DNA of 64,000 nt from Mucilaginibacter gotjawali (GTDB taxonomy: Bacteria; Bacteroidota; Bacteroidia; Sphingobacteriales; Sphingobacteriaceae). Within the stretch, counting starts at the first letter, position 1, and each line of letters starts with the position of its first letter. Below, one piece after another: positions 1 through 64,000 of this stretch. The notes under the pieces were generated by a model, which was not told where the DNA came from, made no database searches, and worked only from the letters and a program-made list of their open reading frames with translations. Both the position numbers and the translations under genes were made by a program. The stretch covers positions 2,914,001 to 2,978,000 of the forward strand of contig NZ_AP017313.1 in NCBI RefSeq assembly GCF_002355435.1, read 5' to 3'.

Positions 1-429
1 TTTATGGATGATGCTTTTAACGCCCAATACAAAGCAGAAGACCGGCTGGCATCTATCTTCGGGGTATTTACTTATGTCACTATCATTTTAGCTGCCCTGG
101 GTTTGTTTGGCCTCGCGGCGTTTACTATTGAGCAGCGCACAAAAGAAATTGGTATCCGCAAAGTATTGGGCGCCAGTGTAAACTCCATTAATAGTTTGTT
201 GTCGAAAGATTTTTTAAAGCTGGTTTTCCTCGCCATCGCGATAGCTTCGCCAATTGCCTGGTGGGCCATGCGTAACTGGCTGCAAAATTTTGCCTATCGT
301 ATTTCCATATCGTGGTGGATGTTTGCCGCGGCCGGTTTTGTGGCAATTTTAACGGCGGTAGTAACGGTTAGCTATCATGCTGTAAGGGCAGCGATGGCAA
401 ATCCGGTGGATAGTTTGAGGAGCGAGTGA
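1..429 (+). CDS. ABC transporter permease, FtsX/MacB type (3' end only)
   Basis: C-terminal 142 residues of a permease whose start lies before the window; the frame is open from base 1. It carries the last FtsX domain: a membrane segment (about residues 22-42), the family motif EIGIRKVLGA, two further membrane segments and the ending NPVDSLRSE. The same ending, with small changes, closes the four complete paralogues that follow on the same strand. By family these proteins sit in the inner membrane and couple an ABC ATPase to periplasmic substrates (MacB/LolCE-like); the substrate is unknown. It is the first of five tandem copies. Confidence 0.9.
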   Translation, partial: FMDDAFNAQYKAEDRLASIFGVFTYVTIILAALGLFGLAAFTIEQRTKEIGIRKVLGASVNSINSLLSKDFLKLVFLAIAIASPIAWWAMRNWLQNFAYRISISWWMFAAAGFVAILTAVVTVSYHAVRAAMANPVDSLRSE

Positions 430-586
430 TGCCCCCTAACCCGGTAGCTTTTAAACAAGGTTAAAAGTCCTTCTGCTTTACAGATGGATTTATTATGAGG
501 CGAATATTTTTAAGATTCTGTGCAACTGTTTTGCATAAAAAGTGGTCTATAGATTTAAATAGGAAATTGCTTTAAATCGGAATATC

Positions 587-2953
587 ATGCTGAAAAACTA
601 CCTAAAGATCGCTTGGCGGAACCTAGGTAAGAACCGTCTTTACAGTATCATTAACATCGGTGGCCTGGCTATAGGTATGGCAGTGAGTTTTATACTGCTC
701 ATTTATGTTTACAATGAGTTTAGTTTCGACAAATTTAATACCAATTCTGATCGCCTTTACCGGGTCATGCGCAATCAGCCCAGCAATGGCGAGATACTAA
801 CCGGTGATGCTACACCTGTTCCGCTGGCGCCGGCCATGATAAAGGATTTTCCCGAAATAGATAGAATTACGCGTGCAACCTGGCCCTATGACAGGCTGGT
901 AAATTACAAAAACCAGGGTCTCAAAGTAAATACAATGGCGGCCGACCCTTCATTTTTGCAAATGTTTACGGTGGATTTTATTTATGGCAATAAAAAAGAC
1001 GCGCTGTCCGATCTTTCATCCATTGTACTGACAGAATCGGCGGCTAAAGCAATCTTCGGCAATATCAACCCTGTAGGGCAGGTGGTTAAATTAGATCAAA
1101 AGTTTCCTTTAAGAGTTAGCGGTGTTATTAAAGATAACCCGGCAAATTCATCGTTTAACTTTAAGGCACTTATTAATTGGGACCAGATCTCAGCTGAGCA
1201 AAATTGGATAAAAACCTCCGGATGGGGTAACTATTCATTTAAAACGTTTGTGATGTTAAAGCCAGGCACTTCAGCTATGAATGTTGATAGTAAGCTAAAA
1301 AATATAATTGCCCGTTACAACCCCGATAACAAGGAGAATACTATTTTTCTTTATCCGTTTGCCAAATTTCACCTTTATGGTGATTTCAAAAACGGTGTAA
1401 ATGCCGGTGGTCGGGTGGGATCTGTGGAGCTGTTTTTATGGCTCGCTATCGGTATATTAATAATCGCCTGTATTAATTTCATGAACCTTTCAACGGCCCG
1501 CTCCGAACGTAGGGCAAGGGAGGTTGGAGTCCGCAAAGCGATCGGTGCTGCTCGCTTTTCACTGATAGCGCAATTCATGGGGGAATCGTTATTGATGGCC
1601 TTTATTTCATTTTTGTTCTCCCTTTTGTTCATCTGGCTGCTGATTCCGGTTTTCGGCAACTTCATAAATATTAAACTTCAGGTACCTTACGGTAATTTGT
1701 ATGCATGGCTCTCCGCCCTGGGTGTAACTGCGTTTACCGGTTTGGTTGCGGGCAGTTACCCTGCGTTATTTCTCTCATCGTTTAGCCCGGTTTTGGTGCT
1801 TAAGGGACAATTGAGTAATTCAAAGTCGACTGTAACGCCGCGCAAAATATTGGTGATATTGCAGTTTACTTTTGCAATATGCCTTATTTTATCAAGTATA
1901 TTCATCTACAAGCAGATCAACTATATAAAAGATGAGCCGATTGGATATGATCGTTTTGGCTTGGTTGATATGCCTGTCGAAGGGGCAATGGATACCCGAT
2001 TTGAAGATTTTCGTCGCGAGGCGATCAGTGCCGGCGCCATAACCGACGGTGCGCTTACATCAATGAGTATTGTAAATAACGGCAGTAGTTCATGGGGCAT
2101 TACATGGCAAGGGCAACTGCCGGGTGAGGATAAGATCCCGATTGACCAGATGGCGGTTACTTATCATTTTGTGAAAACCTATGGCGTAAAGTTAACTGAA
2201 GGGCGCGATTTCTCGCCCGAATACCCCTCTGATACAGCCGCTATTATACTCAACGAGGCCGCTGTAAAAATGATGCGTTTTAAAGAACCATTGGGCCAGC
2301 TGGTAAAATACCAGGATCATAACTGCAAAGTAGTTGGCGTGATAGAGAATTTTGTATGGGGTTCGCCTTATGACCCGGTTAAACCAGCCATAATCGGCTT
2401 TATAAAAGGATGGACAGGTAATATCAGCCTAAGGCTAAATCCAGCAAAACCAGTATCCGCGAGTCTCGATATTATAAGGAGTATCTACAAAAAATACAAC
2501 CCTGATTATCCTTTCGAATACCACTTTACCGACGAGAAATATAATAACAAGTTTAATAATGAAAGGCTATTAGGCAATATGTCAATTTGTTTTACCTGCC
2601 TTGCTATTGTCATATCCTGTTTGGGGCTTTTCGGCCTCGCCTCATTCTCGGCGGAGCAGCGTAAAAAAGAGATCGGAATCCGGAAGGTATTAGGCGCTAC
2701 AACAGGCAACCTGTGGTTTAATCTTTCGCGGGAGTTTGTTTGGTTAATTGGTGTTTCATTTGCCATAGGCTCTGTTTTAACCATGTTTTATATTCACCAT
2801 TGGATGACTCAGTTTACCTATCACACCACTATCAGCCTTTGGGTATTTGTAGTCACCCTTATTTTAAGTTTAACTATTTGCCTCATCACTGTTAGCTGGC
2901 AGGCCCTTAAGGCTGCGCTAAGCAACCCTGTTACAAGTTTAAGGAGCGAGTGA
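587..2953 (+). CDS. ABC transporter permease (MacB-like periplasmic domain plus two FtsX domains)
   Basis: 788 residues. The order is an N-terminal membrane segment (about 20-43), a MacB-type periplasmic core domain (about 45-270), a first FtsX domain with REVGVRKAIGA near 313, a second periplasmic domain, and a final FtsX domain with EIGIRKVLGA near 696, ending NPVTSLRSE. This double layout of about 790 residues is characteristic of Bacteroidota. No ATPase is encoded beside it, so the ATP-binding partner must lie outside the window. The 157-bp gap from the previous permease has no clear promoter box and, unlike the next three genes, no octamer leader. The specificity (lipoprotein, peptide or antimicrobial export) cannot be read from the sequence. 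Confidence 0.93.
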   Translation: MLKNYLKIAWRNLGKNRLYSIINIGGLAIGMAVSFILLIYVYNEFSFDKFNTNSDRLYRVMRNQPSNGEILTGDATPVPLAPAMIKDFPEIDRITRATWPYDRLVNYKNQGLKVNTMAADPSFLQMFTVDFIYGNKKDALSDLSSIVLTESAAKAIFGNINPVGQVVKLDQKFPLRVSGVIKDNPANSSFNFKALINWDQISAEQNWIKTSGWGNYSFKTFVMLKPGTSAMNVDSKLKNIIARYNPDNKENTIFLYPFAKFHLYGDFKNGVNAGGRVGSVELFLWLAIGILIIACINFMNLSTARSERRAREVGVRKAIGAARFSLIAQFMGESLLMAFISFLFSLLFIWLLIPVFGNFINIKLQVPYGNLYAWLSALGVTAFTGLVAGSYPALFLSSFSPVLVLKGQLSNSKSTVTPRKILVILQFTFAICLILSSIFIYKQINYIKDEPIGYDRFGLVDMPVEGAMDTRFEDFRREAISAGAITDGALTSMSIVNNGSSSWGITWQGQLPGEDKIPIDQMAVTYHFVKTYGVKLTEGRDFSPEYPSDTAAIILNEAAVKMMRFKEPLGQLVKYQDHNCKVVGVIENFVWGSPYDPVKPAIIGFIKGWTGNISLRLNPAKPVSASLDIIRSIYKKYNPDYPFEYHFTDEKYNNKFNNERLLGNMSICFTCLAIVISCLGLFGLASFSAEQRKKEIGIRKVLGATTGNLWFNLSREFVWLIGVSFAIGSVLTMFYIHHWMTQFTYHTTISLWVFVVTLILSLTICLITVSWQALKAALSNPVTSLRSE

Positions 2954-2960
2954 TGGGTAG

Positions 2961-3010
2961 GTCATTGAGTCATTGTTGCGGCGTCCGAGCCCCAACAACA
3001 AGTGACCCCA
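2961..3010. repeat. Octamer array GTCATTGn with inverted partner
   Basis: Directly after the permease stop codon the + strand reads GTCATTGA then GTCATTGT (2961-2976). A partly complementary arm, CAACAACAAGTGACCCC, follows at 2993-3009. This is a smaller version of the array at 5451-5527 after the next permease. The two arms could fold into an imperfect hairpin. Confidence 0.6.
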
Positions 3011-3015
3011 TGAGC

Positions 3016-3058
3016 AATTCACTAATTCAATAATTCACTAATTCAATAATTAGTCACC
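3016..3058 (+). repeat. Octamer leader array ending 3 nt before the start codon
   Basis: Five octamers in exact register, AATTCACT, AATTCAAT, AATTCACT, AATTCAAT, AATTAGTC (3016-3055), are followed by ACC and the ATG at 3059. The same arrangement precedes the permeases at 5571 and 8023 and the mgtC-like gene. Copying of the leader with the gene during tandem duplication could explain the permease cases but not mgtC. Confidence 0.8.
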
Positions 3059-5443
3059 ATGATAAAAAACTATTTCAAAATCGCCTGGCGTAACCTGAAG
3101 AAAAACAGGTTATATGCGTTTATCAACATCATTGGCTTAACCGCGGGGATCGTTAGCTGCCTGTTGATCGGTGTTTATATCAAACACGAATTAAGTTACG
3201 ATCGATTTAACCAGAACGCTGATAAAATAGTGCGGGTTACAATGGATTATAATTTCGGCGGCGAATCGCAGAAAGTTGCTATGACGGGCACCAAGGTTGG
3301 CCCTCAATTTAAACGCGAGTTCCCGCAGGTGGTTGATTTTGTGAGGATCTTTAAAAGAACAAGGATAATTGGCTATAAAAATCAATTATTCGAGGAAAAG
3401 AACTTCCTGTATGCTGAGCCATCTTTGTTTAAGCTCTTTTCTTTTAAGCTGCTCAATGGCGATCCGGTTACCGCGTTAAATACAAATGAAAAAATAATTA
3501 TCACCCAAACGGCGGCGCAAAAATATTTTGGGCCGGAGAATCCTATCGGGAAGATCTTAAAAGTGGGGGATAAAAATTATGTCGTTTCGGCGCTTGCTGC
3601 TGATTCGCCCTCAAATTCACAGATCCGGTTTGATTTTGTTGTCCCGTTTAGTGTTTTGGATGCCGCTAAGACCGAAGCATATGACAGCGCTAATTATTTA
3701 ACCTACCTGCTGCTCAAAAGCAAAGACGATATCGCACCCCTGCAAAAGCAAATTACAGCATATATGCAAAAGGTTGACAGGGACGAGTTAAAAGTAACCG
3801 GTAGCCAGCATTTAACCTTTAGTATCGAGCCGCTCACCAGCGTTCATCTACACTCCAACATTCCAGATGGGCTGGAACCCGGGGGCAGTATGATGTATAT
3901 TTACATCCTGGTGGTGGTGGCTGTGCTTATCCTGGTTATTGCCGGCGTAAACTATGTAAACCTGTCCATCGCGCAATCAGCAGGCCGCGGGGCTGAAATT
4001 GGCATCCGCAAAGTGCTGGGCGCAGCCAAACAACAGCTTTTTAAGCAATTTATTGGCGAGTCGATGCTGGTAACTGCCATTGCGCTGCTGTTTGCAATAG
4101 GGGTATCTTTCCTCCTGTTGCCATTTTTTAACCAGATCTCTGGTAAGCAGTTTAATTTTACTGCCTTGCTTGATCCCGCGATACTGGTTTGCCTTGCTAT
4201 ATTAGGGATCGTTATTGGTTTTTTGGCCGGCGCGTATCCTGCCTTATTATTATCAAATATAAAACTGGCAAAAATATTAAAATCGGGTTTTTCATTTACG
4301 TCAGGTCAGGGGGTACGCCGCTCGCTCATTATTTTCCAGTTTGTTATTTCCATCTTCCTGGTCATTACTACGGTGGTCATCTTACAACAACTATCCTATA
4401 TCCGCACCAAAGACCTGGGTTACAATAAAAGTAACGTAATAGTTTTGCCGGTCGATTATAAAACGGTTCCACAAGTTGATGCGATAAAAAAAGTGATCGG
4501 TAATATCCCTGGTGTAGAAAGTGTCGCGGCAGCAAACAACGAACCGGTTGATGTGCAGTGGGGGGATGCTATACACACCAAGGACGGTAAAAATTTAACT
4601 GTGAATGCACTGCCTATGGACGAGGATTTTATAAAAACCATGCAGCTGAAGATTGTTGCCGGAACCGATTTTAACCGTACTGATCTGCTGCAAATGGATA
4701 CCGCCAATAAGTACAAAAACTATCGCTATTCATTTATGCTGAATGAATCGGCTGCACGGGCGTTAGGCTGGACCCCGGAGCAGGCCATAGGGAAAGAGAT
4801 TTCGAAGAACTTCCCCGGGAGAATTAAGGCTGTTGTTAAAGATTTTAATTTTAAATCGTTCCATGATGCCATAGGCCCCTTACTGATTTTTTTGGATCAT
4901 GAACAAACACAGGCCATGTTTGTAAGGGTTGCCGGAAATAATACACCTTCTGCACTGCAGGCTATACAAAAAATATGGAAAGACCGCGTTCCATACCGCC
5001 CTTTTGAATATAAGTTTTTGGACGAAGATTACGATGCCCTCTACCGCAGCGAACAACGCACAGCCAGGGTGTTTACAACCTTCTCAATAATAGCTATTTT
5101 GCTGGCCTGCCTGGGTTTGTTCGCTGTTACTGCCTATGCCGTTTTGCAACGCACTAAAGAGATCGGCATCCGCAAAGTCCTTGGCGCAAACGTGTCCACC
5201 ATCATCATGCTGCTCTCCAAAGATTTTTTGTGGATGGTGATGCTGGCTGCTGTTATTTCATCACCAATTGCCTGGTATATGTCGTACAAATGGCTACAGG
5301 ACTTCGCCTATCGCATTTCTATCCATTGGTGGGTCTTTATTGCGGCAGGTGCAGCATCGTTAATTGTAGCCTGGATAACAGTGGGCATCCAGGCCCTGAA
5401 AGCAGCTTTGATGAACCCGGTGAAGAGTTTAAGAAGCGAGTAA
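3059..5443 (+). CDS. ABC transporter permease (MacB-like periplasmic domain plus two FtsX domains)
   Basis: 794 residues, paralogous to its neighbours. It starts MIKNYFKIAWRNLKKNRLY, the shared cytoplasmic leader, then a membrane segment (about 20-42), a periplasmic core domain, a first FtsX domain with EIGIRKVLGA near 312, and a C-terminal FtsX domain with the same motif near 700, ending NPVKSLRSE. The protein should be an inner-membrane permease subunit working with an ATPase encoded elsewhere. The ATG is fixed by the paralogue alignment and by the octamer leader that stops 3 nt upstream. Periplasmic domains differ much more between the tandem copies than the FtsX cores, suggesting different ligands. 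Confidence 0.93.
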   Translation: MIKNYFKIAWRNLKKNRLYAFINIIGLTAGIVSCLLIGVYIKHELSYDRFNQNADKIVRVTMDYNFGGESQKVAMTGTKVGPQFKREFPQVVDFVRIFKRTRIIGYKNQLFEEKNFLYAEPSLFKLFSFKLLNGDPVTALNTNEKIIITQTAAQKYFGPENPIGKILKVGDKNYVVSALAADSPSNSQIRFDFVVPFSVLDAAKTEAYDSANYLTYLLLKSKDDIAPLQKQITAYMQKVDRDELKVTGSQHLTFSIEPLTSVHLHSNIPDGLEPGGSMMYIYILVVVAVLILVIAGVNYVNLSIAQSAGRGAEIGIRKVLGAAKQQLFKQFIGESMLVTAIALLFAIGVSFLLLPFFNQISGKQFNFTALLDPAILVCLAILGIVIGFLAGAYPALLLSNIKLAKILKSGFSFTSGQGVRRSLIIFQFVISIFLVITTVVILQQLSYIRTKDLGYNKSNVIVLPVDYKTVPQVDAIKKVIGNIPGVESVAAANNEPVDVQWGDAIHTKDGKNLTVNALPMDEDFIKTMQLKIVAGTDFNRTDLLQMDTANKYKNYRYSFMLNESAARALGWTPEQAIGKEISKNFPGRIKAVVKDFNFKSFHDAIGPLLIFLDHEQTQAMFVRVAGNNTPSALQAIQKIWKDRVPYRPFEYKFLDEDYDALYRSEQRTARVFTTFSIIAILLACLGLFAVTAYAVLQRTKEIGIRKVLGANVSTIIMLLSKDFLWMVMLAAVISSPIAWYMSYKWLQDFAYRISIHWWVFIAAGAASLIVAWITVGIQALKAALMNPVKSLRSE

Positions 5444-5450
5444 GGGGAAA

Positions 5451-5527
5451 GTCATTGGGTCATTGGTTGCAGCATCCGTACACAATGACTAATGACCCAA
5501 TGTCGCACAGCTAATGACCCAACGACC
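5451..5527. repeat. Octamer array GTCATTGG with inverted arms
   Basis: Left arm: two perfect GTCATTGG octamers (5451-5466). Right arms: CAATGACT, AATGACCC, AATGTCGC (5483-5506), then AATGACCC and AACGACC (5513-5527). The right arms are the complement of the left unit, so a hairpin can form between the permease stop codon and the next gene. Confidence 0.7.
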
Positions 5528-5570
5528 AAATCATTAATTCACTAAATCGCTAATCCAATAATTAGTTAAC
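5528..5570 (+). repeat. Octamer leader array ending 3 nt before the start codon
   Basis: Octamers in register: AAATCATT, AATTCACT, AAATCGCT, AATCCAAT, AATTAGTT (5528-5567), then AAC and the ATG at 5571. It continues the register of the preceding GTCATTGG-type array without a break, so the two array types are physically joined here. Confidence 0.75.
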
Positions 5571-7940
5571 ATGATAAAAAACTACTTGAAAATAGCCTGG
5601 CGAAACTTATGGAAAAATAAGTTTTTTTCGACCATTAACATACTTGGCCTGGCCCTTGGGATGGCCTGTAGTATCCTTATTTTATTGTGGGTGCAAAATG
5701 AGTTGAACGTTGATGCATTTCATGCCAACGGCCCATCTTTATACACCGTATTTGAAAGGCAGTACTACGACGGGAAAGTAGTTGGGCAATATAGTGTTCC
5801 AGGGGTGTTGGCCAATGAAATGAAAAAAGTTATCCCCGAAATAAAATATGCCACCAACTACGGTTTTAATGGCGATAATACTTTCAGGGTAGGCAATAAG
5901 ATATTGAAACTGAAAGGGAATGCGGCTGATTCTGACTTTTTTAAGATGTTTAGCTATCCTTTGTTAGAAGGCAATGCGAAAACGGCTTTAAACAGTCCGG
6001 CCGGCGTAGCCATCTCCAGGAAAATGGCCGGTGAATTTTTCGGAAGCCCGCATGATGCTATCGGCAAAATCATCAGGTATAACAATAAAACAAATTTTAC
6101 GGTAACGGCTGTATTTGAAGATCTGCCCGAAAATTCGTCACTCAAATTCGAATACCTGGTAAATTGGGATAGTTTTTTAAAAGAGAACGACTGGGCAAAA
6201 CAGTGGGGCAACAACGGCCCGGGGGCCTATATCATGCTGAGGGCTGATGCAAATCCGGCATTGGTTGACAAAAAAATATCCCGATTCCTGGATAAATATA
6301 ATAAAGAACAAAGTAAAGCTTTCCGGGAAGAGCTGGGCATGCAAAAATTCAGCGATGTGTATCTCTATAGCCATTTCACCAACGGAAAACCCGACGGTGG
6401 CCGTATTGAGTATGTACATCTTTTCAGCATAGTAGCGGCCTTTATCATCCTGATCGCCTGTATCAATTTCATGAACTTAACTACGGCACGTTCAGTAAAA
6501 AGGGCCAGGGAGATTGGTGTTCGTAAAGTGGTAGGCGCGGTCCGGGGAGTTTTGATAAGGCAATTTATGGGCGAAGCGATCTTGTTGACTTTTCTGGCCG
6601 TAGTTATATCCATCGCCCTTGTCATCATCCTGCTGCCGGTTTTTAATTCAGTTACACAAAAACAAATTTCATATCCTTTTGGTCACCTTACCTTTTGGTT
6701 GTGGTTGTTCGGGCTAACGTTTATAACAGGATTCATATCAGGGAGTTACCCTGCTTTGTTTTTATCATCATTTAACCCGGTTACCGTTCTTAAAGGCGCA
6801 GCAAAGCTTAGTACGGGTTCGGCCCTGTTTCGCAAAGTTTTGGTTGTGGTACAGTTTGGTCTTTCGGTTTTCCTGATCATCGGCACTATCGTTGTTTCAA
6901 AGCAGGTAAATTATATCCAGACTAAAGATCTTGGTTACGACCGCGAGAACCTCATTTATATCCCCCTGGAAGGGGACCTTACTGCCAAATACAAAATTTT
7001 CAAGAATGAGGCGTTGAAAATGCCCGGTATTCAACAGGTAACACGTATGAGTATGACGCCCACTAATTTCGGTTCCAGCACGGGCGGGGTGCAGTGGGAC
7101 GGTAAGGACCCAAACCTGAATGTTGAATTTACACAGGTATCGGTAGGATATGATTTTGTATCGGCACTCAAGCTCAAAATGACCGATGGGAGGGATTACT
7201 CGCGCGATTATGTAACTGATACCTCCAACTACCTGATCAACGAAGCCGCCTTAAGCCGGATTGGGTACAAAAATCCTGTTGGAAAGCCCTTAACCATGTG
7301 GGGGAAAAAAGGCAAAATAGTAGGCATATTAAAAGATTTTCATTTTAACTCTCTCCACGAGCCCATTTACCCGCTGATAGTAAGACTGCGTGAGAACGAG
7401 GATTACGGAAATATTTTGGTACGTACCCACCCCGGGCAAACCAAACAAGCATTAGCCAGTATTGAAAAGCTTTGTAAAGAGTTAAATCCTGATTTTACTT
7501 TTACGTACGCCTTTTCTGACGAGGAATACCAAAAGTTATATAATAATGAGCAGGTTGTCGGCAGGTTATCCAATGTTTTTGCATTCATCGCGATATTTAT
7601 TTCTTGCCTGGGTTTATTAGGCTTAGCCATGTTCACTGCGGAACAGCGTGTTAAAGAAATTGGCATCCGTAAAGTGCTTGGCGCCAGTGCTGCTTCCCTG
7701 TTCACCCTGTTATCAAGAGAATTTTTGATATTGGTGTTCATCGCGCTTTTGATTGCTACACCGATAGCCTGGTACGCCATGTATAAATGGCTGCAGGCCT
7801 ATACATACCGTACCAGCATTGAATGGTGGGTGTTCGCCCTTTCCGGAGTCATGGCGATTGCCATAGCGTTATTGACGGTAAGCTTTCAGTCCGCCAAAGC
7901 GGTGCTGGTAAACCCGGTAAAGAGCCTAAGGAGCGAGTAG
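5571..7940 (+). CDS. ABC transporter permease (MacB-like periplasmic domain plus two FtsX domains)
   Basis: 789 residues. The N-terminus MIKNYLKIAWRNLWKNKFF matches the shared cytoplasmic leader. It continues with a membrane segment (about 20-43), a periplasmic domain, FtsX domain 1 with EIGVRKVVGA near 314, a second periplasmic domain and FtsX domain 2 with EIGIRKVLGA near 696, ending NPVKSLRSE. It is an inner-membrane transporter subunit of unknown substrate, without a neighbouring ATPase. It is closest in design to the copy starting at 587 (shared GGR...F.IV.FIILIACINFMNL stretch around residues 260-300), whereas the copy at 3059 is more distant. The start is supported by the octamer leader. 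Confidence 0.93.
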   Translation: MIKNYLKIAWRNLWKNKFFSTINILGLALGMACSILILLWVQNELNVDAFHANGPSLYTVFERQYYDGKVVGQYSVPGVLANEMKKVIPEIKYATNYGFNGDNTFRVGNKILKLKGNAADSDFFKMFSYPLLEGNAKTALNSPAGVAISRKMAGEFFGSPHDAIGKIIRYNNKTNFTVTAVFEDLPENSSLKFEYLVNWDSFLKENDWAKQWGNNGPGAYIMLRADANPALVDKKISRFLDKYNKEQSKAFREELGMQKFSDVYLYSHFTNGKPDGGRIEYVHLFSIVAAFIILIACINFMNLTTARSVKRAREIGVRKVVGAVRGVLIRQFMGEAILLTFLAVVISIALVIILLPVFNSVTQKQISYPFGHLTFWLWLFGLTFITGFISGSYPALFLSSFNPVTVLKGAAKLSTGSALFRKVLVVVQFGLSVFLIIGTIVVSKQVNYIQTKDLGYDRENLIYIPLEGDLTAKYKIFKNEALKMPGIQQVTRMSMTPTNFGSSTGGVQWDGKDPNLNVEFTQVSVGYDFVSALKLKMTDGRDYSRDYVTDTSNYLINEAALSRIGYKNPVGKPLTMWGKKGKIVGILKDFHFNSLHEPIYPLIVRLRENEDYGNILVRTHPGQTKQALASIEKLCKELNPDFTFTYAFSDEEYQKLYNNEQVVGRLSNVFAFIAIFISCLGLLGLAMFTAEQRVKEIGIRKVLGASAASLFTLLSREFLILVFIALLIATPIAWYAMYKWLQAYTYRTSIEWWVFALSGVMAIAIALLTVSFQSAKAVLVNPVKSLRSE

Positions 7941-7987
7941 GCAGTAGCAGTTTGCAGTAAAATAAATAGCATAGATGAATGTATATC

Positions 7988-8022
7988 AATTCAATAAATC
8001 ACTAATTCCATAATTAGTCAAC
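7988..8022 (+). repeat. Octamer leader array ending 3 nt before the start codon
   Basis: Octamers AATTCAAT, AAATCACT, AATTCCAT, AATTAGTC (7988-8019) are followed by AAC and the ATG at 8023. The last unit AATTAGTC is identical to the one before the permease at 3059. Confidence 0.8.
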
Positions 8023-10398
8023 ATGATAAAAAACTATTTTAAAACCGCCTGGCGTAATATTTTAAACAACAAATTTTACTCCGCTATCAACATCACAGGC
8101 CTTACATTAGGGCTCACTGTTGGCTTGCTTATCCTTTTGTGGGTAAATGATGAGCTAAGTTTTGACAGGTTCAATACCCGTGCGGAACACCTTTACCAGA
8201 TGGATGCCCAGATTGGTACGGGGAGCAGCAAACAATTATGGGCCGGCGTGCAAGGCCCGGTAGCTACCTACGCGCTTAAGGAAGTGCCGGGAGTGAAAAA
8301 TGCAGTAAGGATTATATACAATTTTAATTATTCGGTATTCAGATACAAGGAAAGGCTGTTAAGTACAGGCGAGAATGGCAATTGGTATGTCGACCCTTCT
8401 TTTTTTAAGGTGTTCGATTTTAAACTATTAAAAGGGAATATTAATGCACCTTTCCCGAACGATAAATCAATTATCATAACAGAAAGCACCGCAAAACGTT
8501 TTTTTGGTGATGCCGACCCGATGGGCAAAGCTTTGTTGGGCGACAATAAAGATAATTACATTGTTGCCGGTTTAATGGCTGATCCGCCCGAAAATTCCTC
8601 TATCAAGTTCGATATGCTTTTTTCTATCGATGTTAGAAAAAAACAATACAGCCGTACTGATTACTGGAAATCAATGGATGAAGATTGGGGCAATTATTAC
8701 ACCAGCACTTTTTTATTGCTTCAACCCGGTACCTCCACGCAGGCAGTGGCTGATAAATTAACAAAAATACATGTGCGGCATCAGCCAGGTCCTGATGCCG
8801 CCAAGGTTAAATACCAGATGCAGCCTTTTACGCAAATCCATTTGTACAATCCGGATGGTAGTGCCTCGGGCATGCAAACCGTAAGGATATTTTTGATTGT
8901 GGCAGTATTTATATTGCTGATAGCCTGTATCAATTATGTAAACCTGTCAACGGCCCGTGCCATGCTGCGTTCAAAAGAAGTAAGCATCCGCAAAATAATC
9001 GGCGCGGAAAAAAAGCAACTTTTTGCACAGTTTGTTATCGAAACGGTCTTGTTTTTTTCAATGGCCCTGGTATTGGCATTTGCGGCCATTGAAATCCTGA
9101 TGCCGTTATACAATACTGTTTCGGGCAAACAAATGCAGTTTAACTTATTTGATGCCGGCGTATGGAAAGTTATAGGGCTTACTGTTTTAGCAACATTAAC
9201 CGCTTCAAGTATTTATCCTGCTTTACTATTGTCATCATTTAAACCCATCAGCGCCTTAAAGGGCAAAATATCATTAGGGGTTGGTAATGTAGCTTTCCGG
9301 AAAATACTGGTGGTTACCCAATTTATCTTTTCCATCGGCTTGATCATCGGTACTATCATCATCAACAGCCAATTAAAATACATCAGGGAAAAGGAATTGG
9401 GGTATGATAAATCTTATGTATTTTCATTCGGGATGCGTGATATGCAAAAGAATTATGAGGGTGTACGCACTGAATTGCTTAACCGGCCAGGGGTATATGG
9501 GGTCACCAGTTCCAGTGATAATATCGTAAATATTGGCAATAATACGGGCGATACAGATTGGGATGGCAAGGACCCTAATTCGTTATTCCTGATCCATCCG
9601 ATGTATATCGATAAATACTACCTGGATGTTTTTAAAGTGAAGATGGCTGCCGGAAAAGGGTTTGCCGGGTATAAAACAGATTCGGCACACTTTATTTTAA
9701 ACGAAACCGCCGTACGCGCCACGGGGATAACAAACCCGGTTGGTAAACGATTTAAACTGCATGACATTAACGGGACAATAATAGGGGTGGTGCGCGATTT
9801 TCATTTTGCTTCATTGAAACAAAAGATTGAGCCGGCCATCTTTGCTTATCAACCCGGCAACAACTGGCGGATATCTATCCGCACAACAGGTAAAGACGCT
9901 TCTAAAGCCATTGCTGCCGCCGCAAAAATTTGGAAACAATATAACCCGGCCTTCCCGTTTGAATATAAGTTTTTGGATGATGATTATAACAACCTTTACA
10001 AAACCGACCAGCGCTCCGGAACGCTTTTCAGCGCCTTTGCGGCTATTGCCATATTGATCTCTTGCCTTGGTTTATTTGGCCTTGCAACGTATACAGCCCA
10101 GGTAAAAATTAAGGAAATAGGTATTCGCAAGGTGCTTGGCGCTAGTGTTTCCAATATAACAGCAATGCTCTCAAAAGACTTCCTGATCCTGGTAGTAATC
10201 TCATTGATCATAGCTACCCCGGTCGCCTGGTTTGCCATGTATAAATGGCTTCAGGATTACGCATACCGCATCACTATACAATGGTGGGTGTTTGCAATTG
10301 CCGGAGTAACAGCAATAACCATCGCTTTTATAACCATGAGTTTTCAGGCGATAAAAGCAGCTTTGGCCAACCCGGTTAAAAGTTTACGGAGCGAATAG
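8023..10398 (+). CDS. ABC transporter permease (MacB-like periplasmic domain plus two FtsX domains)
   Basis: 791 residues, last of the tandem set. It has the common N-terminus MIKNYFKTAWRNILNNKFY, a membrane segment (about 20-42), a periplasmic core domain, FtsX domain 1 with EVSIRKIIGA near 319 (a less typical form of the motif), a second periplasmic domain, and FtsX domain 2 with EIGIRKVLGA near 696, ending NPVKSLRSE. It is likely an inner-membrane subunit of a MacB-like exporter or mechanotransmission complex; the partner is not in the window. The stop codon is followed after 6 nt by the GATTAGA heptamer array. Confidence 0.93.
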   Translation: MIKNYFKTAWRNILNNKFYSAINITGLTLGLTVGLLILLWVNDELSFDRFNTRAEHLYQMDAQIGTGSSKQLWAGVQGPVATYALKEVPGVKNAVRIIYNFNYSVFRYKERLLSTGENGNWYVDPSFFKVFDFKLLKGNINAPFPNDKSIIITESTAKRFFGDADPMGKALLGDNKDNYIVAGLMADPPENSSIKFDMLFSIDVRKKQYSRTDYWKSMDEDWGNYYTSTFLLLQPGTSTQAVADKLTKIHVRHQPGPDAAKVKYQMQPFTQIHLYNPDGSASGMQTVRIFLIVAVFILLIACINYVNLSTARAMLRSKEVSIRKIIGAEKKQLFAQFVIETVLFFSMALVLAFAAIEILMPLYNTVSGKQMQFNLFDAGVWKVIGLTVLATLTASSIYPALLLSSFKPISALKGKISLGVGNVAFRKILVVTQFIFSIGLIIGTIIINSQLKYIREKELGYDKSYVFSFGMRDMQKNYEGVRTELLNRPGVYGVTSSSDNIVNIGNNTGDTDWDGKDPNSLFLIHPMYIDKYYLDVFKVKMAAGKGFAGYKTDSAHFILNETAVRATGITNPVGKRFKLHDINGTIIGVVRDFHFASLKQKIEPAIFAYQPGNNWRISIRTTGKDASKAIAAAAKIWKQYNPAFPFEYKFLDDDYNNLYKTDQRSGTLFSAFAAIAILISCLGLFGLATYTAQVKIKEIGIRKVLGASVSNITAMLSKDFLILVVISLIIATPVAWFAMYKWLQDYAYRITIQWWVFAIAGVTAITIAFITMSFQAIKAALANPVKSLRSE

Positions 10399-10404
10399 GG
10401 TAGT

Positions 10405-10510
10405 GATCAGAGGTTGGAGATTAGAGATTAGAGATTAGAGATTAGAGATTAGAAAAATTAACCGAATTATTTCGGCCTAATCTCCAATCTCTAGTCTCTG
10501 ATCTCTAACC
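10405..10510. repeat. Heptamer array GATTAGA, two inverted arms between convergent genes
   Basis: Left arm 10405-10453: seven heptamers in strict register, GATCAGA, GGTTGGA, then five perfect GATTAGA. Right arm 10476-10510: five degenerate heptamers of the complement (reading minus: GGTTAGA, GATCAGA, GACTAGA, GATTGGA, GATTAGG). The spacer holds a small CCGAAnnnnTTCGG-type palindrome (10462-10475). The right arm reaches the stop codon of the minus-strand manC gene. The RNA of either strand could fold into a long stem, so it may end transcription from both sides. Confidence 0.85.
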
Positions 10511-11595
10511 TAAATATACTTTGTTCCGAACTGTTGTTTTACGTCGGCAACCACTTTTTTAACATTTTGTTCCTGGTCGCGGGGGCAAATCAGCAGCGTA
10601 TTGTTGGCTTCAACCACAATAAAATCATGCAGGCCCTGTAAAATAACCAACTTTTCGCCAGGTACATTCACCATACAATTGGATGAATCGTACATGATTA
10701 CCTTTTCAGCAGGGATAACTGCGTTTCCGACATAATCTTTTTCTGCCAGATCATAAATGGATGCCCAGGTACCCAGGTCGCTCCAGCCAAATTCCGAAGG
10801 CAGAACATAAACATTGTTGGCCTTTTCCATTATGCCATAGTCAATGGATATGTTGGTGCATTGCTGGTAGGTTTTGTGAATATGATTTCTTTCCTCGGGG
10901 GTGTTGTAAACCGGCCGTGAATCCGCAAATATTTCGTGCATATCGGGCAGGTATTGGTTAAATGCATGTACAATAGCCCTGGCCGACCATACAAATATAC
11001 CAGCATTCCAAAGGAAATCGCCGCTTTGCAAAAAGGTTTTGGCTATTTCCAGCGTGGGCTTTTCGGTAAAGGTCTTTACCTTGTAAAAATCATTTTCGAG
11101 GCTGTTATCGGTATATTGAATGTACCCGTACCCGGTGTCTGGCCTTGAAGGTTTAATACCCAGCGTTATCAGGCAATTGTTTTCAGTAGCTACCTTAAGG
11201 GATTTTTCGATGGCGCTTACAAAAGCGGCTTCGTCTAAAATCAAATGATCTGAGGGGGCTACGACAATTGCTGCGTCAGGATTCATGCTTTCAATTCTAA
11301 AGGATCCATAGGCGATGCAAGGCGCTGTATTACGCATTACCGGTTCTGTCAGGATCTGGTCGTCGCCCATATCAGGCAATTGTTTTTTTACCAGGTCCGT
11401 ATAAATTTCATTGGTAACAACGTAAATATTTTCTTTGGGGCATATTTTTAAAAAACGATCATAGGTGTTTTGTATTAATGTTTTCCCGGTTCCTAAAATA
11501 TCAATAAATTGTTTGGGGTGAGAAGTGCGGCTGATGGGCCAGAAGCGGCTCCCGATTCCGCCTGCCATGATAATGGCGTAGTAGTTTTTATTCAT
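10510..11595 (-). CDS. manC: Mannose-1-phosphate guanylyltransferase
   Basis: 361 residues. It makes GDP-mannose from mannose 1-phosphate and GTP in the cytoplasm, feeding polysaccharide and glycan synthesis. The N-terminus has the nucleotidyltransferase signature MAGGIGSRFWPISR followed by PKQF (about residues 11-30), and later VAPSDHLI and FTEKP. At about 360 residues it is the short form: only the GT-A-type transferase domain and its beta-helix tail, without the isomerase/cupin domain of bifunctional enzymes. No other sugar-nucleotide genes lie nearby. The start ATG at 11595 directly precedes the signature region, as expected. Confidence 0.93.
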   Translation of the reverse strand: MNKNYYAIIMAGGIGSRFWPISRTSHPKQFIDILGTGKTLIQNTYDRFLKICPKENIYVVTNEIYTDLVKKQLPDMGDDQILTEPVMRNTAPCIAYGSFRIESMNPDAAIVVAPSDHLILDEAAFVSAIEKSLKVATENNCLITLGIKPSRPDTGYGYIQYTDNSLENDFYKVKTFTEKPTLEIAKTFLQSGDFLWNAGIFVWSARAIVHAFNQYLPDMHEIFADSRPVYNTPEERNHIHKTYQQCTNISIDYGIMEKANNVYVLPSEFGWSDLGTWASIYDLAEKDYVGNAVIPAEKVIMYDSSNCMVNVPGEKLVILQGLHDFIVVEANNTLLICPRDQEQNVKKVVADVKQQFGTKYI

Positions 11596-11919
11596 AAGTT
11601 GTTAAACAGTTTTCATTATTAAAAAATATGGTAACAATAATGAAGCTATACCGAGCTTTTTTCCCGACTTTTTTACGGCTCCAGGCTCCAGATAGTTTAT
11701 TTGGTAAATGTGCGGCAAAAATGTATAATAATTTGTAATATCAGTATTAAATAAAATTAAATAAACAAAAAGCCAAAACTCTGTTGTTTAAATGTATAAA
11801 TAAACAAATTGTTTTTATTCCCTTAATCATTTTTTTATAAAATTTTAAAGTAATTCCATCGTTTATTGATAAATTTTTGTTACTTTAAACTTTTAAAATA
11901 ATTCAAGAATAAGTAAAGA
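11596..11919. other. AT-rich divergent intergenic region (324 bp)
   Basis: Region between the divergent manC (-) and recQ (+) starts. It is very AT-rich from about 11700 onward, with runs such as ATAAATAAACAAATTG. It should hold both promoters, but I find no exact TAnnTTTG box in either direction. No open reading frame or convincing RNA structure is visible. Confidence 0.5.
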
Positions 11920-14115
11920 ATGCTAGAAACTAAGAAGTCTCTTTTTGATAACCTCCAGAATTTTTTTGGGTTCGATAATTTTAAGGGAGAGCAGGAAGCG
12001 ATAATAACCAATATACTGGCGGGTAACGATACATTTGTGATAATGCCCACCGGTGGCGGCAAGTCCATGTGCTATCAATTGCCTGCCCTGATGAGTGAAG
12101 GTACTGCCATAGTGATCTCGCCCCTGATCGCTTTAATGAAAAACCAGGTTGACCAGTTAAGAGCCTTCGGCGGCTCAGATAGTATTGCCCATTTTTTAAA
12201 TTCATCATTAACAAAAGCTGATATTACAAAAGTAAAGGAAGATGTGCTGGGAGGTAAAACCAAATTATTATATGTTGCGCCAGAGTCATTAACCAAACAG
12301 GAAAATATTGATTTTTTACGATTGAACAATGTTTCATTCGTTGCAGTTGATGAAGCGCATTGTATTTCGGAGTGGGGGCATGATTTCAGGCCCGAATACA
12401 GGAAGATACGACAAGTGATCAGTAACATTGGCGACAATATTCCAATCATCGCTTTAACAGCTACGGCAACACCCAAAGTTCAGCAGGATATTCAAAAAAA
12501 CCTGCAGATGAACAATGCCACCATCTTTAAATCTTCGTTTAACCGCTCCAACCTTTTTTACGAGGTAAGGGCAAAACGTAACGTGATCAAAGAGATCGTT
12601 AAGTTTGTTAAACAGAATACAGGCAAATCCGGCATTATTTATTGCCTTAGCCGTAAAAAGGTAGAAGAAGTTGCCCAGGTACTATCACTTAACGGTGTAA
12701 AAGCTTTGCCTTATCATGCAGGCCTCGACCCAAAAGTACGTGCCGATACGCAGGATAAGTTTTTGATGGAGGATGTAGACGTTATTGTGGCTACCATTGC
12801 CTTCGGTATGGGTATTGATAAACCCGATGTACGCTATGTAATTCATCATGACGTGCCCAAGAGCATGGAAGGCTATTACCAGGAAACCGGGCGCTCCGGC
12901 CGTGATGGCGGAGAAGGGGTTTGTGTGGCCTTTTATTCTGAAAAGGATATTGATAAGCTCCAGAAATTTATGAAGGATAAACCGGTTTCAGAACGTGAGA
13001 TCGGTACCCAGATATTGAAAGAAGTTATCGACTATGCCGAGTCAAGTGTGTGCCGGCGTAAACAGCTGCTGCATTATTTTGGCGAAAACTTTAACGAAGC
13101 AGGCTGCAATAACATGTGCGACAATTGCTGCGCCCATAAGGAACATTTTGACGGCGAACTGCACCTGCACAAGGCATTAAGCCTGATCAAACAGATTGGT
13201 GAGAAATTTGACGATCTGTATATCATCAGCATTTTGCTGGGTGAAGACAATGCCCAGATAAAAAGCTACGGGCACGACCAGCTGGAATATTTTGGCTCGG
13301 GTAAAGAAGATGGCCGCAATTTGTGGAATTCGCTGTTGAGGCAGGCACTCCTGAATAACTTTTTATCAAAGGATATTGACCAGTATGGTCTGCTGCGTTT
13401 AACTAAAACGGGCAATTCGTTTATAGAGAACCCATACAGCATTCGTTTTGTATTAAACAGGCCGATTGAAGCTGCCGATGATGATGACAGCGAGGACGGC
13501 CCAAAACAAGGCGGTGGTGCTTTAGATACTGAGTTATTGCAGATGCTGAAAGATCTGCGTAAAAAACTGGCTAAGCAAAAAGGATTGCCGCCGTTTGTTA
13601 TCTTCCAGGATCCGTCATTGGAAGAAATGTGTACGCATTACCCGATTACTACCGATGAACTGAAACAGATCTCGGGCGTAGGGGCAGGGAAGGCTCTCAA
13701 ATTTGGCAAGCCGTTTACCGACCTGATCCAGAAATATGTGGAGGATAATGACATTGACCGCCCAATAGATATGGTGATCAAGAGCGCTGCCAACAAATCG
13801 GCGTTAAAAGTATTTATCATCCAAAACATCGACAGGCATTTGAACCTGGATGACATTGCGGCCTCAAAAGGCCTTACCTACGATGAGATTTTAAAGGAAG
13901 TGGAGACCATTGTCAATTCAGGTACAAAATTGAACCTGAACTATTATATCGACGAAGTGATTGACGAGGATAAGCAGGACGAAATATTTGATTATTTCCG
14001 TACCGCGGAAGTAGATTCGATTGACGATGCCCTTGCAGAATTGGGCAACGAAGATTATAGCCGTGAAGAAGTACAACTGATGCGCATTAAATTCCTGTCC
14101 GAAATGGGTAATTGA
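11920..14115 (+). CDS. recQ: ATP-dependent DNA helicase RecQ
   Basis: 731 residues. It is a 3'-5' DNA helicase acting in recombination and replication-fork repair. Walker A MPTGGGKSMCYQLP lies near residue 47, the DEAH box AVDEAHCISEWGHDFRPEY near 142, the conserved helicase C motif ETGRSGRDG near 325, and the zinc-binding RQC cysteines (C..., then CNNMCDNCC) near 384-405. An HRDC domain is at about 535-605. A further C-terminal helical segment of about 120 residues ends the protein, as in other Bacteroidota RecQ forms. The start at 11920 places the DEAD/DEAH-type Q region correctly. A hairpin terminator follows. Confidence 0.96.
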   Translation: MLETKKSLFDNLQNFFGFDNFKGEQEAIITNILAGNDTFVIMPTGGGKSMCYQLPALMSEGTAIVISPLIALMKNQVDQLRAFGGSDSIAHFLNSSLTKADITKVKEDVLGGKTKLLYVAPESLTKQENIDFLRLNNVSFVAVDEAHCISEWGHDFRPEYRKIRQVISNIGDNIPIIALTATATPKVQQDIQKNLQMNNATIFKSSFNRSNLFYEVRAKRNVIKEIVKFVKQNTGKSGIIYCLSRKKVEEVAQVLSLNGVKALPYHAGLDPKVRADTQDKFLMEDVDVIVATIAFGMGIDKPDVRYVIHHDVPKSMEGYYQETGRSGRDGGEGVCVAFYSEKDIDKLQKFMKDKPVSEREIGTQILKEVIDYAESSVCRRKQLLHYFGENFNEAGCNNMCDNCCAHKEHFDGELHLHKALSLIKQIGEKFDDLYIISILLGEDNAQIKSYGHDQLEYFGSGKEDGRNLWNSLLRQALLNNFLSKDIDQYGLLRLTKTGNSFIENPYSIRFVLNRPIEAADDDDSEDGPKQGGGALDTELLQMLKDLRKKLAKQKGLPPFVIFQDPSLEEMCTHYPITTDELKQISGVGAGKALKFGKPFTDLIQKYVEDNDIDRPIDMVIKSAANKSALKVFIIQNIDRHLNLDDIAASKGLTYDEILKEVETIVNSGTKLNLNYYIDEVIDEDKQDEIFDYFRTAEVDSIDDALAELGNEDYSREEVQLMRIKFLSEMGN

Positions 14116-14152
14116 TAAGAGTCGAAAGTCTCAAGTCAAAAATGTTTTTTAG

Positions 14153-14184
14153 AAGCCTTTGGATTAAGTTCCGGAGGCTTTTTT
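14153..14184 (+). terminator. Intrinsic terminator of recQ
   Basis: AAGCCT (14153-14158) pairs with AGGCTT (14175-14180), an inner GGA/TCC pairing extends the stem, and a T-run follows (14179-14184). It lies 38 bp after the recQ stop and before the convergent VOC gene. Confidence 0.7.
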
Positions 14185-14198
14185 GCGGGAATCTATTG

Positions 14199-14633
14199 TT
14201 AAGTTGTTGCAAACAGCTGCCCTAAATCCTTAAAAGATTTAAATTCAAGCGCATTGCCAGATGGGTCCAGGAAAAACATGGTTGCCTGTTCTCCGGGCAA
14301 GCCTTTAAAGCGGATATAGGGTTCAATTACAAATTTTACATGGTGCCGGCGCAGCCGTATTTCCAGTTCCTTATATTCATCCCACTCCAATACCACACCA
14401 TAATGCGGAACCGGTACATCGTGGCCATCAACAGGGTTAAAATGGTGTTCAGTTTTTTCAGCAGGGCGGGGTTTTAAATGGATCACAAACTGGTGGCCGA
14501 ATAGGTTAAAATCTGTCCACATATCCGAACTGCGGCCTTCGCTGCAACCCAAAACTTCCCTGTAAAATTTTCTGGCTTCATCAAGATCGTAAACTGGTAC
14601 AGCAACATGAAAAGGTGTTAATGGGGGTTTCAT
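14199..14633 (-). CDS. VOC superfamily (glyoxalase/bleomycin-resistance fold) protein
   Basis: 144 residues, one vicinal-oxygen-chelate domain made of two beta-alpha-beta-beta-beta units. It starts with [23 protein letters not shown], where His9 is a likely metal ligand, and ends with [15 protein letters not shown], where the Glu is the usual last ligand. By family it could be a dioxygenase, a lyase or an isomerase; the substrate cannot be told. It is the last gene of a minus-strand run and is separated by 100 bp from the surface-protein gene upstream. Confidence 0.85.
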
Positions 14634-14733
14634 ACAGGGATGTTTTAATGTTTTATAATTACCGGGTTAAAATCAATATTTAAGGCGTAGTTATATCGCT
14701 AAAACTTTTACACCCGTTCAATTTTACAGCAAA

Positions 14734-17460
14734 TTATTTCACCACATAACGGTAAACCGCCCGCCCAATATTTCCATCCTGGTCTAATCCTTCTACCGTA
14801 ACGCGGTATGTTCCTTTTCCATCAGCATTAAAATATTCAAGGTCCGCATTCCCGGTTTTATCTGTAACTATATTCGGGTTCCAGTAAATCGTGCTGCGTG
14901 TATCAATTTGCGCCGGCTGGTTTGTACGCGGCCCGGTATATCTGGGCAGGTAAAAGGTTTTAACCGGCTCATATCCCTTGGGTAAAAGGGTCAATTCATT
15001 TCTGCTGCCTATCAGTTGCTTAAGATCCTGGAAGCTTATTTTCTGTGTTTCCACTTTGCGCAAGTTAACTACAATGGCGCCATTAGAATTATAGGCGCTG
15101 TTTACAAGGCCCATTTCGTCTTTTGTAAATATTTCTATCGATTCAACGGTTTTAGGGTCAACACTCTGCAGGTAGGACGCATCAACAGGCATTCCTCTCA
15201 CAAATACCTGTGTGGGCACTTTTTTGCCCTGTGAATAATCTCTGAAAACATAAAAGTTTTCATTTTCAAAGGTCATGCCCGCGGCAAGTGTTTTAATACA
15301 TTCAAGCAGCGAATTGCATCCTTCCAGTTGGTCTGCTTTTATAACATGATCAGGCTGGTCGCTAAGGCTTGCTAAATTCCCATAGTCTTTATGACTTACG
15401 GTTTTTACAATCCTTTTATCTTTTATAACTACCTCTTTTAAAATATGTAAATTGTTGAATTGTATCTTGCTGTTTTTTAAATACGGGCTAAGCACACTAT
15501 CAATATTGGTTATGGCATCGGGCTCGGCAAAGTTAATCGGGATGGATTGCCGTGGTTCGCCGTCTACCGTAAGTACAAGGTCGCTGGCGCGAACATTATC
15601 ACGGGCGCTTAACATCACTTTTGCAGAATCGGGAAATACCAGGTTAGGGAATATAAATCGCCCATCCGCATTAGTTATCGTATTGGCGAAATAATTTTTA
15701 TCAGGGATGGATATGTGCACATTTCCCCTGTTAACGGGTATGCCGCTTGACGACCGTAATGTGCCAATAATATCGATGCCTTTTTCAACGCCAAAAACCA
15801 AGGGCCTTTGCTTGTTATTGATAATATCATCATAAGAGTACCTGCGGTAGCCCTGTGTTTGCAGTAATATGTCAAGATCGGCCGCTGTTTTTTGATCGGA
15901 ATGATTAAAGTAATAATTCGGCTTCTCTATATAACCGCTGATATCCGAAGTTAAAAGCAGGTTGGTTAATATGGTGGTTTCAGCATCTTCATCAAATGGG
16001 ACCTTCGATTCATCGATTACAGAAACAGAAAAATTACCTTCATCCGGCTGGCCGCTATTTTTTGCCGTTACTTTTAACTTTGCCAACTGCCTGGTCTCAT
16101 AACCGGGGTGGTCGCTGTTTACTGTAAGATTTAACTGATCATTGTGTTGAATAAATGCAATGCGTTCGCTAACAGGCTCACCGTCTTCGGTAAAAAGCGT
16201 TAATTGAACAATACCTGTAGGGAATTTACTTTTTGGAATAGATGCATTATAAATAGCGTCCAATAGCTGCAATTTAGCTGCAAAGGCAATTGCGCCGCTT
16301 GATTTTGCGATAATAAAGAAAGTTTTGCCTTTGAAATCTTTCAAAAAAGCTTCATCCGCCTGTAATTTAATATTTAAATTATCAGCACTGCTATTGTCAA
16401 CACTCAAGGCGATCCCGTCACTTCCTACTTTCGGGAAAACCGGGTTAGCTGTTGTTCCATCTGCGTAAGTTACGTGGGCCGTATAAGTTTTTCCGTCTTC
16501 GGGCGCTAAAATAAAAGCACCCATGCCCAGGTGAGTAGAAGAAAATTCGTTGACGACATTGTTGTTATTGTCGGTAATTGTGCCTTTCACATCAATGCCT
16601 AAGCCATCAGGTTTAATAGCTTTAAAAGCTATTTTTGTGCGTACACCGGTTATCAACTGGCCCCCTTCCGGGAAAAACTGGATATCGTTTGGCCGCGATA
16701 TGGGTTTTAACGAAAATGAATTCGTTATCATTTTTTGCTGCCTGTTTTCTATTTGAGTAACAAGGTTAGCGGAATCAAGGCTTAAATTTTTGGTGTTAAC
16801 AAAGCTGATATCAATAAAACCATTTTTATCTGTTACACCTTTTCCTTTGGCGATGGATTCGTCATCTCTTTCCACTGACCAACTAACTCTCTTTTCTGAA
16901 ATCGGTACTCCTTCGTTATCCTTATAAAGAATACCGGCAGATATTTTATTGGATTTACCCGAAGCTGAAGTCTTTAATGATACCTGGGCAGACAGTGGGT
17001 TATTAATAGCATCACCCAACGTTATACTTTTATTAAAAAAATAGGCCACTCCCAAATTATTCATATAATTAGTGTAGGCTACTATCCGGTAATTACCTTT
17101 TTTATATGAATTTTGACTTAACGCGATATGCCCCCAGGTAACACCGTTTTTTACCTGTAATTTTAACGATTGTACCAGTGAATCGTGTGGCGCCAAAAAA
17201 TGGACATATACAATTTTGCTGATCAATGATGGTTGGTGTATGCCGGTAGTTACATAAGCTTTAAACCAAATAGTATCACCAACAGCGTAATAGGGTTTGT
17301 CAAAGTGGAGGTAAACCTTTTCTATCGGCAGGTCGGTATAAGCCTTTGCTGATTTGGCCAGCAGCTGGTTTAAAACCTCGCTATTGTTTTGTGCTGAAAC
17401 AGGTAAATAAAATAGGCTAAGAAATAATGATAAAATAAAAACGAATCTGAAAAACCTCAT
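14734..17460 (-). CDS. Large secreted surface protein: MG2-like domains, carboxypeptidase-regulatory-like domain and TonB plug domain
   Basis: 908 residues with a signal peptide (about 1-23, ending VSAQ). The region 40-140 contains YLHFDKPYYAVGDTIWFKAYV, the start of a macroglobulin MG2-type beta domain, and more Ig-like domains follow. A carboxypeptidase-regulatory-like domain lies near 560-640, and a TonB-receptor plug-like domain near 700-800 (VFVRGMPVDASYL, then VESIEIFTKDEMG). The 22-strand barrel of a true receptor is absent. Such barrel-less plug proteins are a Bacteroidota family probably acting in the periplasm or at the outer membrane; their role is not established. A mixed role in protein interaction is an inference. 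Confidence 0.8.
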   Translation of the reverse strand: MRFFRFVFILSLFLSLFYLPVSAQNNSEVLNQLLAKSAKAYTDLPIEKVYLHFDKPYYAVGDTIWFKAYVTTGIHQPSLISKIVYVHFLAPHDSLVQSLKLQVKNGVTWGHIALSQNSYKKGNYRIVAYTNYMNNLGVAYFFNKSITLGDAINNPLSAQVSLKTSASGKSNKISAGILYKDNEGVPISEKRVSWSVERDDESIAKGKGVTDKNGFIDISFVNTKNLSLDSANLVTQIENRQQKMITNSFSLKPISRPNDIQFFPEGGQLITGVRTKIAFKAIKPDGLGIDVKGTITDNNNNVVNEFSSTHLGMGAFILAPEDGKTYTAHVTYADGTTANPVFPKVGSDGIALSVDNSSADNLNIKLQADEAFLKDFKGKTFFIIAKSSGAIAFAAKLQLLDAIYNASIPKSKFPTGIVQLTLFTEDGEPVSERIAFIQHNDQLNLTVNSDHPGYETRQLAKLKVTAKNSGQPDEGNFSVSVIDESKVPFDEDAETTILTNLLLTSDISGYIEKPNYYFNHSDQKTAADLDILLQTQGYRRYSYDDIINNKQRPLVFGVEKGIDIIGTLRSSSGIPVNRGNVHISIPDKNYFANTITNADGRFIFPNLVFPDSAKVMLSARDNVRASDLVLTVDGEPRQSIPINFAEPDAITNIDSVLSPYLKNSKIQFNNLHILKEVVIKDKRIVKTVSHKDYGNLASLSDQPDHVIKADQLEGCNSLLECIKTLAAGMTFENENFYVFRDYSQGKKVPTQVFVRGMPVDASYLQSVDPKTVESIEIFTKDEMGLVNSAYNSNGAIVVNLRKVETQKISFQDLKQLIGSRNELTLLPKGYEPVKTFYLPRYTGPRTNQPAQIDTRSTIYWNPNIVTDKTGNADLEYFNADGKGTYRVTVEGLDQDGNIGRAVYRYVVK

Positions 17461-17566
17461 AAAATAGAATTTAACCTGCTATGCCCGGCTAATATAGCCC
17501 ATTGCCTGTTAAAAATGATAAATTCACGGTACTTTAACATTTTTATTGCAAAATTTAACAATTGGC

Positions 17567-18823
17567 CTATTTAACAGCCATCTGAATGGTATTTCTGCTC
17601 AATTGCTCCAGCAATATTGTTTTACCGGCTTTTAGCTCATTTAACCAATCTGCACTGTAATGCCTTACTGTAATTAATGTAAGGTTGTTATTGTATTTAA
17701 CTTTAAATCCTGCGCTTAATTCATCAAAAAGCTTTTTAAAACGATCTTCTTTATAATCAAAACAAACAGAAAAGCTTAATGCGGATGTTTGCATCATATT
17801 TACTTTTACCTGGTTTTGGGCAAACATTCTAAAAATGTTACTTAAATGATCTTCTGAAATAAAGGAGTAGTCTTTAGCCGAGAGCGAAAGCAATACCTGG
17901 TTATGTTTTAGTATAATTACCGGCTTGATGAAAATGTTTGCGCTGTTTTCGTGGATGATCGTACCGGGTGCTTCCGGGTCATTAAATGGCTTCACCAGCA
18001 GCGGTATTTTAGCATTTTGCAGCGGTTTGATAGTTTTAGGGTGAATCACACTGGCGCCATAGTAGGTCATCTCAATCGCTTCTGTATAGGATAGTTCATC
18101 AAATTTAACGGTATCCTCAAAAAACTTGGGGTCGGCATTGAGTACCCCCGGCACATCTTTCCAGGTAGTTACAGATTCGGCCCCTAAACACGATGCAAAT
18201 ATGGAAGCCGTATAATCCGAGCCCTCGCGGCCCAGCGTGGTGGTGAAGTTCTCGGAGGTGCCCCCTAAAAAGCCTTGCGTTACCACAATGCCTTTCTGCA
18301 ATAATACGGGGATGTCTTTTTGAATAGCAGCGCAGGTTTTGTCCCATTGTACCGTTCCCTCGCGGTAAGTATTATCTGTTTGAACATAGCCGCGCACATC
18401 CAGCCAGGCGCTTTTTAAGCCAACTTCATTTAAATAAGCGTTAACGATACGCGTTGAAACCAATTCGCCAATAGATACGATCTGGTCGTAAATAAAATCA
18501 AAATCGTCGTGCGGTTCATCTTCTATCGCCCAGTCTATTTCCACAAAAGTATTGGCTACCTCGTCAAAAACAGGATTGGTGGGTTCGAACAATTGTTCCA
18601 TTATGGTGTAATGGTAATTTTTGAGATCTTCAAAGATACTATGCAGTGTATCATCTCCATCAAAGTAGGCTTTGGTTAACTTTTCAAGCGCATTTGTTGT
18701 TTTGCCCATGGCCGATACCACGATGAGCAACTCCTGCCCCTCAAATTTTTTAATCACATTGGCCAGGTTAACCACGCCATCGGCATCTTTTACAGAAGCC
18801 CCACCGAATTTAAAAACAAGCAT
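17567..18823 (-). CDS. Aspartate kinase (monofunctional)
   Basis: 418 residues. It phosphorylates L-aspartate, the first step toward lysine, threonine, methionine and diaminopimelate. The N-terminus LVFKFGGASV carries the kinase signature KFGGAS, and GREGSDYTASIFA near 205 contributes to the active site. The C-terminal 120 residues look like ACT regulatory domains, so feedback control is probable. No homoserine dehydrogenase domain is attached. It lies 23 bp downstream of the GNAT gene on the same strand, with which it may be cotranscribed. Confidence 0.93.
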   Translation of the reverse strand: MLVFKFGGASVKDADGVVNLANVIKKFEGQELLIVVSAMGKTTNALEKLTKAYFDGDDTLHSIFEDLKNYHYTIMEQLFEPTNPVFDEVANTFVEIDWAIEDEPHDDFDFIYDQIVSIGELVSTRIVNAYLNEVGLKSAWLDVRGYVQTDNTYREGTVQWDKTCAAIQKDIPVLLQKGIVVTQGFLGGTSENFTTTLGREGSDYTASIFASCLGAESVTTWKDVPGVLNADPKFFEDTVKFDELSYTEAIEMTYYGASVIHPKTIKPLQNAKIPLLVKPFNDPEAPGTIIHENSANIFIKPVIILKHNQVLLSLSAKDYSFISEDHLSNIFRMFAQNQVKVNMMQTSALSFSVCFDYKEDRFKKLFDELSAGFKVKYNNNLTLITVRHYSADWLNELKAGKTILLEQLSRNTIQMAVK

Positions 18824-18846
18824 TATTTACAATAAGTATTTTAAAA

Positions 18847-19320
18847 TTACAACTCAAAACTCAACAACTGTTCCTTTGATAAAGATCCGTTTAACCAGCC
18901 TGCTTCTATACCGGCTTCATATTTTTTATAGAATTTTATAGCAGGCTCGTTCCAGTCGAGCACCTGCCAGGCCATTCCGTTAAAGCCCATTTCTTTTGCC
19001 TCAACGATCAGCCTGTCGAATAATAATTTACCGACGCCTTTACCGCGCATTGCTTCGGTAACGATCAGGTCCTCCAAATACATTCTGCAACCCTTCCAGG
19101 TAGAGTAACGGATATAGTATACGGCGAATGCTACAATCGAGCCATCAACTTCGGCAACAAACGCCTTCCAAACGGGCTTTTCGCCAAAGCCGGCATCTTC
19201 AAACTCCTGCAGGGTAACGGTAACCTCTTCCGGTGCCCTTTCAAAAAGCGCAAGTTCATTAACCAGTTCCAATAACCGGGGGCAATCTTCTTTTTTTGCT
19301 ATTCGTATTTTTACGTTCAT
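18847..19320 (-). CDS. GNAT N-acetyltransferase, diamine/polyamine acetyltransferase-like
   Basis: 157 residues, one GNAT fold. The acetyl-CoA-binding motif is in LEDLIVTEAMRGKGVGKLLF (about 87-106), and the C-terminal motif is WNEPAIKFYKKYEA. The spacing and the CRMYLEDLIV stretch resemble the spermidine/spermine N1-acetyltransferase subgroup, but the substrate is an inference. The ATG at 19320 gives the standard MNVKIRIAKKEDCPRL beginning. It is followed closely by aspartate kinase. Confidence 0.85.
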   Translation of the reverse strand: MNVKIRIAKKEDCPRLLELVNELALFERAPEEVTVTLQEFEDAGFGEKPVWKAFVAEVDGSIVAFAVYYIRYSTWKGCRMYLEDLIVTEAMRGKGVGKLLFDRLIVEAKEMGFNGMAWQVLDWNEPAIKFYKKYEAGIEAGWLNGSLSKEQLLSFEL

Positions 19321-19397
19321 TAGTTCAATCGTTCATTAGTTCATTGGTAGAATGTTGGGTTAAATAATTGCACATCGATCTTTTATTTCGAAAAGAA

Positions 19398-19428
19398 TCC
19401 GAAATCGAACATCCGAATTCCGAAATCA
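19398..19428. repeat. 31-bp dispersed repeat TGATTTCGG..., copy 1
   Basis: Reading the minus strand, the repeat starts inside the TGA stop codon of the YggS gene and runs TGATTTCGGAATTCGG, then ATGTTCGATTTCGGA. A copy in the opposite orientation at 25508-25538 matches at 30 of 31 positions. Related units occur at 49313-49500. Confidence 0.8.
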
Positions 19429-20115
19429 ATTGTTCTTCCAGTGCTTGATCACCCTTTGGCCAAAAATAGTGCTGCCAAGCCTGATCATATTACTGCCCTG
19501 TTCAATAGCGACTTTATAATCTGATGACATGCCCATTGACAAGGTGTCAAATGTAGGCTCTTTCCTGAAGAAGCTTTGTTTGATGCCGTCAAAAAATGTT
19601 TTTAGCTCATAAAACTCGTCTTTAATCTGTTTTTGATTATCGGTATTGGTAGCTATTCCCATTAATCCCCTGATCCTGATATGTTTTAAGGCCGCAAATT
19701 CTTCGGAGCGCAGCAGTTCTATCGCCTCGTCAAAACCTAAACCAAACTTGGTTTCTTCATCGGCTATGTAAACCTCTAACAGGCAATCGATGATCCGGTT
19801 GTTTTTGGTTGCATGTTTATCAATCTCCTGCAGCAGTTTTAAACTGTCGACAGATTGGATCATGCTGATAAATGGCGCTATGTATTTTACTTTATTGGTT
19901 TGTAAATGGCCGATAAGGTGCCACTCAATATCCTGTGGTAAATGTTCGTGCTTTTCAACGAGTTCCTGTACCTGGTTTTCGCCAAACAAACGCTGCCCGG
20001 CGTTATATGCCTCCAGCACTTCTTCGTTTGATTTTGTTTTTGATACGGCTAAAAGGGTTACGTTTATTGGGCCGGTTTCGTTTTTTAAGCTTTTTATATT
20101 ATCTGCAATGCTCAT
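19426..20115 (-). CDS. yggS: YggS/PROSC-family PLP homeostasis protein
   Basis: 229 residues, cytoplasmic. The family binds pyridoxal 5'-phosphate and keeps vitamin B6 and amino-acid pools balanced; it has no known catalytic activity. Lys26 in LLAVSKTKS is the PLP lysine. WHLIGHLQTNKVKY (about 65-80) and SMGMSSDYKVAIEQGSNMIRLG (about 192-215) are the other family signatures. It is divergent from the DUF4296 lipoprotein gene, sharing a 42-bp gap. The stop codon TGA is also the first bases of the dispersed TGATTTCGG repeat. Confidence 0.93.
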   Translation of the reverse strand: MSIADNIKSLKNETGPINVTLLAVSKTKSNEEVLEAYNAGQRLFGENQVQELVEKHEHLPQDIEWHLIGHLQTNKVKYIAPFISMIQSVDSLKLLQEIDKHATKNNRIIDCLLEVYIADEETKFGLGFDEAIELLRSEEFAALKHIRIRGLMGIATNTDNQKQIKDEFYELKTFFDGIKQSFFRKEPTFDTLSMGMSSDYKVAIEQGSNMIRLGSTIFGQRVIKHWKNN

Positions 20116-20122
20116 TTATCCG

Positions 20123-20130
20123 TAATTTTG
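20123..20130 (+). promoter_or_regulatory. -7 box TAATTTTG before the DUF4296 lipoprotein gene
   Basis: It matches the Bacteroidota consensus TAnnTTTG. It lies 28 bp before the ATG at 20158, which favours that ATG over the in-frame one at 20128, inside the promoter. No clear -33 TTTG is seen. Confidence 0.6.
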
Positions 20131-20157
20131 TTCAGTAATAAGCCGCTAAATTACAGA

Positions 20158-20538
20158 ATGCATAAATATATCACCTTGTTTTTTTCAGTAAGCTTACTTT
20201 TATTTGCTTGCACGGCCGGTAAAAGTAACGGCAAAATTATAGAACATGACCAGATGGTCAGGCTATTAACAGATATTCATATACTCGATGGCAGTTTGTA
20301 CAATGCTGTTTCGCAAAGCCCGGATACCTTGTATAAATACGGTACGGCCAGGTATCTTACCTTATTTAAAAAATATCATGTTGATTCAATTGAGTTCAGG
20401 CGGAGCCTGAAATATTATACTACACAGCCGATTGAGTTCCAGGCGATGTACGATAAAATACTGGTCGACCTGCAAGCCAAAACTGATTCCATTAATAAGA
20501 AACTACTTAAAACTACTAATGCCCCACACCCGAAATAA
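20158..20538 (+). CDS. DUF4296-domain lipoprotein
   Basis: 126 residues from the ATG at 20158. The N-terminus MHKYITLFFSVSLLLFAC is a lipoprotein signal with lipobox LFAC. The rest is a single small helical domain (DHMVRLLTDIHILD-like pattern, then YxxYLFKKYHVDSIEFRRSLKYY) typical of the Bacteroidota DUF4296 family, of unknown function. An upstream in-frame ATG at 20128 would add ten residues before the signal peptide and falls inside the promoter box. The gene overlaps mutS2 by 20 bp, suggesting translational coupling. Confidence 0.85.
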   Translation: MHKYITLFFSVSLLLFACTAGKSNGKIIEHDQMVRLLTDIHILDGSLYNAVSQSPDTLYKYGTARYLTLFKKYHVDSIEFRRSLKYYTTQPIEFQAMYDKILVDLQAKTDSINKKLLKTTNAPHPK

Positions 20539-22879
20539 TACCGATAAACTGGGTTTTGCCGAGGTAAAGGAATTAATTAAAGCACATTGCCTTAGCGAAA
20601 TGGGCCGGCAAATGGTCGACAAGATCCAGGTGATGCATAATTTCGACCAGATCAGTAAGTTTCTGGGCCAGGCTAACGAGTTCAAAAATATTTTGCAGAA
20701 TGATGATGCGTTGCCCATTCACCACTTTTTTGATATAAAAACGCTTGCCAATAAAACCAGGATTGAAGGCGTTTTTTTAAGTGAAGAAGAATTTTACCAG
20801 GTACATGCGTCATTAACAACCGTATTTGCCGTAATTGCCTATTTTAACGAGCGGGAAGGTTTATATCCCAACCTGGAAGCCCTGTTTGAACATTTACCCA
20901 TTGAAAAAGCGATCATTAAAAAGATCGATATGGTTATTGACCAGAAAGGGAAGATCAGGCCAAACGCATCGCGCGACTTACAGGAGATTACCTCGGGCAT
21001 TGCACGTGCCGAACAGGAAGCCCGCAAAAAGATAGACCAGGTGTTTAAAAATGCCGGCAGCAATGGCTGGACGGCCGATGGCTCGTTAACCATACGTGAC
21101 GGCCGCCTGTGTATCCCCTTACTGGCAGAAAATAAGCGAAAATTAAAAGGCTTTATTCATGATGAATCTGCATCCGGCCAAACGGTTTACATGGAACCGG
21201 AAGAAGTTTTTACCTTAAACAACCGCATCCGCGATCTTGAATTTGACCGCAGGCGCGAGATCATCAAAATACTAACGGCTTTAACTGATGAGCTAAGGCC
21301 TTATGTGCCTTTGCTGTTATCGTACCACAGCCTGTTAACCAAACTTGATTTTGTAAGGGCAAAAGCACTTTTCGCAATTGATATCGAAGCAGAAATGCCA
21401 CAGCTGGTAAACGAAGCCAGTATAAAGCTAACCAATGCCAGGCACCCGCTTTTATTGCTGAATTTTAAAAAGGAGCATAAAACAGTAGTGCCGCTGAACG
21501 TGCAGATTGATGAGCATACCCGGATTGTAGTGGTATCCGGGCCAAATGCTGGTGGTAAGTCGGTTTGCATGAAAACGGTTGGCCTATTGCAAACCATGGT
21601 GCAGGCAGGCTTGCTGATCTCCGCATCCGAAGCGAGCGTTGTTGGGGTGTTTAAACAGTTGTTTGTGGATATAGGCGATGATCAGTCGCTTGAGAGTGAT
21701 TTGAGTACCTATAGCGCCCATCTTTCGAAAATGAAAGAGTTTGTTGAACAGGCCAACGGGAGAACACTGGTTTTGATTGATGAATTTGGAACAGGAACTG
21801 ATCCCCAATTTGGTGGGCCCATTGCCGAGGCAGTGCTGGAATCATTAAATCATAAAAAGGTAAAAGGTATGGTGACCACCCATTACTCGAACCTGAAAAT
21901 TTTTGCCAGCCATACCGAAGGGATAGAGAACGCATCGATGCTGTTTGATAACAAGGAAATGAAGCCACTTTATATGCTTGAAGTGGGTAAACCCGGCAGT
22001 TCATATGCGTTTGAGATCGCTCAAAAAATTGGCTTGCCTCAAAATGTGCTTAACCTGGCCAAAAATAAGATCAGCGCGGGGCAGAAGAAGGTAGACACCC
22101 TGTTGGTTGACCTGGAACGTGAGAAAAAGGAAATCTACGATACCCGGATAGCGCTTGAAAAACAGCAGCGACAGGTAAACGCCCTGCTTGCCGAAAATGA
22201 AACGCTGAAAAGTTACCTGGAAGAAAATAAAAAGGCGCTGATAAGGGATGCCAAAGATCAGGCAAAAAATATCATCTTAAATGCCAATAAACTGGTTGAA
22301 AATACCATCTCCGAAATTAAAAGCAGCAATGCGGATAAGGAGAAAACCCGCGTTTTGAGGGAAAACCTGAACGCCGAACTTCAAAAAAACACAATTAAGC
22401 CGATTGTTGCTAAACCATTACCTGCAGACGAAGAGATAAAACCCGGCGATTGGGTTAAATTAGCCGACAGCGAAACAACAGGACAGGTGATAGAGATCAT
22501 TAAAGATAACGTGGTAATTGCCATTGGCGATTTACGTACGGTGGCTAAAAAGAAACGGATTATTAAAGTTGCTAAATCAACGGTACCAAAAGAGATCAGG
22601 CGGAATTACAACAGCCAAACCGGAGATATGGCCAGTTTTAACCCCGAAATTGATGTTAGGGGCATGCGCACAGAAGATGCCCTTAGTAATATTGAAAGGC
22701 TGTTTGACCGCGCACTAATGATGGGTTTTGGCAATTTAAAGATCATTCATGGTAAAGGCGATGGTATTTTACGCAAGATGATCAGGCAATACCTAAAAAA
22801 ATACGACCAGGTTGACCGCATGGAAGATGAACATGCCGATAGGGGCGGGGATGGTATTACCTACGTATATTTTAAATAA
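20519..22879 (+). CDS. mutS2: Endonuclease MutS2
   Basis: 786 residues from the ATG at 20519. It is a MutS-like ATPase that lacks the mismatch-recognition domains. In other bacteria MutS2 suppresses recombination or rescues collided ribosomes. The core helical domain is followed by Walker A GPNAGGKS near 340, the DEFGTGTDP Walker B region near 420, a long charged coiled coil (about 520-620), a KOW-like segment (about 640-680), and a C-terminal Smr nuclease domain with DVRGMRTEDAL and IHGKGDGILR. The open frame extends upstream to 20432, but the extra 29 residues lie inside the lipoprotein gene and do not look like MutS2. Confidence 0.94.
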   Translation: MPHTRNNTDKLGFAEVKELIKAHCLSEMGRQMVDKIQVMHNFDQISKFLGQANEFKNILQNDDALPIHHFFDIKTLANKTRIEGVFLSEEEFYQVHASLTTVFAVIAYFNEREGLYPNLEALFEHLPIEKAIIKKIDMVIDQKGKIRPNASRDLQEITSGIARAEQEARKKIDQVFKNAGSNGWTADGSLTIRDGRLCIPLLAENKRKLKGFIHDESASGQTVYMEPEEVFTLNNRIRDLEFDRRREIIKILTALTDELRPYVPLLLSYHSLLTKLDFVRAKALFAIDIEAEMPQLVNEASIKLTNARHPLLLLNFKKEHKTVVPLNVQIDEHTRIVVVSGPNAGGKSVCMKTVGLLQTMVQAGLLISASEASVVGVFKQLFVDIGDDQSLESDLSTYSAHLSKMKEFVEQANGRTLVLIDEFGTGTDPQFGGPIAEAVLESLNHKKVKGMVTTHYSNLKIFASHTEGIENASMLFDNKEMKPLYMLEVGKPGSSYAFEIAQKIGLPQNVLNLAKNKISAGQKKVDTLLVDLEREKKEIYDTRIALEKQQRQVNALLAENETLKSYLEENKKALIRDAKDQAKNIILNANKLVENTISEIKSSNADKEKTRVLRENLNAELQKNTIKPIVAKPLPADEEIKPGDWVKLADSETTGQVIEIIKDNVVIAIGDLRTVAKKKRIIKVAKSTVPKEIRRNYNSQTGDMASFNPEIDVRGMRTEDALSNIERLFDRALMMGFGNLKIIHGKGDGILRKMIRQYLKKYDQVDRMEDEHADRGGDGITYVYFK

Positions 22880-22919
22880 AAAAATGCAAACAGTTTTTAG
22901 GTTGATCAAAATTTAAGTC

Positions 22920-23996
22920 ATGAATTTAAAAATAAGTTTTTTCGTTATTGCCATTGCCGCCGGTTTACAATGCGGCGCTCAAACGATTGTTAAATGTACT
23001 AACTCTCATATCCGTTATTCGGGACGCATAGCGATGACAGACAGTACTGCTGAATTATCGTGGTCGGCCAGTTCAATAACTGTTAATTTCAGCGGAACGG
23101 GGATAAGCGCCGTACTGAAAGACGAACGCTCCGATAATAATTATAATGTGATTGTGGATGGTAGGGTTACCAGCATTATCCATCCCGAATTAACCAAAAA
23201 AACTTATCAATTAGCCACTGGATTACCGGCCGGGAAACATACCCTTGAATTGTTTAAGCGCACCGAATGGGCCATGGGTAAAACCTGGTTTTACCAGTTC
23301 GAGCTTAATAAAGGTGATAAAATTTTATCACCACCAACAGCTCAAAAACGCAAAATAGAGTTTTTCGGTAATTCAATTACCTGTGGCTATGCCGACGAAG
23401 ATACCACTGGTAAAGACCGCGGCACCAGCCCGTATGAAAATGGCTACCTGAGCTATGCGGCCATAACTGCCCGCCATTTTAATGCCGAAATGCATAATAC
23501 TTCCAAAAGCGGCATCGGCATAACAGTAAGCTGGTTTCCGCTTATCATGTCAGAGATGTATGATCGCCTTGATGCCACCGACCCTAACAGCAAATGGGAC
23601 TTTTCAAAATACACACCGCAGGTGGTAGTTATCAACTTATTTCAAAATGATTCCTGGATCGTTAAGTTGCCGGATAATGAGCAATTTAAAGCGCGGTTCG
23701 GCACAACGCCACCTACGCCTGAGTTTATAATCAACGCCTATCAAAGCTTTGTCAAAACTGTGCGTGCCAAATATCCGGATGCAAAGATCATTTGCATATT
23801 GGGCAGCATGGATGCTACCAGGGCTGGTTCGCCATGGCCGGGATATATTGATAAAGCAGTAGCCGGTCTGAATGATAAAAATATCTACACTCACTTTATC
23901 CCTTATAAGAACACCAACGGGCACCCAAGCGTTAAAGAACAACAAACAATGGCCGATGACCTGATAGGCTTTATGGAGAAAAGTATTACATGGTAA
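22920..23996 (+). CDS. Secreted SGNH/GDSL esterase with CE2-like N-terminal domain
   Basis: 358 residues with a signal peptide (about 1-20, ending GAQ). Residues 30-130 form a beta-rich domain (GTGISAVLKDE, NYNVIVDG) like the jelly-roll domain of carbohydrate esterase family 2. An SGNH hydrolase domain follows: block I FFGNSITCGYAD with the nucleophile Ser near 151, and the C-terminal NGHPSVKEQ with the catalytic His near 335. It probably removes acetyl groups from plant or microbial polysaccharides in the periplasm or outside the cell. The mRNA end forms a 21-bp hairpin across the stop codon. It is convergent with the arginine deiminase gene. Confidence 0.87.
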   Translation: MNLKISFFVIAIAAGLQCGAQTIVKCTNSHIRYSGRIAMTDSTAELSWSASSITVNFSGTGISAVLKDERSDNNYNVIVDGRVTSIIHPELTKKTYQLATGLPAGKHTLELFKRTEWAMGKTWFYQFELNKGDKILSPPTAQKRKIEFFGNSITCGYADEDTTGKDRGTSPYENGYLSYAAITARHFNAEMHNTSKSGIGITVSWFPLIMSEMYDRLDATDPNSKWDFSKYTPQVVVINLFQNDSWIVKLPDNEQFKARFGTTPPTPEFIINAYQSFVKTVRAKYPDAKIICILGSMDATRAGSPWPGYIDKAVAGLNDKNIYTHFIPYKNTNGHPSVKEQQTMADDLIGFMEKSITW

Positions 23997-24013
23997 TATT
24001 TTTCTCCATAAAG
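23969..24013. terminator. 21-bp hairpin with a 3-nt loop spanning the esterase stop codon
   Basis: Bases 23969-23989 pair with 23993-24013 around the loop ATG (23990-23992). All pairs are Watson-Crick except one G-T (23983/23999). The TAA stop (23994-23996) lies in the right arm. No T-run follows the stem outside the structure, so it is not a textbook intrinsic terminator. It sits between convergent genes and may serve both as terminator or mRNA 3' stabiliser. Confidence 0.7.
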
Positions 24014-24035
24014 AACGGGAGATGTATTTAGCAAA

Positions 24036-25481
24036 CTATAAAACCTTATCCCGTAAAAGCGGCATACTCATGCAATGGAAACCGCCCCGCGCCCTTGAAA
24101 GCTCCGCCGAAGGCATTAAGATCAGCGTATCTGTCATAGTCTCGGGGTTAAGTTCATCATTTTCAAATTTTTGAAGCAGGTCCTTTACTTTTATCACTTT
24201 AAAACCTTTTTGTTTAAAAGCCTCTACCGTTTTATCATTGCGGTCATATCCCAAAACAACACCTTCTTTAAGGGCAAGCAGGTTACATGAATCTGTCCAT
24301 TGCTCCCGGGCATCATAAGGGAAAGTATCGCCGCCTGAATAGATGAAAACGGTACTTTCAGCGCTTCCCAGGTCGTTTTTACTTACATCGTTGAGCAGAT
24401 CTTCCAAACGCTTAAAGGTTTTTGGCTTTTTCCCTTTTTCAAACTGAACAATTTCAGTTTTATCTTTATTCTTTTTGTCCGCAAACCAGCCTAACGGTTC
24501 ATCAATCTCGCCTGCGCCATCAGGTACGGCCAAACTTCTTAGCAGAACCCATGTATTCCGCTTTACCTGGGTGAAAACGGTGTCAATATGCATGTAATCG
24601 CGCTTATGCGGAATTTTTACAATGGTTACTTTTTTAACCACGTCATTTTGAAACAATAGCTTTATGGCTTCGTTGGCGCCGCTTACTGAAGTACGTTCGC
24701 TGCAGCCGATGATCAGGTGCTGCGGACTCACCATCATCACGTCACCGCCTTCCAGCGTTGTTTTTTGCTCATTATCTTCGCCGGGGCGCAAAAAATGCTG
24801 CACGGTTTCGGGGATTTCCAAAATATTATCGCGGTAGCCGGCAAAAAGCGGGTGATTGAAGAAGATATACCTTACCAGTAAAGTTTCGCGGGCCCGGGCC
24901 TTTTTAGCGGGTTTGTTCAGCAGCATAAAATTGTTTACCGCTATGCCAATATCCCTCGAAAAAATAAGGTTCGGGATAGGAGCGAAGATCATTTCATGTT
25001 TATTCAACGATCCCGAAATAATGATTTTTGCAAGCTCGGCCGGTGGGGTATCAATCAATTTTAATTGCAAACGATAATTGCAGTTTTCGATAGCACACAC
25101 CGATGCAACCAGCTTTTTGCGGATATCGTCTTCCTGCAAAATATCTTCAAGCAAGGTTTGAATCTCGATTACCTTGTTTGAACAGTGGAAATCCTTGTTA
25201 TCAGGTTTGTAAAAAACGCGGTTTGATTCTTTTGCGTCTATTTCCTTTAGCTTGCCTTTGATCCTAGCAGGATCGAGAAAATACATCAACAATTTGACAT
25301 AGAAATCATATTCGTTTTTACGCATCGTTTCCAGGTGCACAATGTCTTCAAAAAGCCAGTCCTGGGCTTTTGAAGGCACTACTTTTCCAAGTCCGTTATC
25401 AGGGCTATGGATCAATAAGGCACGAAGGTTACCAATTTCGGAGGTTACATCTAATTTAAAATTGTTGTTGCTGAGCTTCAT
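24036..25481 (-). CDS. Arginine deiminase family protein
   Basis: 481 residues, somewhat longer than classic arginine deiminases of about 410. The family converts arginine to citrulline and ammonia. Motifs visible are EIGNLRALLIHSPDNGLGKV at the start, FSRDIG, LEGGDVMM, MHIDTVFT, and the C-terminal GGFHCMSMPL, whose Cys near 470 is the expected nucleophile. The DGTNYLAI motif of classic enzymes reads DSCNLLAL here. There is no ornithine carbamoyltransferase, carbamate kinase or antiporter beside it, so it is not part of a standard ADI operon. The start is supported by a -7 box 18 bp upstream. Confidence 0.88.
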   Translation of the reverse strand: MKLSNNNFKLDVTSEIGNLRALLIHSPDNGLGKVVPSKAQDWLFEDIVHLETMRKNEYDFYVKLLMYFLDPARIKGKLKEIDAKESNRVFYKPDNKDFHCSNKVIEIQTLLEDILQEDDIRKKLVASVCAIENCNYRLQLKLIDTPPAELAKIIISGSLNKHEMIFAPIPNLIFSRDIGIAVNNFMLLNKPAKKARARETLLVRYIFFNHPLFAGYRDNILEIPETVQHFLRPGEDNEQKTTLEGGDVMMVSPQHLIIGCSERTSVSGANEAIKLLFQNDVVKKVTIVKIPHKRDYMHIDTVFTQVKRNTWVLLRSLAVPDGAGEIDEPLGWFADKKNKDKTEIVQFEKGKKPKTFKRLEDLLNDVSKNDLGSAESTVFIYSGGDTFPYDAREQWTDSCNLLALKEGVVLGYDRNDKTVEAFKQKGFKVIKVKDLLQKFENDELNPETMTDTLILMPSAELSRARGGFHCMSMPLLRDKVL

Positions 25482-25498
25482 AAATTTTTTGCAGAAGG

Positions 25499-25506
25499 CA
25501 AATCTA
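25499..25506 (-). promoter_or_regulatory. -7 box TAGATTTG before the arginine deiminase gene
   Basis: Minus-strand TAGATTTG matches TAnnTTTG, 18 bp upstream of the start codon. The 31-bp dispersed repeat begins directly upstream of it. Confidence 0.6.
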
Positions 25507-25507
25507 A

Positions 25508-25538
25508 TGATTTCGGAATTCGGATTTTCGATTTCGGA
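25508..25538. repeat. 31-bp dispersed repeat TGATTTCGG..., copy 2
   Basis: The + strand reads TGATTTCGGAATTCGG, then ATTTTCGATTTCGGA. It matches the minus-strand copy at 19398-19428 at 30 of 31 bases. Here it sits upstream of a promoter instead of next to a stop codon. Confidence 0.8.
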
Positions 25539-25671
25539 ATTAAATTCTTGTTTGAAATGTTGATCGTTACCAACAGCTGCGAAATCAGTTAAATTGGTGC
25601 AGTTTTGTTTTTAAGGTTTCCTCTAAAAATATCAAGAGATCTTTCAGTATTTGTGTAAATAATATCGATTC

Positions 25672-26313
25672 TTATTTAAAAGAATCCATAAATGGGGCAA
25701 ATTCCTTAGAATTAATTATTCTTTTTGATATTTCAAATATGTCGCCAATCTTTGTGTATTTCAGTTGACCACTATCCCTTTTGTACAGTAATATGTTTCC
25801 AACTAATGCGGGATAATCACTCCTGGAAACTAAAAGGCTTGCAGTTTTTATATTCTCTTGGGAATTGATTTTTAGATTGTAATCTCCATCGTAATTTTCG
25901 GGGAGGTTTGCACTTGCTCTGGCAATCATTTTTTCAAATGACAATTCGCCCATCCCAATAAACATCTTGTTGCCATTGGGCAAACGAATAAAAACTGAAT
26001 CTTTTCCAAAATTATTTTTAACAGCAATAGCATTGTCGGCTTGTTTCATTTTTGCTTTAACTGAATCCAGTAACTGTTTAACAGTCCAATCTTTAGTGTT
26101 ATTACTTTGCGCTATTGATATCATGTAGGTTCCGATGATTGCAGCGTCAGTATTACGTATATAACCACTTTTAATCAATGTATTTATGTCTGTCGCATTC
26201 AAACTATCAACTTTTTTTAACAATATAGCGTCAGTTTTTGATTGTGATCGACAGCTTGAAGACGCAAACAAGGTAAGTAATAAAAGGAGAACTGAAAGCT
26301 TTGAAAGGTTCAT
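25672..26313 (-). CDS. Secreted or lipoprotein of unknown function
   Basis: 213 residues. I do not recognise a family. The N-terminus MNLSKLSVLLLLLTLFASSSC is a signal peptide with a possible lipobox (SSSC). The mature part is hydrophilic, mixed alpha/beta, with no repeats or Cys pairs. It contains SVFIRLPNGNKMFIGMGELSF near 108-128 and a Lys/Ile-rich end. It is divergent from argS. The open frame extending argS upstream overlaps this gene on the other strand but is not real coding sequence. Confidence 0.7.
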   Translation of the reverse strand: MNLSKLSVLLLLLTLFASSSCRSQSKTDAILLKKVDSLNATDINTLIKSGYIRNTDAAIIGTYMISIAQSNNTKDWTVKQLLDSVKAKMKQADNAIAVKNNFGKDSVFIRLPNGNKMFIGMGELSFEKMIARASANLPENYDGDYNLKINSQENIKTASLLVSRSDYPALVGNILLYKRDSGQLKYTKIGDIFEISKRIINSKEFAPFMDSFK

Positions 26314-26484
26314 TGTCGTAAATATCGTTAAATATACGAAATCAACAATACTCTTTTCTGAAGCCCTAAACCTTCTGCAACATAATCATGAAATTCCTCT
26401 TGGTTCTCAAGTAACGAGGCCCGTGGCTATTTACAGTATTGGCAGCTTAGGTTTCGCACTAAATTTCCATTCAACGACAAATCC

Positions 26485-26517
26485 GACTTCCGGACTTTCC
26501 CGACTTTCGGACTTAAA
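26485..26517. repeat. Short array of GACTTtCGG units upstream of argS
   Basis: GACTTCCG, GACTTTCCC, GACTTTCG, GACTTAAA follow each other with 8-9 bp spacing and end 4 bp before the argS -7 box. A related CTTTCGGACTTTCGG stretch lies at 29728-29742. Confidence 0.6.
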
Positions 26518-26521
26518 TCAC

Positions 26522-26529
26522 TATTTTTG
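26522..26529 (+). promoter_or_regulatory. -7 box TATTTTTG immediately before argS
   Basis: TATTTTTG ends 4 bp before the ATG at 26534. A transcript starting the usual few bases after the box would be nearly leaderless. This also marks 26534 as the true start. Confidence 0.65.
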
Positions 26530-26533
26530 CGCG

Positions 26534-28303
26534 ATGGATTTTATTGTTGCAGCTACACTTAAAGCGATTAGTCATTTATATCATACTGATATTACTGCCG
26601 GTGATATCAACCTGCAGGAAACCCGTAAGGAATTTGAAGGCCAGGTAACCATTGTTACTTTCCCTTTTACCCGGTTCTCTAAAAAGTCACCTGAGCAAAC
26701 CGGGAATGAGATTGGCGCCTACCTGCAAAACGAACTGAGCGAAGTTGCCGGGTTTAATGTAATCAAGGGTTTTTTGAATATTTCTTTTGCCGACGATTAT
26801 TGGCTGAACCAGTTATATACGGAAATTCTGCCCGATGATTTTGCCGTTTTTAAGCCAAATGGCCAAAAAGTAATGGTTGAATATTCATCTCCCAATACCA
26901 ATAAACCTTTGCACTTAGGGCATGTGCGCAATAATTTATTGGGCTTTTCGGTTGCGGAGATCCTTGCTGCGGCCGGGTACGAAGTTATTAAAACCAACCT
27001 GGTGAATGACCGTGGCATCCATATCTGCAAATCAATGCTGGCCTGGCAAAAGTGGGGCGATGGCGAAACGCCGGCGTCATCCGGGATGAAAGGCGACCAT
27101 TTGGCCGGTAAATATTATGTGCTTTTTGACAGGGAGTACAAAATTCAGATTGAGGCCTTAATAGCCGAAGGGCAAACTGAGGATGAAGCCAAAAAGAACG
27201 CCCCATTGATTAAAGAGGCCCAGCAGATGCTTCAACAATGGGAGGCCGGGGATAAAAAAGTGAAAGCGCTTTGGCAAACGATGAACACCTGGGTGTACAC
27301 CGGTTTTGCCGAAACCTATAAAAAGCTGGGGGTTAGTTTTGATAAATTTTATTACGAATCGGATACTTATATTTTAGGTAAGGATATTATTGAAGAGGGC
27401 CTTGAAAAAGGCGTGTTTTTTAGGAAAGAAGACAATTCGGTGTGGATCGACCTGACGGCCGACGGGCTTGATGAAAAATTGGTTTTAAGGTCGGACGGTA
27501 CTTCGGTGTATATGACACAGGATCTTGGCACCGCCCAATTAAAATACAATGATTTCCGTATGGATAAGTCCTTGTATGTGGTAGGTAACGAGCAGGACTA
27601 TCATTTTAAAGTATTGTTCCTCATCCTGCAAAAAATGGGTAAAACCTGGGCGCGGGGTTTATTTCATTTATCGTATGGTATGGTTGACCTTCCATCCGGC
27701 AAAATGAAATCGCGTGAAGGAACCGTTGTTGATGCCGATGACCTGATGGCCGAAATGGAACAAACTGCCAAAGAACAGGCGCTCGCCAAAGGGAAAATTG
27801 ACGCGTTTAGCGAAGACGAAAAGCTGCATTTATACCACATTATAGGTATGGGCGCTTTAAAATACTTCCTGCTGAAAGTCGACCCTAAAAAACGATTATT
27901 ATTTGACCCGAATGAGTCGGTTGAATTAGAGGGCCATACCGGGCCATTTATACAGTATACCCACGCGCGTATAAAATCGGTGTTAAAAAAAGCAGGCGCG
28001 TTAGAAAAAAGCAAGGCGGCAGCCTATCAAAACTTAGCCGGCGAAGAACGTGATCTTATTGTTGCCCTTACCCGTTTCCCCGAAATTATCAAACTGGCAG
28101 CCGAGGCTTACAGCCCGGCGCTGATCGCCAATTATATTTACGAACTGGCTAAAAACTACAATAAGTTTTATCATGAAAACCCCATCCTGCAGGCGGAGGA
28201 CGACCCTACAAAACAATTCCGTCTCCAGCTTTCATTAGCATCGGGAAAAGTAATCAGCAAAGGGATGAAATTGCTTGGTATTGAAGTTCCTGAGCGGATG
28301 TAA
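26534..28303 (+). CDS. argS: Arginyl-tRNA synthetase
   Basis: 589 residues from the ATG at 26534. It charges tRNA-Arg with arginine. It has the N-terminal Add1 domain, the class I HIGH motif as HLGH in PNTNKPLHLGHVRNN near 125, the KMSK-equivalent GKMKSREGT near 389, and the C-terminal DALR anticodon-binding domain ending GMKLLGIEVPERM. The frame is open upstream to 26186, but that part overlaps the divergent secreted-protein gene and lacks family similarity. A TAnnTTTG box just before the ATG supports the chosen start. Confidence 0.96.
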   Translation: MDFIVAATLKAISHLYHTDITAGDINLQETRKEFEGQVTIVTFPFTRFSKKSPEQTGNEIGAYLQNELSEVAGFNVIKGFLNISFADDYWLNQLYTEILPDDFAVFKPNGQKVMVEYSSPNTNKPLHLGHVRNNLLGFSVAEILAAAGYEVIKTNLVNDRGIHICKSMLAWQKWGDGETPASSGMKGDHLAGKYYVLFDREYKIQIEALIAEGQTEDEAKKNAPLIKEAQQMLQQWEAGDKKVKALWQTMNTWVYTGFAETYKKLGVSFDKFYYESDTYILGKDIIEEGLEKGVFFRKEDNSVWIDLTADGLDEKLVLRSDGTSVYMTQDLGTAQLKYNDFRMDKSLYVVGNEQDYHFKVLFLILQKMGKTWARGLFHLSYGMVDLPSGKMKSREGTVVDADDLMAEMEQTAKEQALAKGKIDAFSEDEKLHLYHIIGMGALKYFLLKVDPKKRLLFDPNESVELEGHTGPFIQYTHARIKSVLKKAGALEKSKAAAYQNLAGEERDLIVALTRFPEIIKLAAEAYSPALIANYIYELAKNYNKFYHENPILQAEDDPTKQFRLQLSLASGKVISKGMKLLGIEVPERM

Positions 28304-28400
28304 AAGCCCTCTAACCCCCTAAAGGGGAACAAAAAAAGTCTGACGAAAAAAACGCCAGACTTTTTGTTTTTAAACACCCCCTTTAGGGGGCCGGGGGCTT
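28304..28400. terminator. Nested bidirectional terminator between argS and the YXWGXW lipoprotein gene
   Basis: Inner hairpin: AAAAAGTCTG (28333-28342) pairs with CAGACTTTTT (28356-28365), with A-runs and T-runs on both sides, so it can work in both directions. Outer arms: 28304-28327 and 28376-28400 share AAGCCC and a CCCCCTAAAGGGG-type palindrome. The left arm starts at the argS stop and the right arm overlaps the stop of the minus-strand gene. CCCCTnAAGGGG elements are common in Bacteroidota. Confidence 0.8.
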
Positions 28401-28692
28401 ACCTCCAATAACCTCTATGCCATCTGTATCCTCGTGGGCCACGTTCCCAGGCGCCGCGCATCCATACCCGGCCGGGTCTTGGCCTGTCCCAGTGGCCACG
28501 GAAATAAACGTACCTGCCGCCTTGCCACACCCAATCACCTTCAATCCAAATTGCACCGGGATATGGAGCCACCGGTCTTACATAAACCGGTTCTGCAGGC
28601 CTTTCATAAACATAGTAACTTCCTGCGCAAGAAGCCAGGAAAAGGGAACCAGCTAAAGCAAGCATCATCCCCAATTTTGATATTGTTTTCAT
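28399..28692 (-). CDS. YXWGXW/WXXGXW-repeat lipoprotein
   Basis: 97 residues. The signal MKTISKLGMMLALAGSLFLASC has the lipobox LASC. The mature part is Pro/Tyr/Trp/Arg-rich with repeated aromatic-Gly units (GAIWIEGDWVW, GRYVYFRGHWDRP, GRVWMRGAWERG, GYRWHRGYW), the layout of the small YXWGXW family found in many Gram-negative envelopes. Its function is unknown; a role in envelope interaction or aggregation is only a guess. The pI is probably high. It is convergent with argS. Confidence 0.85.
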   Translation of the reverse strand: MKTISKLGMMLALAGSLFLASCAGSYYVYERPAEPVYVRPVAPYPGAIWIEGDWVWQGGRYVYFRGHWDRPRPGRVWMRGAWERGPRGYRWHRGYWR

Positions 28693-28748
28693 TGGTCTTA
28701 TTTTTAATATTTAAATATATCAATAATTATAAGACAAGTAATCAAATC

Positions 28749-28775
28749 AAAAGTTTAAAAAATATTTTAAACTTT
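28749..28775 (-). terminator. AT-only hairpin at the end of the 3-hydroxyacyl-CoA dehydrogenase gene
   Basis: AAAGTTTAAAA (28750-28760) pairs perfectly with TTTTAAACTTT (28765-28775) with a 4-nt loop, overlapping the stop codon at 28774. It contains almost no G or C and is followed on the minus strand by TTGATTTGATT, so its strength as a terminator is doubtful. Confidence 0.4.
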
Positions 28776-29667
28776 AACGTACTATAAATTTATCCGCCAC
28801 TACCAGCTCTTTATTGCCGCTTACATATTTATAAAAACCGGCACCCGATTTTACACCTTTGTGCCCGGCATTAACCATGTTAACCAATAATGGACACGGC
28901 GCATATTTCTGATTGCCAAAACCATTGTATAGTACGTTTAGTATGGCAAGGCACACATCAAGGCCTATAAAATCAGCCAGTTGCAACGGACCCATAGGGT
29001 GCGCCATGCCTAGTTTCATCACGGTATCAATTTCTTCAACGCCTGCCACTCCTTCATATAAGGTACAAATGGCTTCGTTGATCATCGGCATTAATATCCT
29101 GTTGGCTACAAAGCCCGGGTAGTCATTAACCTCCACGGGTACTTTATCCAGTTGTTTGGCCAAATCCATTATCTTGTTGGTGACTTCATCGGTAGTGGCA
29201 AAACCCCTGATCACTTCAACGAGTTTCATCAACGGCACAGGGTTCATAAAATGCATGCCAATTACATTACCTGGTTTTTTGGTTACCGCGGCAATTTCCG
29301 TAATGGATATGGAGGAGGTATTTGAAGCCAGGATCACCCCCTCCCTGCAAAGGTTACTCAGTTGTTTAAATAAATTTAATTTGATCTCCTTGTTTTCAGT
29401 TGCGGCTTCCACAACAAGGTCTGCATTGGATACTGCAGTTTCAAGTTCAGTAAAAACGGCTATCCTGTTAAGGGTTGCTGCTTTAAGTTGTTCGTCAATG
29501 GCGCCTTTTTTTAGCTGCCTGTCAAGGTTGGCGGTTATGGTGATTATTGCGCGGTCAAGTGCTTCTTTACTGATATCAAATAATGCCACTTCAAAGCCAT
29601 GCATTGCAAAGGTATGCGCAATCCCGTTACCCATGGTGCCGGAACCTATTACTGTTATATGTTTCAT
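28774..29667 (-). CDS. hbd: 3-hydroxybutyryl-CoA dehydrogenase
   Basis: 297 residues. It interconverts (S)-3-hydroxyacyl-CoA and acetoacetyl-CoA with NAD(P). The N-terminal Rossmann motif is GSGTMGNGIAH (about 7-17). SNTSSISITEIA and GMHFMNPVPLMKLVEVI (catalytic His near 139) and the C-terminal helical domain with GLDVCLAILNVLYNGFG are typical. It is 84 bp downstream of bioD on the same strand; that spacing leaves co-transcription open. No other beta-oxidation gene adjoins it, although an acyl-CoA dehydrogenase lies at 48.1-49.3 kb. Confidence 0.94.
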   Translation of the reverse strand: MKHITVIGSGTMGNGIAHTFAMHGFEVALFDISKEALDRAIITITANLDRQLKKGAIDEQLKAATLNRIAVFTELETAVSNADLVVEAATENKEIKLNLFKQLSNLCREGVILASNTSSISITEIAAVTKKPGNVIGMHFMNPVPLMKLVEVIRGFATTDEVTNKIMDLAKQLDKVPVEVNDYPGFVANRILMPMINEAICTLYEGVAGVEEIDTVMKLGMAHPMGPLQLADFIGLDVCLAILNVLYNGFGNQKYAPCPLLVNMVNAGHKGVKSGAGFYKYVSGNKELVVADKFIVR

Positions 29668-29727
29668 TTAATTATAAGTTCTTTTTTTAAATCCCAAAGA
29701 TTTTATCCGGAAACATCAATTGCAGCT

Positions 29728-29746
29728 TCTTTCGGACTTTCGGTCT
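29728..29746. repeat. CTTTCGGACTTTCGG element in the hbd-bioD gap
   Basis: Two CTTTCGG units, 8 bp apart, followed by TCTAATCACTAT. It resembles the end of the array before argS (CTTTCGGACTTAAATCACTAT), so it is probably a single small member of the same dispersed family. Confidence 0.5.
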
Positions 29747-29751
29747 AATCA

Positions 29752-30369
29752 CTATAAACCATTAATAAAAAGGCCGGCATCAATAATTGCTTTTTTGTCT
29801 AAAATGTCATAAGCGGGAATATGGCCCAGTAACTCAAACCCGGTATTTTCAAGGATAAAATCCTTTGAATAAATATCTTTAACACCGTTAAAAATGATTC
29901 CCCGTACCGGGATATTTTCCTTTTTTAAGGCATAAGCCGATAATAAAGTATGATTAATACTCCCCAAATAATTTTGCGATACCAAAATAACGGCAGCGCC
30001 TAATTGCCTTATCAGGTCGATCATTAAAAAGTCGGTGTTCAGGGGCACCATTAAACCGCCGGCTCCTTCAATAACAAGAGTATTACTTGTTGCCGGTAAT
30101 CCTATATTTTCAGGTTTTATGCTTATCCCATCAATAGCGGCAGATTTATGCGGAGAAAACGGCTGGGTTAACCGGTACGCTTCCTCAAAAAAAACGGTCT
30201 TTGAATTTGAAATCAGATTTTTTACGGTGATGGTATCGCTGTTTTCGAGGTCGCCTGATTGAACCGGCTTCCAGTAGTCGGCCTTCAGTTTTTCCACCAG
30301 GGCAGCCGAAACAATAGTTTTACCAATTCCTGTTCCTATCCCCGTAACAAATATTGGCCTGTTATTCAT
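29752..30369 (-). CDS. bioD: Dethiobiotin synthetase
   Basis: 205 residues. It closes the ureido ring of dethiobiotin from 7,8-diaminopelargonate, CO2 and ATP, the penultimate step of biotin synthesis. The P-loop GIGTGIGKTIVSA is at about 9-21, with YWKPVQSGD near 32 and the second substrate motif VIEGAGGLMVPL near 108. It overlaps the end of bioF by 8 bp, so the two are translationally coupled. No bioA or bioB is found in the window. Confidence 0.94.
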   Translation of the reverse strand: MNNRPIFVTGIGTGIGKTIVSAALVEKLKADYWKPVQSGDLENSDTITVKNLISNSKTVFFEEAYRLTQPFSPHKSAAIDGISIKPENIGLPATSNTLVIEGAGGLMVPLNTDFLMIDLIRQLGAAVILVSQNYLGSINHTLLSAYALKKENIPVRGIIFNGVKDIYSKDFILENTGFELLGHIPAYDILDKKAIIDAGLFINGL

Positions 30370-31486
30370 TTATAAAATAGTTAATAATATCTGTGAGCAA
30401 AGTTATTTCATTTTTAGTATTAAACGAATGCAAACAGATCCTGATCCGCTCACTTCCCCCCGGTACTGTAGGGCTAAGTATTGCCCTTACATCCAACCCA
30501 TTGTTTTGGAGGCGTTCTGCCAATAATTTTGCTTTTTCATTACTTTTTAACACGATACATTGAATTGCGCTGTCGCTTTTGATGAGGGGATAGGGGGTAT
30601 TATGCTTAATGTTTTGTTTAAAGTGTAAAATATTTTGCCGAAGTATTTCAGCCTGGCCGGATGAATCCGCTAAAAGCCGGTAGGCCATTTTTACCGATGC
30701 CAATTGATGAAGAGGAGCAGCCGTAGTATAAATAAACGAGCGGGCAAAGTTTATCAGGTATTCCTTCAGTAGTGTACTTCCAATGATAACGGCCCCATGG
30801 CACCCGAGCGCTTTCCCGAAAGTAACGACCCTGGCAAATACCCGGTCAGTCAGAGATTCGTCCACCAGTCCCAATCCGTACAAACCAACGGCATGGGCTT
30901 CATCTACAATTAAATGCGCGTTATATTTATCTGCCAGGTTCAATATTTCAGCAATAGGCGGGGTGTCGCCATCCATGGAGTAAACACTCTCAATAGCCAC
31001 ATAGCAGTTTCCCTTTGCCTGTCGCAGTTTATCTTCCAGGGCCTGCAGGTCGTTATGCTTAAAAGTATAGCGATTGGCATAACTTAACCTTGCGCCATCT
31101 ATGATGGATGCGTGTATCAGTTCATCTGTAATTATCGTATCCCCGCGCTGCGGCAGCGACGAAAACAAGCCCAGGTTGGCATCATAACCCGAATTAAACA
31201 ATAAGCTGGCTTCGGTTTGGTGCAGGCTCGCAATATTTTCTTCCAATCGTAATGCATAATCTGAATTTCCCGAAAGCAGGCGTGAACCTGTTGAACCATT
31301 TGAAACTGATTCAATATTTTTCATTTCTGCTTCAGTGCTGTTTTTTAAAGCTAAAGAACGCGCAAACCCAAGGTAATCATTTGAGCAAAAATCGACCAGG
31401 GTATTTGTTGATCTTAAAAAACGGAAATTACCGGCCATGCGCCTTTCATCCAGTTTCTTTTTTATAAATAATTCCGAAGGCGTCAA
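30362..31486 (-). CDS. bioF: 8-amino-7-oxononanoate synthase
   Basis: About 374 residues from a TTG at 31486. This PLP enzyme condenses pimeloyl thioester with alanine at the start of biotin ring assembly. DFCSNDYLGFA lies near the N-terminus, IVDEAHAVGLYG in the middle, and VTFGKALGCHGAVI carries the PLP lysine. The frame stays open to an ATG at 31585, but that extension runs through the 12-bp terminator of the upstream gene, so it is unlikely. The TTG start gives MTPSELFIKKKLDERR, which suits the family; an ATG at 31438 would cut into the first helix. bioF is followed by overlapping bioD. Confidence 0.88.
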   Translation of the reverse strand: MTPSELFIKKKLDERRMAGNFRFLRSTNTLVDFCSNDYLGFARSLALKNSTEAEMKNIESVSNGSTGSRLLSGNSDYALRLEENIASLHQTEASLLFNSGYDANLGLFSSLPQRGDTIITDELIHASIIDGARLSYANRYTFKHNDLQALEDKLRQAKGNCYVAIESVYSMDGDTPPIAEILNLADKYNAHLIVDEAHAVGLYGLGLVDESLTDRVFARVVTFGKALGCHGAVIIGSTLLKEYLINFARSFIYTTAAPLHQLASVKMAYRLLADSSGQAEILRQNILHFKQNIKHNTPYPLIKSDSAIQCIVLKSNEKAKLLAERLQNNGLDVRAILSPTVPGGSERIRICLHSFNTKNEITLLTDIINYFINE

Positions 31487-31509
31487 AATAAAATTTTTGG
31501 TAAAATTAA

Positions 31510-31536
31510 GAAAGCGCCCCGTATCGGGGCGCTTTC
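31510..31536 (-). terminator. Intrinsic terminator after the Spy-like gene
   Basis: GAAAGCGCCCCG (31510-31521) and CGGGGCGCTTTC (31525-31536) form a perfect 12-bp stem with a 3-nt loop. On the minus strand it is followed by TTAATTTTACC. It separates the Spy-like gene from bioF. Confidence 0.88.
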
Positions 31537-31562
31537 TTGAAAATTTAATTGGAGAACGGGGG

Positions 31563-31937
31563 TTAATTACCGCCGCCGCCCCCACCGCCGCCTTGTTGCA
31601 TACGGGCGCGGTTTTCTTCCTGCATTTTTTGATAAGCTGCAGCCTGCTCAGGGGTTAATAATGCTTTGATCTGGGCATTTGATGCCTGCATTAAAGGCAT
31701 CATTGCGGCCCGCATGGCATCTCTGTCGCCATTTGAAGCAGTTCTGATGCTATCCCTTTTGGTTGCCTGGGTTTTATATATAGCCAAAACCTTGGCAGTC
31801 TGATCGTCAGTTAGTTTTAGTTGGGTTTGCAGGTTTTTAGCCCTGTCTTCCGGGGTCATCCTTTGGCCGCCACCTTGTGCACGGCTTACCGCTGTAATTC
31901 CAAGCAGGATACAGCACATCAACAAAAATTTTCTCAT
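31563..31937 (-). CDS. Small periplasmic Spy/CpxP-like protein
   Basis: 124 residues. The signal peptide MRKFLLMCCILLGITAVSRAQ ends near residue 21. The mature part is alpha-helical with two LTxxQ-type motifs, LKLTDDQTAKVLAIY and ALLTPEQAAAYQKM, the hallmark of Spy/CpxP-type and related Bacteroidota proteins that can act as periplasmic chaperones. Gln, Met and Arg are frequent. It ends in a tract of eight glycines and an Asn, which also makes a G/C-rich repeat in the DNA at 31566-31592. Function is inferred from the fold only. A strong terminator follows. Confidence 0.8.
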   Translation of the reverse strand: MRKFLLMCCILLGITAVSRAQGGGQRMTPEDRAKNLQTQLKLTDDQTAKVLAIYKTQATKRDSIRTASNGDRDAMRAAMMPLMQASNAQIKALLTPEQAAAYQKMQEENRARMQQGGGGGGGGN

Positions 31938-32025
31938 CGCTTTTCAGTTTTTAATGTTTTAGATAAAGGTAAGTCGTATTAGTTTAAAAAAAAGGATGTA
32001 ACTTAATTGTTGCCTTGCGGGAATT

Positions 32026-32137
32026 AGTTGATTGGTTGATTAAGTAAGTAGTTGATTGAGTTACCGGGGGCCAACCTCCTTACAGCCATATAACAAACCA
32101 TTCACTTAATCAACCTAATCAACCAATCAACTAATTA
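32026..32137. repeat. Octamer array GGTTGATT with inverted arms
   Basis: Left arm 32026-32057: AGTTGATT, GGTTGATT, AAGTAAGT, AGTTGATT in 8-bp register. Right arm 32108-32137: AATCAAC units starting at 32108, 32117 and 32125. A 21-bp stretch is perfectly complementary between the arms (32022-32042 with 32116-32136). The right arm overlaps the stop codon of the S24 repressor gene. The spacer of about 50-70 bp holds GTTACCGGGGGCCAACCTCC. Confidence 0.85.
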
Positions 32138-32901
32138 GACTGCAAATTCGAAATAGAGCGCTGCATCTGGGCCATCATGCTGGTAAGGCTTTCCAATGTC
32201 GGCTCCGGTGCAGGTAACGGGAAATGGGTTGATATATAAGCTTTAGCCTTCCAGATCTCCAACACATCCTCGCCGGTTATTTCGTAGGGCTCATATACCG
32301 GGTTGTCGGATATCAATTTCAGTGGTTTGTTTTCTTTAAATTTATTGCCGATACGTTTGTATACTATACCATCATTTTTAGAAATGACCACATATGTTTC
32401 CGCAGGTTTTACATCTGCCCAGTTTTCCACATATTCGCCGATAATGATGGTTCCGGAAACCAGTGGCAGCATCGAATCACCCTTTATTTCAAAAGCCCTG
32501 TGCGTGCCTTGTTTAAACATAGGCAGGTAGAATTTTGGCAGTTCGGCCACATATTCAGGATCAGCATAGCCATTCAGGTAACCTGCACTGGCTTTTAAAG
32601 GTACCAGTTCGATGTTTTCATTATCATCCTTATCAACAGAAATGCTTAATACGCGCAGGTTGGCAGGGTTACCTTTGGGCTTAGGGGCCCACTTTTCGTT
32701 AATGGTTTCGTTAATAAAGTCATCAATCGACACGTCAAAAAATAATGCTATTTTTTTTAGCAGATCGTATTTCGGATCGGCCCGTTCTTCTTCATATGCG
32801 CCTACAAGCGACCTTTTTATGCCTACTGCGTCAGCAAACTGCTGCTGTGTAAGCCCTTTCTTTTTTCGAAGAAATTTAATATTTGAAGGAATTTTTGACA
32901 T
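32131..32901 (-). CDS. XRE/S24 LexA-like transcriptional repressor
   Basis: 256 residues from the ATG at 32901; an upstream ATG at 32943 would add a hydrophobic, unlikely leader and cover the presumed operator. The N-terminal HTH_XRE domain (about 5-60) reads IKFLRKKKGLTQQQFADAVGIK. The C-terminal S24 peptidase domain has the nucleophile Ser in GDSM near 143, the Lys in VYKRI near 182, and an Ala-Gly cleavage candidate in KASAGYLNG near 105. All parts for LexA-like self-cleavage are therefore present. It is divergent from a small GIY-YIG-like gene, and probably controls both. The target regulon and inducing signal are unknown. Confidence 0.88.
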   Translation of the reverse strand: MSKIPSNIKFLRKKKGLTQQQFADAVGIKRSLVGAYEEERADPKYDLLKKIALFFDVSIDDFINETINEKWAPKPKGNPANLRVLSISVDKDDNENIELVPLKASAGYLNGYADPEYVAELPKFYLPMFKQGTHRAFEIKGDSMLPLVSGTIIIGEYVENWADVKPAETYVVISKNDGIVYKRIGNKFKENKPLKLISDNPVYEPYEITGEDVLEIWKAKAYISTHFPLPAPEPTLESLTSMMAQMQRSISNLQSN

Positions 32902-32922
32902 AAAATTTGGAATTGCTAAAAT

Positions 32923-32953
32923 AATTAGTATTTTTATGCTCATAAAATTAGTA
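32923..32953. promoter_or_regulatory. Candidate operator: AATTAGTA pair between the S24 repressor and GIY-YIG genes
   Basis: AATTAGTA occurs at 32923-32930 and again at 32946-32953 in the divergent gap. The flanks also make an inverted pair, AATAATTAGTA (32920-32930) against TTAGTAATTATT (32949-32960). Two helical turns separate the sites, as expected for cooperative repressor binding. Assignment to the adjacent repressor is an inference. Confidence 0.4.
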
Positions 32954-32987
32954 ATTATTTTTAAATCAGCAAAATTTATTTATCAAT

Positions 32988-33344
32988 ATGAAACGCTTCA
33001 TCTATATCATCACCGACAGAAACCGCAATAACTTACACGTAGGCCTATGTTCAGACCTGTTGAAAACCCTGGAATTTTACCGCCAGATGCCTACTTTGTT
33101 TTTTGATAATGCCAATCAGCTTAACCGTTTGGTTTATTTTGAAGAGATAAATACAGAAGAACAGGCAATGGAGCGATTTAAAACAGTAAGCACTTTTACC
33201 AGGCCCCAAAAAGAAAAAATGATCAGACCTGTAAACCCCGACTGGGTGGATCTGACCATTGGATTAAATTACGAAAGCGGAGTTAGAGTACGCCCCCAGC
33301 TCCGCCCGTCGATAGGTTCAAGCCGCAGAGCGCTTACTTTTTAA
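32988..33344 (+). CDS. Small GIY-YIG-like protein with altered catalytic residues
   Basis: 118 residues. The region 3-95 follows the GIY-YIG small nuclease pattern: FIYIITDRNRNNLHVGLCSD at the start, LVYFEEINTEEQAMERFK in the middle and NPDWVDLTIGL at the end. However, the usual LERRxxEH Arg stretch reads LLKTLEFYRQ, and the usual AIxREKQ Glu is not in place. It may bind DNA without cutting it. It is divergent from the S24 repressor with 86 bp between start codons, suggesting co-regulation. Its 3' end overlaps the convergent msrB by 11 bp. Confidence 0.7.
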   Translation: MKRFIYIITDRNRNNLHVGLCSDLLKTLEFYRQMPTLFFDNANQLNRLVYFEEINTEEQAMERFKTVSTFTRPQKEKMIRPVNPDWVDLTIGLNYESGVRVRPQLRPSIGSSRRALTF

Positions 33345-33825
33345 TAAACTTTAAAGCGCCCGAGTTCATGCAATATCTTTTGCCACCGCGATCTTGCGGT
33401 CCGTCATCAAAAACATGGCCGAGGTGCAGGCCCGTACTGCGCTCAATTACTTCATCGCGCACCATGCCGTCGCTATTGTCCGTAACGATCTCTATTTTTT
33501 TAGGATCTACAGGTTTTACAAAACTTGGCCAACCCGTACCGCTGTCATATTTATCATCCGACGAAAATAATACTTCGCCGGTTGCCGCGCTTACATAAAC
33601 GCCTTTTTCATGGTTGTTAAAATAAGCATTCTGATAGGGTGGTTCCGTGCCGCTTTCAACCATAATGTAATACTGGTTAGATGTGAGCGTTTTTTTCCAT
33701 TCAGCAGGAGCTTTGCTCATTTTACGTTTCGGGTCGAATTTTTTTAACTGCTGGCCACTACTGGGCTGGCAACCCAATGCCGCGATCATACTCACCAGCA
33801 GCAGTGCTAAAATTGATTTCTTCAT
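33334..33825 (-). CDS. msrB: Peptide-methionine (R)-S-oxide reductase, lipoprotein form
   Basis: 163 residues. It reduces methionine-R-sulfoxide in proteins. MKKSILALLLVSMIAALGC has a lipobox, so the enzyme should be anchored in the envelope. Motifs: ESGTEPPYQNAYF, KYDSGTGWPSFVKPV, GLHLGHVFDDGP, and RYCMNSGALKF with the catalytic Cys at 152. Both zinc-binding CxxC pairs of the common form are replaced (VYVSAATG, ERSTG) and the resolving Cys position of GCGWPSF is Thr. It would therefore need another resolving thiol or partner. A -7 box lies 45 bp upstream. Confidence 0.92.
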   Translation of the reverse strand: MKKSILALLLVSMIAALGCQPSSGQQLKKFDPKRKMSKAPAEWKKTLTSNQYYIMVESGTEPPYQNAYFNNHEKGVYVSAATGEVLFSSDDKYDSGTGWPSFVKPVDPKKIEIVTDNSDGMVRDEVIERSTGLHLGHVFDDGPQDRGGKRYCMNSGALKFIKK

Positions 33826-33869
33826 TATTTAATCTTTTTAAATTAGACGATAGGGGTTTTATTTCCTTA

Positions 33870-33877
33870 CAAAAATA
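33870..33877 (-). promoter_or_regulatory. -7 box TATTTTTG before msrB
   Basis: Minus-strand match to TAnnTTTG, 45 bp upstream of the msrB start codon, in an otherwise AT-rich gap. Confidence 0.5.
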
Positions 33878-33922
33878 ATTACGAAAAAAATTAACAATAG
33901 GTTTGTCAGCTCCGGGTCTGAT

Positions 33923-34531
33923 TTATATTGCTTTTGGTTTGGGAACCAGCACTGAGGTTACAATATGCAATATTCCATTGCTTTGCTGGATATCAAACTT
34001 ACTGATGATGCTCTGGCCGCCATTTTCATCAATCAAAACAATATTGCGGTTTTCGTCAATTTTTGCGGTTAGCTTAGTGCCTGCCAATGTAGTGAAAGTA
34101 GCCTCCCCGTTATTTGTATTGATTTTCTTCTCAATATCATGGGCAGTTACCCGTCCGGCAATTGCATGATAGGTAATCAGGTAACTCAAATCATATTTAT
34201 GATTCGGTTTTATAAGTGTATCCAATTGCCCGGCAGGCAATTTTTCAAATGCCTTGTTAGTGGGTGCAAAAACAGTTATCGGCCCTTTGCTTTTAAATGT
34301 TTGGGTTAACCCGGCGTCTTCAATTACCGTGACTAAAGTAGTGTACTCCTGCGATTGTGTTATATTTTCAATGATGTCATTAGATGAGGTCATTTTAGTC
34401 CCGTCAACAATTTTTACCTTGCCCCATTTCGATTTCACTGTATCATTTACCGGGTTTGTAATTATTGTGGTTTGAGAAAACACGAAAGCACAATGCAAAC
34501 CCAGTATGATAACTCCCATCCATTTTTTCAT
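33923..34531 (-). CDS. Secreted fasciclin-domain protein
   Basis: 202 residues with a signal peptide (about 1-19, ending VFSQ). One fasciclin (FAS1) domain covers about 50-195: TLVTVIEDAGLTQTFKSKG, ITVFAPTNKAFEKLP (the H1 motif) and the last strand NGILHIVTSVLVP (the H2 motif). FAS1 domains act in adhesion or protein binding; the bacterial role is open. The very close -7 box suggests its own promoter. It is followed by msrB on the same strand after 97 bp. Confidence 0.9.
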   Translation of the reverse strand: MKKWMGVIILGLHCAFVFSQTTIITNPVNDTVKSKWGKVKIVDGTKMTSSNDIIENITQSQEYTTLVTVIEDAGLTQTFKSKGPITVFAPTNKAFEKLPAGQLDTLIKPNHKYDLSYLITYHAIAGRVTAHDIEKKINTNNGEATFTTLAGTKLTAKIDENRNIVLIDENGGQSIISKFDIQQSNGILHIVTSVLVPKPKAI

Positions 34532-34535
34532 CCGG

Positions 34536-34543
34536 CAAAACTA
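34536..34543 (-). promoter_or_regulatory. -7 box TAGTTTTG touching the fasciclin gene start
   Basis: Minus-strand TAGTTTTG ends 4 bp before the start codon at 34531. A transcript from it would have almost no leader. Confidence 0.5.
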
Positions 34544-34648
34544 CTATTAATCATTTAACACTAATGACAAAAAAAAAGGCTAATGGTTTATTTGAAGTCA
34601 AATTTTTGTAACAATTAATGCTAACCTAATAATCGTCCGCTTAAATAC

Positions 34649-37600
34649 CTACCAGCCGGGCGTAAATCCTAATCCAAATACAGGTCTGCTGATATCTGTA
34701 CGGTTAAACGGATAGGCAAAATAGGGTTCCAAAACAAATGCGCCAAAAACATTTACCCTAAGTGAAATGCCCGCACTTAAGGCTGGCACGCGCTGATTTG
34801 CATTATATACCGGCAGCAGCACCGGCTTGCCGTTTACCAGGATCTCTTGGCCACTGGCATCTAATTCGGGTGTGGTGCCAATTTGGTCAGGCCCCATCTG
34901 AAACTTAACCTGGTTGCCCGCGTTCCAGGCTAAACCAGCATCGAAAAACAGGTTGAGCTCGGTAAACAGGAATTTTGATTTAAATTGTGAAAGCCTTTCC
35001 GGCCCGGTTAAAGGCATCCGGACCTCAAAGTTAGCGACGGCGATACGGTTACCCGACAATTGGTCGATAGTGAACCCGTTTGTTGGTGTTTTACTGGATG
35101 TGCTGTAAAATGTTTGCGCTTCGTACCCGCGGATGAGGAATGGATAGCCGACGTACATCTGGTACAGGTTGCCCGTATTGCCAAATCGACCGTAACCGTA
35201 AAGCCTGGCAGCAAAGGTAACCGGCGCTACCCGCACATATTCTCTCAGGTCGATCGTTGGCGCAAAATACTGGTAGGTACCAAAATCATACTCGGCCTGC
35301 AGCCTGTAACGATACCCTTTTAACGGAGATGCCACCCCGAAGTATGAATTGTCGCCCACCAGGGCCGTATTTACGTTGTAGGTGGTAAAAGGGATCAGCT
35401 GTATTCCGTTATTAGTGGTCTCGGCATTATAGGTTGAATTTGATATATGCGTATGGGTATTACTCAGTACGGCGCCCGAAGTATCATAGAAAGTACTATA
35501 CCTGTCAACGCGGTAGTAATAGGCGGCAGCACCCGTTCCAAATTCAATGCGCGTTTTTTTGGTGATCGGGTAGGAGGTAAATAAGGAAATCTGGTCCTCG
35601 AAAATACGGATCAGGTCGAATCTTTCTTCATTTGCGGGAATCGTAGTGGTAGCATTTACCTGGTAGTTTGTAGGTACCACGCTATAATTTGCAGTCTGAA
35701 ACGGGATATGCGATACGCTTGCACCAAAATTCCACCGACCCGTTTGATTAACATAGGTAAATTGCCCGCCAATATCATATACCTCACCATTTACGGCAAC
35801 ACCTGCGTAGATTTGGTTTCTTCCCAAAATATCACTAAAAACGCCTTGTATACCACTTGATAAACCGGTGCCGTACTGGCTTACAGATGCGCCAACACCC
35901 GTGCTGGCGAGGTAGTCCATTTTAAACTGTGGTTTATAGGGGATATTTTTAATTGAGTCGACGGGAATTTTTGGATACGCCAGGTAATTATTCAGGTTTG
36001 AGTTGACCAGGTCGACACCCACAGCACGGGTAGGGGGCAGCATGGCCATGGTTGAATTTAACTCCCGGGCGTCAACAGCTTTCGCGGTAAAATCCGTTTC
36101 CTTTGCATTATAAACCGAGTACTTTTGAGCCCTGTAATAGGAATAAACAATATCGTTATTGACTGAAATGCTCAATGCCGGCGAATATTCTGTAATCCCG
36201 CAAATGCCTGTAAACAGGTCTGTCATTTGTTCAACTTTTGCCGTAGCAGGTGTATACCGGTACATGTTGCGAAACCCGTCGCGGTTTGACAGGAAATAAA
36301 TCCGGCTTCCGTCCGAAGAATACTGCGGGTTTAAGTTATTGGCCCCGTTAAAAACGTTTATATCGGTAATTTTCCCGGTTGCCAGGTCCAATTCAGCAAG
36401 ATTAAAAGTAATCGCCTGGCTTAATGAATGGTCGTACGTAGTCCGGTCGCTCGAAAAAACGATCTTTTTACCATCCCTTGAAAAGGCCGGCTGGAAATCG
36501 GAGTATTTATCATTTGTGAGCTGCTTCACCTGCCGGGTGTTAAAATTATATAAATACAGATCGCTTTGCCCTTCGGCCAATCCCTGGAATACAATGCTGC
36601 TGCCATCCGGCGACCAGGAAAGGTTGCTGAACTGTGCGGCTTTGCCCATGGAAACATCTTCAATTGTGTTTCCCGATGCTACATCAACCACCAGCATCCG
36701 GTTCCGCCCTTTATTAAAAACACTAAATGCAAAGCGTTTGCTATCAGGCGACCAAGTTCCGGCTGATTCGATGAAATTAAATTCGTCGATATGCGTGTTG
36801 GATATTTTTCTGGTAAGCTTTCGCAGTATATGCCCGGTTTTTGCATCTGCCAAAAAAAGGTCCACCGTAAAAAGATTCTTTTCAGATAAAAATGCCAGGT
36901 ATTTTCCATCCGGACTTATTGCTGGCGCCAGGTTCATTTTACCGGAGTTTTTATCATCTATAACCCTTTGTCCTACAGGTACTTGTAAAGTATCTTTTAA
37001 ATAAGGCTTATAAGTAGTTTCGATCGAATTTTTCCAGAGATTTGAAAGTGTTTTATCGTCATACCCGAAAGTTCTTTTGATGCCATAACCTAAACCAAAT
37101 CGTGCCGTGTTTTTAAAGAATGGTACAATAACGGTATCTCCATAAGTTGAGCCTATGAACGACCAAAATGCTTCGCCATACCGGTATGGGAAATACTTAT
37201 TACTTACGGTAAGGTCGCGTACGGTTGGGATATCATGGTTAAGGTAGGCATCGCGCATCCACATTGCCGTATAAGCATCTTTTTTACCGAGCGAAAGATA
37301 TTCAGCCATACCCTCTATCATCCATAGCGGCAAGTTGTTGATATTTTCGAACGAAGCAGAATCTTTCCCTAACAGCAAATGGTATTGAAACGCATGCACC
37401 AGCTCGTGCCCGATCACATGGCGGGTCATTTCGTTGGTTTCCATAACCGGCATTACCACCCGGTTTTTAAGGCCTTCGGTAACACCGCCGGTGCCTATAT
37501 CTATGTCGCCATCAATGGCAGTGGTTTGCTGGAAATCAGGATGGTTGGCATAGAGTATGATCGGGTTAGGCTTCTTAAACGTATCCCTGAAAATTTGTTG

Positions 37601-37840
37601 GTGCAATGTATACCAAAGCTCGCCTTCCTGGGCAAAACGCTTGATCATACTATCATTTTTTAAATAATAATAGATCTCGAAATGTGGTGTTTTGTAAACT
37701 TTGAATTTGAGGTTTTTATACCGCACCTTATTTTGCCCGAAGTATTGCGCTTTGGATGGCAGGCTTAGTAATAAAAATAAAAAGGTTAAAACAAACAGCA
37801 ATAAATGCTTTATCTGGTAGCGATGGAGATTTTTATTCAT
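34649..37840 (-). CDS. Peptidase-like/TolB-type propeller/outer-membrane barrel protein
   Basis: 1063 residues. A signal sequence (about 10-31) is followed by a domain with the zinc-protease motif HELVH near 145 and a downstream GMAEYLSLG Glu near 174, the gluzincin pattern. Then come five or six WD40-like PD40 propeller blades (about 290-580), for example SPDGSSIVFQG, SRDGKKIVFSSDR and SSDGSRIYFLSNR. The C-terminal 380 residues look like an Omp85/BamA-type beta barrel, with alternating aromatic strands and a terminal Trp. Similar fusions occur in Bacteroidota; their substrate is unknown. Most of the mass would be periplasmic with the barrel in the outer membrane. Confidence 0.82.
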   Translation of the reverse strand: MNKNLHRYQIKHLLLFVLTFLFLLLSLPSKAQYFGQNKVRYKNLKFKVYKTPHFEIYYYLKNDSMIKRFAQEGELWYTLHQQIFRDTFKKPNPIILYANHPDFQQTTAIDGDIDIGTGGVTEGLKNRVVMPVMETNEMTRHVIGHELVHAFQYHLLLGKDSASFENINNLPLWMIEGMAEYLSLGKKDAYTAMWMRDAYLNHDIPTVRDLTVSNKYFPYRYGEAFWSFIGSTYGDTVIVPFFKNTARFGLGYGIKRTFGYDDKTLSNLWKNSIETTYKPYLKDTLQVPVGQRVIDDKNSGKMNLAPAISPDGKYLAFLSEKNLFTVDLFLADAKTGHILRKLTRKISNTHIDEFNFIESAGTWSPDSKRFAFSVFNKGRNRMLVVDVASGNTIEDVSMGKAAQFSNLSWSPDGSSIVFQGLAEGQSDLYLYNFNTRQVKQLTNDKYSDFQPAFSRDGKKIVFSSDRTTYDHSLSQAITFNLAELDLATGKITDINVFNGANNLNPQYSSDGSRIYFLSNRDGFRNMYRYTPATAKVEQMTDLFTGICGITEYSPALSISVNNDIVYSYYRAQKYSVYNAKETDFTAKAVDARELNSTMAMLPPTRAVGVDLVNSNLNNYLAYPKIPVDSIKNIPYKPQFKMDYLASTGVGASVSQYGTGLSSGIQGVFSDILGRNQIYAGVAVNGEVYDIGGQFTYVNQTGRWNFGASVSHIPFQTANYSVVPTNYQVNATTTIPANEERFDLIRIFEDQISLFTSYPITKKTRIEFGTGAAAYYYRVDRYSTFYDTSGAVLSNTHTHISNSTYNAETTNNGIQLIPFTTYNVNTALVGDNSYFGVASPLKGYRYRLQAEYDFGTYQYFAPTIDLREYVRVAPVTFAARLYGYGRFGNTGNLYQMYVGYPFLIRGYEAQTFYSTSSKTPTNGFTIDQLSGNRIAVANFEVRMPLTGPERLSQFKSKFLFTELNLFFDAGLAWNAGNQVKFQMGPDQIGTTPELDASGQEILVNGKPVLLPVYNANQRVPALSAGISLRVNVFGAFVLEPYFAYPFNRTDISRPVFGLGFTPGW

Positions 37841-37861
37841 ATTGTAAAATCAAATAGAATA

Positions 37862-38031
37862 CGCGCTAAACTTACTAATCGTTGCCTTCTTGGTTAGTTA
37901 AGAGGCTTGTAGAAGTTGTAATGTCAAGAATAACTAATATATTGAAGCTCTTGCAGTCTCCAAAATTCTTGCAACTTTTACAATAATTCCAACCCTTGCA
38001 ACTTATTCTAACCTGTTACAACCCTTACAAC
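37862..38031. repeat. GTTGnAAGg array adjoining the PBP1A stop codon
   Basis: Reading minus from the stop at 38032: GTTGTAAGG, GTTGTAACAG, GTTAGAATAA, GTTGCAAGG, GTTGGAATT, then GTTGCAAGAA, spaced 9-10 bp, over 37967-38031. The left half (37882-37925) has TTAGTTAAGAGGCTTGTAG and GTTGTAATG, partly complementary. The register is looser than in the other arrays. Confidence 0.55.
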
Positions 38032-40326
38032 TCAACCACCCCCTGCAGTATCGGCCTTAATTTTATTGGTATCGACAGGCATCGTCACGCTGTCATTAGT
38101 TAAGGAATCCGTATCAATATGCGGCGACGGGCAATCATATTCTTTGGTGATTTTTACCCATGGCTTCGGAAAAGGCCCGTAGGTGTACCCTAACTTAGGG
38201 TCGGCATAAACCTTTTCCATAAACGCGCCAAATATTGGCAAAGCCGTATGCGAACCTTCGCCGGTTTCCGAACTGTTAAAATGTACGCTGCGGTCATCGG
38301 CGCCTACCCATATACCTGTAACCAGGTCTTTTGTAACACCCATATACCAGCCATCAACATAACCGGATGAGGTGCCGGTTTTTCCGCCAATCTGGTTATT
38401 TTTTTTCCATAAGCCGGGGTATTCCCATAAAGCCTGTGATGTGCCTCCCGGCTCTTCCATACCACCCCTGAACATGTACAGCATTAACCAGGCTGTTTCC
38501 GGGCTTATTACCTGTTCGCTCTTCAAATCAAATTCCGCAAGCACATCACCATCCTGGTTGGTTATTCTTGTAACCAGCAATGGGTCTATCTTTTTCCCTT
38601 TATTTAAAAAAGTACTGTAAGCCCTAACCATTTCATACACCGATACATCGTTTGATCCCAATGATACCGATGGTACCGACTTTAAAGGACTTTCAATGCC
38701 AACTTTATGAGCATACTCAACAATTTTATCCCAGCCAACCTTTTCGGTTAACTGTGCCGTAATGGAGTTTACAGATGCGCCCATTGCCCAGCGTAAAGAC
38801 ATTTCCTGTCCTGTAAATTTAAATGAAGCATTTTTGGGTTCCCAAACCTGTTGCCTGCCCTCATCGGTGTATTTTATGGAAACAAACTGGTCGGTAAATT
38901 TATCGCAAGGCGTAAAACCGTTATCAAGCGCTGTTAAATAAGCAAATGGTTTAAATGTTGAACCGGCTTGCCGTTTTGACTGGTTTACGTGGTCATAATT
39001 AAAGTATTTAAAATTTATGCCCCCAACCCAGTCCTTTATTTTGCCTGTTGACGGCTCAATGGTCATCATCCCCGTATTTAACAGGCGGGCATAATATTTA
39101 ATAGAATCAACGCTTGAAAAGGTTGTGTCGCGCTCACCTTTCCAGGTAAATACCTTCATCTTCCTGGGCGTTTCAAAATATTTTTTTATTGGCACCGTGT
39201 CATTATGATACTTTTTTTGAAGCAGCGCATAGATCGGCAAATGCTCTTCAGCCTTCTTTACAAAATCAACTATTTCTTTGCCATCCAGGTCACGCCATGG
39301 ATTCTTTTTGCCCCAAAGATCATTAAAACGCTTTTGCAGCATTTTCATTTTTTCGGCCACAGCTTCTTCGGCATACTGCTGCATTTTGGGGTCTATCGTG
39401 GTGTAAATTTTCAGGCCGTCGTTGTAAAGGTCATAATCATTATCGTGGCACCATTTTTTTAACCACCGCTCCACCGCTTCCCGCAGGTACGAATCACCCT
39501 GGCCTTCATTGCCTGTATAACTCAGGTCAAGGTTGATAGGTGTTTGCACATTTTCATCATATTCTGCCTTGGTCAGTTTACCATATTTTAACATTTTAGC
39601 CAATACAGTATTGCGCCGTTCAAGCGAACGCTTCGGATTGCTGATTGGATTGTAAGTAGAAGTGGCCTTTAACATCCCTACAAGCGTGGCAGCCTCAGCG
39701 GGCGTTAGCTGATCAGGCGTTTTATTGAAAAATTTCAATGTGGCGGTTTTTATACCAAAGGAGTTGCTGCCGAAAGGAACCGTATTTAAATAGAGTGTTA
39801 AAATCTCCTCTTTACTGTAAACGTGTTCAATTTTAAATGCTGTTAGCCATTCCTTGCATTTATAAACAATGGTATTTATCAAAGGCACATGTTTGATAAT
39901 GCCCTGCGATTTGCGCTTCCGGGTTTCGAAAAGGTTTTTCGCTAATTGCTGGGTAATTGTACTGCCACCGCGTTTATCTCCTTTGGCCGTTGAAAGCATA
40001 CTGGTGAAAAAGGAATAAAAGTCAACCCCGTGATGACTATAAAACCGAACATCCTCAGTTGATACCAGGGCATTAATGATGTAGGGTGAGATCTCTTTAT
40101 ATTCAACCGGCGAACGGTTTTCTTTAAAATACCGCCCTATCAGGGTACCATCAGCATAATAAACTTCGGAAGACAAGGACATGGAGGGGTTTTTAATGTC
40201 CTGCATGTCAGGCGAGTAACCAAACAGCCAAAGAAAGTTTAATTCAATGGAACAGAAAAAAATAATGATAAAATAAATAAAGATGACAAGATATCTTAGA
40301 AATCGGTTTTTTATACGCCTGAACAT
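38032..40326 (-). CDS. Penicillin-binding protein 1A (bifunctional transglycosylase/transpeptidase)
   Basis: 764 residues. It polymerises and cross-links peptidoglycan at the inner membrane. One membrane anchor (about 9-31) precedes a GT51 transglycosylase domain with EDVRFYSHHGVDF near 92 and GGSTITQQLAKNL near 120. The transpeptidase domain has the active-site SxxK in AGSTFKP near 454, SVN near 517 and the KTG motif in GGKTGTSSGYVDGW near 651. A short Pro/Asp/Thr-rich tail with GGG follows. The start at 40326 gives a short basic cytoplasmic part (MFRRIKNRFLRY). Family symbols vary, so none is given. Confidence 0.95.
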   Translation of the reverse strand: MFRRIKNRFLRYLVIFIYFIIIFFCSIELNFLWLFGYSPDMQDIKNPSMSLSSEVYYADGTLIGRYFKENRSPVEYKEISPYIINALVSTEDVRFYSHHGVDFYSFFTSMLSTAKGDKRGGSTITQQLAKNLFETRKRKSQGIIKHVPLINTIVYKCKEWLTAFKIEHVYSKEEILTLYLNTVPFGSNSFGIKTATLKFFNKTPDQLTPAEAATLVGMLKATSTYNPISNPKRSLERRNTVLAKMLKYGKLTKAEYDENVQTPINLDLSYTGNEGQGDSYLREAVERWLKKWCHDNDYDLYNDGLKIYTTIDPKMQQYAEEAVAEKMKMLQKRFNDLWGKKNPWRDLDGKEIVDFVKKAEEHLPIYALLQKKYHNDTVPIKKYFETPRKMKVFTWKGERDTTFSSVDSIKYYARLLNTGMMTIEPSTGKIKDWVGGINFKYFNYDHVNQSKRQAGSTFKPFAYLTALDNGFTPCDKFTDQFVSIKYTDEGRQQVWEPKNASFKFTGQEMSLRWAMGASVNSITAQLTEKVGWDKIVEYAHKVGIESPLKSVPSVSLGSNDVSVYEMVRAYSTFLNKGKKIDPLLVTRITNQDGDVLAEFDLKSEQVISPETAWLMLYMFRGGMEEPGGTSQALWEYPGLWKKNNQIGGKTGTSSGYVDGWYMGVTKDLVTGIWVGADDRSVHFNSSETGEGSHTALPIFGAFMEKVYADPKLGYTYGPFPKPWVKITKEYDCPSPHIDTDSLTNDSVTMPVDTNKIKADTAGGG

Positions 40327-40386
40327 GCGGTAAAGATGTAAAATTATGGGCCTAAATCATAGCCTGATCAACAAATATTAACAACG

Positions 40387-40394
40387 TAATTTTG
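40387..40394 (+). promoter_or_regulatory. -7 box TAATTTTG before ppk2
   Basis: Matches TAnnTTTG, 44 bp upstream of the ppk2 ATG. The leader would be about 35-40 nt. Confidence 0.55.
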
Positions 40395-40438
40395 GCAAGT
40401 TAATTTTACGCTAACTTAGCAAGAATCTAATTTGTTTT

Positions 40439-41317
40439 ATGAAGAGCATAATTAATAAATTTAAAATAATTGACGGCGAAAAATTTTCCCTGGAGGATAT
40501 GCCTACTGATTTTTCCGGCGACTATAAAAAAGAAGATACGGAAGCGCTTTTAGCGAGCATGATCAAAGAAACGGCCGCCATGCAGGATGCTTTATATGCT
40601 GATAACAGGTATGCGCTGCTCATCATTTTCCAGGCGATGGATGCCGCCGGAAAGGATGGCGCTATATCTCATACATTATCAGGCTTAAACCCCGAGGGAT
40701 GCGAAGTATTTAGTTTTAAACAGCCCAGTACTGAAGAACTCGATCACGACTTCTTATGGCGTCATTATAAGGCCCTGCCTGAATTTGGACGGATAGGGGT
40801 ACATAACCGCTCGCATTACGAAAATGTGCTGATCACAAAGGTGCATCCCGAATTATTATTGCAGGAAAAGCTGCCGGGCATAAAAGATGTGAAAGACGTT
40901 GATAAAAAGTTCTGGAAACACCGTTATGAAAGTATCCGTGCATTTGAAAAACATTTATCCGAAAATGGCACGGTGATCATCAAATTTTTCTTAAACGTAT
41001 CCAAGGCGGAACAAAAACAGCGCTTTTTACAGCGAATAGAAGACCCTGAAAAGAACTGGAAATTCTCTGCAGCTGACGTTTACGAGCGGGAGTTTTGGGA
41101 AGATTATATGAAGGCATATGAAAAGGCCATTCAAGAAACGTCAACCGAAAGCAGCCCCTGGTATGTGCTGCCCGCTGATAAAAAGTGGTTTACCCGTATA
41201 GCCATATCCACCATTATCCTGGATACTTTAAAAGGGTTAAAACTGAAATACCCGGTTTTGCCAAAAGAGGAGAAGGCGAAGCTGGAGGACGCGAAGAAAA
41301 AGTTGATGGGAGAATAA
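40439..41317 (+). CDS. ppk2: Polyphosphate kinase 2 family protein (polyphosphate:nucleotide phosphotransferase)
   Basis: 292 residues, one PPK2 P-loop domain. The family transfers phosphate from polyphosphate to nucleoside mono- or diphosphates. Walker A is in FQAMDAAGKDGAI (about 63-75), the lid and Walker B regions are HNRSHYENVLI and IIKFFLNVSKAEQKQRF, and the final YVLPADKKWFTRIAIS is typical. The class (AMP-, ADP- or GDP-preferring) cannot be decided from what I see. PPK1 and PPX genes lie 16 kb away, so the organism has both synthesis and use of polyphosphate. It is convergent with a membrane-protein gene, 34 bp apart. Confidence 0.92.
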   Translation: MKSIINKFKIIDGEKFSLEDMPTDFSGDYKKEDTEALLASMIKETAAMQDALYADNRYALLIIFQAMDAAGKDGAISHTLSGLNPEGCEVFSFKQPSTEELDHDFLWRHYKALPEFGRIGVHNRSHYENVLITKVHPELLLQEKLPGIKDVKDVDKKFWKHRYESIRAFEKHLSENGTVIIKFFLNVSKAEQKQRFLQRIEDPEKNWKFSAADVYEREFWEDYMKAYEKAIQETSTESSPWYVLPADKKWFTRIAISTIILDTLKGLKLKYPVLPKEEKAKLEDAKKKLMGE

Positions 41318-41351
41318 ATACGAGCCGACATCAGAAGTTAGGCCACTGTGA

Positions 41352-41885
41352 TCAAAAAACCGCCTCTGGGTCTTTTCCCTCGTCAACTTTTTCCCGTATC
41401 TGGCCAATCTGCCTGGTTTTATTGTAGCCAATATCAAATAAAAAAGAGATTGAAAAACCAGATGCCCAGATTAATAAAAATGATGCCTGATAATTAGCAG
41501 CGAGTATTATGGCAATAATCAGGAAGGTAGTCCCCGTAACCAGATAATAATTGGCCTGCCGCTTTTTCAACGCAAAACCCGTGTATCTGCAAAAATCCGA
41601 ATATGCCCGGTGTTTAATAATAGGTATTACCAACGTGTAATTACCCACTTTATGAAAGATATTAAGGTCGACGAAATGATTATTAATTACTGTCTGATCG
41701 GGTTTATAGGCCAAAACCGATACATAGCTCTTAATTTCGGCTTCAGCCACATTTCTTTTTTTAAGCTCTTCCAGCGCAACGGAAACAGCCAGTTCTGTAT
41801 AGTCCGACTTGTTTGAAGTTATTTCAAGCAAATCGTCGGTAGCCATAGTGGCATATTTTTCCTTAAGACTTCCCCTGTCGATCAT
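41352..41885 (-). CDS. Small membrane protein of unknown function
   Basis: 177 residues. No family recognised with certainty. The first 60 residues are a soluble helical part (KEKYATMATDDLLEITSNKSDYTELAVSVALEELKKRNV), reminiscent of other small Bacteroidota proteins that begin with a repeat of this type. Two neighbouring membrane segments follow (about 118-134 and 138-156), then a basic/acidic tail. No signal peptide. It shares a divergent gap with the haloperoxidase-like gene. Confidence 0.75.
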   Translation of the reverse strand: MIDRGSLKEKYATMATDDLLEITSNKSDYTELAVSVALEELKKRNVAEAEIKSYVSVLAYKPDQTVINNHFVDLNIFHKVGNYTLVIPIIKHRAYSDFCRYTGFALKKRQANYYLVTGTTFLIIAIILAANYQASFLLIWASGFSISFLFDIGYNKTRQIGQIREKVDEGKDPEAVF

Positions 41886-41980
41886 ATAGCTAGATTAGTG
41901 TTTTAAAAATAGATAAAAATCAGCGTTATAACTTATTTATATAATCCTACTTTTTCGATAGGAATAATACTATATATTTT

Positions 41981-41988
41981 TATATTTG
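41981..41988 (+). promoter_or_regulatory. -7 box TATATTTG before the haloperoxidase-like gene
   Basis: Exact TAnnTTTG match 20 bp before the ATG at 42009, within an AT-rich stretch (41961-41980). It gives a leader of about 12-14 nt. Confidence 0.65.
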
Positions 41989-42008
41989 ACGGATCAATTA
42001 TTAAAATC

Positions 42009-43259
42009 ATGAAACGTACCTCACTGTTCACAATTATTCCTGCTCTGATTTTATCGGGCATTCACCCGGTTTATGCGCTTAAAAAGAAAACCTTATCCGG
42101 AGATGTGGTTATTCAATGGAACCAGGTTAGTTTAAAAGCGGCGAAAATCGCCAAACAAAACACTAACGAAGCCAGCCGTACTGTAGCAATAGAAGCAATT
42201 GCCGTTTATGATGCTGTAAATTCAATCAAGGGCATCGGCAAACCTTATCATTACTTTGTAAAGCCAGGCGGCGGCGCATCAGCAGTAGCCGCGGCAGCAC
42301 AGGCTGCGCACGATGTGCTGGTTAACTATTTCCCCGCGCAAAAAGCCCAGCTCGATTCCGTTTTAACGGTAAGTTTACAAGGGGCTACCGACGGCCCGGT
42401 TGATAAGGGCCAAAAAGTAGGCGCGGCTGCGGCTGCCGACATCATAGCCCTGCGTGCAAATGATGGGGCGGCACCAAACGTCACTTATCCCGGGCCTGCA
42501 AAACCAGGAATAGGGGAGTACCGGCCAACCCCATCCGGCTTTTTACCGGGTATTAACCAGCAATGGGGAAAGATAAAGCCGTTTTTATTAACAAGCGGCG
42601 ATCAGTTCAGGCCGGCAGCGCCGCCAGCGCCGGGAACAGACGACTTTAAAAAAGCATTAGCGGAAGTGGCCGATATCGGGTCAGCGAAAAGCACAACACG
42701 TACTGTTGATCAAACCCATATAGCGCAGTTTTATAAGCAGGATGCCGAATTAACAGTAAATGAGGCCGCCAGGATCCTCGCCAAACAACATGGATCATCA
42801 TTGGAAGAAAGCGCGCTTGTCTTCCTGTTGACCGATCTGGCAGAAGCTGATGCGCGGATCGCACTTTTCGACGCTAAATATAACTACCTGTTCTGGCGGC
42901 CCGTAACAGCGTTGAATGCGGATGCTGATGGCTTGGTTACCAATAACTATGCTACCTGGCTGCCCTTATTAACAACCCCGCCGCACCCATCATATCCATG
43001 CGGACACTGCGGTACAGTGGCGGCAGGTTTTGAAGTGCTTAAAAAGTTTTATGGCGACAAAAATACCATCGAACTGCATACCACAACGGCGGGCGAACCC
43101 TCACGGGTAATCGGGTCGCTAACAGAGGGCGAACAGGAGAATGACCTGAGTAGATTATACGGCGGAATTCATTATCGTTTTGATATAGATGCCGCCCAAC
43201 AACTGGGGCTTAAAATAGCAGCATACGTGCTGGCAAATGGCCCCAAAGCCAATAAATAG
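42009..43259 (+). CDS. Vanadium-dependent haloperoxidase-like phosphatase superfamily protein
   Basis: 416 residues with a signal peptide (about 1-23, ending VYA). Acid-phosphatase/haloperoxidase-fold motifs are in the C-terminal half: TPPHPSYPCGHCG near 325 and GGIHYRFDIDAAQQLG near 385, matching the conserved vanadate/phosphate-binding histidines and the Arg of the PAP2 family. FWRPVTALN near 297 fits a further ligand region. A periplasmic oxidase of halides or a phosphatase are both possible; the family name alone does not settle it. A strong terminator follows. Confidence 0.87.
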   Translation: MKRTSLFTIIPALILSGIHPVYALKKKTLSGDVVIQWNQVSLKAAKIAKQNTNEASRTVAIEAIAVYDAVNSIKGIGKPYHYFVKPGGGASAVAAAAQAAHDVLVNYFPAQKAQLDSVLTVSLQGATDGPVDKGQKVGAAAAADIIALRANDGAAPNVTYPGPAKPGIGEYRPTPSGFLPGINQQWGKIKPFLLTSGDQFRPAAPPAPGTDDFKKALAEVADIGSAKSTTRTVDQTHIAQFYKQDAELTVNEAARILAKQHGSSLEESALVFLLTDLAEADARIALFDAKYNYLFWRPVTALNADADGLVTNNYATWLPLLTTPPHPSYPCGHCGTVAAGFEVLKKFYGDKNTIELHTTTAGEPSRVIGSLTEGEQENDLSRLYGGIHYRFDIDAAQQLGLKIAAYVLANGPKANK

Positions 43260-43295
43260 TTCATTGATTAAATAAGTTTTGTTGATTTTTTTAAG

Positions 43296-43322
43296 GGGCG
43301 CGGTATTCCGCGCCCTTTTTTT
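43296..43322 (+). terminator. Intrinsic terminator of the haloperoxidase-like gene
   Basis: GGGCGCGG (43296-43303) pairs with CCGCGCCC (43308-43315) around a TATT loop, followed by seven T (43316-43322). It ends at the stop codon of the convergent phosphodiesterase gene. Confidence 0.9.
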
Positions 43323-44277
43323 ATAATTCGATGGCGGCTCCCTGTTCGGGGAATATGAGGTTGATTTTAAAGCTGTTCTCCGCCTTTAGCTCAACTTTTA
43401 TTTTTTCTATATTATCCTGGGGCGGTTTTACATGGGTGATAATCAAATTAAATCCGTTTAACGCTTGATTTCCTGTTAATGAGGCCAGATCGACCATCTC
43501 TTTCATCAGCCAGCGGGGCGTAAGGTGCCCAAACAAGGTTTTATCCGGCTGTTCATCCGGGAATGACGTTTCGATCATGATTCCCTTGAGCTTTTTACTT
43601 TTAACCAGCGGAGCGATGGCCTGCCAGAGGCTTTGCAGGTTATTGCTTTTCTCCACCTCATCTGGCCCGGTGTCGCCAAGGTATAACAGGTAAGCGTCGT
43701 TACTCCTGATCAAAAATGCCGCACTGGTTAAATTGGAATGACTTAAGGGGAACGCCTGCACCGTCATTGTGGTGTTTTGAATTGCCGTAATGCTATCTGG
43801 TTTCAGCACCTGGTAGTGGTACTTGTTCAATGCAGGTTTATCGCCTTCATTGGCAAAATTGGCCCAGCTTTCCCAGCTAAAATAATGCGTTTTTATCGTT
43901 TCAATGCAGTTGGCCAACGCATAAATATTTTTAGCGGTATCATCCGGAGAGTTAATGATGAGGCCCGAAATGTGATCAAGGTGTGCATGAGAAATGAAAT
44001 ATCCTTTAATATATCTCCGCAACACCTGTTCAGCCGGGATGGAAAATACTTTTTTGGCGATAGCTTTATCGATACCATAGTGCAGTGTGCCGGCATCCAG
44101 GCAAATATAATTATCAGTACCCCCGGCGCCAACCATATAGGCTGATAAGTTGCTTTCATCAATTCCACCTTTTACCCCGAGCGGCACGATTTTAAAGTTT
44201 TGTGAGAAAACCCGGAAGGAGTAGCTAAGGATAAAAAAAAATATTAAAAACTGACCAATTTTGGGACAATATTTCAT
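43321..44277 (-). CDS. Class II cyclic-nucleotide phosphodiesterase, metallo-beta-lactamase fold
   Basis: 318 residues with a signal peptide (about 1-25, ending VFSQ), so a periplasmic or secreted enzyme. The metal site motif HAHLDH is near 94, DTGPDE near 200 and GHLTP near 250. The whole pattern (KGYFISHAHLDHISGLIINSPDD) matches the PDE1/CpdP class II 3',5'-cyclic-nucleotide phosphodiesterases. cAMP or cGMP hydrolysis is inferred from the family; an exported enzyme would act on extracellular nucleotide. The ATG is confirmed by the -7 box only 4 bp upstream. Confidence 0.88.
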   Translation of the reverse strand: MKYCPKIGQFLIFFFILSYSFRVFSQNFKIVPLGVKGGIDESNLSAYMVGAGGTDNYICLDAGTLHYGIDKAIAKKVFSIPAEQVLRRYIKGYFISHAHLDHISGLIINSPDDTAKNIYALANCIETIKTHYFSWESWANFANEGDKPALNKYHYQVLKPDSITAIQNTTMTVQAFPLSHSNLTSAAFLIRSNDAYLLYLGDTGPDEVEKSNNLQSLWQAIAPLVKSKKLKGIMIETSFPDEQPDKTLFGHLTPRWLMKEMVDLASLTGNQALNGFNLIITHVKPPQDNIEKIKVELKAENSFKINLIFPEQGAAIEL

Positions 44278-44281
44278 CTGC

Positions 44282-44289
44282 CAAAAATA
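44282..44289 (-). promoter_or_regulatory. -7 box TATTTTTG, with -33 TTTG, before the phosphodiesterase gene
   Basis: Minus-strand TATTTTTG ends 4 bp before the start codon at 44277. A TTTG lies at 44311-44314, leaving a 21-bp spacer, close to the Bacteroidota arrangement. The transcript should be nearly leaderless. Confidence 0.65.
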
Positions 44290-44417
44290 AAAACTAATTA
44301 CACATTAAAACAAACCGGGCCTGTTTTCTATTGTCACTTAACAATATGATAATATTATTAACATCATAAGCTCACACGTGTATATTACTTTTATAATCAA
44401 CAATAAATAAGTTTGTT

Positions 44418-44507
44418 ATGAAATTTATCATGAACATTACAAAGCTTTTTAAAGCCTTCCGTGAAAGAATGATCCTCAGGAGCATGCGCTCGTCATTCAT
44501 TCACTAA
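44418..44507 (+). CDS. Possible 29-residue basic peptide
   Basis: An open frame ATG at 44418 to TAA at 44507 in the 298-bp gap before the GH1 gene: MKFIMNITKLFKAFRERM then ILRSMRSSFIH. It has about six Lys/Arg against one Glu, alternating with hydrophobic residues, so it could be an amphipathic helix. It is preceded by a loose TACTTTTA box near 44391. There is no homologue to compare with here and it could be chance. The start codon context (GTTTGTTATG) has no ribosome-binding site. Confidence 0.35.
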   Translation: MKFIMNITKLFKAFRERMILRSMRSSFIH

Positions 44508-44545
44508 TTTAATTGGTAATAATTTTGTTTTATAAAATTGTAATA

Positions 44546-44554
44546 TACAATTTG
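44546..44554 (+). promoter_or_regulatory. Weak -7 box TACAATTTG before the GH1 gene
   Basis: TACAATTTG differs from TAnnTTTG by one extra base. A TTTTG at 44523-44527 lies 18 bp upstream as a possible -33. An alternative exact box TAATTTTG is at 44520-44527. Only one is likely to work. Confidence 0.35.
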
Positions 44555-44575
44555 GGCTTCTGTTAACACAATTTA

Positions 44576-45934
44576 ATGGAACCTGGTATTCGGCATTCGC
44601 ATTTTAATAAAAAACTTTTTGGAGATAATTTTGCCTGGGGCGTTTCAACTGCCGCATTCCAGGTAGAAGGTGCTCATGATGCCCATGGCAAAGGCGAATC
44701 CATTTGGGATGTTTTTACGGGTAAAAAGGACAAGATCCTGGATGGCCATCATGCGCAAATAGCCTGCGACTTCTATAATCAATATGAAAATGATATTGAT
44801 CTCATCAAACAATTAAATATTCCCAATTTCAGGTTCTCTATTTCATGGACAAGGATTTTGCCCAACGGTACCGGAGCTACTAACCAGGAGGGAATAGCCT
44901 ATTACAACCGCGTTATTGATTACTGCCTGCAAAAAGGTATTGAACCATGGGTGACACTTTATCATTGGGACCTGCCGCATGAACTGGAGCTAAAGGGCGG
45001 CTGGACGAATCGCGATATCGTTGATTGGTTTACCGCCTATGTAAAAATATGCGCGGAGCATTTTGGCGACAGGGTTAAATATTGGATGATCATGAACGAG
45101 CCTGCTGTATTTACCGGTGCAGGGTATTTTTTGGGTATTCACGCTCCGGGGCGCACAGGTTTAAAAAGTTTCTTGCCGGCCATTCACCATACGGTTTTAA
45201 GTATAGCGGCAGGGGCGAATGCCTTACGTGCCATACTTCCGTCAGCCCAGATCGGGACAACATTTTCCTGTTCATTTATCGAACCATATTCCGGTAAAGC
45301 AAGAGATATTAATGCCGCAAAACGTGTGGACGCGATCATCAACAGGCTGTTTATTGAACCTGTTTTAGGGCTGGGGTACCCTATTGATGATGCTCCGATT
45401 TTAAAAAATATAAAGAAATATTTTCTTCCGGGGGATGAGGAACAGTTAAGCTTTGACTTTGATTTTATAGGGATACAGAATTATACAAGGGAGATAGTTA
45501 AATATTCAGTTTTTACACCTTACATAAGCGCTTCGCTGGTAAAAGCGGAAAACAGAAAGGTGCCCTTAACCCAAATGAAATGGGAAGTGTACCCGCCGGC
45601 TATTTACCAGATGATAAAAAAATTTAACGCCTATCCCGGGATAAAAAAATTGCTGATCACCGAGAATGGCGCCGCCTTTCCTGATGTAGTTGCTGACGGT
45701 AAAATTAATGATGTATTACGTATTGAATACCTGGAAACCCACCTGGCACAGGTGTTAAAAGCAAAGAGCGATGGCTATAAGGCAGACGGGTATTTTGTTT
45801 GGACTTTGACGGATAATTTTGAATGGGCTGAAGGTTACCACCCTCGTTTTGGACTGATTTATGTGGACTTTGATACGCAGCAACGTATAGTTAAGTCATC
45901 AGGACATTGGTATGCTCGGTTTTTAAAGGGGTAG
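44576..45934 (+). CDS. Glycoside hydrolase family 1 beta-glucosidase
   Basis: 452 residues, cytoplasmic (no signal peptide). It hydrolyses beta-glucosides with retention of configuration. The family start FAWGVSTAAFQVEG lies near 20, the acid/base Glu175 is in MIMNEPAVF, and the nucleophile Glu363 in LLITENGAAFPD. Aglycone-site residues are around WTLTDNFEWAEGYHPRFGLIYVDF. The length agrees with the family. The last 44 bp overlap the end of the convergent histidine-kinase gene. No transporter or sugar-utilisation cluster adjoins it. Confidence 0.95.
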   Translation: MEPGIRHSHFNKKLFGDNFAWGVSTAAFQVEGAHDAHGKGESIWDVFTGKKDKILDGHHAQIACDFYNQYENDIDLIKQLNIPNFRFSISWTRILPNGTGATNQEGIAYYNRVIDYCLQKGIEPWVTLYHWDLPHELELKGGWTNRDIVDWFTAYVKICAEHFGDRVKYWMIMNEPAVFTGAGYFLGIHAPGRTGLKSFLPAIHHTVLSIAAGANALRAILPSAQIGTTFSCSFIEPYSGKARDINAAKRVDAIINRLFIEPVLGLGYPIDDAPILKNIKKYFLPGDEEQLSFDFDFIGIQNYTREIVKYSVFTPYISASLVKAENRKVPLTQMKWEVYPPAIYQMIKKFNAYPGIKKLLITENGAAFPDVVADGKINDVLRIEYLETHLAQVLKAKSDGYKADGYFVWTLTDNFEWAEGYHPRFGLIYVDFDTQQRIVKSSGHWYARFLKG

Positions 45935-48047
45935 TTTTGCCCGGAGCGGGTTTCGGCAGGTTGATGAAAAATGTTGTTCCTTCACCTGGTTTACTTTCAA
46001 ACCATATTTTTCCGCCATGGCTTTCAATAATTTGCTTACAGATAGAAAGGCCGAGCCCAAACGATTTTTCGCCGGCTGTTCCTGATCGTTTGGCTTCGGT
46101 AAACATGTTAAATATCATAGGCTTCATCTTGTCAGGAATGCCAATTCCGTGATCCCTGATAGCAATTTCAACATCCTTTTCGAGGTCGCCTGCGCGTATG
46201 TATATGACACTGTTTTTACGGCTGAACTTTATCGCGTTGCTAATCAGGTTGCTGATTACCCGCCATATCTTTTCGCGGTTTATGAATATCTCTTCCGGGT
46301 TTTTAAGTAATTCCAGTTCAATATGCTGTTCTTTTTCAGCGGCTTTAAAACGAAGCAGTTCAACGCTTTTTGACAGCAGGGAATTTATGTCAACTAATTC
46401 TTTTTTAAACTTTGTTGTCCCGTTATCGGTAACTTCGAGTATCTCATTGATCAGTTCGAGCGAATTATTTGAAGTTTCTTTGATCAGGCTGATCAACTCC
46501 TTTTGTTCGGGCGTAAAGTCATCATCTTCCATCGCCAGCGTTAGCGATGCGATACCTCCTATAGGGTTTCGGAGGTCATGTGCTACTGTGCGTAAAATAC
46601 GGTCTTTTTCAAGGCTGCTGCCTTTAAGGTCCTCTAATGTTTTTTCAAGGTTAGCCTTTTGCAGGTTTACCTGCTTGTTTAAATCGTTTACTATTTCCAC
46701 ATCATGTTTCGACCGCCGCCAATTCCTGAAAACAAGGAAAATGATCATAAAAGCCATCAATACACAAACGATTGCGGCGTAAAGCAAAGCCCCCTGGATC
46801 TTATTATTATTTTTAAGATTGTCTATCTGGTACTGTTTCTCGAAGTTGGCAAGTTGCTCGTTTACGTTGCTTTCTTTCAGCAAATTCAGCTTCCTGGTAT
46901 TTGAATCATTTAGATTTGTATAGGTTTGCAGGTATGCAAGGGATTTGGGGAAATCATTCTTACGCTGATAGTATTTACTCATCAGCCGGTTCCATTCGGC
47001 TTTAGCTTCGTCATTTTTAACGCTATCAAACTGCATCTGAAGAGCCTTTAACAATGGAAACAGCTCATCCATCTGATTATGATCGAAATAAAGCTGGGCC
47101 AATTTAATTTCAGCCAACTCGGCATCACTGTTGTCATTTCCTTTTTGAAGATTTATAGCAATGCTTTTTCGAAGCAGGTCCGTAGCTTCTTTATTTCTGC
47201 CCTGCAATATCAGTACTTCGGCTTTATTTCCGTATATAACCCCTTTGGCAACCTCTATCAATCCTATCCTGTTCTTAAACCGGTCAGTATTTTTAGTAAT
47301 ATAATCGAGCGCTTTATCAAAATACAAATCTGCACTGTCAGGTTCGTTATTGTGCTTAAAACTTAAGCCAATATTATCCAGTACTTCCTGCTGACGGTAA
47401 AAATCGGCGAATGGATCATTCGTTGGTGTACACAATTTATAACTCTCCTTAAAATATCCGGCGGCCAGTTTATAATGACCCATTTTATACAGGATCATGC
47501 CCATGCGATAAGAGTAGTCTGACAGCGCCCTGTTATCAAGATTGTTTTTGCCCACCCTGAAGCCTTCAAAATAATGATGATAAGCTTTGTCGAATTGCTG
47601 CATAGAAAAACAGGCATCGCCGATAGCCATGTTGGCTTCAACATAATTGGATACGTATTGCTTTTGGGTAACGCTTTTATTTGCCAGCATCAGCATAGTG
47701 TCGGCGTATAGCAGCGCCTTTTTAGCGTCTCCTTTTGTTTTCTTCCAATAAACATAATGAAAACTTAAAGCGCGGAACTTATCATCTATGTTTGGTGAAG
47801 AGATCCGGCTCATGCATGAATCAAGGTACCGGAGCCCCTGTTCAGTCCTGTTGGTGGTAAATTCAGCGGTAACTTTATCAAACACAGGCTTAAAAGCGTC
47901 AGAATAACCTGATGCTTCTTTTTTTGTATTCCGGCACGAAAAAATAAGAGGTAAAAACAGGAAAAAAAGCATCCCACGTACGCCAAAATTATGGCGACTG
48001 AAAAAATCAGGGAAGGCATTTATTTTAAGCATAAAACGGTCTTTCAA
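45891..48047 (-). CDS. Membrane sensor histidine kinase with TPR-rich periplasmic domain
   Basis: 718 residues. A hydrophobic stretch ends in LIFSC (about 26-38), a likely lipobox or signal; ATGs at 48047, 48032 and 47972 are all possible starts. A TPR-like helical repeat domain (about 60-400) is followed by a membrane segment (about 418-438), a coiled coil, HisKA with the phosphorylated His in VAHDLRNPIGG near 489, and HATPase_c with NLISNAIKFS, DHGIGIPDK and GLGLSICKQI. No receiver domain or response regulator lies next to it, so it is an orphan kinase. The ligand is unknown. Confidence 0.9.
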   Translation of the reverse strand: MKDRFMLKINAFPDFFSRHNFGVRGMLFFLFLPLIFSCRNTKKEASGYSDAFKPVFDKVTAEFTTNRTEQGLRYLDSCMSRISSPNIDDKFRALSFHYVYWKKTKGDAKKALLYADTMLMLANKSVTQKQYVSNYVEANMAIGDACFSMQQFDKAYHHYFEGFRVGKNNLDNRALSDYSYRMGMILYKMGHYKLAAGYFKESYKLCTPTNDPFADFYRQQEVLDNIGLSFKHNNEPDSADLYFDKALDYITKNTDRFKNRIGLIEVAKGVIYGNKAEVLILQGRNKEATDLLRKSIAINLQKGNDNSDAELAEIKLAQLYFDHNQMDELFPLLKALQMQFDSVKNDEAKAEWNRLMSKYYQRKNDFPKSLAYLQTYTNLNDSNTRKLNLLKESNVNEQLANFEKQYQIDNLKNNNKIQGALLYAAIVCVLMAFMIIFLVFRNWRRSKHDVEIVNDLNKQVNLQKANLEKTLEDLKGSSLEKDRILRTVAHDLRNPIGGIASLTLAMEDDDFTPEQKELISLIKETSNNSLELINEILEVTDNGTTKFKKELVDINSLLSKSVELLRFKAAEKEQHIELELLKNPEEIFINREKIWRVISNLISNAIKFSRKNSVIYIRAGDLEKDVEIAIRDHGIGIPDKMKPMIFNMFTEAKRSGTAGEKSFGLGLSICKQIIESHGGKIWFESKPGEGTTFFINLPKPAPGKTTPLKTEHTNVLMT

Positions 48048-48102
48048 CTTCGTTCAATAAGCCTTTTACGAAAAAAAATAATATTTGTTTTAACAGGCAA
48101 AT

Positions 48103-49284
48103 TTATTTAAAAGCATCTTCGCCGGTGATGTCCATACCCGTAATAAGGAGATGAATATCATGCGTCCCCTCGTAGGTTATCACCGATTCAAGATTCATCA
48201 TATGGCGCATTATAGGATATTCACCGGTTATACCCATGCCACCCAGCATCTGCCTGGCTTCACGCGCGATATGAATAGCAACGTCAACACTATTACGTTT
48301 TCCCATTGATATTTGAGCCGGAGTGGCCCTGTTTTCATTTTTTAACTGGCCAAGCCTCCAAACAAGCAACTGCCCTTTGGTAATTTCGGTGATCATTTCG
48401 GCCAGTTTCTTTTGCTGTAACTGAAACCCGGCAATTGGTTTGCCAAATTGTTTCCGTTCTTTGGTGTATCTTAAAGCGGTATCGTAACAATCCATCGCCG
48501 CACCGAGCGCTCCCCAGGCAATACCGTAGCGGGCCTGGTTAAGGCAGCCGAGCGGCCCTTTAAGCCCGGAAGCATTGGGCAGCAGGTTTTCTTTAGGAAC
48601 CTTAACGTTATCAAAAACCAGTTCGCCGGTAGCCGACGCCCTTAATGACCATTTGCCATGTGTTTCGGGTGTGGTAAAACCTTCCATACCGCGTTCAACG
48701 ATCAGGCCGCGGATCTTCCCGTTCTCATCTTTCGCCCATACTACAGCAATATCTGCAAAAGGCGAATTGGAGATCCACATTTTAGCACCGTTAAGCAGGT
48801 AATGGTCGCCTTTGTCTTTAAAATTTGTTTCCATACCTCCCGGATCAGAACCATGATCTGGTTCTGTTAAACCGAAACAGCCCATTAATTCGCCGGTAGC
48901 CAGTTTGGGCAGGTATTTTATCCTTTGCTCCTCTGAACCATAAGCGTATATCGGGTACATTACCAGTGAACCCTGTACAGAAGCCGTCGACCTAATGCCG
49001 GAATCACCACGTTCAATTTCCTGCATAATAATGCCGTAGGACATATAGTCCAGGCCCGCGCCGCCATATTCAACCGGAATAGTTGGACCGAACGCACCGA
49101 TCTCACCCAGACCTTTTATCAGGTGTTTTGGAAAAGCTGCCCTCTGAGAATAATCTTCAATAACAGGACTTACTTCTTTTTTAACCCAGTCCCTCACAGA
49201 CGCACGTATCAATTTATGTTCATCGGTTAAAAGTTCGTCAATCAGGTAGTAATCGGGCGATTCAAAAAGATCTTTTTTGGACAT
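48103..49284 (-). CDS. Acyl-CoA dehydrogenase, glutaryl-CoA dehydrogenase-like
   Basis: 393 residues. An FAD flavoprotein that oxidises the alpha-beta bond of an acyl-CoA. GCFGLTEPDHGSDPGGM near 135 and the C-terminal VITYEGTHDIHLLITG with the catalytic Glu near 377 fit the glutaryl-CoA dehydrogenase branch; the glutaryl specificity itself is inferred. FAD-binding WISNSPFADIAVVWAKD is also visible. No electron-transfer flavoprotein genes are nearby. Start codon supported by the TATCTTTG box 20 bp upstream. Confidence 0.92.
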   Translation of the reverse strand: MSKKDLFESPDYYLIDELLTDEHKLIRASVRDWVKKEVSPVIEDYSQRAAFPKHLIKGLGEIGAFGPTIPVEYGGAGLDYMSYGIIMQEIERGDSGIRSTASVQGSLVMYPIYAYGSEEQRIKYLPKLATGELMGCFGLTEPDHGSDPGGMETNFKDKGDHYLLNGAKMWISNSPFADIAVVWAKDENGKIRGLIVERGMEGFTTPETHGKWSLRASATGELVFDNVKVPKENLLPNASGLKGPLGCLNQARYGIAWGALGAAMDCYDTALRYTKERKQFGKPIAGFQLQQKKLAEMITEITKGQLLVWRLGQLKNENRATPAQISMGKRNSVDVAIHIAREARQMLGGMGITGEYPIMRHMMNLESVITYEGTHDIHLLITGMDITGEDAFK

Positions 49285-49303
49285 AGTGTATTGAATTGGT
49301 GCG

Positions 49304-49311
49304 CAAAGATA
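49304..49311 (-). promoter_or_regulatory. -7 box TATCTTTG before the acyl-CoA dehydrogenase gene
   Basis: Exact TAnnTTTG match on the minus strand, 19 bp upstream of the ATG at 49284. No clear -33 element because the TTTCGG-type array begins right behind it. Confidence 0.65.
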
Positions 49312-49312
49312 G

Positions 49313-49500
49313 GATTTTTGATTTCGGATTTTTCGCAGTTGTATGTTTTTTTAGTGCTCAAGATGGCTGCTCCGTTTCGGAATTTCGATTTCGGAATTTT
49401 AAATGTCGTTTTTTTAATGACGACACCAGTCGTTCAAAATAAACTAAATTCGAAATCGAAATTCCGAAATCCGAAGTAGGGATATTCCGAAATCAAAAAC
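49313..49500. repeat. TTTCGGAA array with two pairs of inverted arms between divergent genes
   Basis: Inner arms: TTTCGGAATTTCGATTTCGG (49375-49394) against the complement in 49446-49475 (reading plus: CGAAATCGAAATTCCGAAAT). Outer arms: TTTTTGATTTCGGA (49315-49328) against TCCGAAATCAAAAA (49486-49499). The units equal those of the 31-bp repeats at 19398 and 25508. The array fills almost the whole gap between the acyl-CoA dehydrogenase promoter and the folB promoter. Confidence 0.8.
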
Positions 49501-49508
49501 TACATTTG
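49501..49508 (+). promoter_or_regulatory. -7 box TACATTTG immediately before folB
   Basis: TACATTTG ends 4 bp before the folB ATG at 49513. The transcript would be nearly leaderless. Confidence 0.65.
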
Positions 49509-49512
49509 AACC

Positions 49513-49863
49513 ATGATAACCATTGCCATACAGGGTGCCGAGTTTTTTGCGTTCCATGGTTTTTATGCTGAAGAGCAAAAACTGGGAACTAAATTTATTG
49601 TGGATGTTGAAGTGAATTTTATGCCATTGAATGACATAAGAGCTGACAAAATAAGTAATACGGTAGATTATGAGAAGGTTTATAACATGATTGCGGAACA
49701 AATGAAACATACGCGTAAACTCATCGAAACCGTTGCACAGTCAATTGCGGATGATATAAAACATCATTATCCCTTTGTTGACAGCATCCGTGTTTCTATG
49801 AAAAAATTAAACCCTCCCCTCGGCGGTAAAGTGGATTATTCAGCTATAACCATTATTCTTTGA
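49513..49863 (+). CDS. folB: Dihydroneopterin aldolase
   Basis: 116 residues. It cleaves dihydroneopterin to hydroxymethyldihydropterin in folate synthesis. The pattern AEFFAFHGFYAEEQKLGTKFIVDVEV near the start and SIRVSMKKLNPPLGG at the end, with the catalytic Lys, are typical of the family, as is the length. The following oxidase gene starts 16 bp later on the same strand and is probably cotranscribed. Confidence 0.93.
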   Translation: MITIAIQGAEFFAFHGFYAEEQKLGTKFIVDVEVNFMPLNDIRADKISNTVDYEKVYNMIAEQMKHTRKLIETVAQSIADDIKHHYPFVDSIRVSMKKLNPPLGGKVDYSAITIIL

Positions 49864-49879
49864 TCAGGACAAAGCAAAT

Positions 49880-51277
49880 ATGATTTACAATAAAATCACT
49901 TCCGGTATCCTTTCTTCCATCAAATTAATTGTTGGTGATGACGCCGTTATTACCAGCCATACCGATCTTGAAAAATACAGCCACGATGAAACAGAAGACC
50001 TGCATTATTACCCGGAAGTTGTTGTAAAGCCAAAAACACCCCAGGAAATAGCGGCACTGATGCGGCTTTGTAATGAAAACCTGATCCCTGTAACGCCAAG
50101 AGGAGCAGGGACCGGCTTAAGTGGCGGTGCGTTAGCCGTTATGGGCGGTTTATTGATCTCAATGGAACGCTTTAATAAGGTGTTGGGTATAGATGAGCAA
50201 AACCTGCAGGCAACTGTTGAGCCCGGTGTGGTAACTGAAGAGTTTATGAACCAGGTTGCCGCAAAAGGATTACTTTACCCCGTTGACCCGGCGAGTAAGG
50301 GAAGTTGTTTTATCGGGGGTAATGTTTCGCATGGCTCTGGCGGCCCCAGGGTGGTGAAGTACGGTACCATCAGGGAGTATATCCTTAACCTGGAGGTGGT
50401 GCTGCCATCAGGCGATATTATCTGGACAGGTGCCAATACCTTAAAATATGCTTCCGGCTATAATTTAACCCAGTTGATGATCGGCGCTGAAGGCACGCTG
50501 GGCATTATAACCAAAATTGTAGTTAAGTTGATTCCCGGGCCAACGCACGACGCTTTGCTTTTGGCTTCCTTCAGTACAAATGAGAATGCCTGTTCGGCTG
50601 TTTCAGCAATCTTCAGGGCCGGCATTGTTCCGTCTGCGCTGGAGTTTATGGAACGGAGAGGGGTGGAATGGGTAAAAGAACATGACGGTATCGCCTTTGA
50701 CCTGAAGGATGAGATAGAAGCATTTTTGTTGATTGAAGTTGACGGCACCAACCAGGATGTTATCTTCGCGGACTGCGAAAAAATAAACGAGGTACTGGAA
50801 GAGTTTGATTGTAAAGACGTATTATTTGCCGACACATCGGCTCAAAAAGAAGAGCTTTGGCGCATGCGCCGGACGATGGCGGTATCGGTGAAATCAAATT
50901 CAATTTATAAAGAGGAAGATACCGTGGTGCCGCGTGCCAGCTTGCCGCAATTGATTAAAGGAATAAAAGAAATAGGAAATAAATACGGCTTTGAATCAAT
51001 ATGTTATGGACATGCAGGCGATGGGAATGTGCATACCAATATCATTAAAGGCCTGATGAGCGATGATGATTGGAACAACAAGTTAAAAGATGGAATTCGT
51101 GAAATTTTTGAACTAACAGTTTCCCTTGGTGGCACCATCTCCGGCGAGCACGGCATTGGCATGGTTCAAAAAGATTATATGTCCATTAAATTTGCAGAAG
51201 TTCATTTTGAAATATGGCGGGGCATCAAAAAGGTTTTTGATAAAAACGGCATCTTAAACCCGGGGAAGATATTTTAA
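49880..51277 (+). CDS. FAD-linked (S)-2-hydroxy-acid/lactate oxidase, GlcD-like
   Basis: 465 residues. An FAD-binding PCMH-type domain (about 35-215) carries VTPRGAGTGLSGGALA near 73, SCFIGGNVSHGSGGPR near 140 and GAEGTLGIITKI near 205. The C-terminal FAD-oxidase domain has YGHAGDGNVHTNI and SGEHGIGMVQKDYM. The fold matches glycolate oxidase subunit GlcD and D-lactate dehydrogenases; the substrate is not evident. The iron-sulfur GlcF partner is not in the window. It probably shares the folB promoter. Confidence 0.92.
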   Translation: MIYNKITSGILSSIKLIVGDDAVITSHTDLEKYSHDETEDLHYYPEVVVKPKTPQEIAALMRLCNENLIPVTPRGAGTGLSGGALAVMGGLLISMERFNKVLGIDEQNLQATVEPGVVTEEFMNQVAAKGLLYPVDPASKGSCFIGGNVSHGSGGPRVVKYGTIREYILNLEVVLPSGDIIWTGANTLKYASGYNLTQLMIGAEGTLGIITKIVVKLIPGPTHDALLLASFSTNENACSAVSAIFRAGIVPSALEFMERRGVEWVKEHDGIAFDLKDEIEAFLLIEVDGTNQDVIFADCEKINEVLEEFDCKDVLFADTSAQKEELWRMRRTMAVSVKSNSIYKEEDTVVPRASLPQLIKGIKEIGNKYGFESICYGHAGDGNVHTNIIKGLMSDDDWNNKLKDGIREIFELTVSLGGTISGEHGIGMVQKDYMSIKFAEVHFEIWRGIKKVFDKNGILNPGKIF

Positions 51278-51279
51278 TT

Positions 51280-51320
51280 GGTTGATTGGGTTGGATTAAG
51301 TTGATTAATTGATCGGTTGT
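51280..51320. repeat. Single-arm GGTTGATT array after the GlcD-like gene
   Basis: GGTTGATT (51280-51287), GGGTTGGATT, AAGTTGATT, AATTGATC and GGTTG follow each other directly after the stop codon. It uses the same unit as the two-armed array at 32026-32137, but I see no inverted partner here. Confidence 0.6.
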
Positions 51321-51363
51321 ACGGGAAATCATCCGATATTTGATTTAAAAGTATTAAATTTAA

Positions 51364-51390
51364 AATTCACTAATTCAATAATTGAACACC
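51364..51390 (+). repeat. Octamer leader array before the mgtC-like gene
   Basis: AATTCACT, AATTCAAT, AATTGAAC (51364-51387) are followed by ACC and a TTG at 51391. The first two units are identical to those before the permease at 3059. The 3-nt offset to the start codon is the same as in the three permease leaders. Confidence 0.75.
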
Positions 51391-52011
51391 TTGCTCCATA
51401 TTTCTGACGCCGACCTCATTAAAGTGGGGCTGGCGGTTTTATGCGGCGGGCTGCTTGGGCTCGAACGTCAATACAAAAATAAAATCGCTGGTTTCCGCAC
51501 CATTATCCTGATCTGTCTTGGTTCAACCTTGTTTACGATCGTTGCGCAAACGTCAGGCAATTTGGCTGCTATGAATATCGTAACCGGCGTAGGTTTTATT
51601 GGCGCCGGGGTTATTTTTAAGGACAATGTAGGCATTAGCGGCTTAACCACTGCGGCGGTAATATGGGTATCCGCTGGCATCGGGATGGTGATCGGTTCTG
51701 AACACTATATTTTAGGCGTAGTTTCGACTATCGTAGTTTTGATGGTATTGGTGACCTTTAGCTTACTGGAAGGATATATCGACAAAATTCACCGCGACAA
51801 ATTATTTGTGATCGAATTCACCAATGGAGATTTTGAAAATGTCGAACATATCCGGAAGCTGATTGCCGCCAACGGTTTAAAGTTTAATACAGTCAACATT
51901 TCCAAAAAAGACGGCTGCCTGCAAGCCGCAATCTGGGTGACTGGCCATAAAATGGACCTGTCAAAGCTGGCTGAGATTCTTTTACAAATGCCGGAGATCA
52001 AGTCGTTTTAA
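51391..52011 (+). CDS. MgtC/SapB family membrane protein
   Basis: 206 residues from a TTG at 51391. The octamer leader of other genes ends 3 nt before the start, and here that position is the TTG giving MLHISDADLIKVGLAV; the TTG at 51382 lies inside the array. There is no ATG that keeps the conserved first membrane helix. Four membrane helices (about 9-125) include GGLLGLERQYKNKIAGFRT and GVGFIGAGVIFKDN, followed by a cytoplasmic ACT-like tail. MgtC relatives affect magnesium and phosphate adaptation and acid tolerance; the function here is unknown. It is followed by an oxidoreductase after 12 bp. Confidence 0.85.
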   Translation: MLHISDADLIKVGLAVLCGGLLGLERQYKNKIAGFRTIILICLGSTLFTIVAQTSGNLAAMNIVTGVGFIGAGVIFKDNVGISGLTTAAVIWVSAGIGMVIGSEHYILGVVSTIVVLMVLVTFSLLEGYIDKIHRDKLFVIEFTNGDFENVEHIRKLIAANGLKFNTVNISKKDGCLQAAIWVTGHKMDLSKLAEILLQMPEIKSF

Positions 52012-52023
52012 TTTTTTGAACGC

Positions 52024-54051
52024 ATGAAGAAAACATATTCGTTCGGTGCCCTGTTGCTCATCTTATTGAGCTTTAATTTGTCATTTGCTCAATCCAAACT
52101 AAACGGGATTACCTCCCATTTTGATATTATAGTTTATGGTGGCACAGCTTCGGGTGTAATTGCTGCGTATACCGCCAAACAAATGGGTAAATCGGTATTG
52201 CTGATCGAACCCGGTGAGCGCATTGGCGGCTTAACCACTGGTGGGTTAGGTTATACAGATATCGGCAACAAGTACGCTATTAAAGGGTTATCACTCGATT
52301 TTTACAGAAAGATTGGCCAACATTACGGCGCTTTTGAGCAATGGATTTTTGAGCCGCACGTTGCCGAAAATATCCTCCTTGCCTACTTAAAAAAAGCTGG
52401 TGTGCTTGTTTTATATGATCACCGGGTATCATCTGCCAACAAAATAAACGGCAAGGTCACTTCAATCTCTCTTGAAAATTCCCTTCGCCCTTCCAAAAAA
52501 ACGAACAAAACCATTGGCGGTAAAGAATTCATCGATTGCAGTTACGAAGGCGACCTGATGGCTAAAGCAGGCGTATCTTATACGGTAGGCCGCGAAGACA
52601 ATAAGCAGTATAATGAAACCTATAACGGCGTTCAACTAAGGGAAAAGCACCAGTTTCCAGATGGTATCGATCCCTATAAAATTCCAGGAAAGCCGGAAAG
52701 CGGCCTGCTTTGGGGCATCAGTAATAGTACTTTATTGCCTGATGGTACCGGGAACAAAATGGTTCAAACCTATAATATCAGGGTTTGTTTAAGTAAAGAT
52801 CCAGCTAATAGCATCCAGATTACCCAACCTGATGACTACAAGCCCGAACGCTACGAATTATTGCTCCGCCTGATGGAGAAAAAGCCCATTAAGCATATCG
52901 AGGACATTATGACGACCAGCGAGATGCCCAATCATAAAACGGATATTAATAATAATGGGCCATTTTCAACAGACCTGATTGGCGCGAGCTGGAAATATCC
53001 CGAAGCAAATTATCAGGAAAGGGGTGCCATTTTTAAATCGCATGCAAACTACACCAAAGGCTTTTTTTATTTTGTGGGACACGATCCCCGTATTCCCTTA
53101 AACCTTCGGAACGAAATGCTGCAATATGGTTATCCAAAAGATGAATATCAAAATTCCGGTCATTTTACCACCCAAATGTATGTGCGTGAAGCAAAGCGGA
53201 TGCTTGGAGAATACGTGATGACCCAGGCCAATTGCCAGGGCCGGGAAACAGTAAACGATGGTATTGCCCTGGCTGCCTATACCATGGATTCGCATAACGC
53301 AGAGCGGTTGGTGGTAAACGGGATGGTAAAAAATGAAGGCGATGTGCAAATAGGAGGGTTCGGGCCATATCCAATCTCCTATCGCAGCCTGGTTCCCAAA
53401 AAGGAGGAGTGCAGCAATTTATTGGTACCGGTTTGTTTATCAGCCTCGCATATTGCCTACGGTTCCATCAGGATGGAGCCGGTGTTTATGATGTTGGGAC
53501 AGTCCGCAGCTGTCGCGGCCTGCATGGCAATTGACAAAAACTGCCCGGTACAACTGGTAGATGTGCAAAAACTGCAATCCGAACTAAAAAACAACCCGCT
53601 TGCGGACGGCAGTACGCCCGAAATATTGGTAGATGATAACGATACAACAGCGGTCGCCGTAAAAGGCGACTGGAAACGAATGCCCAACTTTGAAGGCTGT
53701 TATGGCCCATCCCTGCTTGAAAATGCATTGCCAAAGGCCGGCGACCTGGTAAAATTTACCCCATCAATAAAAAAAGAAGGGAATTATAAGCTTTATGTTT
53801 ATGTGGTTAAATCCAACGGAAACTCAAGCAAAATCACCCTGCTAATCAGCAATGGAAAAACAGCAGCTGAAAAGAAGATCGACCTTAACCACCTTGATGT
53901 AAAGGGCCAAACAGAAGGGGAATGGGTCCCCTTGGGACAATATCATTTCGAAGAAGGAAATATTGGATTTGCCGAAATTATATGCAAAGATCAAGGCGCA
54001 CCGATGTTAGCTGATGCAATATTATTCGTCCCGTCGGGAATTGGTGAGTAG
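52024..54051 (+). CDS. Secreted FAD-dependent oxidoreductase with C-terminal beta domain
   Basis: 675 residues with a signal peptide (about 1-22, ending FAQ). An FAD_oxidored Rossmann motif, YGGTASGVIAAYTAKQMGKSV followed by EPGERIGG, lies near 38-68, and ATG-like motif GLGYTDIG near 75. ECSNLLVPVCLSASH near 460 and FMMLGQSAAVAACMAI near 488 are typical of this family. The C-terminal 110 residues resemble a golvesin-like binding domain. Related proteins occur in polysaccharide-degradation gene sets, but no such genes are visible here. Translation may be coupled to the mgtC-like gene. Confidence 0.88.
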   Translation: MKKTYSFGALLLILLSFNLSFAQSKLNGITSHFDIIVYGGTASGVIAAYTAKQMGKSVLLIEPGERIGGLTTGGLGYTDIGNKYAIKGLSLDFYRKIGQHYGAFEQWIFEPHVAENILLAYLKKAGVLVLYDHRVSSANKINGKVTSISLENSLRPSKKTNKTIGGKEFIDCSYEGDLMAKAGVSYTVGREDNKQYNETYNGVQLREKHQFPDGIDPYKIPGKPESGLLWGISNSTLLPDGTGNKMVQTYNIRVCLSKDPANSIQITQPDDYKPERYELLLRLMEKKPIKHIEDIMTTSEMPNHKTDINNNGPFSTDLIGASWKYPEANYQERGAIFKSHANYTKGFFYFVGHDPRIPLNLRNEMLQYGYPKDEYQNSGHFTTQMYVREAKRMLGEYVMTQANCQGRETVNDGIALAAYTMDSHNAERLVVNGMVKNEGDVQIGGFGPYPISYRSLVPKKEECSNLLVPVCLSASHIAYGSIRMEPVFMMLGQSAAVAACMAIDKNCPVQLVDVQKLQSELKNNPLADGSTPEILVDDNDTTAVAVKGDWKRMPNFEGCYGPSLLENALPKAGDLVKFTPSIKKEGNYKLYVYVVKSNGNSSKITLLISNGKTAAEKKIDLNHLDVKGQTEGEWVPLGQYHFEEGNIGFAEIICKDQGAPMLADAILFVPSGIGE

Positions 54052-54054
54052 AGT

Positions 54055-54124
54055 TGATTACGTGAATGTTTTTTGAGAGATTTTACAACGCTTTATATCA
54101 ATAAAACAAGCTAATCAACCTATT
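54055..54124. repeat. Weak inverted pair GTTGATT/AATCAAC between convergent genes
   Basis: GTTGATTACGTG (54054-54065) and AATCAACCTATTTAATTC (54113-54130) form an incomplete inverted pair with the unit of the 32026-32137 array, overlapping the stop codon of the thioesterase gene. Confidence 0.4.
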
Positions 54125-54570
54125 TAATTCGTATTCAAAATCAGGCCAGGTTCATCATATTCAATCATCTTTTGTCTTTCGATGGCAGGGATAGGGATTG
54201 ACTTATTTGCCTTATAATCATAACTTACACAAACCGTTTTTCCGGTAGTGCATATTTCATGACCGTTAGGGGTTATTTTAACCAAAATATGCATTACATC
54301 AAAACTGCTGTTGCCAATACGGGTAGTGCGGATATAACATTCAACTTCATCGTGAAGCAAAATAGGTTTTAAATAATTGACCTCCGAACGGCCCACTATT
54401 ACCCCTTTTTCGCTCATATCCCACTGAACTATATCCCGCCAGTACTTAATGCGAGCCTCTTCAAAATATGTTAAATAAACCGCGTTATTCACATGTCCCA
54501 CTGCGTCGATATCCGAAAAACGGATAGCAATGGGGGTTTTATATTTGTAATCTGATAGTTTTTCAGCCAT
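54124..54570 (-). CDS. Acyl-CoA thioesterase, hotdog fold (4HBT type)
   Basis: 148 residues, one hotdog domain. IRFSDIDAVGHVNNAVYLTYFEEARIKYW near 18-45 carries the Asp and His of the YbgC/FadM-type thioesterases. It probably releases CoA from short or medium acyl-CoAs in the cytoplasm. It is convergent with the FAD oxidoreductase and divergent from hsp20. The start ATG at 54570 gives MAEKLSDYKYKTPIAIRF, a normal family N-terminus. Confidence 0.92.
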   Translation of the reverse strand: MAEKLSDYKYKTPIAIRFSDIDAVGHVNNAVYLTYFEEARIKYWRDIVQWDMSEKGVIVGRSEVNYLKPILLHDEVECYIRTTRIGNSSFDVMHILVKITPNGHEICTTGKTVCVSYDYKANKSIPIPAIERQKMIEYDEPGLILNTN

Positions 54571-54640
54571 TATGAGCCATTTTGTCGTTATAAAAAAATA
54601 TCAACGGACATTCTGTCTGTAATATTGCCCGTTTTAAGCA

Positions 54641-54656
54641 TTGGTACAACACTTGA
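54641..54656 (+). promoter_or_regulatory. Possible sigma-54-type promoter before hsp20
   Basis: TTGGTACAACACTTGA resembles the -24/-12 pattern TGGCAC-N5-TTGC: GG followed by 10 nt and then GA in place of GC. No TAnnTTTG box is found in the gap. The last base of the -12 pair differs from consensus, so confidence is limited. Confidence 0.35.
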
Positions 54657-54692
54657 CGAATCTGCTGCGAAGATAAATAAAAGAAAAACCTT

Positions 54693-54698
54693 AGGAGG
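54693..54698 (+). promoter_or_regulatory. Strong ribosome-binding site AGGAGG of hsp20
   Basis: A full AGGAGG stands 8 nt before the hsp20 ATG at 54707. It is the only clear Shine-Dalgarno sequence I find in front of a gene in the window; Bacteroidota seldom use one. Confidence 0.8.
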
Positions 54699-54706
54699 AT
54701 TTAAAA

Positions 54707-55147
54707 ATGACTTTAGTAAAATTTGCAAACGGACAAAAAAATCACGCAGTTAACCCATTCTTTAGCGATGTGTTTGACTCCATCTTAAACGACTCGTTTT
54801 TAAGCGATAAATTAGCCACCCGCGTGCCCGCTGTTAACATTTCAGAAACTGAAACGCAGTTTCATATTGAGCTGGCCGCACCAGGCTTAAAGAAAGAAGA
54901 CTTTAAGATCAGCCTTGATAAAAACGTACTGAGCGTTTCAGCCGATAAGAAAACTGAAAACGTTGAAGAAGGCAAAAAATTCAGCAAACGTGAATACAGC
55001 TACAACTCATTTACCCGCTCATTCACTTTGCCCGAAGCTGCCGATCAAAACAAAATTGAAGCTGAATATACCGATGGCATATTAAAACTTTACGTAGCTA
55101 AAAAAGAAGAAGCAAAAATTCAGACAAGAGAAATTGCTGTAAAGTAA
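54707..55147 (+). CDS. Small heat shock protein Hsp20
   Basis: 146 residues, alpha-crystallin domain (about 40-130). It starts with a short N-terminal arm, MTLVKFANGQKNHAVNPFF. VNISETETQFHIELAAPGLKKEDF is followed by a typical beta sandwich, FTRSFTLPE and the GILKLYVAKK strand. It is an ATP-independent chaperone that holds unfolding proteins. Features favouring strong induced expression are a perfect Shine-Dalgarno sequence, a possible sigma-54-type promoter and an intrinsic terminator. Confidence 0.94.
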   Translation: MTLVKFANGQKNHAVNPFFSDVFDSILNDSFLSDKLATRVPAVNISETETQFHIELAAPGLKKEDFKISLDKNVLSVSADKKTENVEEGKKFSKREYSYNSFTRSFTLPEAADQNKIEAEYTDGILKLYVAKKEEAKIQTREIAVK

Positions 55148-55162
55148 TTTTGTCTGAACCAT

Positions 55163-55229
55163 GATTCGTAGGATTAAAGGATTACCGCGATTAAAATCCT
55201 AAAATCATTTGAATCTTACGAATCTTAGT
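55163..55229. repeat. GATTnnnAG array with inverted arms after hsp20
   Basis: Left: GATTCGTAG, GATTAAAG, GATTACCGC, GATTAAAA (55163-55197). Right: AATCCTAAAATCATTTGAATCTTACGAATC region (55196-55225) is the complement in a looser register; GATTCGTA (55163-55170) pairs with TTACGAATC (55217-55225). A long imperfect hairpin is possible in the hsp20 3' region. Confidence 0.6.
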
Positions 55230-55276
55230 CGAAAATTATAAAAAATTGTTTTCATAATAAGTTGGTTTAGTTAGAT

Positions 55277-55305
55277 GGCCGCTCCTTCAGGGGCGGTCTT
55301 CTTTA
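55277..55305 (+). terminator. Intrinsic terminator downstream of hsp20
   Basis: GGCCGCTCC (55277-55285) pairs with GGGGCGGTC (55290-55298), two pairs being G-T, loop TTCA, followed by TTCTTTATT. It lies 129 bp after the hsp20 stop, behind the GATT array. Confidence 0.75.
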
Positions 55306-55365
55306 TTATAAAAGTTGGCGTAAAATATATTTTCAGTCTTACTCAAATGTGTTAAAGGTGGTTGT

Positions 55366-55373
55366 TATATTTG
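55366..55373 (+). promoter_or_regulatory. -7 box TATATTTG before the 188-residue lipoprotein gene
   Basis: Exact TAnnTTTG match 60 bp before the ATG at 55434, between the hsp20 terminator and the gene. Confidence 0.55.
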
Positions 55374-55433
55374 AAAACGGCGGCATAAGGGCAACTGGGG
55401 CTGCATTTTAAAAAACAAGCTCATTTATTTATC

Positions 55434-56000
55434 ATGAACAAATACAAATTAATTTTACGCCGGATAAGTCTGCTTTTAGCCGTTTTTGGAATAACATTTA
55501 TCATCTTAAGTTGTCGCAACGGCGCCCCGCAAAAGCATATTGAAATAAGAAAAGGTACTGATACCAATGGTGTGATTGTTGATACTGATAAATTTAGCAT
55601 AGCGCTTCCGGCCGGTTGGAAACATTTTGTTAAAGAATCTCAGGGCTTCAAAATATTATTTTTGATGTCACCTCCGGTTGATAATTTCTCACCAAACCTC
55701 AATATACTTACAGAAGATGCTCATGGAGCATCAATGGAAGAATATATGACCGCAAGCGATGAAAATATGAAAAGTGGCGGTATGGTCAAAGACGGCTCAG
55801 GTGATTTTGAAGTAAATGGTTTTAGTGGAAAATATTCGACAAATGTATTCAATTACCAGGGCCGCAATATTGCGCTTAAAACTTATGTTTTTATTAAAAA
55901 TGGCCTCGCTTATGTTATAACCGGATCGTGTCTTACAACACAGAAAGACAGCTATCGCCCTATTTTTGATAAAGCAGTTAAAACTTTCAAGATCAAATAA
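55434..56000 (+). CDS. Lipoprotein with PsbP/DcrB-like domain (function unknown)
   Basis: 188 residues. Signal with a lipobox in ITFIILSC (about 20-27), so anchored in the outer or inner membrane facing the periplasm. The mature part has DTDKFSIALPAGWKHFVKE near 50-70 and the later YVFIKNGLAYVITGSC near 157-172, reminiscent of the PsbP/DcrB fold (DUF1795-like). I cannot assign a function. It has its own -7 box. No partner gene; the following gene is YajQ on the opposite strand. Confidence 0.72.
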   Translation: MNKYKLILRRISLLLAVFGITFIILSCRNGAPQKHIEIRKGTDTNGVIVDTDKFSIALPAGWKHFVKESQGFKILFLMSPPVDNFSPNLNILTEDAHGASMEEYMTASDENMKSGGMVKDGSGDFEVNGFSGKYSTNVFNYQGRNIALKTYVFIKNGLAYVITGSCLTTQKDSYRPIFDKAVKTFKIK

Positions 56001-56115
56001 CATTCAATCCTGAATTCTCCATCTCTTAGTCCGCATTTAAAATCCTAAATCGCACATAAAAAACGGCGAAGTTATCTTGAGCGCCAAAAAATTAACAACG
56101 GTGAACAATCCGAAA

Positions 56116-56607
56116 TCAATCCCGCATATTAATATACTGCAACGGCTGCCCGAAATTGTCTTTGCGGCATAAAGCGATAACAGCCTGCAGGTCGTCAATT
56201 TTTTTACCTTGTACCCGCACCTGGTCGTCCATAATAGAAGCCTGCACCTTCAGGCCGCTGTCTTTGATTGCTTTCACTATCTTTTTAGCAGCTTCCTTAT
56301 CAATTCCCTCTTTTATCTTTATTTCCTTGCGGATCATATTGCCTGATGCATATTGTTCTTTGCCAAAATCAAGGGCGTTAGGATCCAGGTGTTGTTTAAC
56401 CATTCTGCCGATGATGGAATCCTGGATGGCTTTCAGGCGCATATCATTTTCAGTCACTACTGTTAATGTATTGGTTTTTTTGTCCAGGTCGATAGTGCTT
56501 TTACTGTCGTGGAAATCGTAACGGTTCAATATTTCCTTTTTTGCGGTGTTAACGGCATTATCAAGCGTTTGGCCGTCGATTTTGCTTACTATATCAAAAG
56601 TTGGCAT
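56116..56607 (-). CDS. yajQ: YajQ family nucleotide-binding protein
   Basis: 163 residues from the ATG at 56607. The fold has two ferredoxin-like RNP domains. MPTFDIVSKIDGQTLDNAVN starts the family, NRYDFHDSKSTIDLD and RKEIKIKEGIDKEAAKKI follow. Some YajQ proteins bind cyclic di-GMP, others RNA or tRNA. The frame is open upstream to 56655, but that segment comes from the heptamer array region and includes the promoter box, so I reject the longer start. Confidence 0.93.
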   Translation of the reverse strand: MPTFDIVSKIDGQTLDNAVNTAKKEILNRYDFHDSKSTIDLDKKTNTLTVVTENDMRLKAIQDSIIGRMVKQHLDPNALDFGKEQYASGNMIRKEIKIKEGIDKEAAKKIVKAIKDSGLKVQASIMDDQVRVQGKKIDDLQAVIALCRKDNFGQPLQYINMRD

Positions 56608-56628
56608 GTTTAGTTTATTTGGTGGGTG

Positions 56629-56636
56629 CAAATTTA
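56629..56636 (-). promoter_or_regulatory. -7 box TAAATTTG before yajQ
   Basis: Minus-strand exact match to TAnnTTTG, 21 bp upstream of the ATG at 56607. It lies inside the alternative long open frame, supporting the shorter start. Confidence 0.65.
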
Positions 56637-56642
56637 GTGATA

Positions 56643-56795
56643 GTTCATGGTTCACAGTTCATGGTTCATGATAAAAAGTTCATAGTTGATAGTTCATCGT
56701 TCATGGTTTTTTTTGCCCGTTCGCCGTTTAATCTATTGACTTTTACCGTGAACCATGAGCTGTGAACCATGAACTATGAACCATCAACGATGAAC
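56643..56795. repeat. Heptamer array GTTCATG, two inverted arms between divergent genes
   Basis: Left arm 56643-56705: nine heptamers in exact 7-bp register, GTTCATG, GTTCACA, GTTCATG, GTTCATG, ATAAAAA, GTTCATA, GTTGATA, GTTCATC, GTTCATG. Right arm 56747-56795: seven complement heptamers, also in register, CGTGAAC, CATGAGC, TGTGAAC, CATGAAC, TATGAAC, CATCAAC, GATGAAC. The spacer contains a T-run and GCCCGTTCGCCG. It fills most of the gap between the yajQ promoter and ppk. Confidence 0.9.
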
Positions 56796-56900
56796 TACTA
56801 CACAATAACATTAAAAATACGTTAATATACTAATGAGTTAATATTAAGTTAACAATTAAATAAGCAGATTTGTAAATCGGGCCGAAAGGCTGCTCTTTAT

Positions 56901-58949
56901 ATGGATAATAAGAACGTACCTATCATTAATCGCGAAATAAGCTGGTTATATTTCAACGACAGGGTTTTGCAGGAGGCTGCCGATCCAACCGTCCCGCTAA
57001 TCGACCGTATAAAGTTTTTAGCTATTTTTTCATCAAACCTTGATGAGTTTTACCGTGTCAGGGTGGCTACTTTAAGCCGCCTGGCCAACCTGAATGAAAA
57101 GGCAAAAGAGATTTTAGGTTATAACCCAAAAAAGATCCTCAACCAAATAAAAAACATTGTTGTAAGGCAGGAGCGTAAGTTCAACAACCTGTACGAAAAC
57201 ATTATTGTTAAGCAACTTGCCGAAGAAAAGATCTTTATTCTGAATGACAAGCAATTGAATGTTAGCCGCGGTGAATTCGTGAAGCATTATTTCAGGGAAA
57301 AGTTACTGGCGACTTTAGTGCCCATAATGTTAAACGACGATCTCCCGTTGCCGGAGTTGAGGGACAGGGCTATCTATTTTTTTGTAAAACTCACTAAAAA
57401 CAAAAAAACGAGGCTGGCATTAATTGAATTCCCCGATTCTTTATCCCGGTTTATCGTTTTGCCCGAAACTAATAACCTGAAGTTTATTATCCTGCTGGAT
57501 GATGTGATCCGCTATAGCCTTGAAGATATATTCTTCATTTTTGAACATGATAAAATAGAAGCGTTTTCAATCCAGCTTACCCGAGATGCGGAACTCGACC
57601 TTGACAAAGAGGTGAGCGAGAAATTTATAGATTCCCTTGCAAAAAGCCTGCAAAAGCGGAAGAAGGGTAAGCCGATGCGTTTGCTATACGACTCAGAAAT
57701 GCCGCTGGATATGCTCAAATACCTGGTTAGCAAAATGGGCCTCAACGGCGAAAGCCTGATTCCCGGCAACCGCTATCATAATTTTAAAAACTTCATCTCT
57801 TTTCCCAATGTCGGAAGGCATGAACTGGAATACGAGAAAAATATTCCATTACCGGTTGATGGCCTGTCATTCGGTAAAAGCCTGATGGGAATGGTATCCA
57901 AAAAAGATTATATGATCAGTACGCCATACCAGTCGTATGATTATGTGATCCACTTTTTGCGTGAGGCTGCCATTGACCCAAAAGTTAAGGAGATCAGCAT
58001 TGCAGTTTACAGGCTTGCAGAGAATTCAAGGGTTATCCATGCATTGATCAATGCTGCCAAAAATGGTAAAAAAGTTACCTGCCTGGTTGAACTAAGGGCA
58101 AGGTTTGATGAGCAAAACAACATAGGATGGAGCCGGAGGCTTGAAGAGGAAGGTGTAAATGTACTCTACGGTATTGATGGTTATAAAGTACACTCCAAAA
58201 TTTGCCTGATCGGCAGGCTCGAAAAGGGAAAAATTGAGTATTACGCCTGTTTATCAACGGGTAATTTTAACGAAAAAACGGCGCAGATTTATGCTGACCA
58301 TACCTTGCTTACCGTTAATAAAAGCATCACCGCCGACCTGGTAAATATATTTAAGGCCTTAAATAAAAGCACTTTACCCAGGGGCTTGAAAAGCCTGATC
58401 GTATCTCCCATTGATGCACGCCCCGCCATTTATAAACTGATAGACAATGAGATAAAAAATGCTAAAGCCGGCAAAGAAGCTTACATGATCCTGAAAATGA
58501 ACAGCCTGGCCGACGAGCAAATTATCGCTAAACTATATGAAGCCAGTAACGCCGGTGTTAAAATCAAAATGATCATCAGGGGGATGTGCTGCCTTATTGC
58601 GGGGATGAAAGGCTATAGCGAAAATATTGAAGTGCTGAGTATTGTTGACAAGTACCTCGAACATTCACGCGTGCATATTTATTGTAACGGCGGTAACGAG
58701 CTGATTTATTTAACCTCGGCAGATTTTATGACACGGAACATTGATACCCGCGTTGAAGTAGGCTTTCCGGTACTGGATCCAGAATTGAGAAAAGAAATCA
58801 GGGATATGATCAACCTGCAACTGGAGGATAACACCAAATCACGCGAGATCAATAGCCACAATACTAACAAATACCATAAAAATAATTCGGGCATCCCACA
58901 GCGGGCCCAGGTTGATATTTACAATTACCTTAAATTTAAAAACAAATAA
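56901..58949 (+). CDS. ppk: Polyphosphate kinase 1
   Basis: 682 residues. It makes polyphosphate from ATP through an autophosphorylated histidine. ISWLYFNDRVLQEAADPTVP near 9-28 starts the N domain; SSNLDEFYRVRVATL follows. The phosphohistidine lies in GYKVHSKICL near 431, a second His in HSRVHIYCNG near 587, and LTSADFMTRNIDTRVEVGFP near 600 completes the C domain. An alternative start is not needed. A GCC-GAAA-GGC hairpin (about 56881-56891) lies in the leader. The exopolyphosphatase gene follows after 3 bp. Confidence 0.96.
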   Translation: MDNKNVPIINREISWLYFNDRVLQEAADPTVPLIDRIKFLAIFSSNLDEFYRVRVATLSRLANLNEKAKEILGYNPKKILNQIKNIVVRQERKFNNLYENIIVKQLAEEKIFILNDKQLNVSRGEFVKHYFREKLLATLVPIMLNDDLPLPELRDRAIYFFVKLTKNKKTRLALIEFPDSLSRFIVLPETNNLKFIILLDDVIRYSLEDIFFIFEHDKIEAFSIQLTRDAELDLDKEVSEKFIDSLAKSLQKRKKGKPMRLLYDSEMPLDMLKYLVSKMGLNGESLIPGNRYHNFKNFISFPNVGRHELEYEKNIPLPVDGLSFGKSLMGMVSKKDYMISTPYQSYDYVIHFLREAAIDPKVKEISIAVYRLAENSRVIHALINAAKNGKKVTCLVELRARFDEQNNIGWSRRLEEEGVNVLYGIDGYKVHSKICLIGRLEKGKIEYYACLSTGNFNEKTAQIYADHTLLTVNKSITADLVNIFKALNKSTLPRGLKSLIVSPIDARPAIYKLIDNEIKNAKAGKEAYMILKMNSLADEQIIAKLYEASNAGVKIKMIIRGMCCLIAGMKGYSENIEVLSIVDKYLEHSRVHIYCNGGNELIYLTSADFMTRNIDTRVEVGFPVLDPELRKEIRDMINLQLEDNTKSREINSHNTNKYHKNNSGIPQRAQVDIYNYLKFKNK

Positions 58950-58952
58950 CAC

Positions 58953-59840
58953 TTGAGATACGCCGCCATTGACATAGGTTCAAACGCAGTAAGGTTACTT
59001 ATTGCAGATATTACGGAAAACAACACTTCAGTTTCCTTCAAAAAAAACACGCTTGTACGGGTGCCTTTACGATTGGGAGATGACGCGTTCCTCGATCATT
59101 CCCTTTCTGAAAGAAAATCAACCGACCTGCTTAAAACCATGGTGGCTTTCCGTAACCTGATGGATGTTTACAAAGTTGCCGATTATATGGCTTTTGCCAC
59201 TTCGGCAATGCGCGAAGCGAAAAATGGGAGTGAAATAGCCGACCAAATAAAAACATCGGCCAATATCGACCTGGAGATCATCAACGGGCAGAAAGAAGCA
59301 AAAATTATCTACTCCAGCCATATTGAGCAAAATATCGATAAAAGCAAAAACTACCTGTACATTGATGTTGGCGGCGGCAGTACCGAATTGTCTCTTTTTT
59401 CGGGGGGAGAACTTTGGGCATCCAAATCCTTTAATATTGGCACCATCAGGATGCTGGATAACCAGGATACCGAAGAAAGCTGGAACGATATGAGAGATTT
59501 TTTGCGTGAAAATACACGCCCTTTTAAGGTAATATCAGGCATTGGCACCGGCGGCAATATTAACAAACTTTACAAAATGGCTGATGAAAAAGACAAGGCG
59601 CCATTGAGTTTCGGCAAATTAAAATCCCTTTATAATTATTTAACCTCGTTTTCATTAAAAGACCGCATAAATGTGCTTGGCCTGAACCAGGATAGGGCAG
59701 ACGTAATTATACCGGCATGTGAGATCTATATGACCGTAATGAAAGTTGCAAACATCAAAAATATGTATGTACCAACAGTTGGTTTGGTGGATGGAATTAT
59801 CCAAACGCTTATAGAAAAGAATTTTTCAAAAGAGAGTTAA
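58953..59840 (+). CDS. ppx: Exopolyphosphatase
   Basis: 295 residues from a TTG at 58953. It hydrolyses polyphosphate (or pppGpp). AAIDIGSNAVRLLI is the ASKHA phosphate-1 motif, IDVGGGSTELSLF the phosphate-2 motif near 135, and a later VGLVDGIIQTLIEKN closes the fold. This is the short form of the Ppx/GppA family without the C-terminal HD-like domain. There is no ATG at the start; the ATG-less beginning MRYAAIDIGSNA fits the family only with TTG. It is 3 bp from ppk, so synthesis and degradation genes form one operon. Confidence 0.93.
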   Translation: MRYAAIDIGSNAVRLLIADITENNTSVSFKKNTLVRVPLRLGDDAFLDHSLSERKSTDLLKTMVAFRNLMDVYKVADYMAFATSAMREAKNGSEIADQIKTSANIDLEIINGQKEAKIIYSSHIEQNIDKSKNYLYIDVGGGSTELSLFSGGELWASKSFNIGTIRMLDNQDTEESWNDMRDFLRENTRPFKVISGIGTGGNINKLYKMADEKDKAPLSFGKLKSLYNYLTSFSLKDRINVLGLNQDRADVIIPACEIYMTVMKVANIKNMYVPTVGLVDGIIQTLIEKNFSKES

Positions 59841-59881
59841 ATTATTTTCAATAAATTGTAAAAAAATTAAAAAACTGTTAT

Positions 59882-59961
59882 TATATTTGTGACGCCCTTT
59901 CAATGGGCATGTTTTTCATAGGTAGATGTAGGGTCGAGTACTTGTTATTCGACCCTTTTTT
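59882..59961 (+). ncRNA. Candidate small RNA or leader with its own promoter and terminator (between ppx and ubiX)
   Basis: A -7 box TATATTTG (59882-59889) is followed by a GCCC...GGGC hairpin (59894-59897 with 59905-59908) and a strong intrinsic terminator: a ten-base-pair stem, 59931-59940 with 59946-59955, one G-T pair, 5-nt loop, then six T (59956-59961). A transcript of about 65-70 nt would result. It has no open reading frame of note. Alternatively the terminator ends the ppk-ppx operon and the box belongs to ubiX. Confidence 0.5.
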
Positions 59962-59989
59962 ATGCGGTAAATTTTAGCTGGCGAGGTTT

Positions 59990-60562
59990 ATGAGTACGGA
60001 CGTAAAGAAAAAAATAGTTATTGCAGTTTGCGGAGCCAGCGGTTCAATTTACGCGAAGCTTTTGCTTGATAAATTGGCACAATTAAATGAACAGGTAAAG
60101 GATGTTGCCGTTGTAATGTCAGACAATGCCAAAGACATCTGGAAGTTTGAACTGGATAATGAAACCTATGCGGACTACCCTTTTAAGTTTTACGCCAAAA
60201 ATGACTTTATGGCGCCCTTCGCATCAGGATCGGCTAAGTATGATACCATGGTGATTATCCCTTGTTCAATGGGCGTATTGGGAAGAATAGCGGGTGGCAT
60301 ATCGGATGACCTGATCACACGATCTGCCGATGTTATTTTAAAGGAGCGGCGAAGATTGATATTGGTACCCAGGGATATGCCCTTCAGCCTGATTCACATC
60401 CGCAATATGCAAACCATTACCGAAGCCGGGGGCATTATTTGCCCGGCCATACCTTCGTACTATAGCAAGCCCCAAACCATTGAGGATCTCGCCATGACGG
60501 TGGTAAACAGGGTGATAGATCTGATCGGGCTGGAAAATGAGACTTACCGGTGGAGCGAATAA
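59990..60562 (+). CDS. ubiX: UbiX-type flavin prenyltransferase
   Basis: 190 residues. It attaches a dimethylallyl unit to FMN, making the prenylated flavin cofactor of UbiD decarboxylases. KIVIAVCGASGSIYAKLLLDKL near 8-30 is the phosphate-binding N-terminus, and IIPCSMGVLGRIAGGISDDLITRSADV and ILVPRDMPFSLIHIRNM are family signatures. No ubiD gene is in the window. The candidate small RNA and its terminator lie just upstream. A weak GTTTATG start context has no ribosome-binding site. Confidence 0.94.
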   Translation: MSTDVKKKIVIAVCGASGSIYAKLLLDKLAQLNEQVKDVAVVMSDNAKDIWKFELDNETYADYPFKFYAKNDFMAPFASGSAKYDTMVIIPCSMGVLGRIAGGISDDLITRSADVILKERRRLILVPRDMPFSLIHIRNMQTITEAGGIICPAIPSYYSKPQTIEDLAMTVVNRVIDLIGLENETYRWSE

Positions 60563-60601
60563 TGAATTCATGGCTTTTTTTCTTTAGATATTCTTAACTT
60601 A

Positions 60602-60640
60602 AATCTAATCTCCAATCTATATTCAACTAATCTCTAAATT
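60602..60640. repeat. Single-arm AATCTCT array before mtaB
   Basis: CTAATCTCCAATCT (60605-60618) is identical to part of the right arm of the GATTAGA array at 10477-10490; a further CTAATCTCTAAATT follows (60627-60640). No inverted partner is seen. It ends 4 bp before the mtaB promoter box. Confidence 0.6.
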
Positions 60641-60643
60641 CCT

Positions 60644-60651
60644 TACCTTTG
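60644..60651 (+). promoter_or_regulatory. -7 box TACCTTTG immediately before mtaB
   Basis: TACCTTTG is an exact TAnnTTTG match, 10 bp before the ATG at 60662. The leader would be only a few nucleotides. Confidence 0.7.
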
Positions 60652-60661
60652 CGCCTTCAAA

Positions 60662-61981
60662 ATGAACAAAAAGGTTGCATTTTATACATTAGGTTGTAAA
60701 CTGAATTATTCGGAAACCTCTTCTATTGGCCGGCTTTTTATCAAAGCAGGCTATGATACGGTTGACTTTACCGATACACCCGATGTATATGTGATCAATA
60801 CCTGCTCAGTTACGGATAACGCGGATAAAAAGTGTAAAAAGGTAGTAAAGGAAGCGCTGAAAATATCCCCGGCGGCTTATGTCACTATTGTTGGCTGCTA
60901 TGCCCAGTTAAAACCAAAAGAAATTGCCGAAATACCGGGAGTAGATATGGTTTTGGGAGCGGCTGAGAAATTCCAGATCGTTGATTATATCACTGATCTT
61001 ACTAAAAATCCTAAAGCATTAATTTATAACCAGCCGGTATCCGAAGCAAAAGAGTTTATCAGCGGCTATTCCTTTGGCGACAGAACCCGCACCTTTTTAA
61101 AAGTTCAGGATGGCTGCGATTATTCCTGTTCCTTTTGTACTATACCCCTGGCCAGGGGCAGCAGCCGCAGCGATACCATTGCGCATGTGATTGAACAGGC
61201 CGAACAAATTGCAGCTTCCGGTGTAAAGGAGATTGTTTTAACAGGGGTGAACTTGGGTGATTTCGGGATAAGGGATGGTAAACGCCACGATAAATTCTTT
61301 GATTTGGTAAAAGCACTGGATGAAGTTGAGGGGATTAACCGGATACGCATATCTTCTATCGAACCCAATTTATTAACGGACGAGATCATTGAATTTGTGG
61401 CTGCCTCAAAGCGTTTTGTTCCGCACTTTCATGTCCCGCTCCAGTCAGGTTCTGACAAAATATTGGGTTTGATGCGCCGCAGGTACAAGAGAGATTTATA
61501 CGTAAACAGGGTTGCCAAAATTAAACAGCTGATGCCCGACTGCTGCATCGGCGTGGATGTGATCGTTGGCTTCCCCGGCGAAACACGGGAAGATTTTATC
61601 GACACCTATAATTTTTTAAATGAATTGAACGTTTCGTACCTGCATGTATTTACTTACTCAGAACGTGAAAATACACTGGCAAGCGAAATGGGAGAGGTGG
61701 TGCCGGGTTCAACCCGTGCCGACAGGAGTAAGATGCTGCACATCTTATCGGATAAAAAACGCAGGGCATTTTATGAGAGCCAGTTAAATAAAAACGAAGA
61801 AGTGTTGTTTGAGGGCGATATTAAAGACGGTTTTATGCACGGTTTTACCCGTAATTATGTGAAAGTTAAAACCAAATATGATCCGGTATTGGTTAACGAA
61901 TTAAAGAGAGTTTTATTAACACAAATATCATCAGACGGTGATGTTGAAATAACCGAAAGCGAAGAAATATTTGCACATTAA
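60662..61981 (+). CDS. mtaB: tRNA t6A37 methylthiotransferase
   Basis: 439 residues. A radical SAM enzyme that adds a methylthio group to t6A37 of tRNA. The N-terminal MTTase domain carries three Fe-S cysteines (in TLGCKLN, NTCSVTD and VGCYAQ). The radical SAM motif CDYSCSFCTIP lies near 155, PLQSGSDKILGLMRRRY near 258, and the C-terminal TRAM-like region has VLFEGD and NYVKVKT. This pattern belongs to MtaB rather than MiaB or RimO. It probably leads an operon with lgt, gtrA and an inositol monophosphatase. Confidence 0.95.
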   Translation: MNKKVAFYTLGCKLNYSETSSIGRLFIKAGYDTVDFTDTPDVYVINTCSVTDNADKKCKKVVKEALKISPAAYVTIVGCYAQLKPKEIAEIPGVDMVLGAAEKFQIVDYITDLTKNPKALIYNQPVSEAKEFISGYSFGDRTRTFLKVQDGCDYSCSFCTIPLARGSSRSDTIAHVIEQAEQIAASGVKEIVLTGVNLGDFGIRDGKRHDKFFDLVKALDEVEGINRIRISSIEPNLLTDEIIEFVAASKRFVPHFHVPLQSGSDKILGLMRRRYKRDLYVNRVAKIKQLMPDCCIGVDVIVGFPGETREDFIDTYNFLNELNVSYLHVFTYSERENTLASEMGEVVPGSTRADRSKMLHILSDKKRRAFYESQLNKNEEVLFEGDIKDGFMHGFTRNYVKVKTKYDPVLVNELKRVLLTQISSDGDVEITESEEIFAH

Positions 61982-62009
61982 CCTTATATTGCGCCCAAAA
62001 CATTAACCT

Positions 62010-63167
62010 ATGTTCCCCACTATTTCTTCGCTGATTCAATATTTTACCGGAATAAACATACCGCTTCCTATACAATCGTTCGGTTTTTTTGTGGCGATTG
62101 CTTTTATAGCGGCTTATTGGGCGTTTGCACAGGAGTTTAAACGAAAAGAAAAACTGGGTTACATCCATCCCTTCCAAAAAACGGTAACTGTTGGTCAACC
62201 TGCTACCTTAGGTGAATTGGCCGGCAATGGTTTTTTTGGTTTTATCCTGGGTTTTAAATTGGTTGACGCTATCCTGAATTACCATACGCTGCTTGACGAT
62301 ACACAAGGTTTTATTTTATCGGCCAGAGGCAATTGGGTTGGAGGCATTATAGGTGCAGCAGCGTTTGCTTACTGGGCCTATTATGAAAGTAAAAAACAGG
62401 AACTGCCAACCCCTAAAACACAGGTAGTAACCGTACACCCCTATGAGTTGATGGGAAGTATTTTACTTTGGGCGGCAGTATGCGGCTTTGCCGGGGCAAA
62501 AGTTTTTAACGCTTTGGAAAACTGGGGCGAGTTTATGAAAGACCCTGTCGGGATGTTAATAGGTTTCAGCGGGCTCACCTTTTATGGCGGTTTAATCTGT
62601 GGCGGAGCCGTGGTACTATATATCGCCTGGAAACATGGCATCAAATGGATGGATATGCTTGATATTGGCGGCCCTGGTATGATGTTGGCTTACGGCATTG
62701 GCCGTGTTGGCTGCCAGATGTCAGGCGACGGTGATTGGGGAATAAATAACCTTGCGCCAAAACCACATTGGCTAAGCTGGGCGCCAGATTGGATGTGGGC
62801 ATTTAAATTCCCTCATAATGTAAATAATGAAGGCGTAGCAATTCCGGGTTGTGTAGGTAAGTTTTGCAGCGAGCTGCCTGTTCCGGTGTTCCCCACCTCA
62901 TTTTACGAATCGGTAATTTGTATCCTCCTCTTCTTTTTTCTCTGGAGCATCCGCAGTAAAATAAAAGCTTCGGGCGTATTATTTGGAATCTACATGATCC
63001 TGGCGGGTGTTGAGCGTTTTTTTATAGAATTGATAAGGGTAAATACAAAATACAACGTAGCCGGGATGAGTTTTACGCAAGCCGAGATGATCTCTATATT
63101 TATGGTATTGGGCGGTTTAGTACTATGGTTTACCCAAATGAACAAGAAAAAAGCTAAACATGGCTAA
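62010..63167 (+). CDS. lgt: Prolipoprotein diacylglyceryl transferase family protein
   Basis: 385 residues, longer than the roughly 290 of E. coli Lgt but usual for Bacteroidota. The inner-membrane enzyme adds diacylglycerol to the lipobox cysteine. About seven membrane segments are seen, with the conserved core [16 protein letters not shown] near 231 in place of the GRIGNFxNGE signature. [17 protein letters not shown] and [12 protein letters not shown] precede it. It follows mtaB by 28 bp and overlaps the gtrA-like gene by 8 bp, so the four genes look cotranscribed. Many lipoproteins in this window would depend on it. Confidence 0.9.
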
Positions 63168-63645
63168 CCAAAACCTGGGCAATAAATTATTAAAAAACCA
63201 GGTTGTCAGGTTTGTCTTTTCGGCGGGAGTGGGGTTTTTAGTTGACGTTTCTGCTTTTTACCTGTTTTATCATAACTTGCTGGTTCAAAAAACCTATCAC
63301 ATCGTTTACTTCACGGTGCGTAATTATACACTTTCATTTTCTATATCTTTTTTTCTGGGGGTGCTGGTTAACTTTTTAATCACCAGGTATTTAGTTTTTT
63401 CCGAGTCAAAGCTACCTCCATATAAACAGTTCTTCAGGTTTGTGTCTGTTGCTTTTGTTGGCTATTTTGCCAATCTGGCGGTATTAAAATTGTTTATCCA
63501 GAGTTTCCAGATGGATCCTATTGTAGCCCGCCCCTCTGCAGCGTTAAGTCTGTTTTTTTTAAGTTTTTTTGTCCATAAGTTTTTTTCATTCAGCCTATCA
63601 TTAAGACACCATGCATCTGAAAGAAGTAACGCACAAAGTAATTGA
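63160..63645 (+). CDS. GtrA-like membrane protein
   Basis: 161 residues with four predicted membrane helices, typical of the GtrA family, e.g. [22 protein letters not shown] near 15-36, [20 protein letters not shown] near 67-86 and [14 protein letters not shown] near 105-118. GtrA proteins are thought to translocate lipid-linked sugars across the inner membrane. It overlaps lgt at its start by 8 bp and the next gene at its end by 35 bp. Confidence 0.88.
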
Positions 63646-64000
63646 AGTAGCCAAAGAAGCGGGTGCCTTTATCCGCGAACAACGGAAAACTTTCAGCGCT
63701 GACAAAATCGAATTCAAAGGACTAAACGACCTGGTTTCCTATGTGGACAAAACTGCTGAAAAAATTATTGTATCGGCTTTAAAAAGTGTATTGCCCGAAG
63801 CAGGCTTTATCACCGAAGAAAAAACCATTAACCGGCTGGGCGAAAAATATAATTGGATCATCGACCCGTTGGACGGTACCACCAACTTTATTCATGGTTT
63901 GCCGGTTTTTTCGGTAAGTATTGCGTTACAGGAAGATGATGAACTGGTTATGGGCGTTGTTTATGAAATTAACCAGGATGAGTGCTTTTACGCATGGAAA
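63611..64000 (+). CDS. Inositol monophosphatase family protein (partial, cut by window end)
   Basis: First 130 residues; the frame is open at base 64000. The start ATG at 63611 gives [20 protein letters not shown]. Metal-binding motifs FITEEKT near 75 and WIIDPLDGTTNFIHGLP near 87 (the DPxDxT motif) are present. The family dephosphorylates inositol monophosphates or similar sugar phosphates. It overlaps gtrA by 35 bp, more than usual, so translation coupling or an alternative start (none suitable downstream) may apply. The rest of the gene is outside the window. Confidence 0.92.
   Translation, partial: MHLKEVTHKVIEVAKEAGAFIREQRKTFSADKIEFKGLNDLVSYVDKTAEKIIVSALKSVLPEAGFITEEKTINRLGEKYNWIIDPLDGTTNFIHGLPVFSVSIALQEDDELVMGVVYEINQDECFYAWK

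Follow-up and report, generated by a model that had tools for sequence, protein, structure and literature searches.

Heptamer repeats have long been noted in the intergenic regions of bacteria, and we know of no agreed function for them. The closest described repeats are the TAACTGA arrays of marine Beggiatoaceae, cyanobacteria, and some Bacteroidetes (MacGregor 2015, PMC4679880). These are unspaced, gene-directional 7-bp intergenic units, many ending a few nucleotides before start codons, with some sets split by related heptamers, a very patchy distribution, and no identified reader (PMC4679880). A single exact unit is used, in two to six copies and nearly always on the start side, and the main genome has only one inverted repeat (PMC4679880). 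The closest tested precedent for how such units may work is the omega protein (ParB) of plasmid pSM19035. Its heptads are non-palindromic and adjoin one another directly, each is bound by one dimer, and full function takes a minimum of four in a row; the heptads (WATCACW) are arranged as 7–10 repeats at six plasmid sites, at promoters (PMC9499535).

We analyzed a 64,000-nt window of the 6.34-Mb single-contig genome of a Mucilaginibacter in which a heptamer array lies at 56643–56795, between the divergent genes yajQ and ppk. This array is best explained as one member of a family of dispersed gene-edge elements. The family has in common with the TAACTGA class unspaced intergenic 7-bp units that occur beyond chance. 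In contrast to that class, its units are GTTSATR or GWCSATR, its arms hold four degenerate units each and form inverted pairs around the intergenic space, it is dominated by the stop side (both sides being used) rather than lying mostly upstream of start codons, and several of its dialects replace each other at one locus. The arms are like the omega sites in having four or more contiguous heptads that are non-palindromic, but their sequence is not WATCACW, and the resemblance is one of working, not of membership. A literature search returned no account of such arrays in Mucilaginibacter, Pedobacter, or Bacteroidetes beyond the TAACTGA paper, and literal sequence strings led to unrelated papers only, probably through chance strings. 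It was originally suggested that the array could be a poorly described type of mobile or regulatory repeat, and this is still a fair label.

Direct reading bears out the original observation of a heptamer array with two inverted arms: nine heptamers are followed by a loop and seven inverted heptamers (Table 1). The left part (56643–56705) makes up the count of nine if the central ATAAAAA is included, and the right part, read inward from 56795, runs through blocks B' and A' to GTAAAAG. The arrangement is far beyond what chance would give: exact GTTSAY runs kept in phase reach a length of 5 in the window but never more than 2 in 200 dinucleotide shuffles, and period-7 segments score 22–33 in the window with none above threshold in ten shuffles. 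ATAAAAA had been taken, on account of its 7-nt length, as evidence of register. It is instead the joint of two four-unit blocks rather than a degenerate heptamer; at the same locus of the congener G066 the block joints are 10 nt long (GTAGAAAATA and GAAGAAAAAA). At yajQ–ppk, arrays are present in 4 of the 23 species examined, namely the source genome, G066 (many GTTCATR units), G105 (GTCCAT-type units), and G065 (a degraded form). The window copy is itself atypical: it lies 35 and 105 nt from the start codons, and each of its sides combines two blocks. The divergent-promoter setting that had been put forward for it does not typify the family, as most arms abut stop or start codons.

Table 1. 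Features in and around the yajQ–ppk array, in window positions; unit sequences are written in the direction of the strand given.
Feature	Position	Strand	Remarks
yajQ (DUF520, PF04461)	56116–56607	−	ATG 35 nt from array
Left block A, GTTCATG GTTCACA GTTCATG GTTCATG	56643–56670	+	Four heptamers, inward from yajQ; direct reading; size is the family mode
Joint ATAAAAA between two four-unit blocks	56671–56677	+	Joints of 10 nt in G066 at yajQ–ppk; mirrored by GTAAAAG
Left block B, GTTCATA GTTGATA GTTCATC GTTCATG	56678–56705	+	Four heptamers, unit 2 is GTTGAT; direct reading
Loop between arms	56706–56739	.	No Rfam family above gathering score; no intrinsic terminator
GTAAAAG, inner joint of right arm, mirrors ATAAAAA	56740–56746	−	Direct reading; stem
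Right block A', GTTCACA GCTCATG GTTCACG	56747–56767	−	Pairs with block A; direct reading and folding
Right block B', GTTCATC GTTGATG GTTCATA GTTCATG	56768–56795	−	Four heptamers, inward from ppk; direct reading
ppk, polyphosphate kinase	56901–58949	+	ATG 105 nt from array

The array belongs to a genome-wide and genus-wide family, as a search of the genome and its relatives revealed. The GTTSAYNGTTSAYNGTTSAY pattern has 67 matches in the genome (about 30 GTTSATR loci) and its reversed control has none. At least one GTTSATR match was found in 125 of 149 congeners, with counts per genome that vary widely; because the other 24 are without a match, this dialect is dispensable. A second, more abundant dialect, GWCSATR, accounts for 141 matches in the source genome (control 0) and forms dozens of elements, and a few CAAGARN arrays are also present, such that several dialects coexist within one genome. 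An AGTYNNN core common to all dialects was considered and fails for the CAAGANN dialect. Outside the genus, GTTSATR-type matches are scattered in a class sample and are mostly of the GTTGATG type. An exact 29-base pattern also occurs in records labelled Saprospiraceae, Pedobacter, Ferruginibacter, and a cyanobacterium, some of which are metagenome bins whose labels may be wrong. Three metagenome-assembled contigs labelled Flavobacterium or Gomphosphaeria (L338, L348, and L382) carry arrays of 33 to 70 units of GTTSATR words, which suggests that these words expand freely outside the source genome.

The window holds further bracketing arrays of other sequence, in keeping with the family of 7/8-bp arrays first noted there. 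A convergent pair is bracketed by five to six copies of GAGATTA and by the inverse AATCTCY (10398–10511), which fill the space between the stop codons at 10398 and 10510. Arrays of other 7/8-bp words (GTTGATTG and TTTCGGAA) lie at 32023–32135, 49375–49493, and 51281–51313; inverted partners accompany the ones at 32023 and 49375, and the ones at 32135 and 51281 adjoin stop codons. Octamer arrays occur at 3016–3051 (AATTCACT/AATTCAAT) and at 19315–19348 (GTTCATTA), the latter having a GTTCAT core in common with the heptamer family.

A typical arm is a directional, 28-bp series of contiguous 7-bp sites, GTTCATR GTTSATR GTTSATR GTTCATR. Exactly four units are found in 86 of 122 arms from 30 source-genome loci and 38 G061 regions, with unit positions 1, 2, 3, 5, and 6 ~98% invariant. 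At position 4, units 1 and 4 have C and units 2 and 3 have either C or G; position 7 is divided about 50:50 between A and G. Exactly one GTTGAT per arm is present in 65 of 91 arms. The GWCSATR dialect of the source genome follows the same rules, with four units in 52 of 65 arms and GTCGAT mostly in unit 2. Both of these counts of four were obtained with patterns that required just three units. In an additional set of loci, which was chosen by a different pattern and partly overlaps G061, four is the overwhelming mode (110 arms, with 12 in the next class), a weaker support for this number because the pattern itself required four units.

Adjacent units are seldom identical (R2 = R3 in 24 of 142 arms), and the same avoidance of identity extends to paired arms. 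At R, 104 of 288 comparisons between paired arms match compared with 141 expected from random re-pairing (pooled z −4.1, the smallest subset not being significant by itself). The long hairpin that had been suggested for the array can form: as single-stranded DNA 56643–56795 folds with −32.6 kcal/mol (z −7.5) and as RNA with z −9.7, and because folding gives a near-perfect 31-bp stem (56640–56670 with 56747–56777), the arms of the window copy agree in unit order, GTTCACA lying opposite TGTGAAC. A perfect hairpin, on the other hand, is not what is selected, because the degenerate positions avoid identity between arms, and selection for one was rejected on the ground that the arms anti-match at their free positions R and S, where pairing would call for agreement. 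This can be read simply as instability or harm caused by perfect tandem repeats and by perfect palindromes of some length, with differences being tolerated at the free positions.

The outer ends of the arms normally abut coding sequence. The stop-facing offsets of 63 arms cluster at −4 (13 cases), −3 (9), +1 (10), and +8 (5); where the offset is +1, +8, or similar, part or all of the stop codon belongs to the array. Arms on the start side, which is used as well as the more prominent stop side, often finish a few nucleotides before the ATG. The polarity is nearly invariant, with adjacent arms at most 150 nt apart pointing inward in 148 cases and outward in 1. Partnerless arms exist on the stop side and the start side alike, so that the arms need neither a hairpin nor a particular RNA strand. 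Many pairs occupy the gap of convergent genes, right after both stop codons and sometimes without a visible separate terminator, and in many congeners a terminator-like stem sits between the arms.

The dialects turn over between species, as is seen in the gap between the convergent genes for P5C dehydrogenase and carbonic anhydrase, of which 54 intergenic regions were compared and their states assigned by eye. Thirteen regions have GTTCAT arms, 4 GTCCAT, 16 CAAGANN, 3 GKCATTR, 1 GAATATY, and 6 REP-like CCCCCT pairs, and 11 are armless; across the congeners, one and the same gap has brackets of no fewer than five heptamer dialects or of REP-like repeats, or contains a terminator only. The 99% null for an inverted repeat is exceeded by 47 of the 54 regions, the score in several armless ones being that of the terminator. 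On a tree of the flanks, which is short and weak, we count 26 state changes compared with 32 with shuffled labels, and supported sister pairs carry different dialects (e.g., G119 and G082). In six congeners (L270, L275, L280, L281, L284, and L289), this gap has inverted CCCCCTRAAGGGGGAG-type repeats around a terminator, and these abut both stop codons and take the place of the heptamer arms. Nested brackets are seen at L218, L219, and L276, where CAAGANN arms are the outer pair and a GTCATTGCGAGG-type repeat is the inner pair of one intergenic region.

Where the coding flanks of orthologous arms are 80–90% identical, the fixed positions of the arms differ by 1.9% (2.9% without duplicates), R differs by about 35–40%, and the adjacent 25 nt are near random. 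The neutral expectation for the fixed positions, under the same arm-detection filter, is 10.3%. Because the fixed positions differ far less than this, recognition of the arms is under constraint, imposed by the host or by a copying enzyme. At lower flank identity, orthologous arms differ as random pairs do (the bin above 90% holds too few pairs for use), and it is therefore likely that arms are frequently replaced by other copies from the pool. By the same token, the constraint could act on copying rather than on a host function, which weakens purifying selection on the arms as proof of such a function.

Four contiguous, directional 7-bp sites for which a hairpin or an exact repeat is dispensable would suit a cooperatively assembling DNA-binding protein. 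We tentatively propose, as a reading that falls somewhat short of an even chance, that an arm is a putative four-iteron site for such a protein and is also copied among gene edges. Each 7-bp site would be occupied by one subunit, or one dimer, of a sequence-specific protein that oligomerises, and a row of four would give rise to a stable, directional complex at the gene edge. Such a complex might be a polar boundary that, for instance, keeps transcription from running into the intergenic region. At gene edges, arms would be gained anew or exchanged time and again, including for arms of other dialects that presumably have other readers. We infer here that the reader is a protein, that its target is DNA and not RNA, that it has a boundary role, and how its sites spread as copies. 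The distance of the window copy from both start codons counts against a binding site of this kind, as do the dispensability of the GTTSATR dialect and the likeness of the more distant orthologous arms to random pairs. A search of the genome for omega (PF07764) gave no match, nor did any control genome match.

We judge a REP- or MITE-like selfish repeat to be a close rival to the binding-site view, with an RNA stem third and neutral slippage least. As a selfish repeat, the arms would be recognition sequences of a putative transposase or copying enzyme whose insertions land next to stop codons or terminators, their position would reflect tolerated insertion, and they would have no host function; we consider this possible, if on the doubtful side. 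It would account for a single core sequence at dozens of unrelated loci and for the whole-intergenic swap of dialects or CCCCCT pairs at one gene pair, in which sisters differ. The likeness of low-flank-identity orthologous arms to random pairs is what replacement from a pool would produce, and the near-randomness of the nearby 25 nt despite flanks of 80–90% identity also favors it. REPs are dispersed and extragenic, often lie within 15 nt of stop codons, and may form inverted pairs (PMC12306157). The arms here are likewise extragenic and near stop codons, but the REP unit is palindromic whereas a single arm is a directional direct repeat that may have no partner. REPs are also linked to RAYT genes; an origin from a RAYT/REP system was rejected here, as none of the Y1_Tnp genes examined (10 of 11) has arrays within 1.5 kb and the RAYT-like ones lie beside repeats of their own. 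Most of the source genome's RAYT-like genes (L133–L138) have their own flanking G+C-rich repeats, inverted or direct, which appear to be a REP system distinct from the arms. Inward-pointing arm pairs resemble the terminal inverted repeats of a MITE, but a MITE with target duplication was likewise rejected: 2-bp matches number 10 compared with 9.5 expected, and none is longer. No autonomous element with the arms as its ends was found among the loci examined, and the arms in many congeners bracket a terminator-like stem rather than constituting one compact insert.

An element acting at the level of RNA, in which the inverted arms would form a transcript stem that ends, stabilises, or insulates mRNA 3' ends and replaces or extends the usual terminator, appears improbable to us. 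Paired arms could form long stems, many pairs directly follow both stops of convergent genes, at times with no separate terminator, and in E. coli a REP lying within 15 nt of a stop codon has an effect on translation (PMC12306157). The arms nevertheless pair worse than randomly re-paired ones, single arms of identical grammar are common, arms on the start side would show the opposite RNA strand, and many species retain a separate terminator-like stem between the arms. At the window copy itself, neither an intrinsic terminator (a G+C-rich stem with a T run) nor a U-tract is present, and Rfam gave only sub-threshold, miRNA-type hairpin matches with none above the gathering score. Across 18 loci, only two tRNAs scored above it. 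Neutral mutation, by polymerase slippage in 7-bp steps with template switching that copies one arm inverted, is very unlikely even though long tandem arrays exist (L338, L348, and L382, and a 10-unit arm in G066) and in many bacterial genomes heptamers are reported to be the most frequent of the long repeat units (cited in PMC4679880), since the size of four units is fixed, the arms sit at gene edges with one core at dozens of unrelated loci, adjacent units avoid identity, and template switching predicts a better-than-random match between arms, the opposite of what is observed; slippage in one continuous 7-bp register, slippage being among the processes originally suggested, is not supported as the main process, given the same fixed, non-identical blocks and the 10-nt joints of G066.

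Returning to the four-iteron binding site, the presence of different words at one place in related species points to a sequence-specific system that marks gene boundaries or copies itself to them. DNA uptake sequences often occur as inverted pairs at gene ends. Those of Neisseriaceae form lineage-specific dialects of a short word (PMC3630211). The arrays here are also dialects of a short word but come in tandem fours, are far fewer per genome, and coexist as dialects. A gene-boundary system with inward-pointing four-iteron arms and dialect-specific protein readers, whose dialects are swapped between sister species, is a conceivable if rather unlikely extension of our proposal; it would resemble the uptake-sequence dialects, but with polar, cooperative binding sites. 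This genus of cultivable soil bacteria offers a natural experiment in which four units, exact position at the coding edge, and inward polarity are fixed while the dialects at one gene pair differ. If a reader protein is found, these arrays would represent a new class of gene-boundary element or of self-copying repeat.
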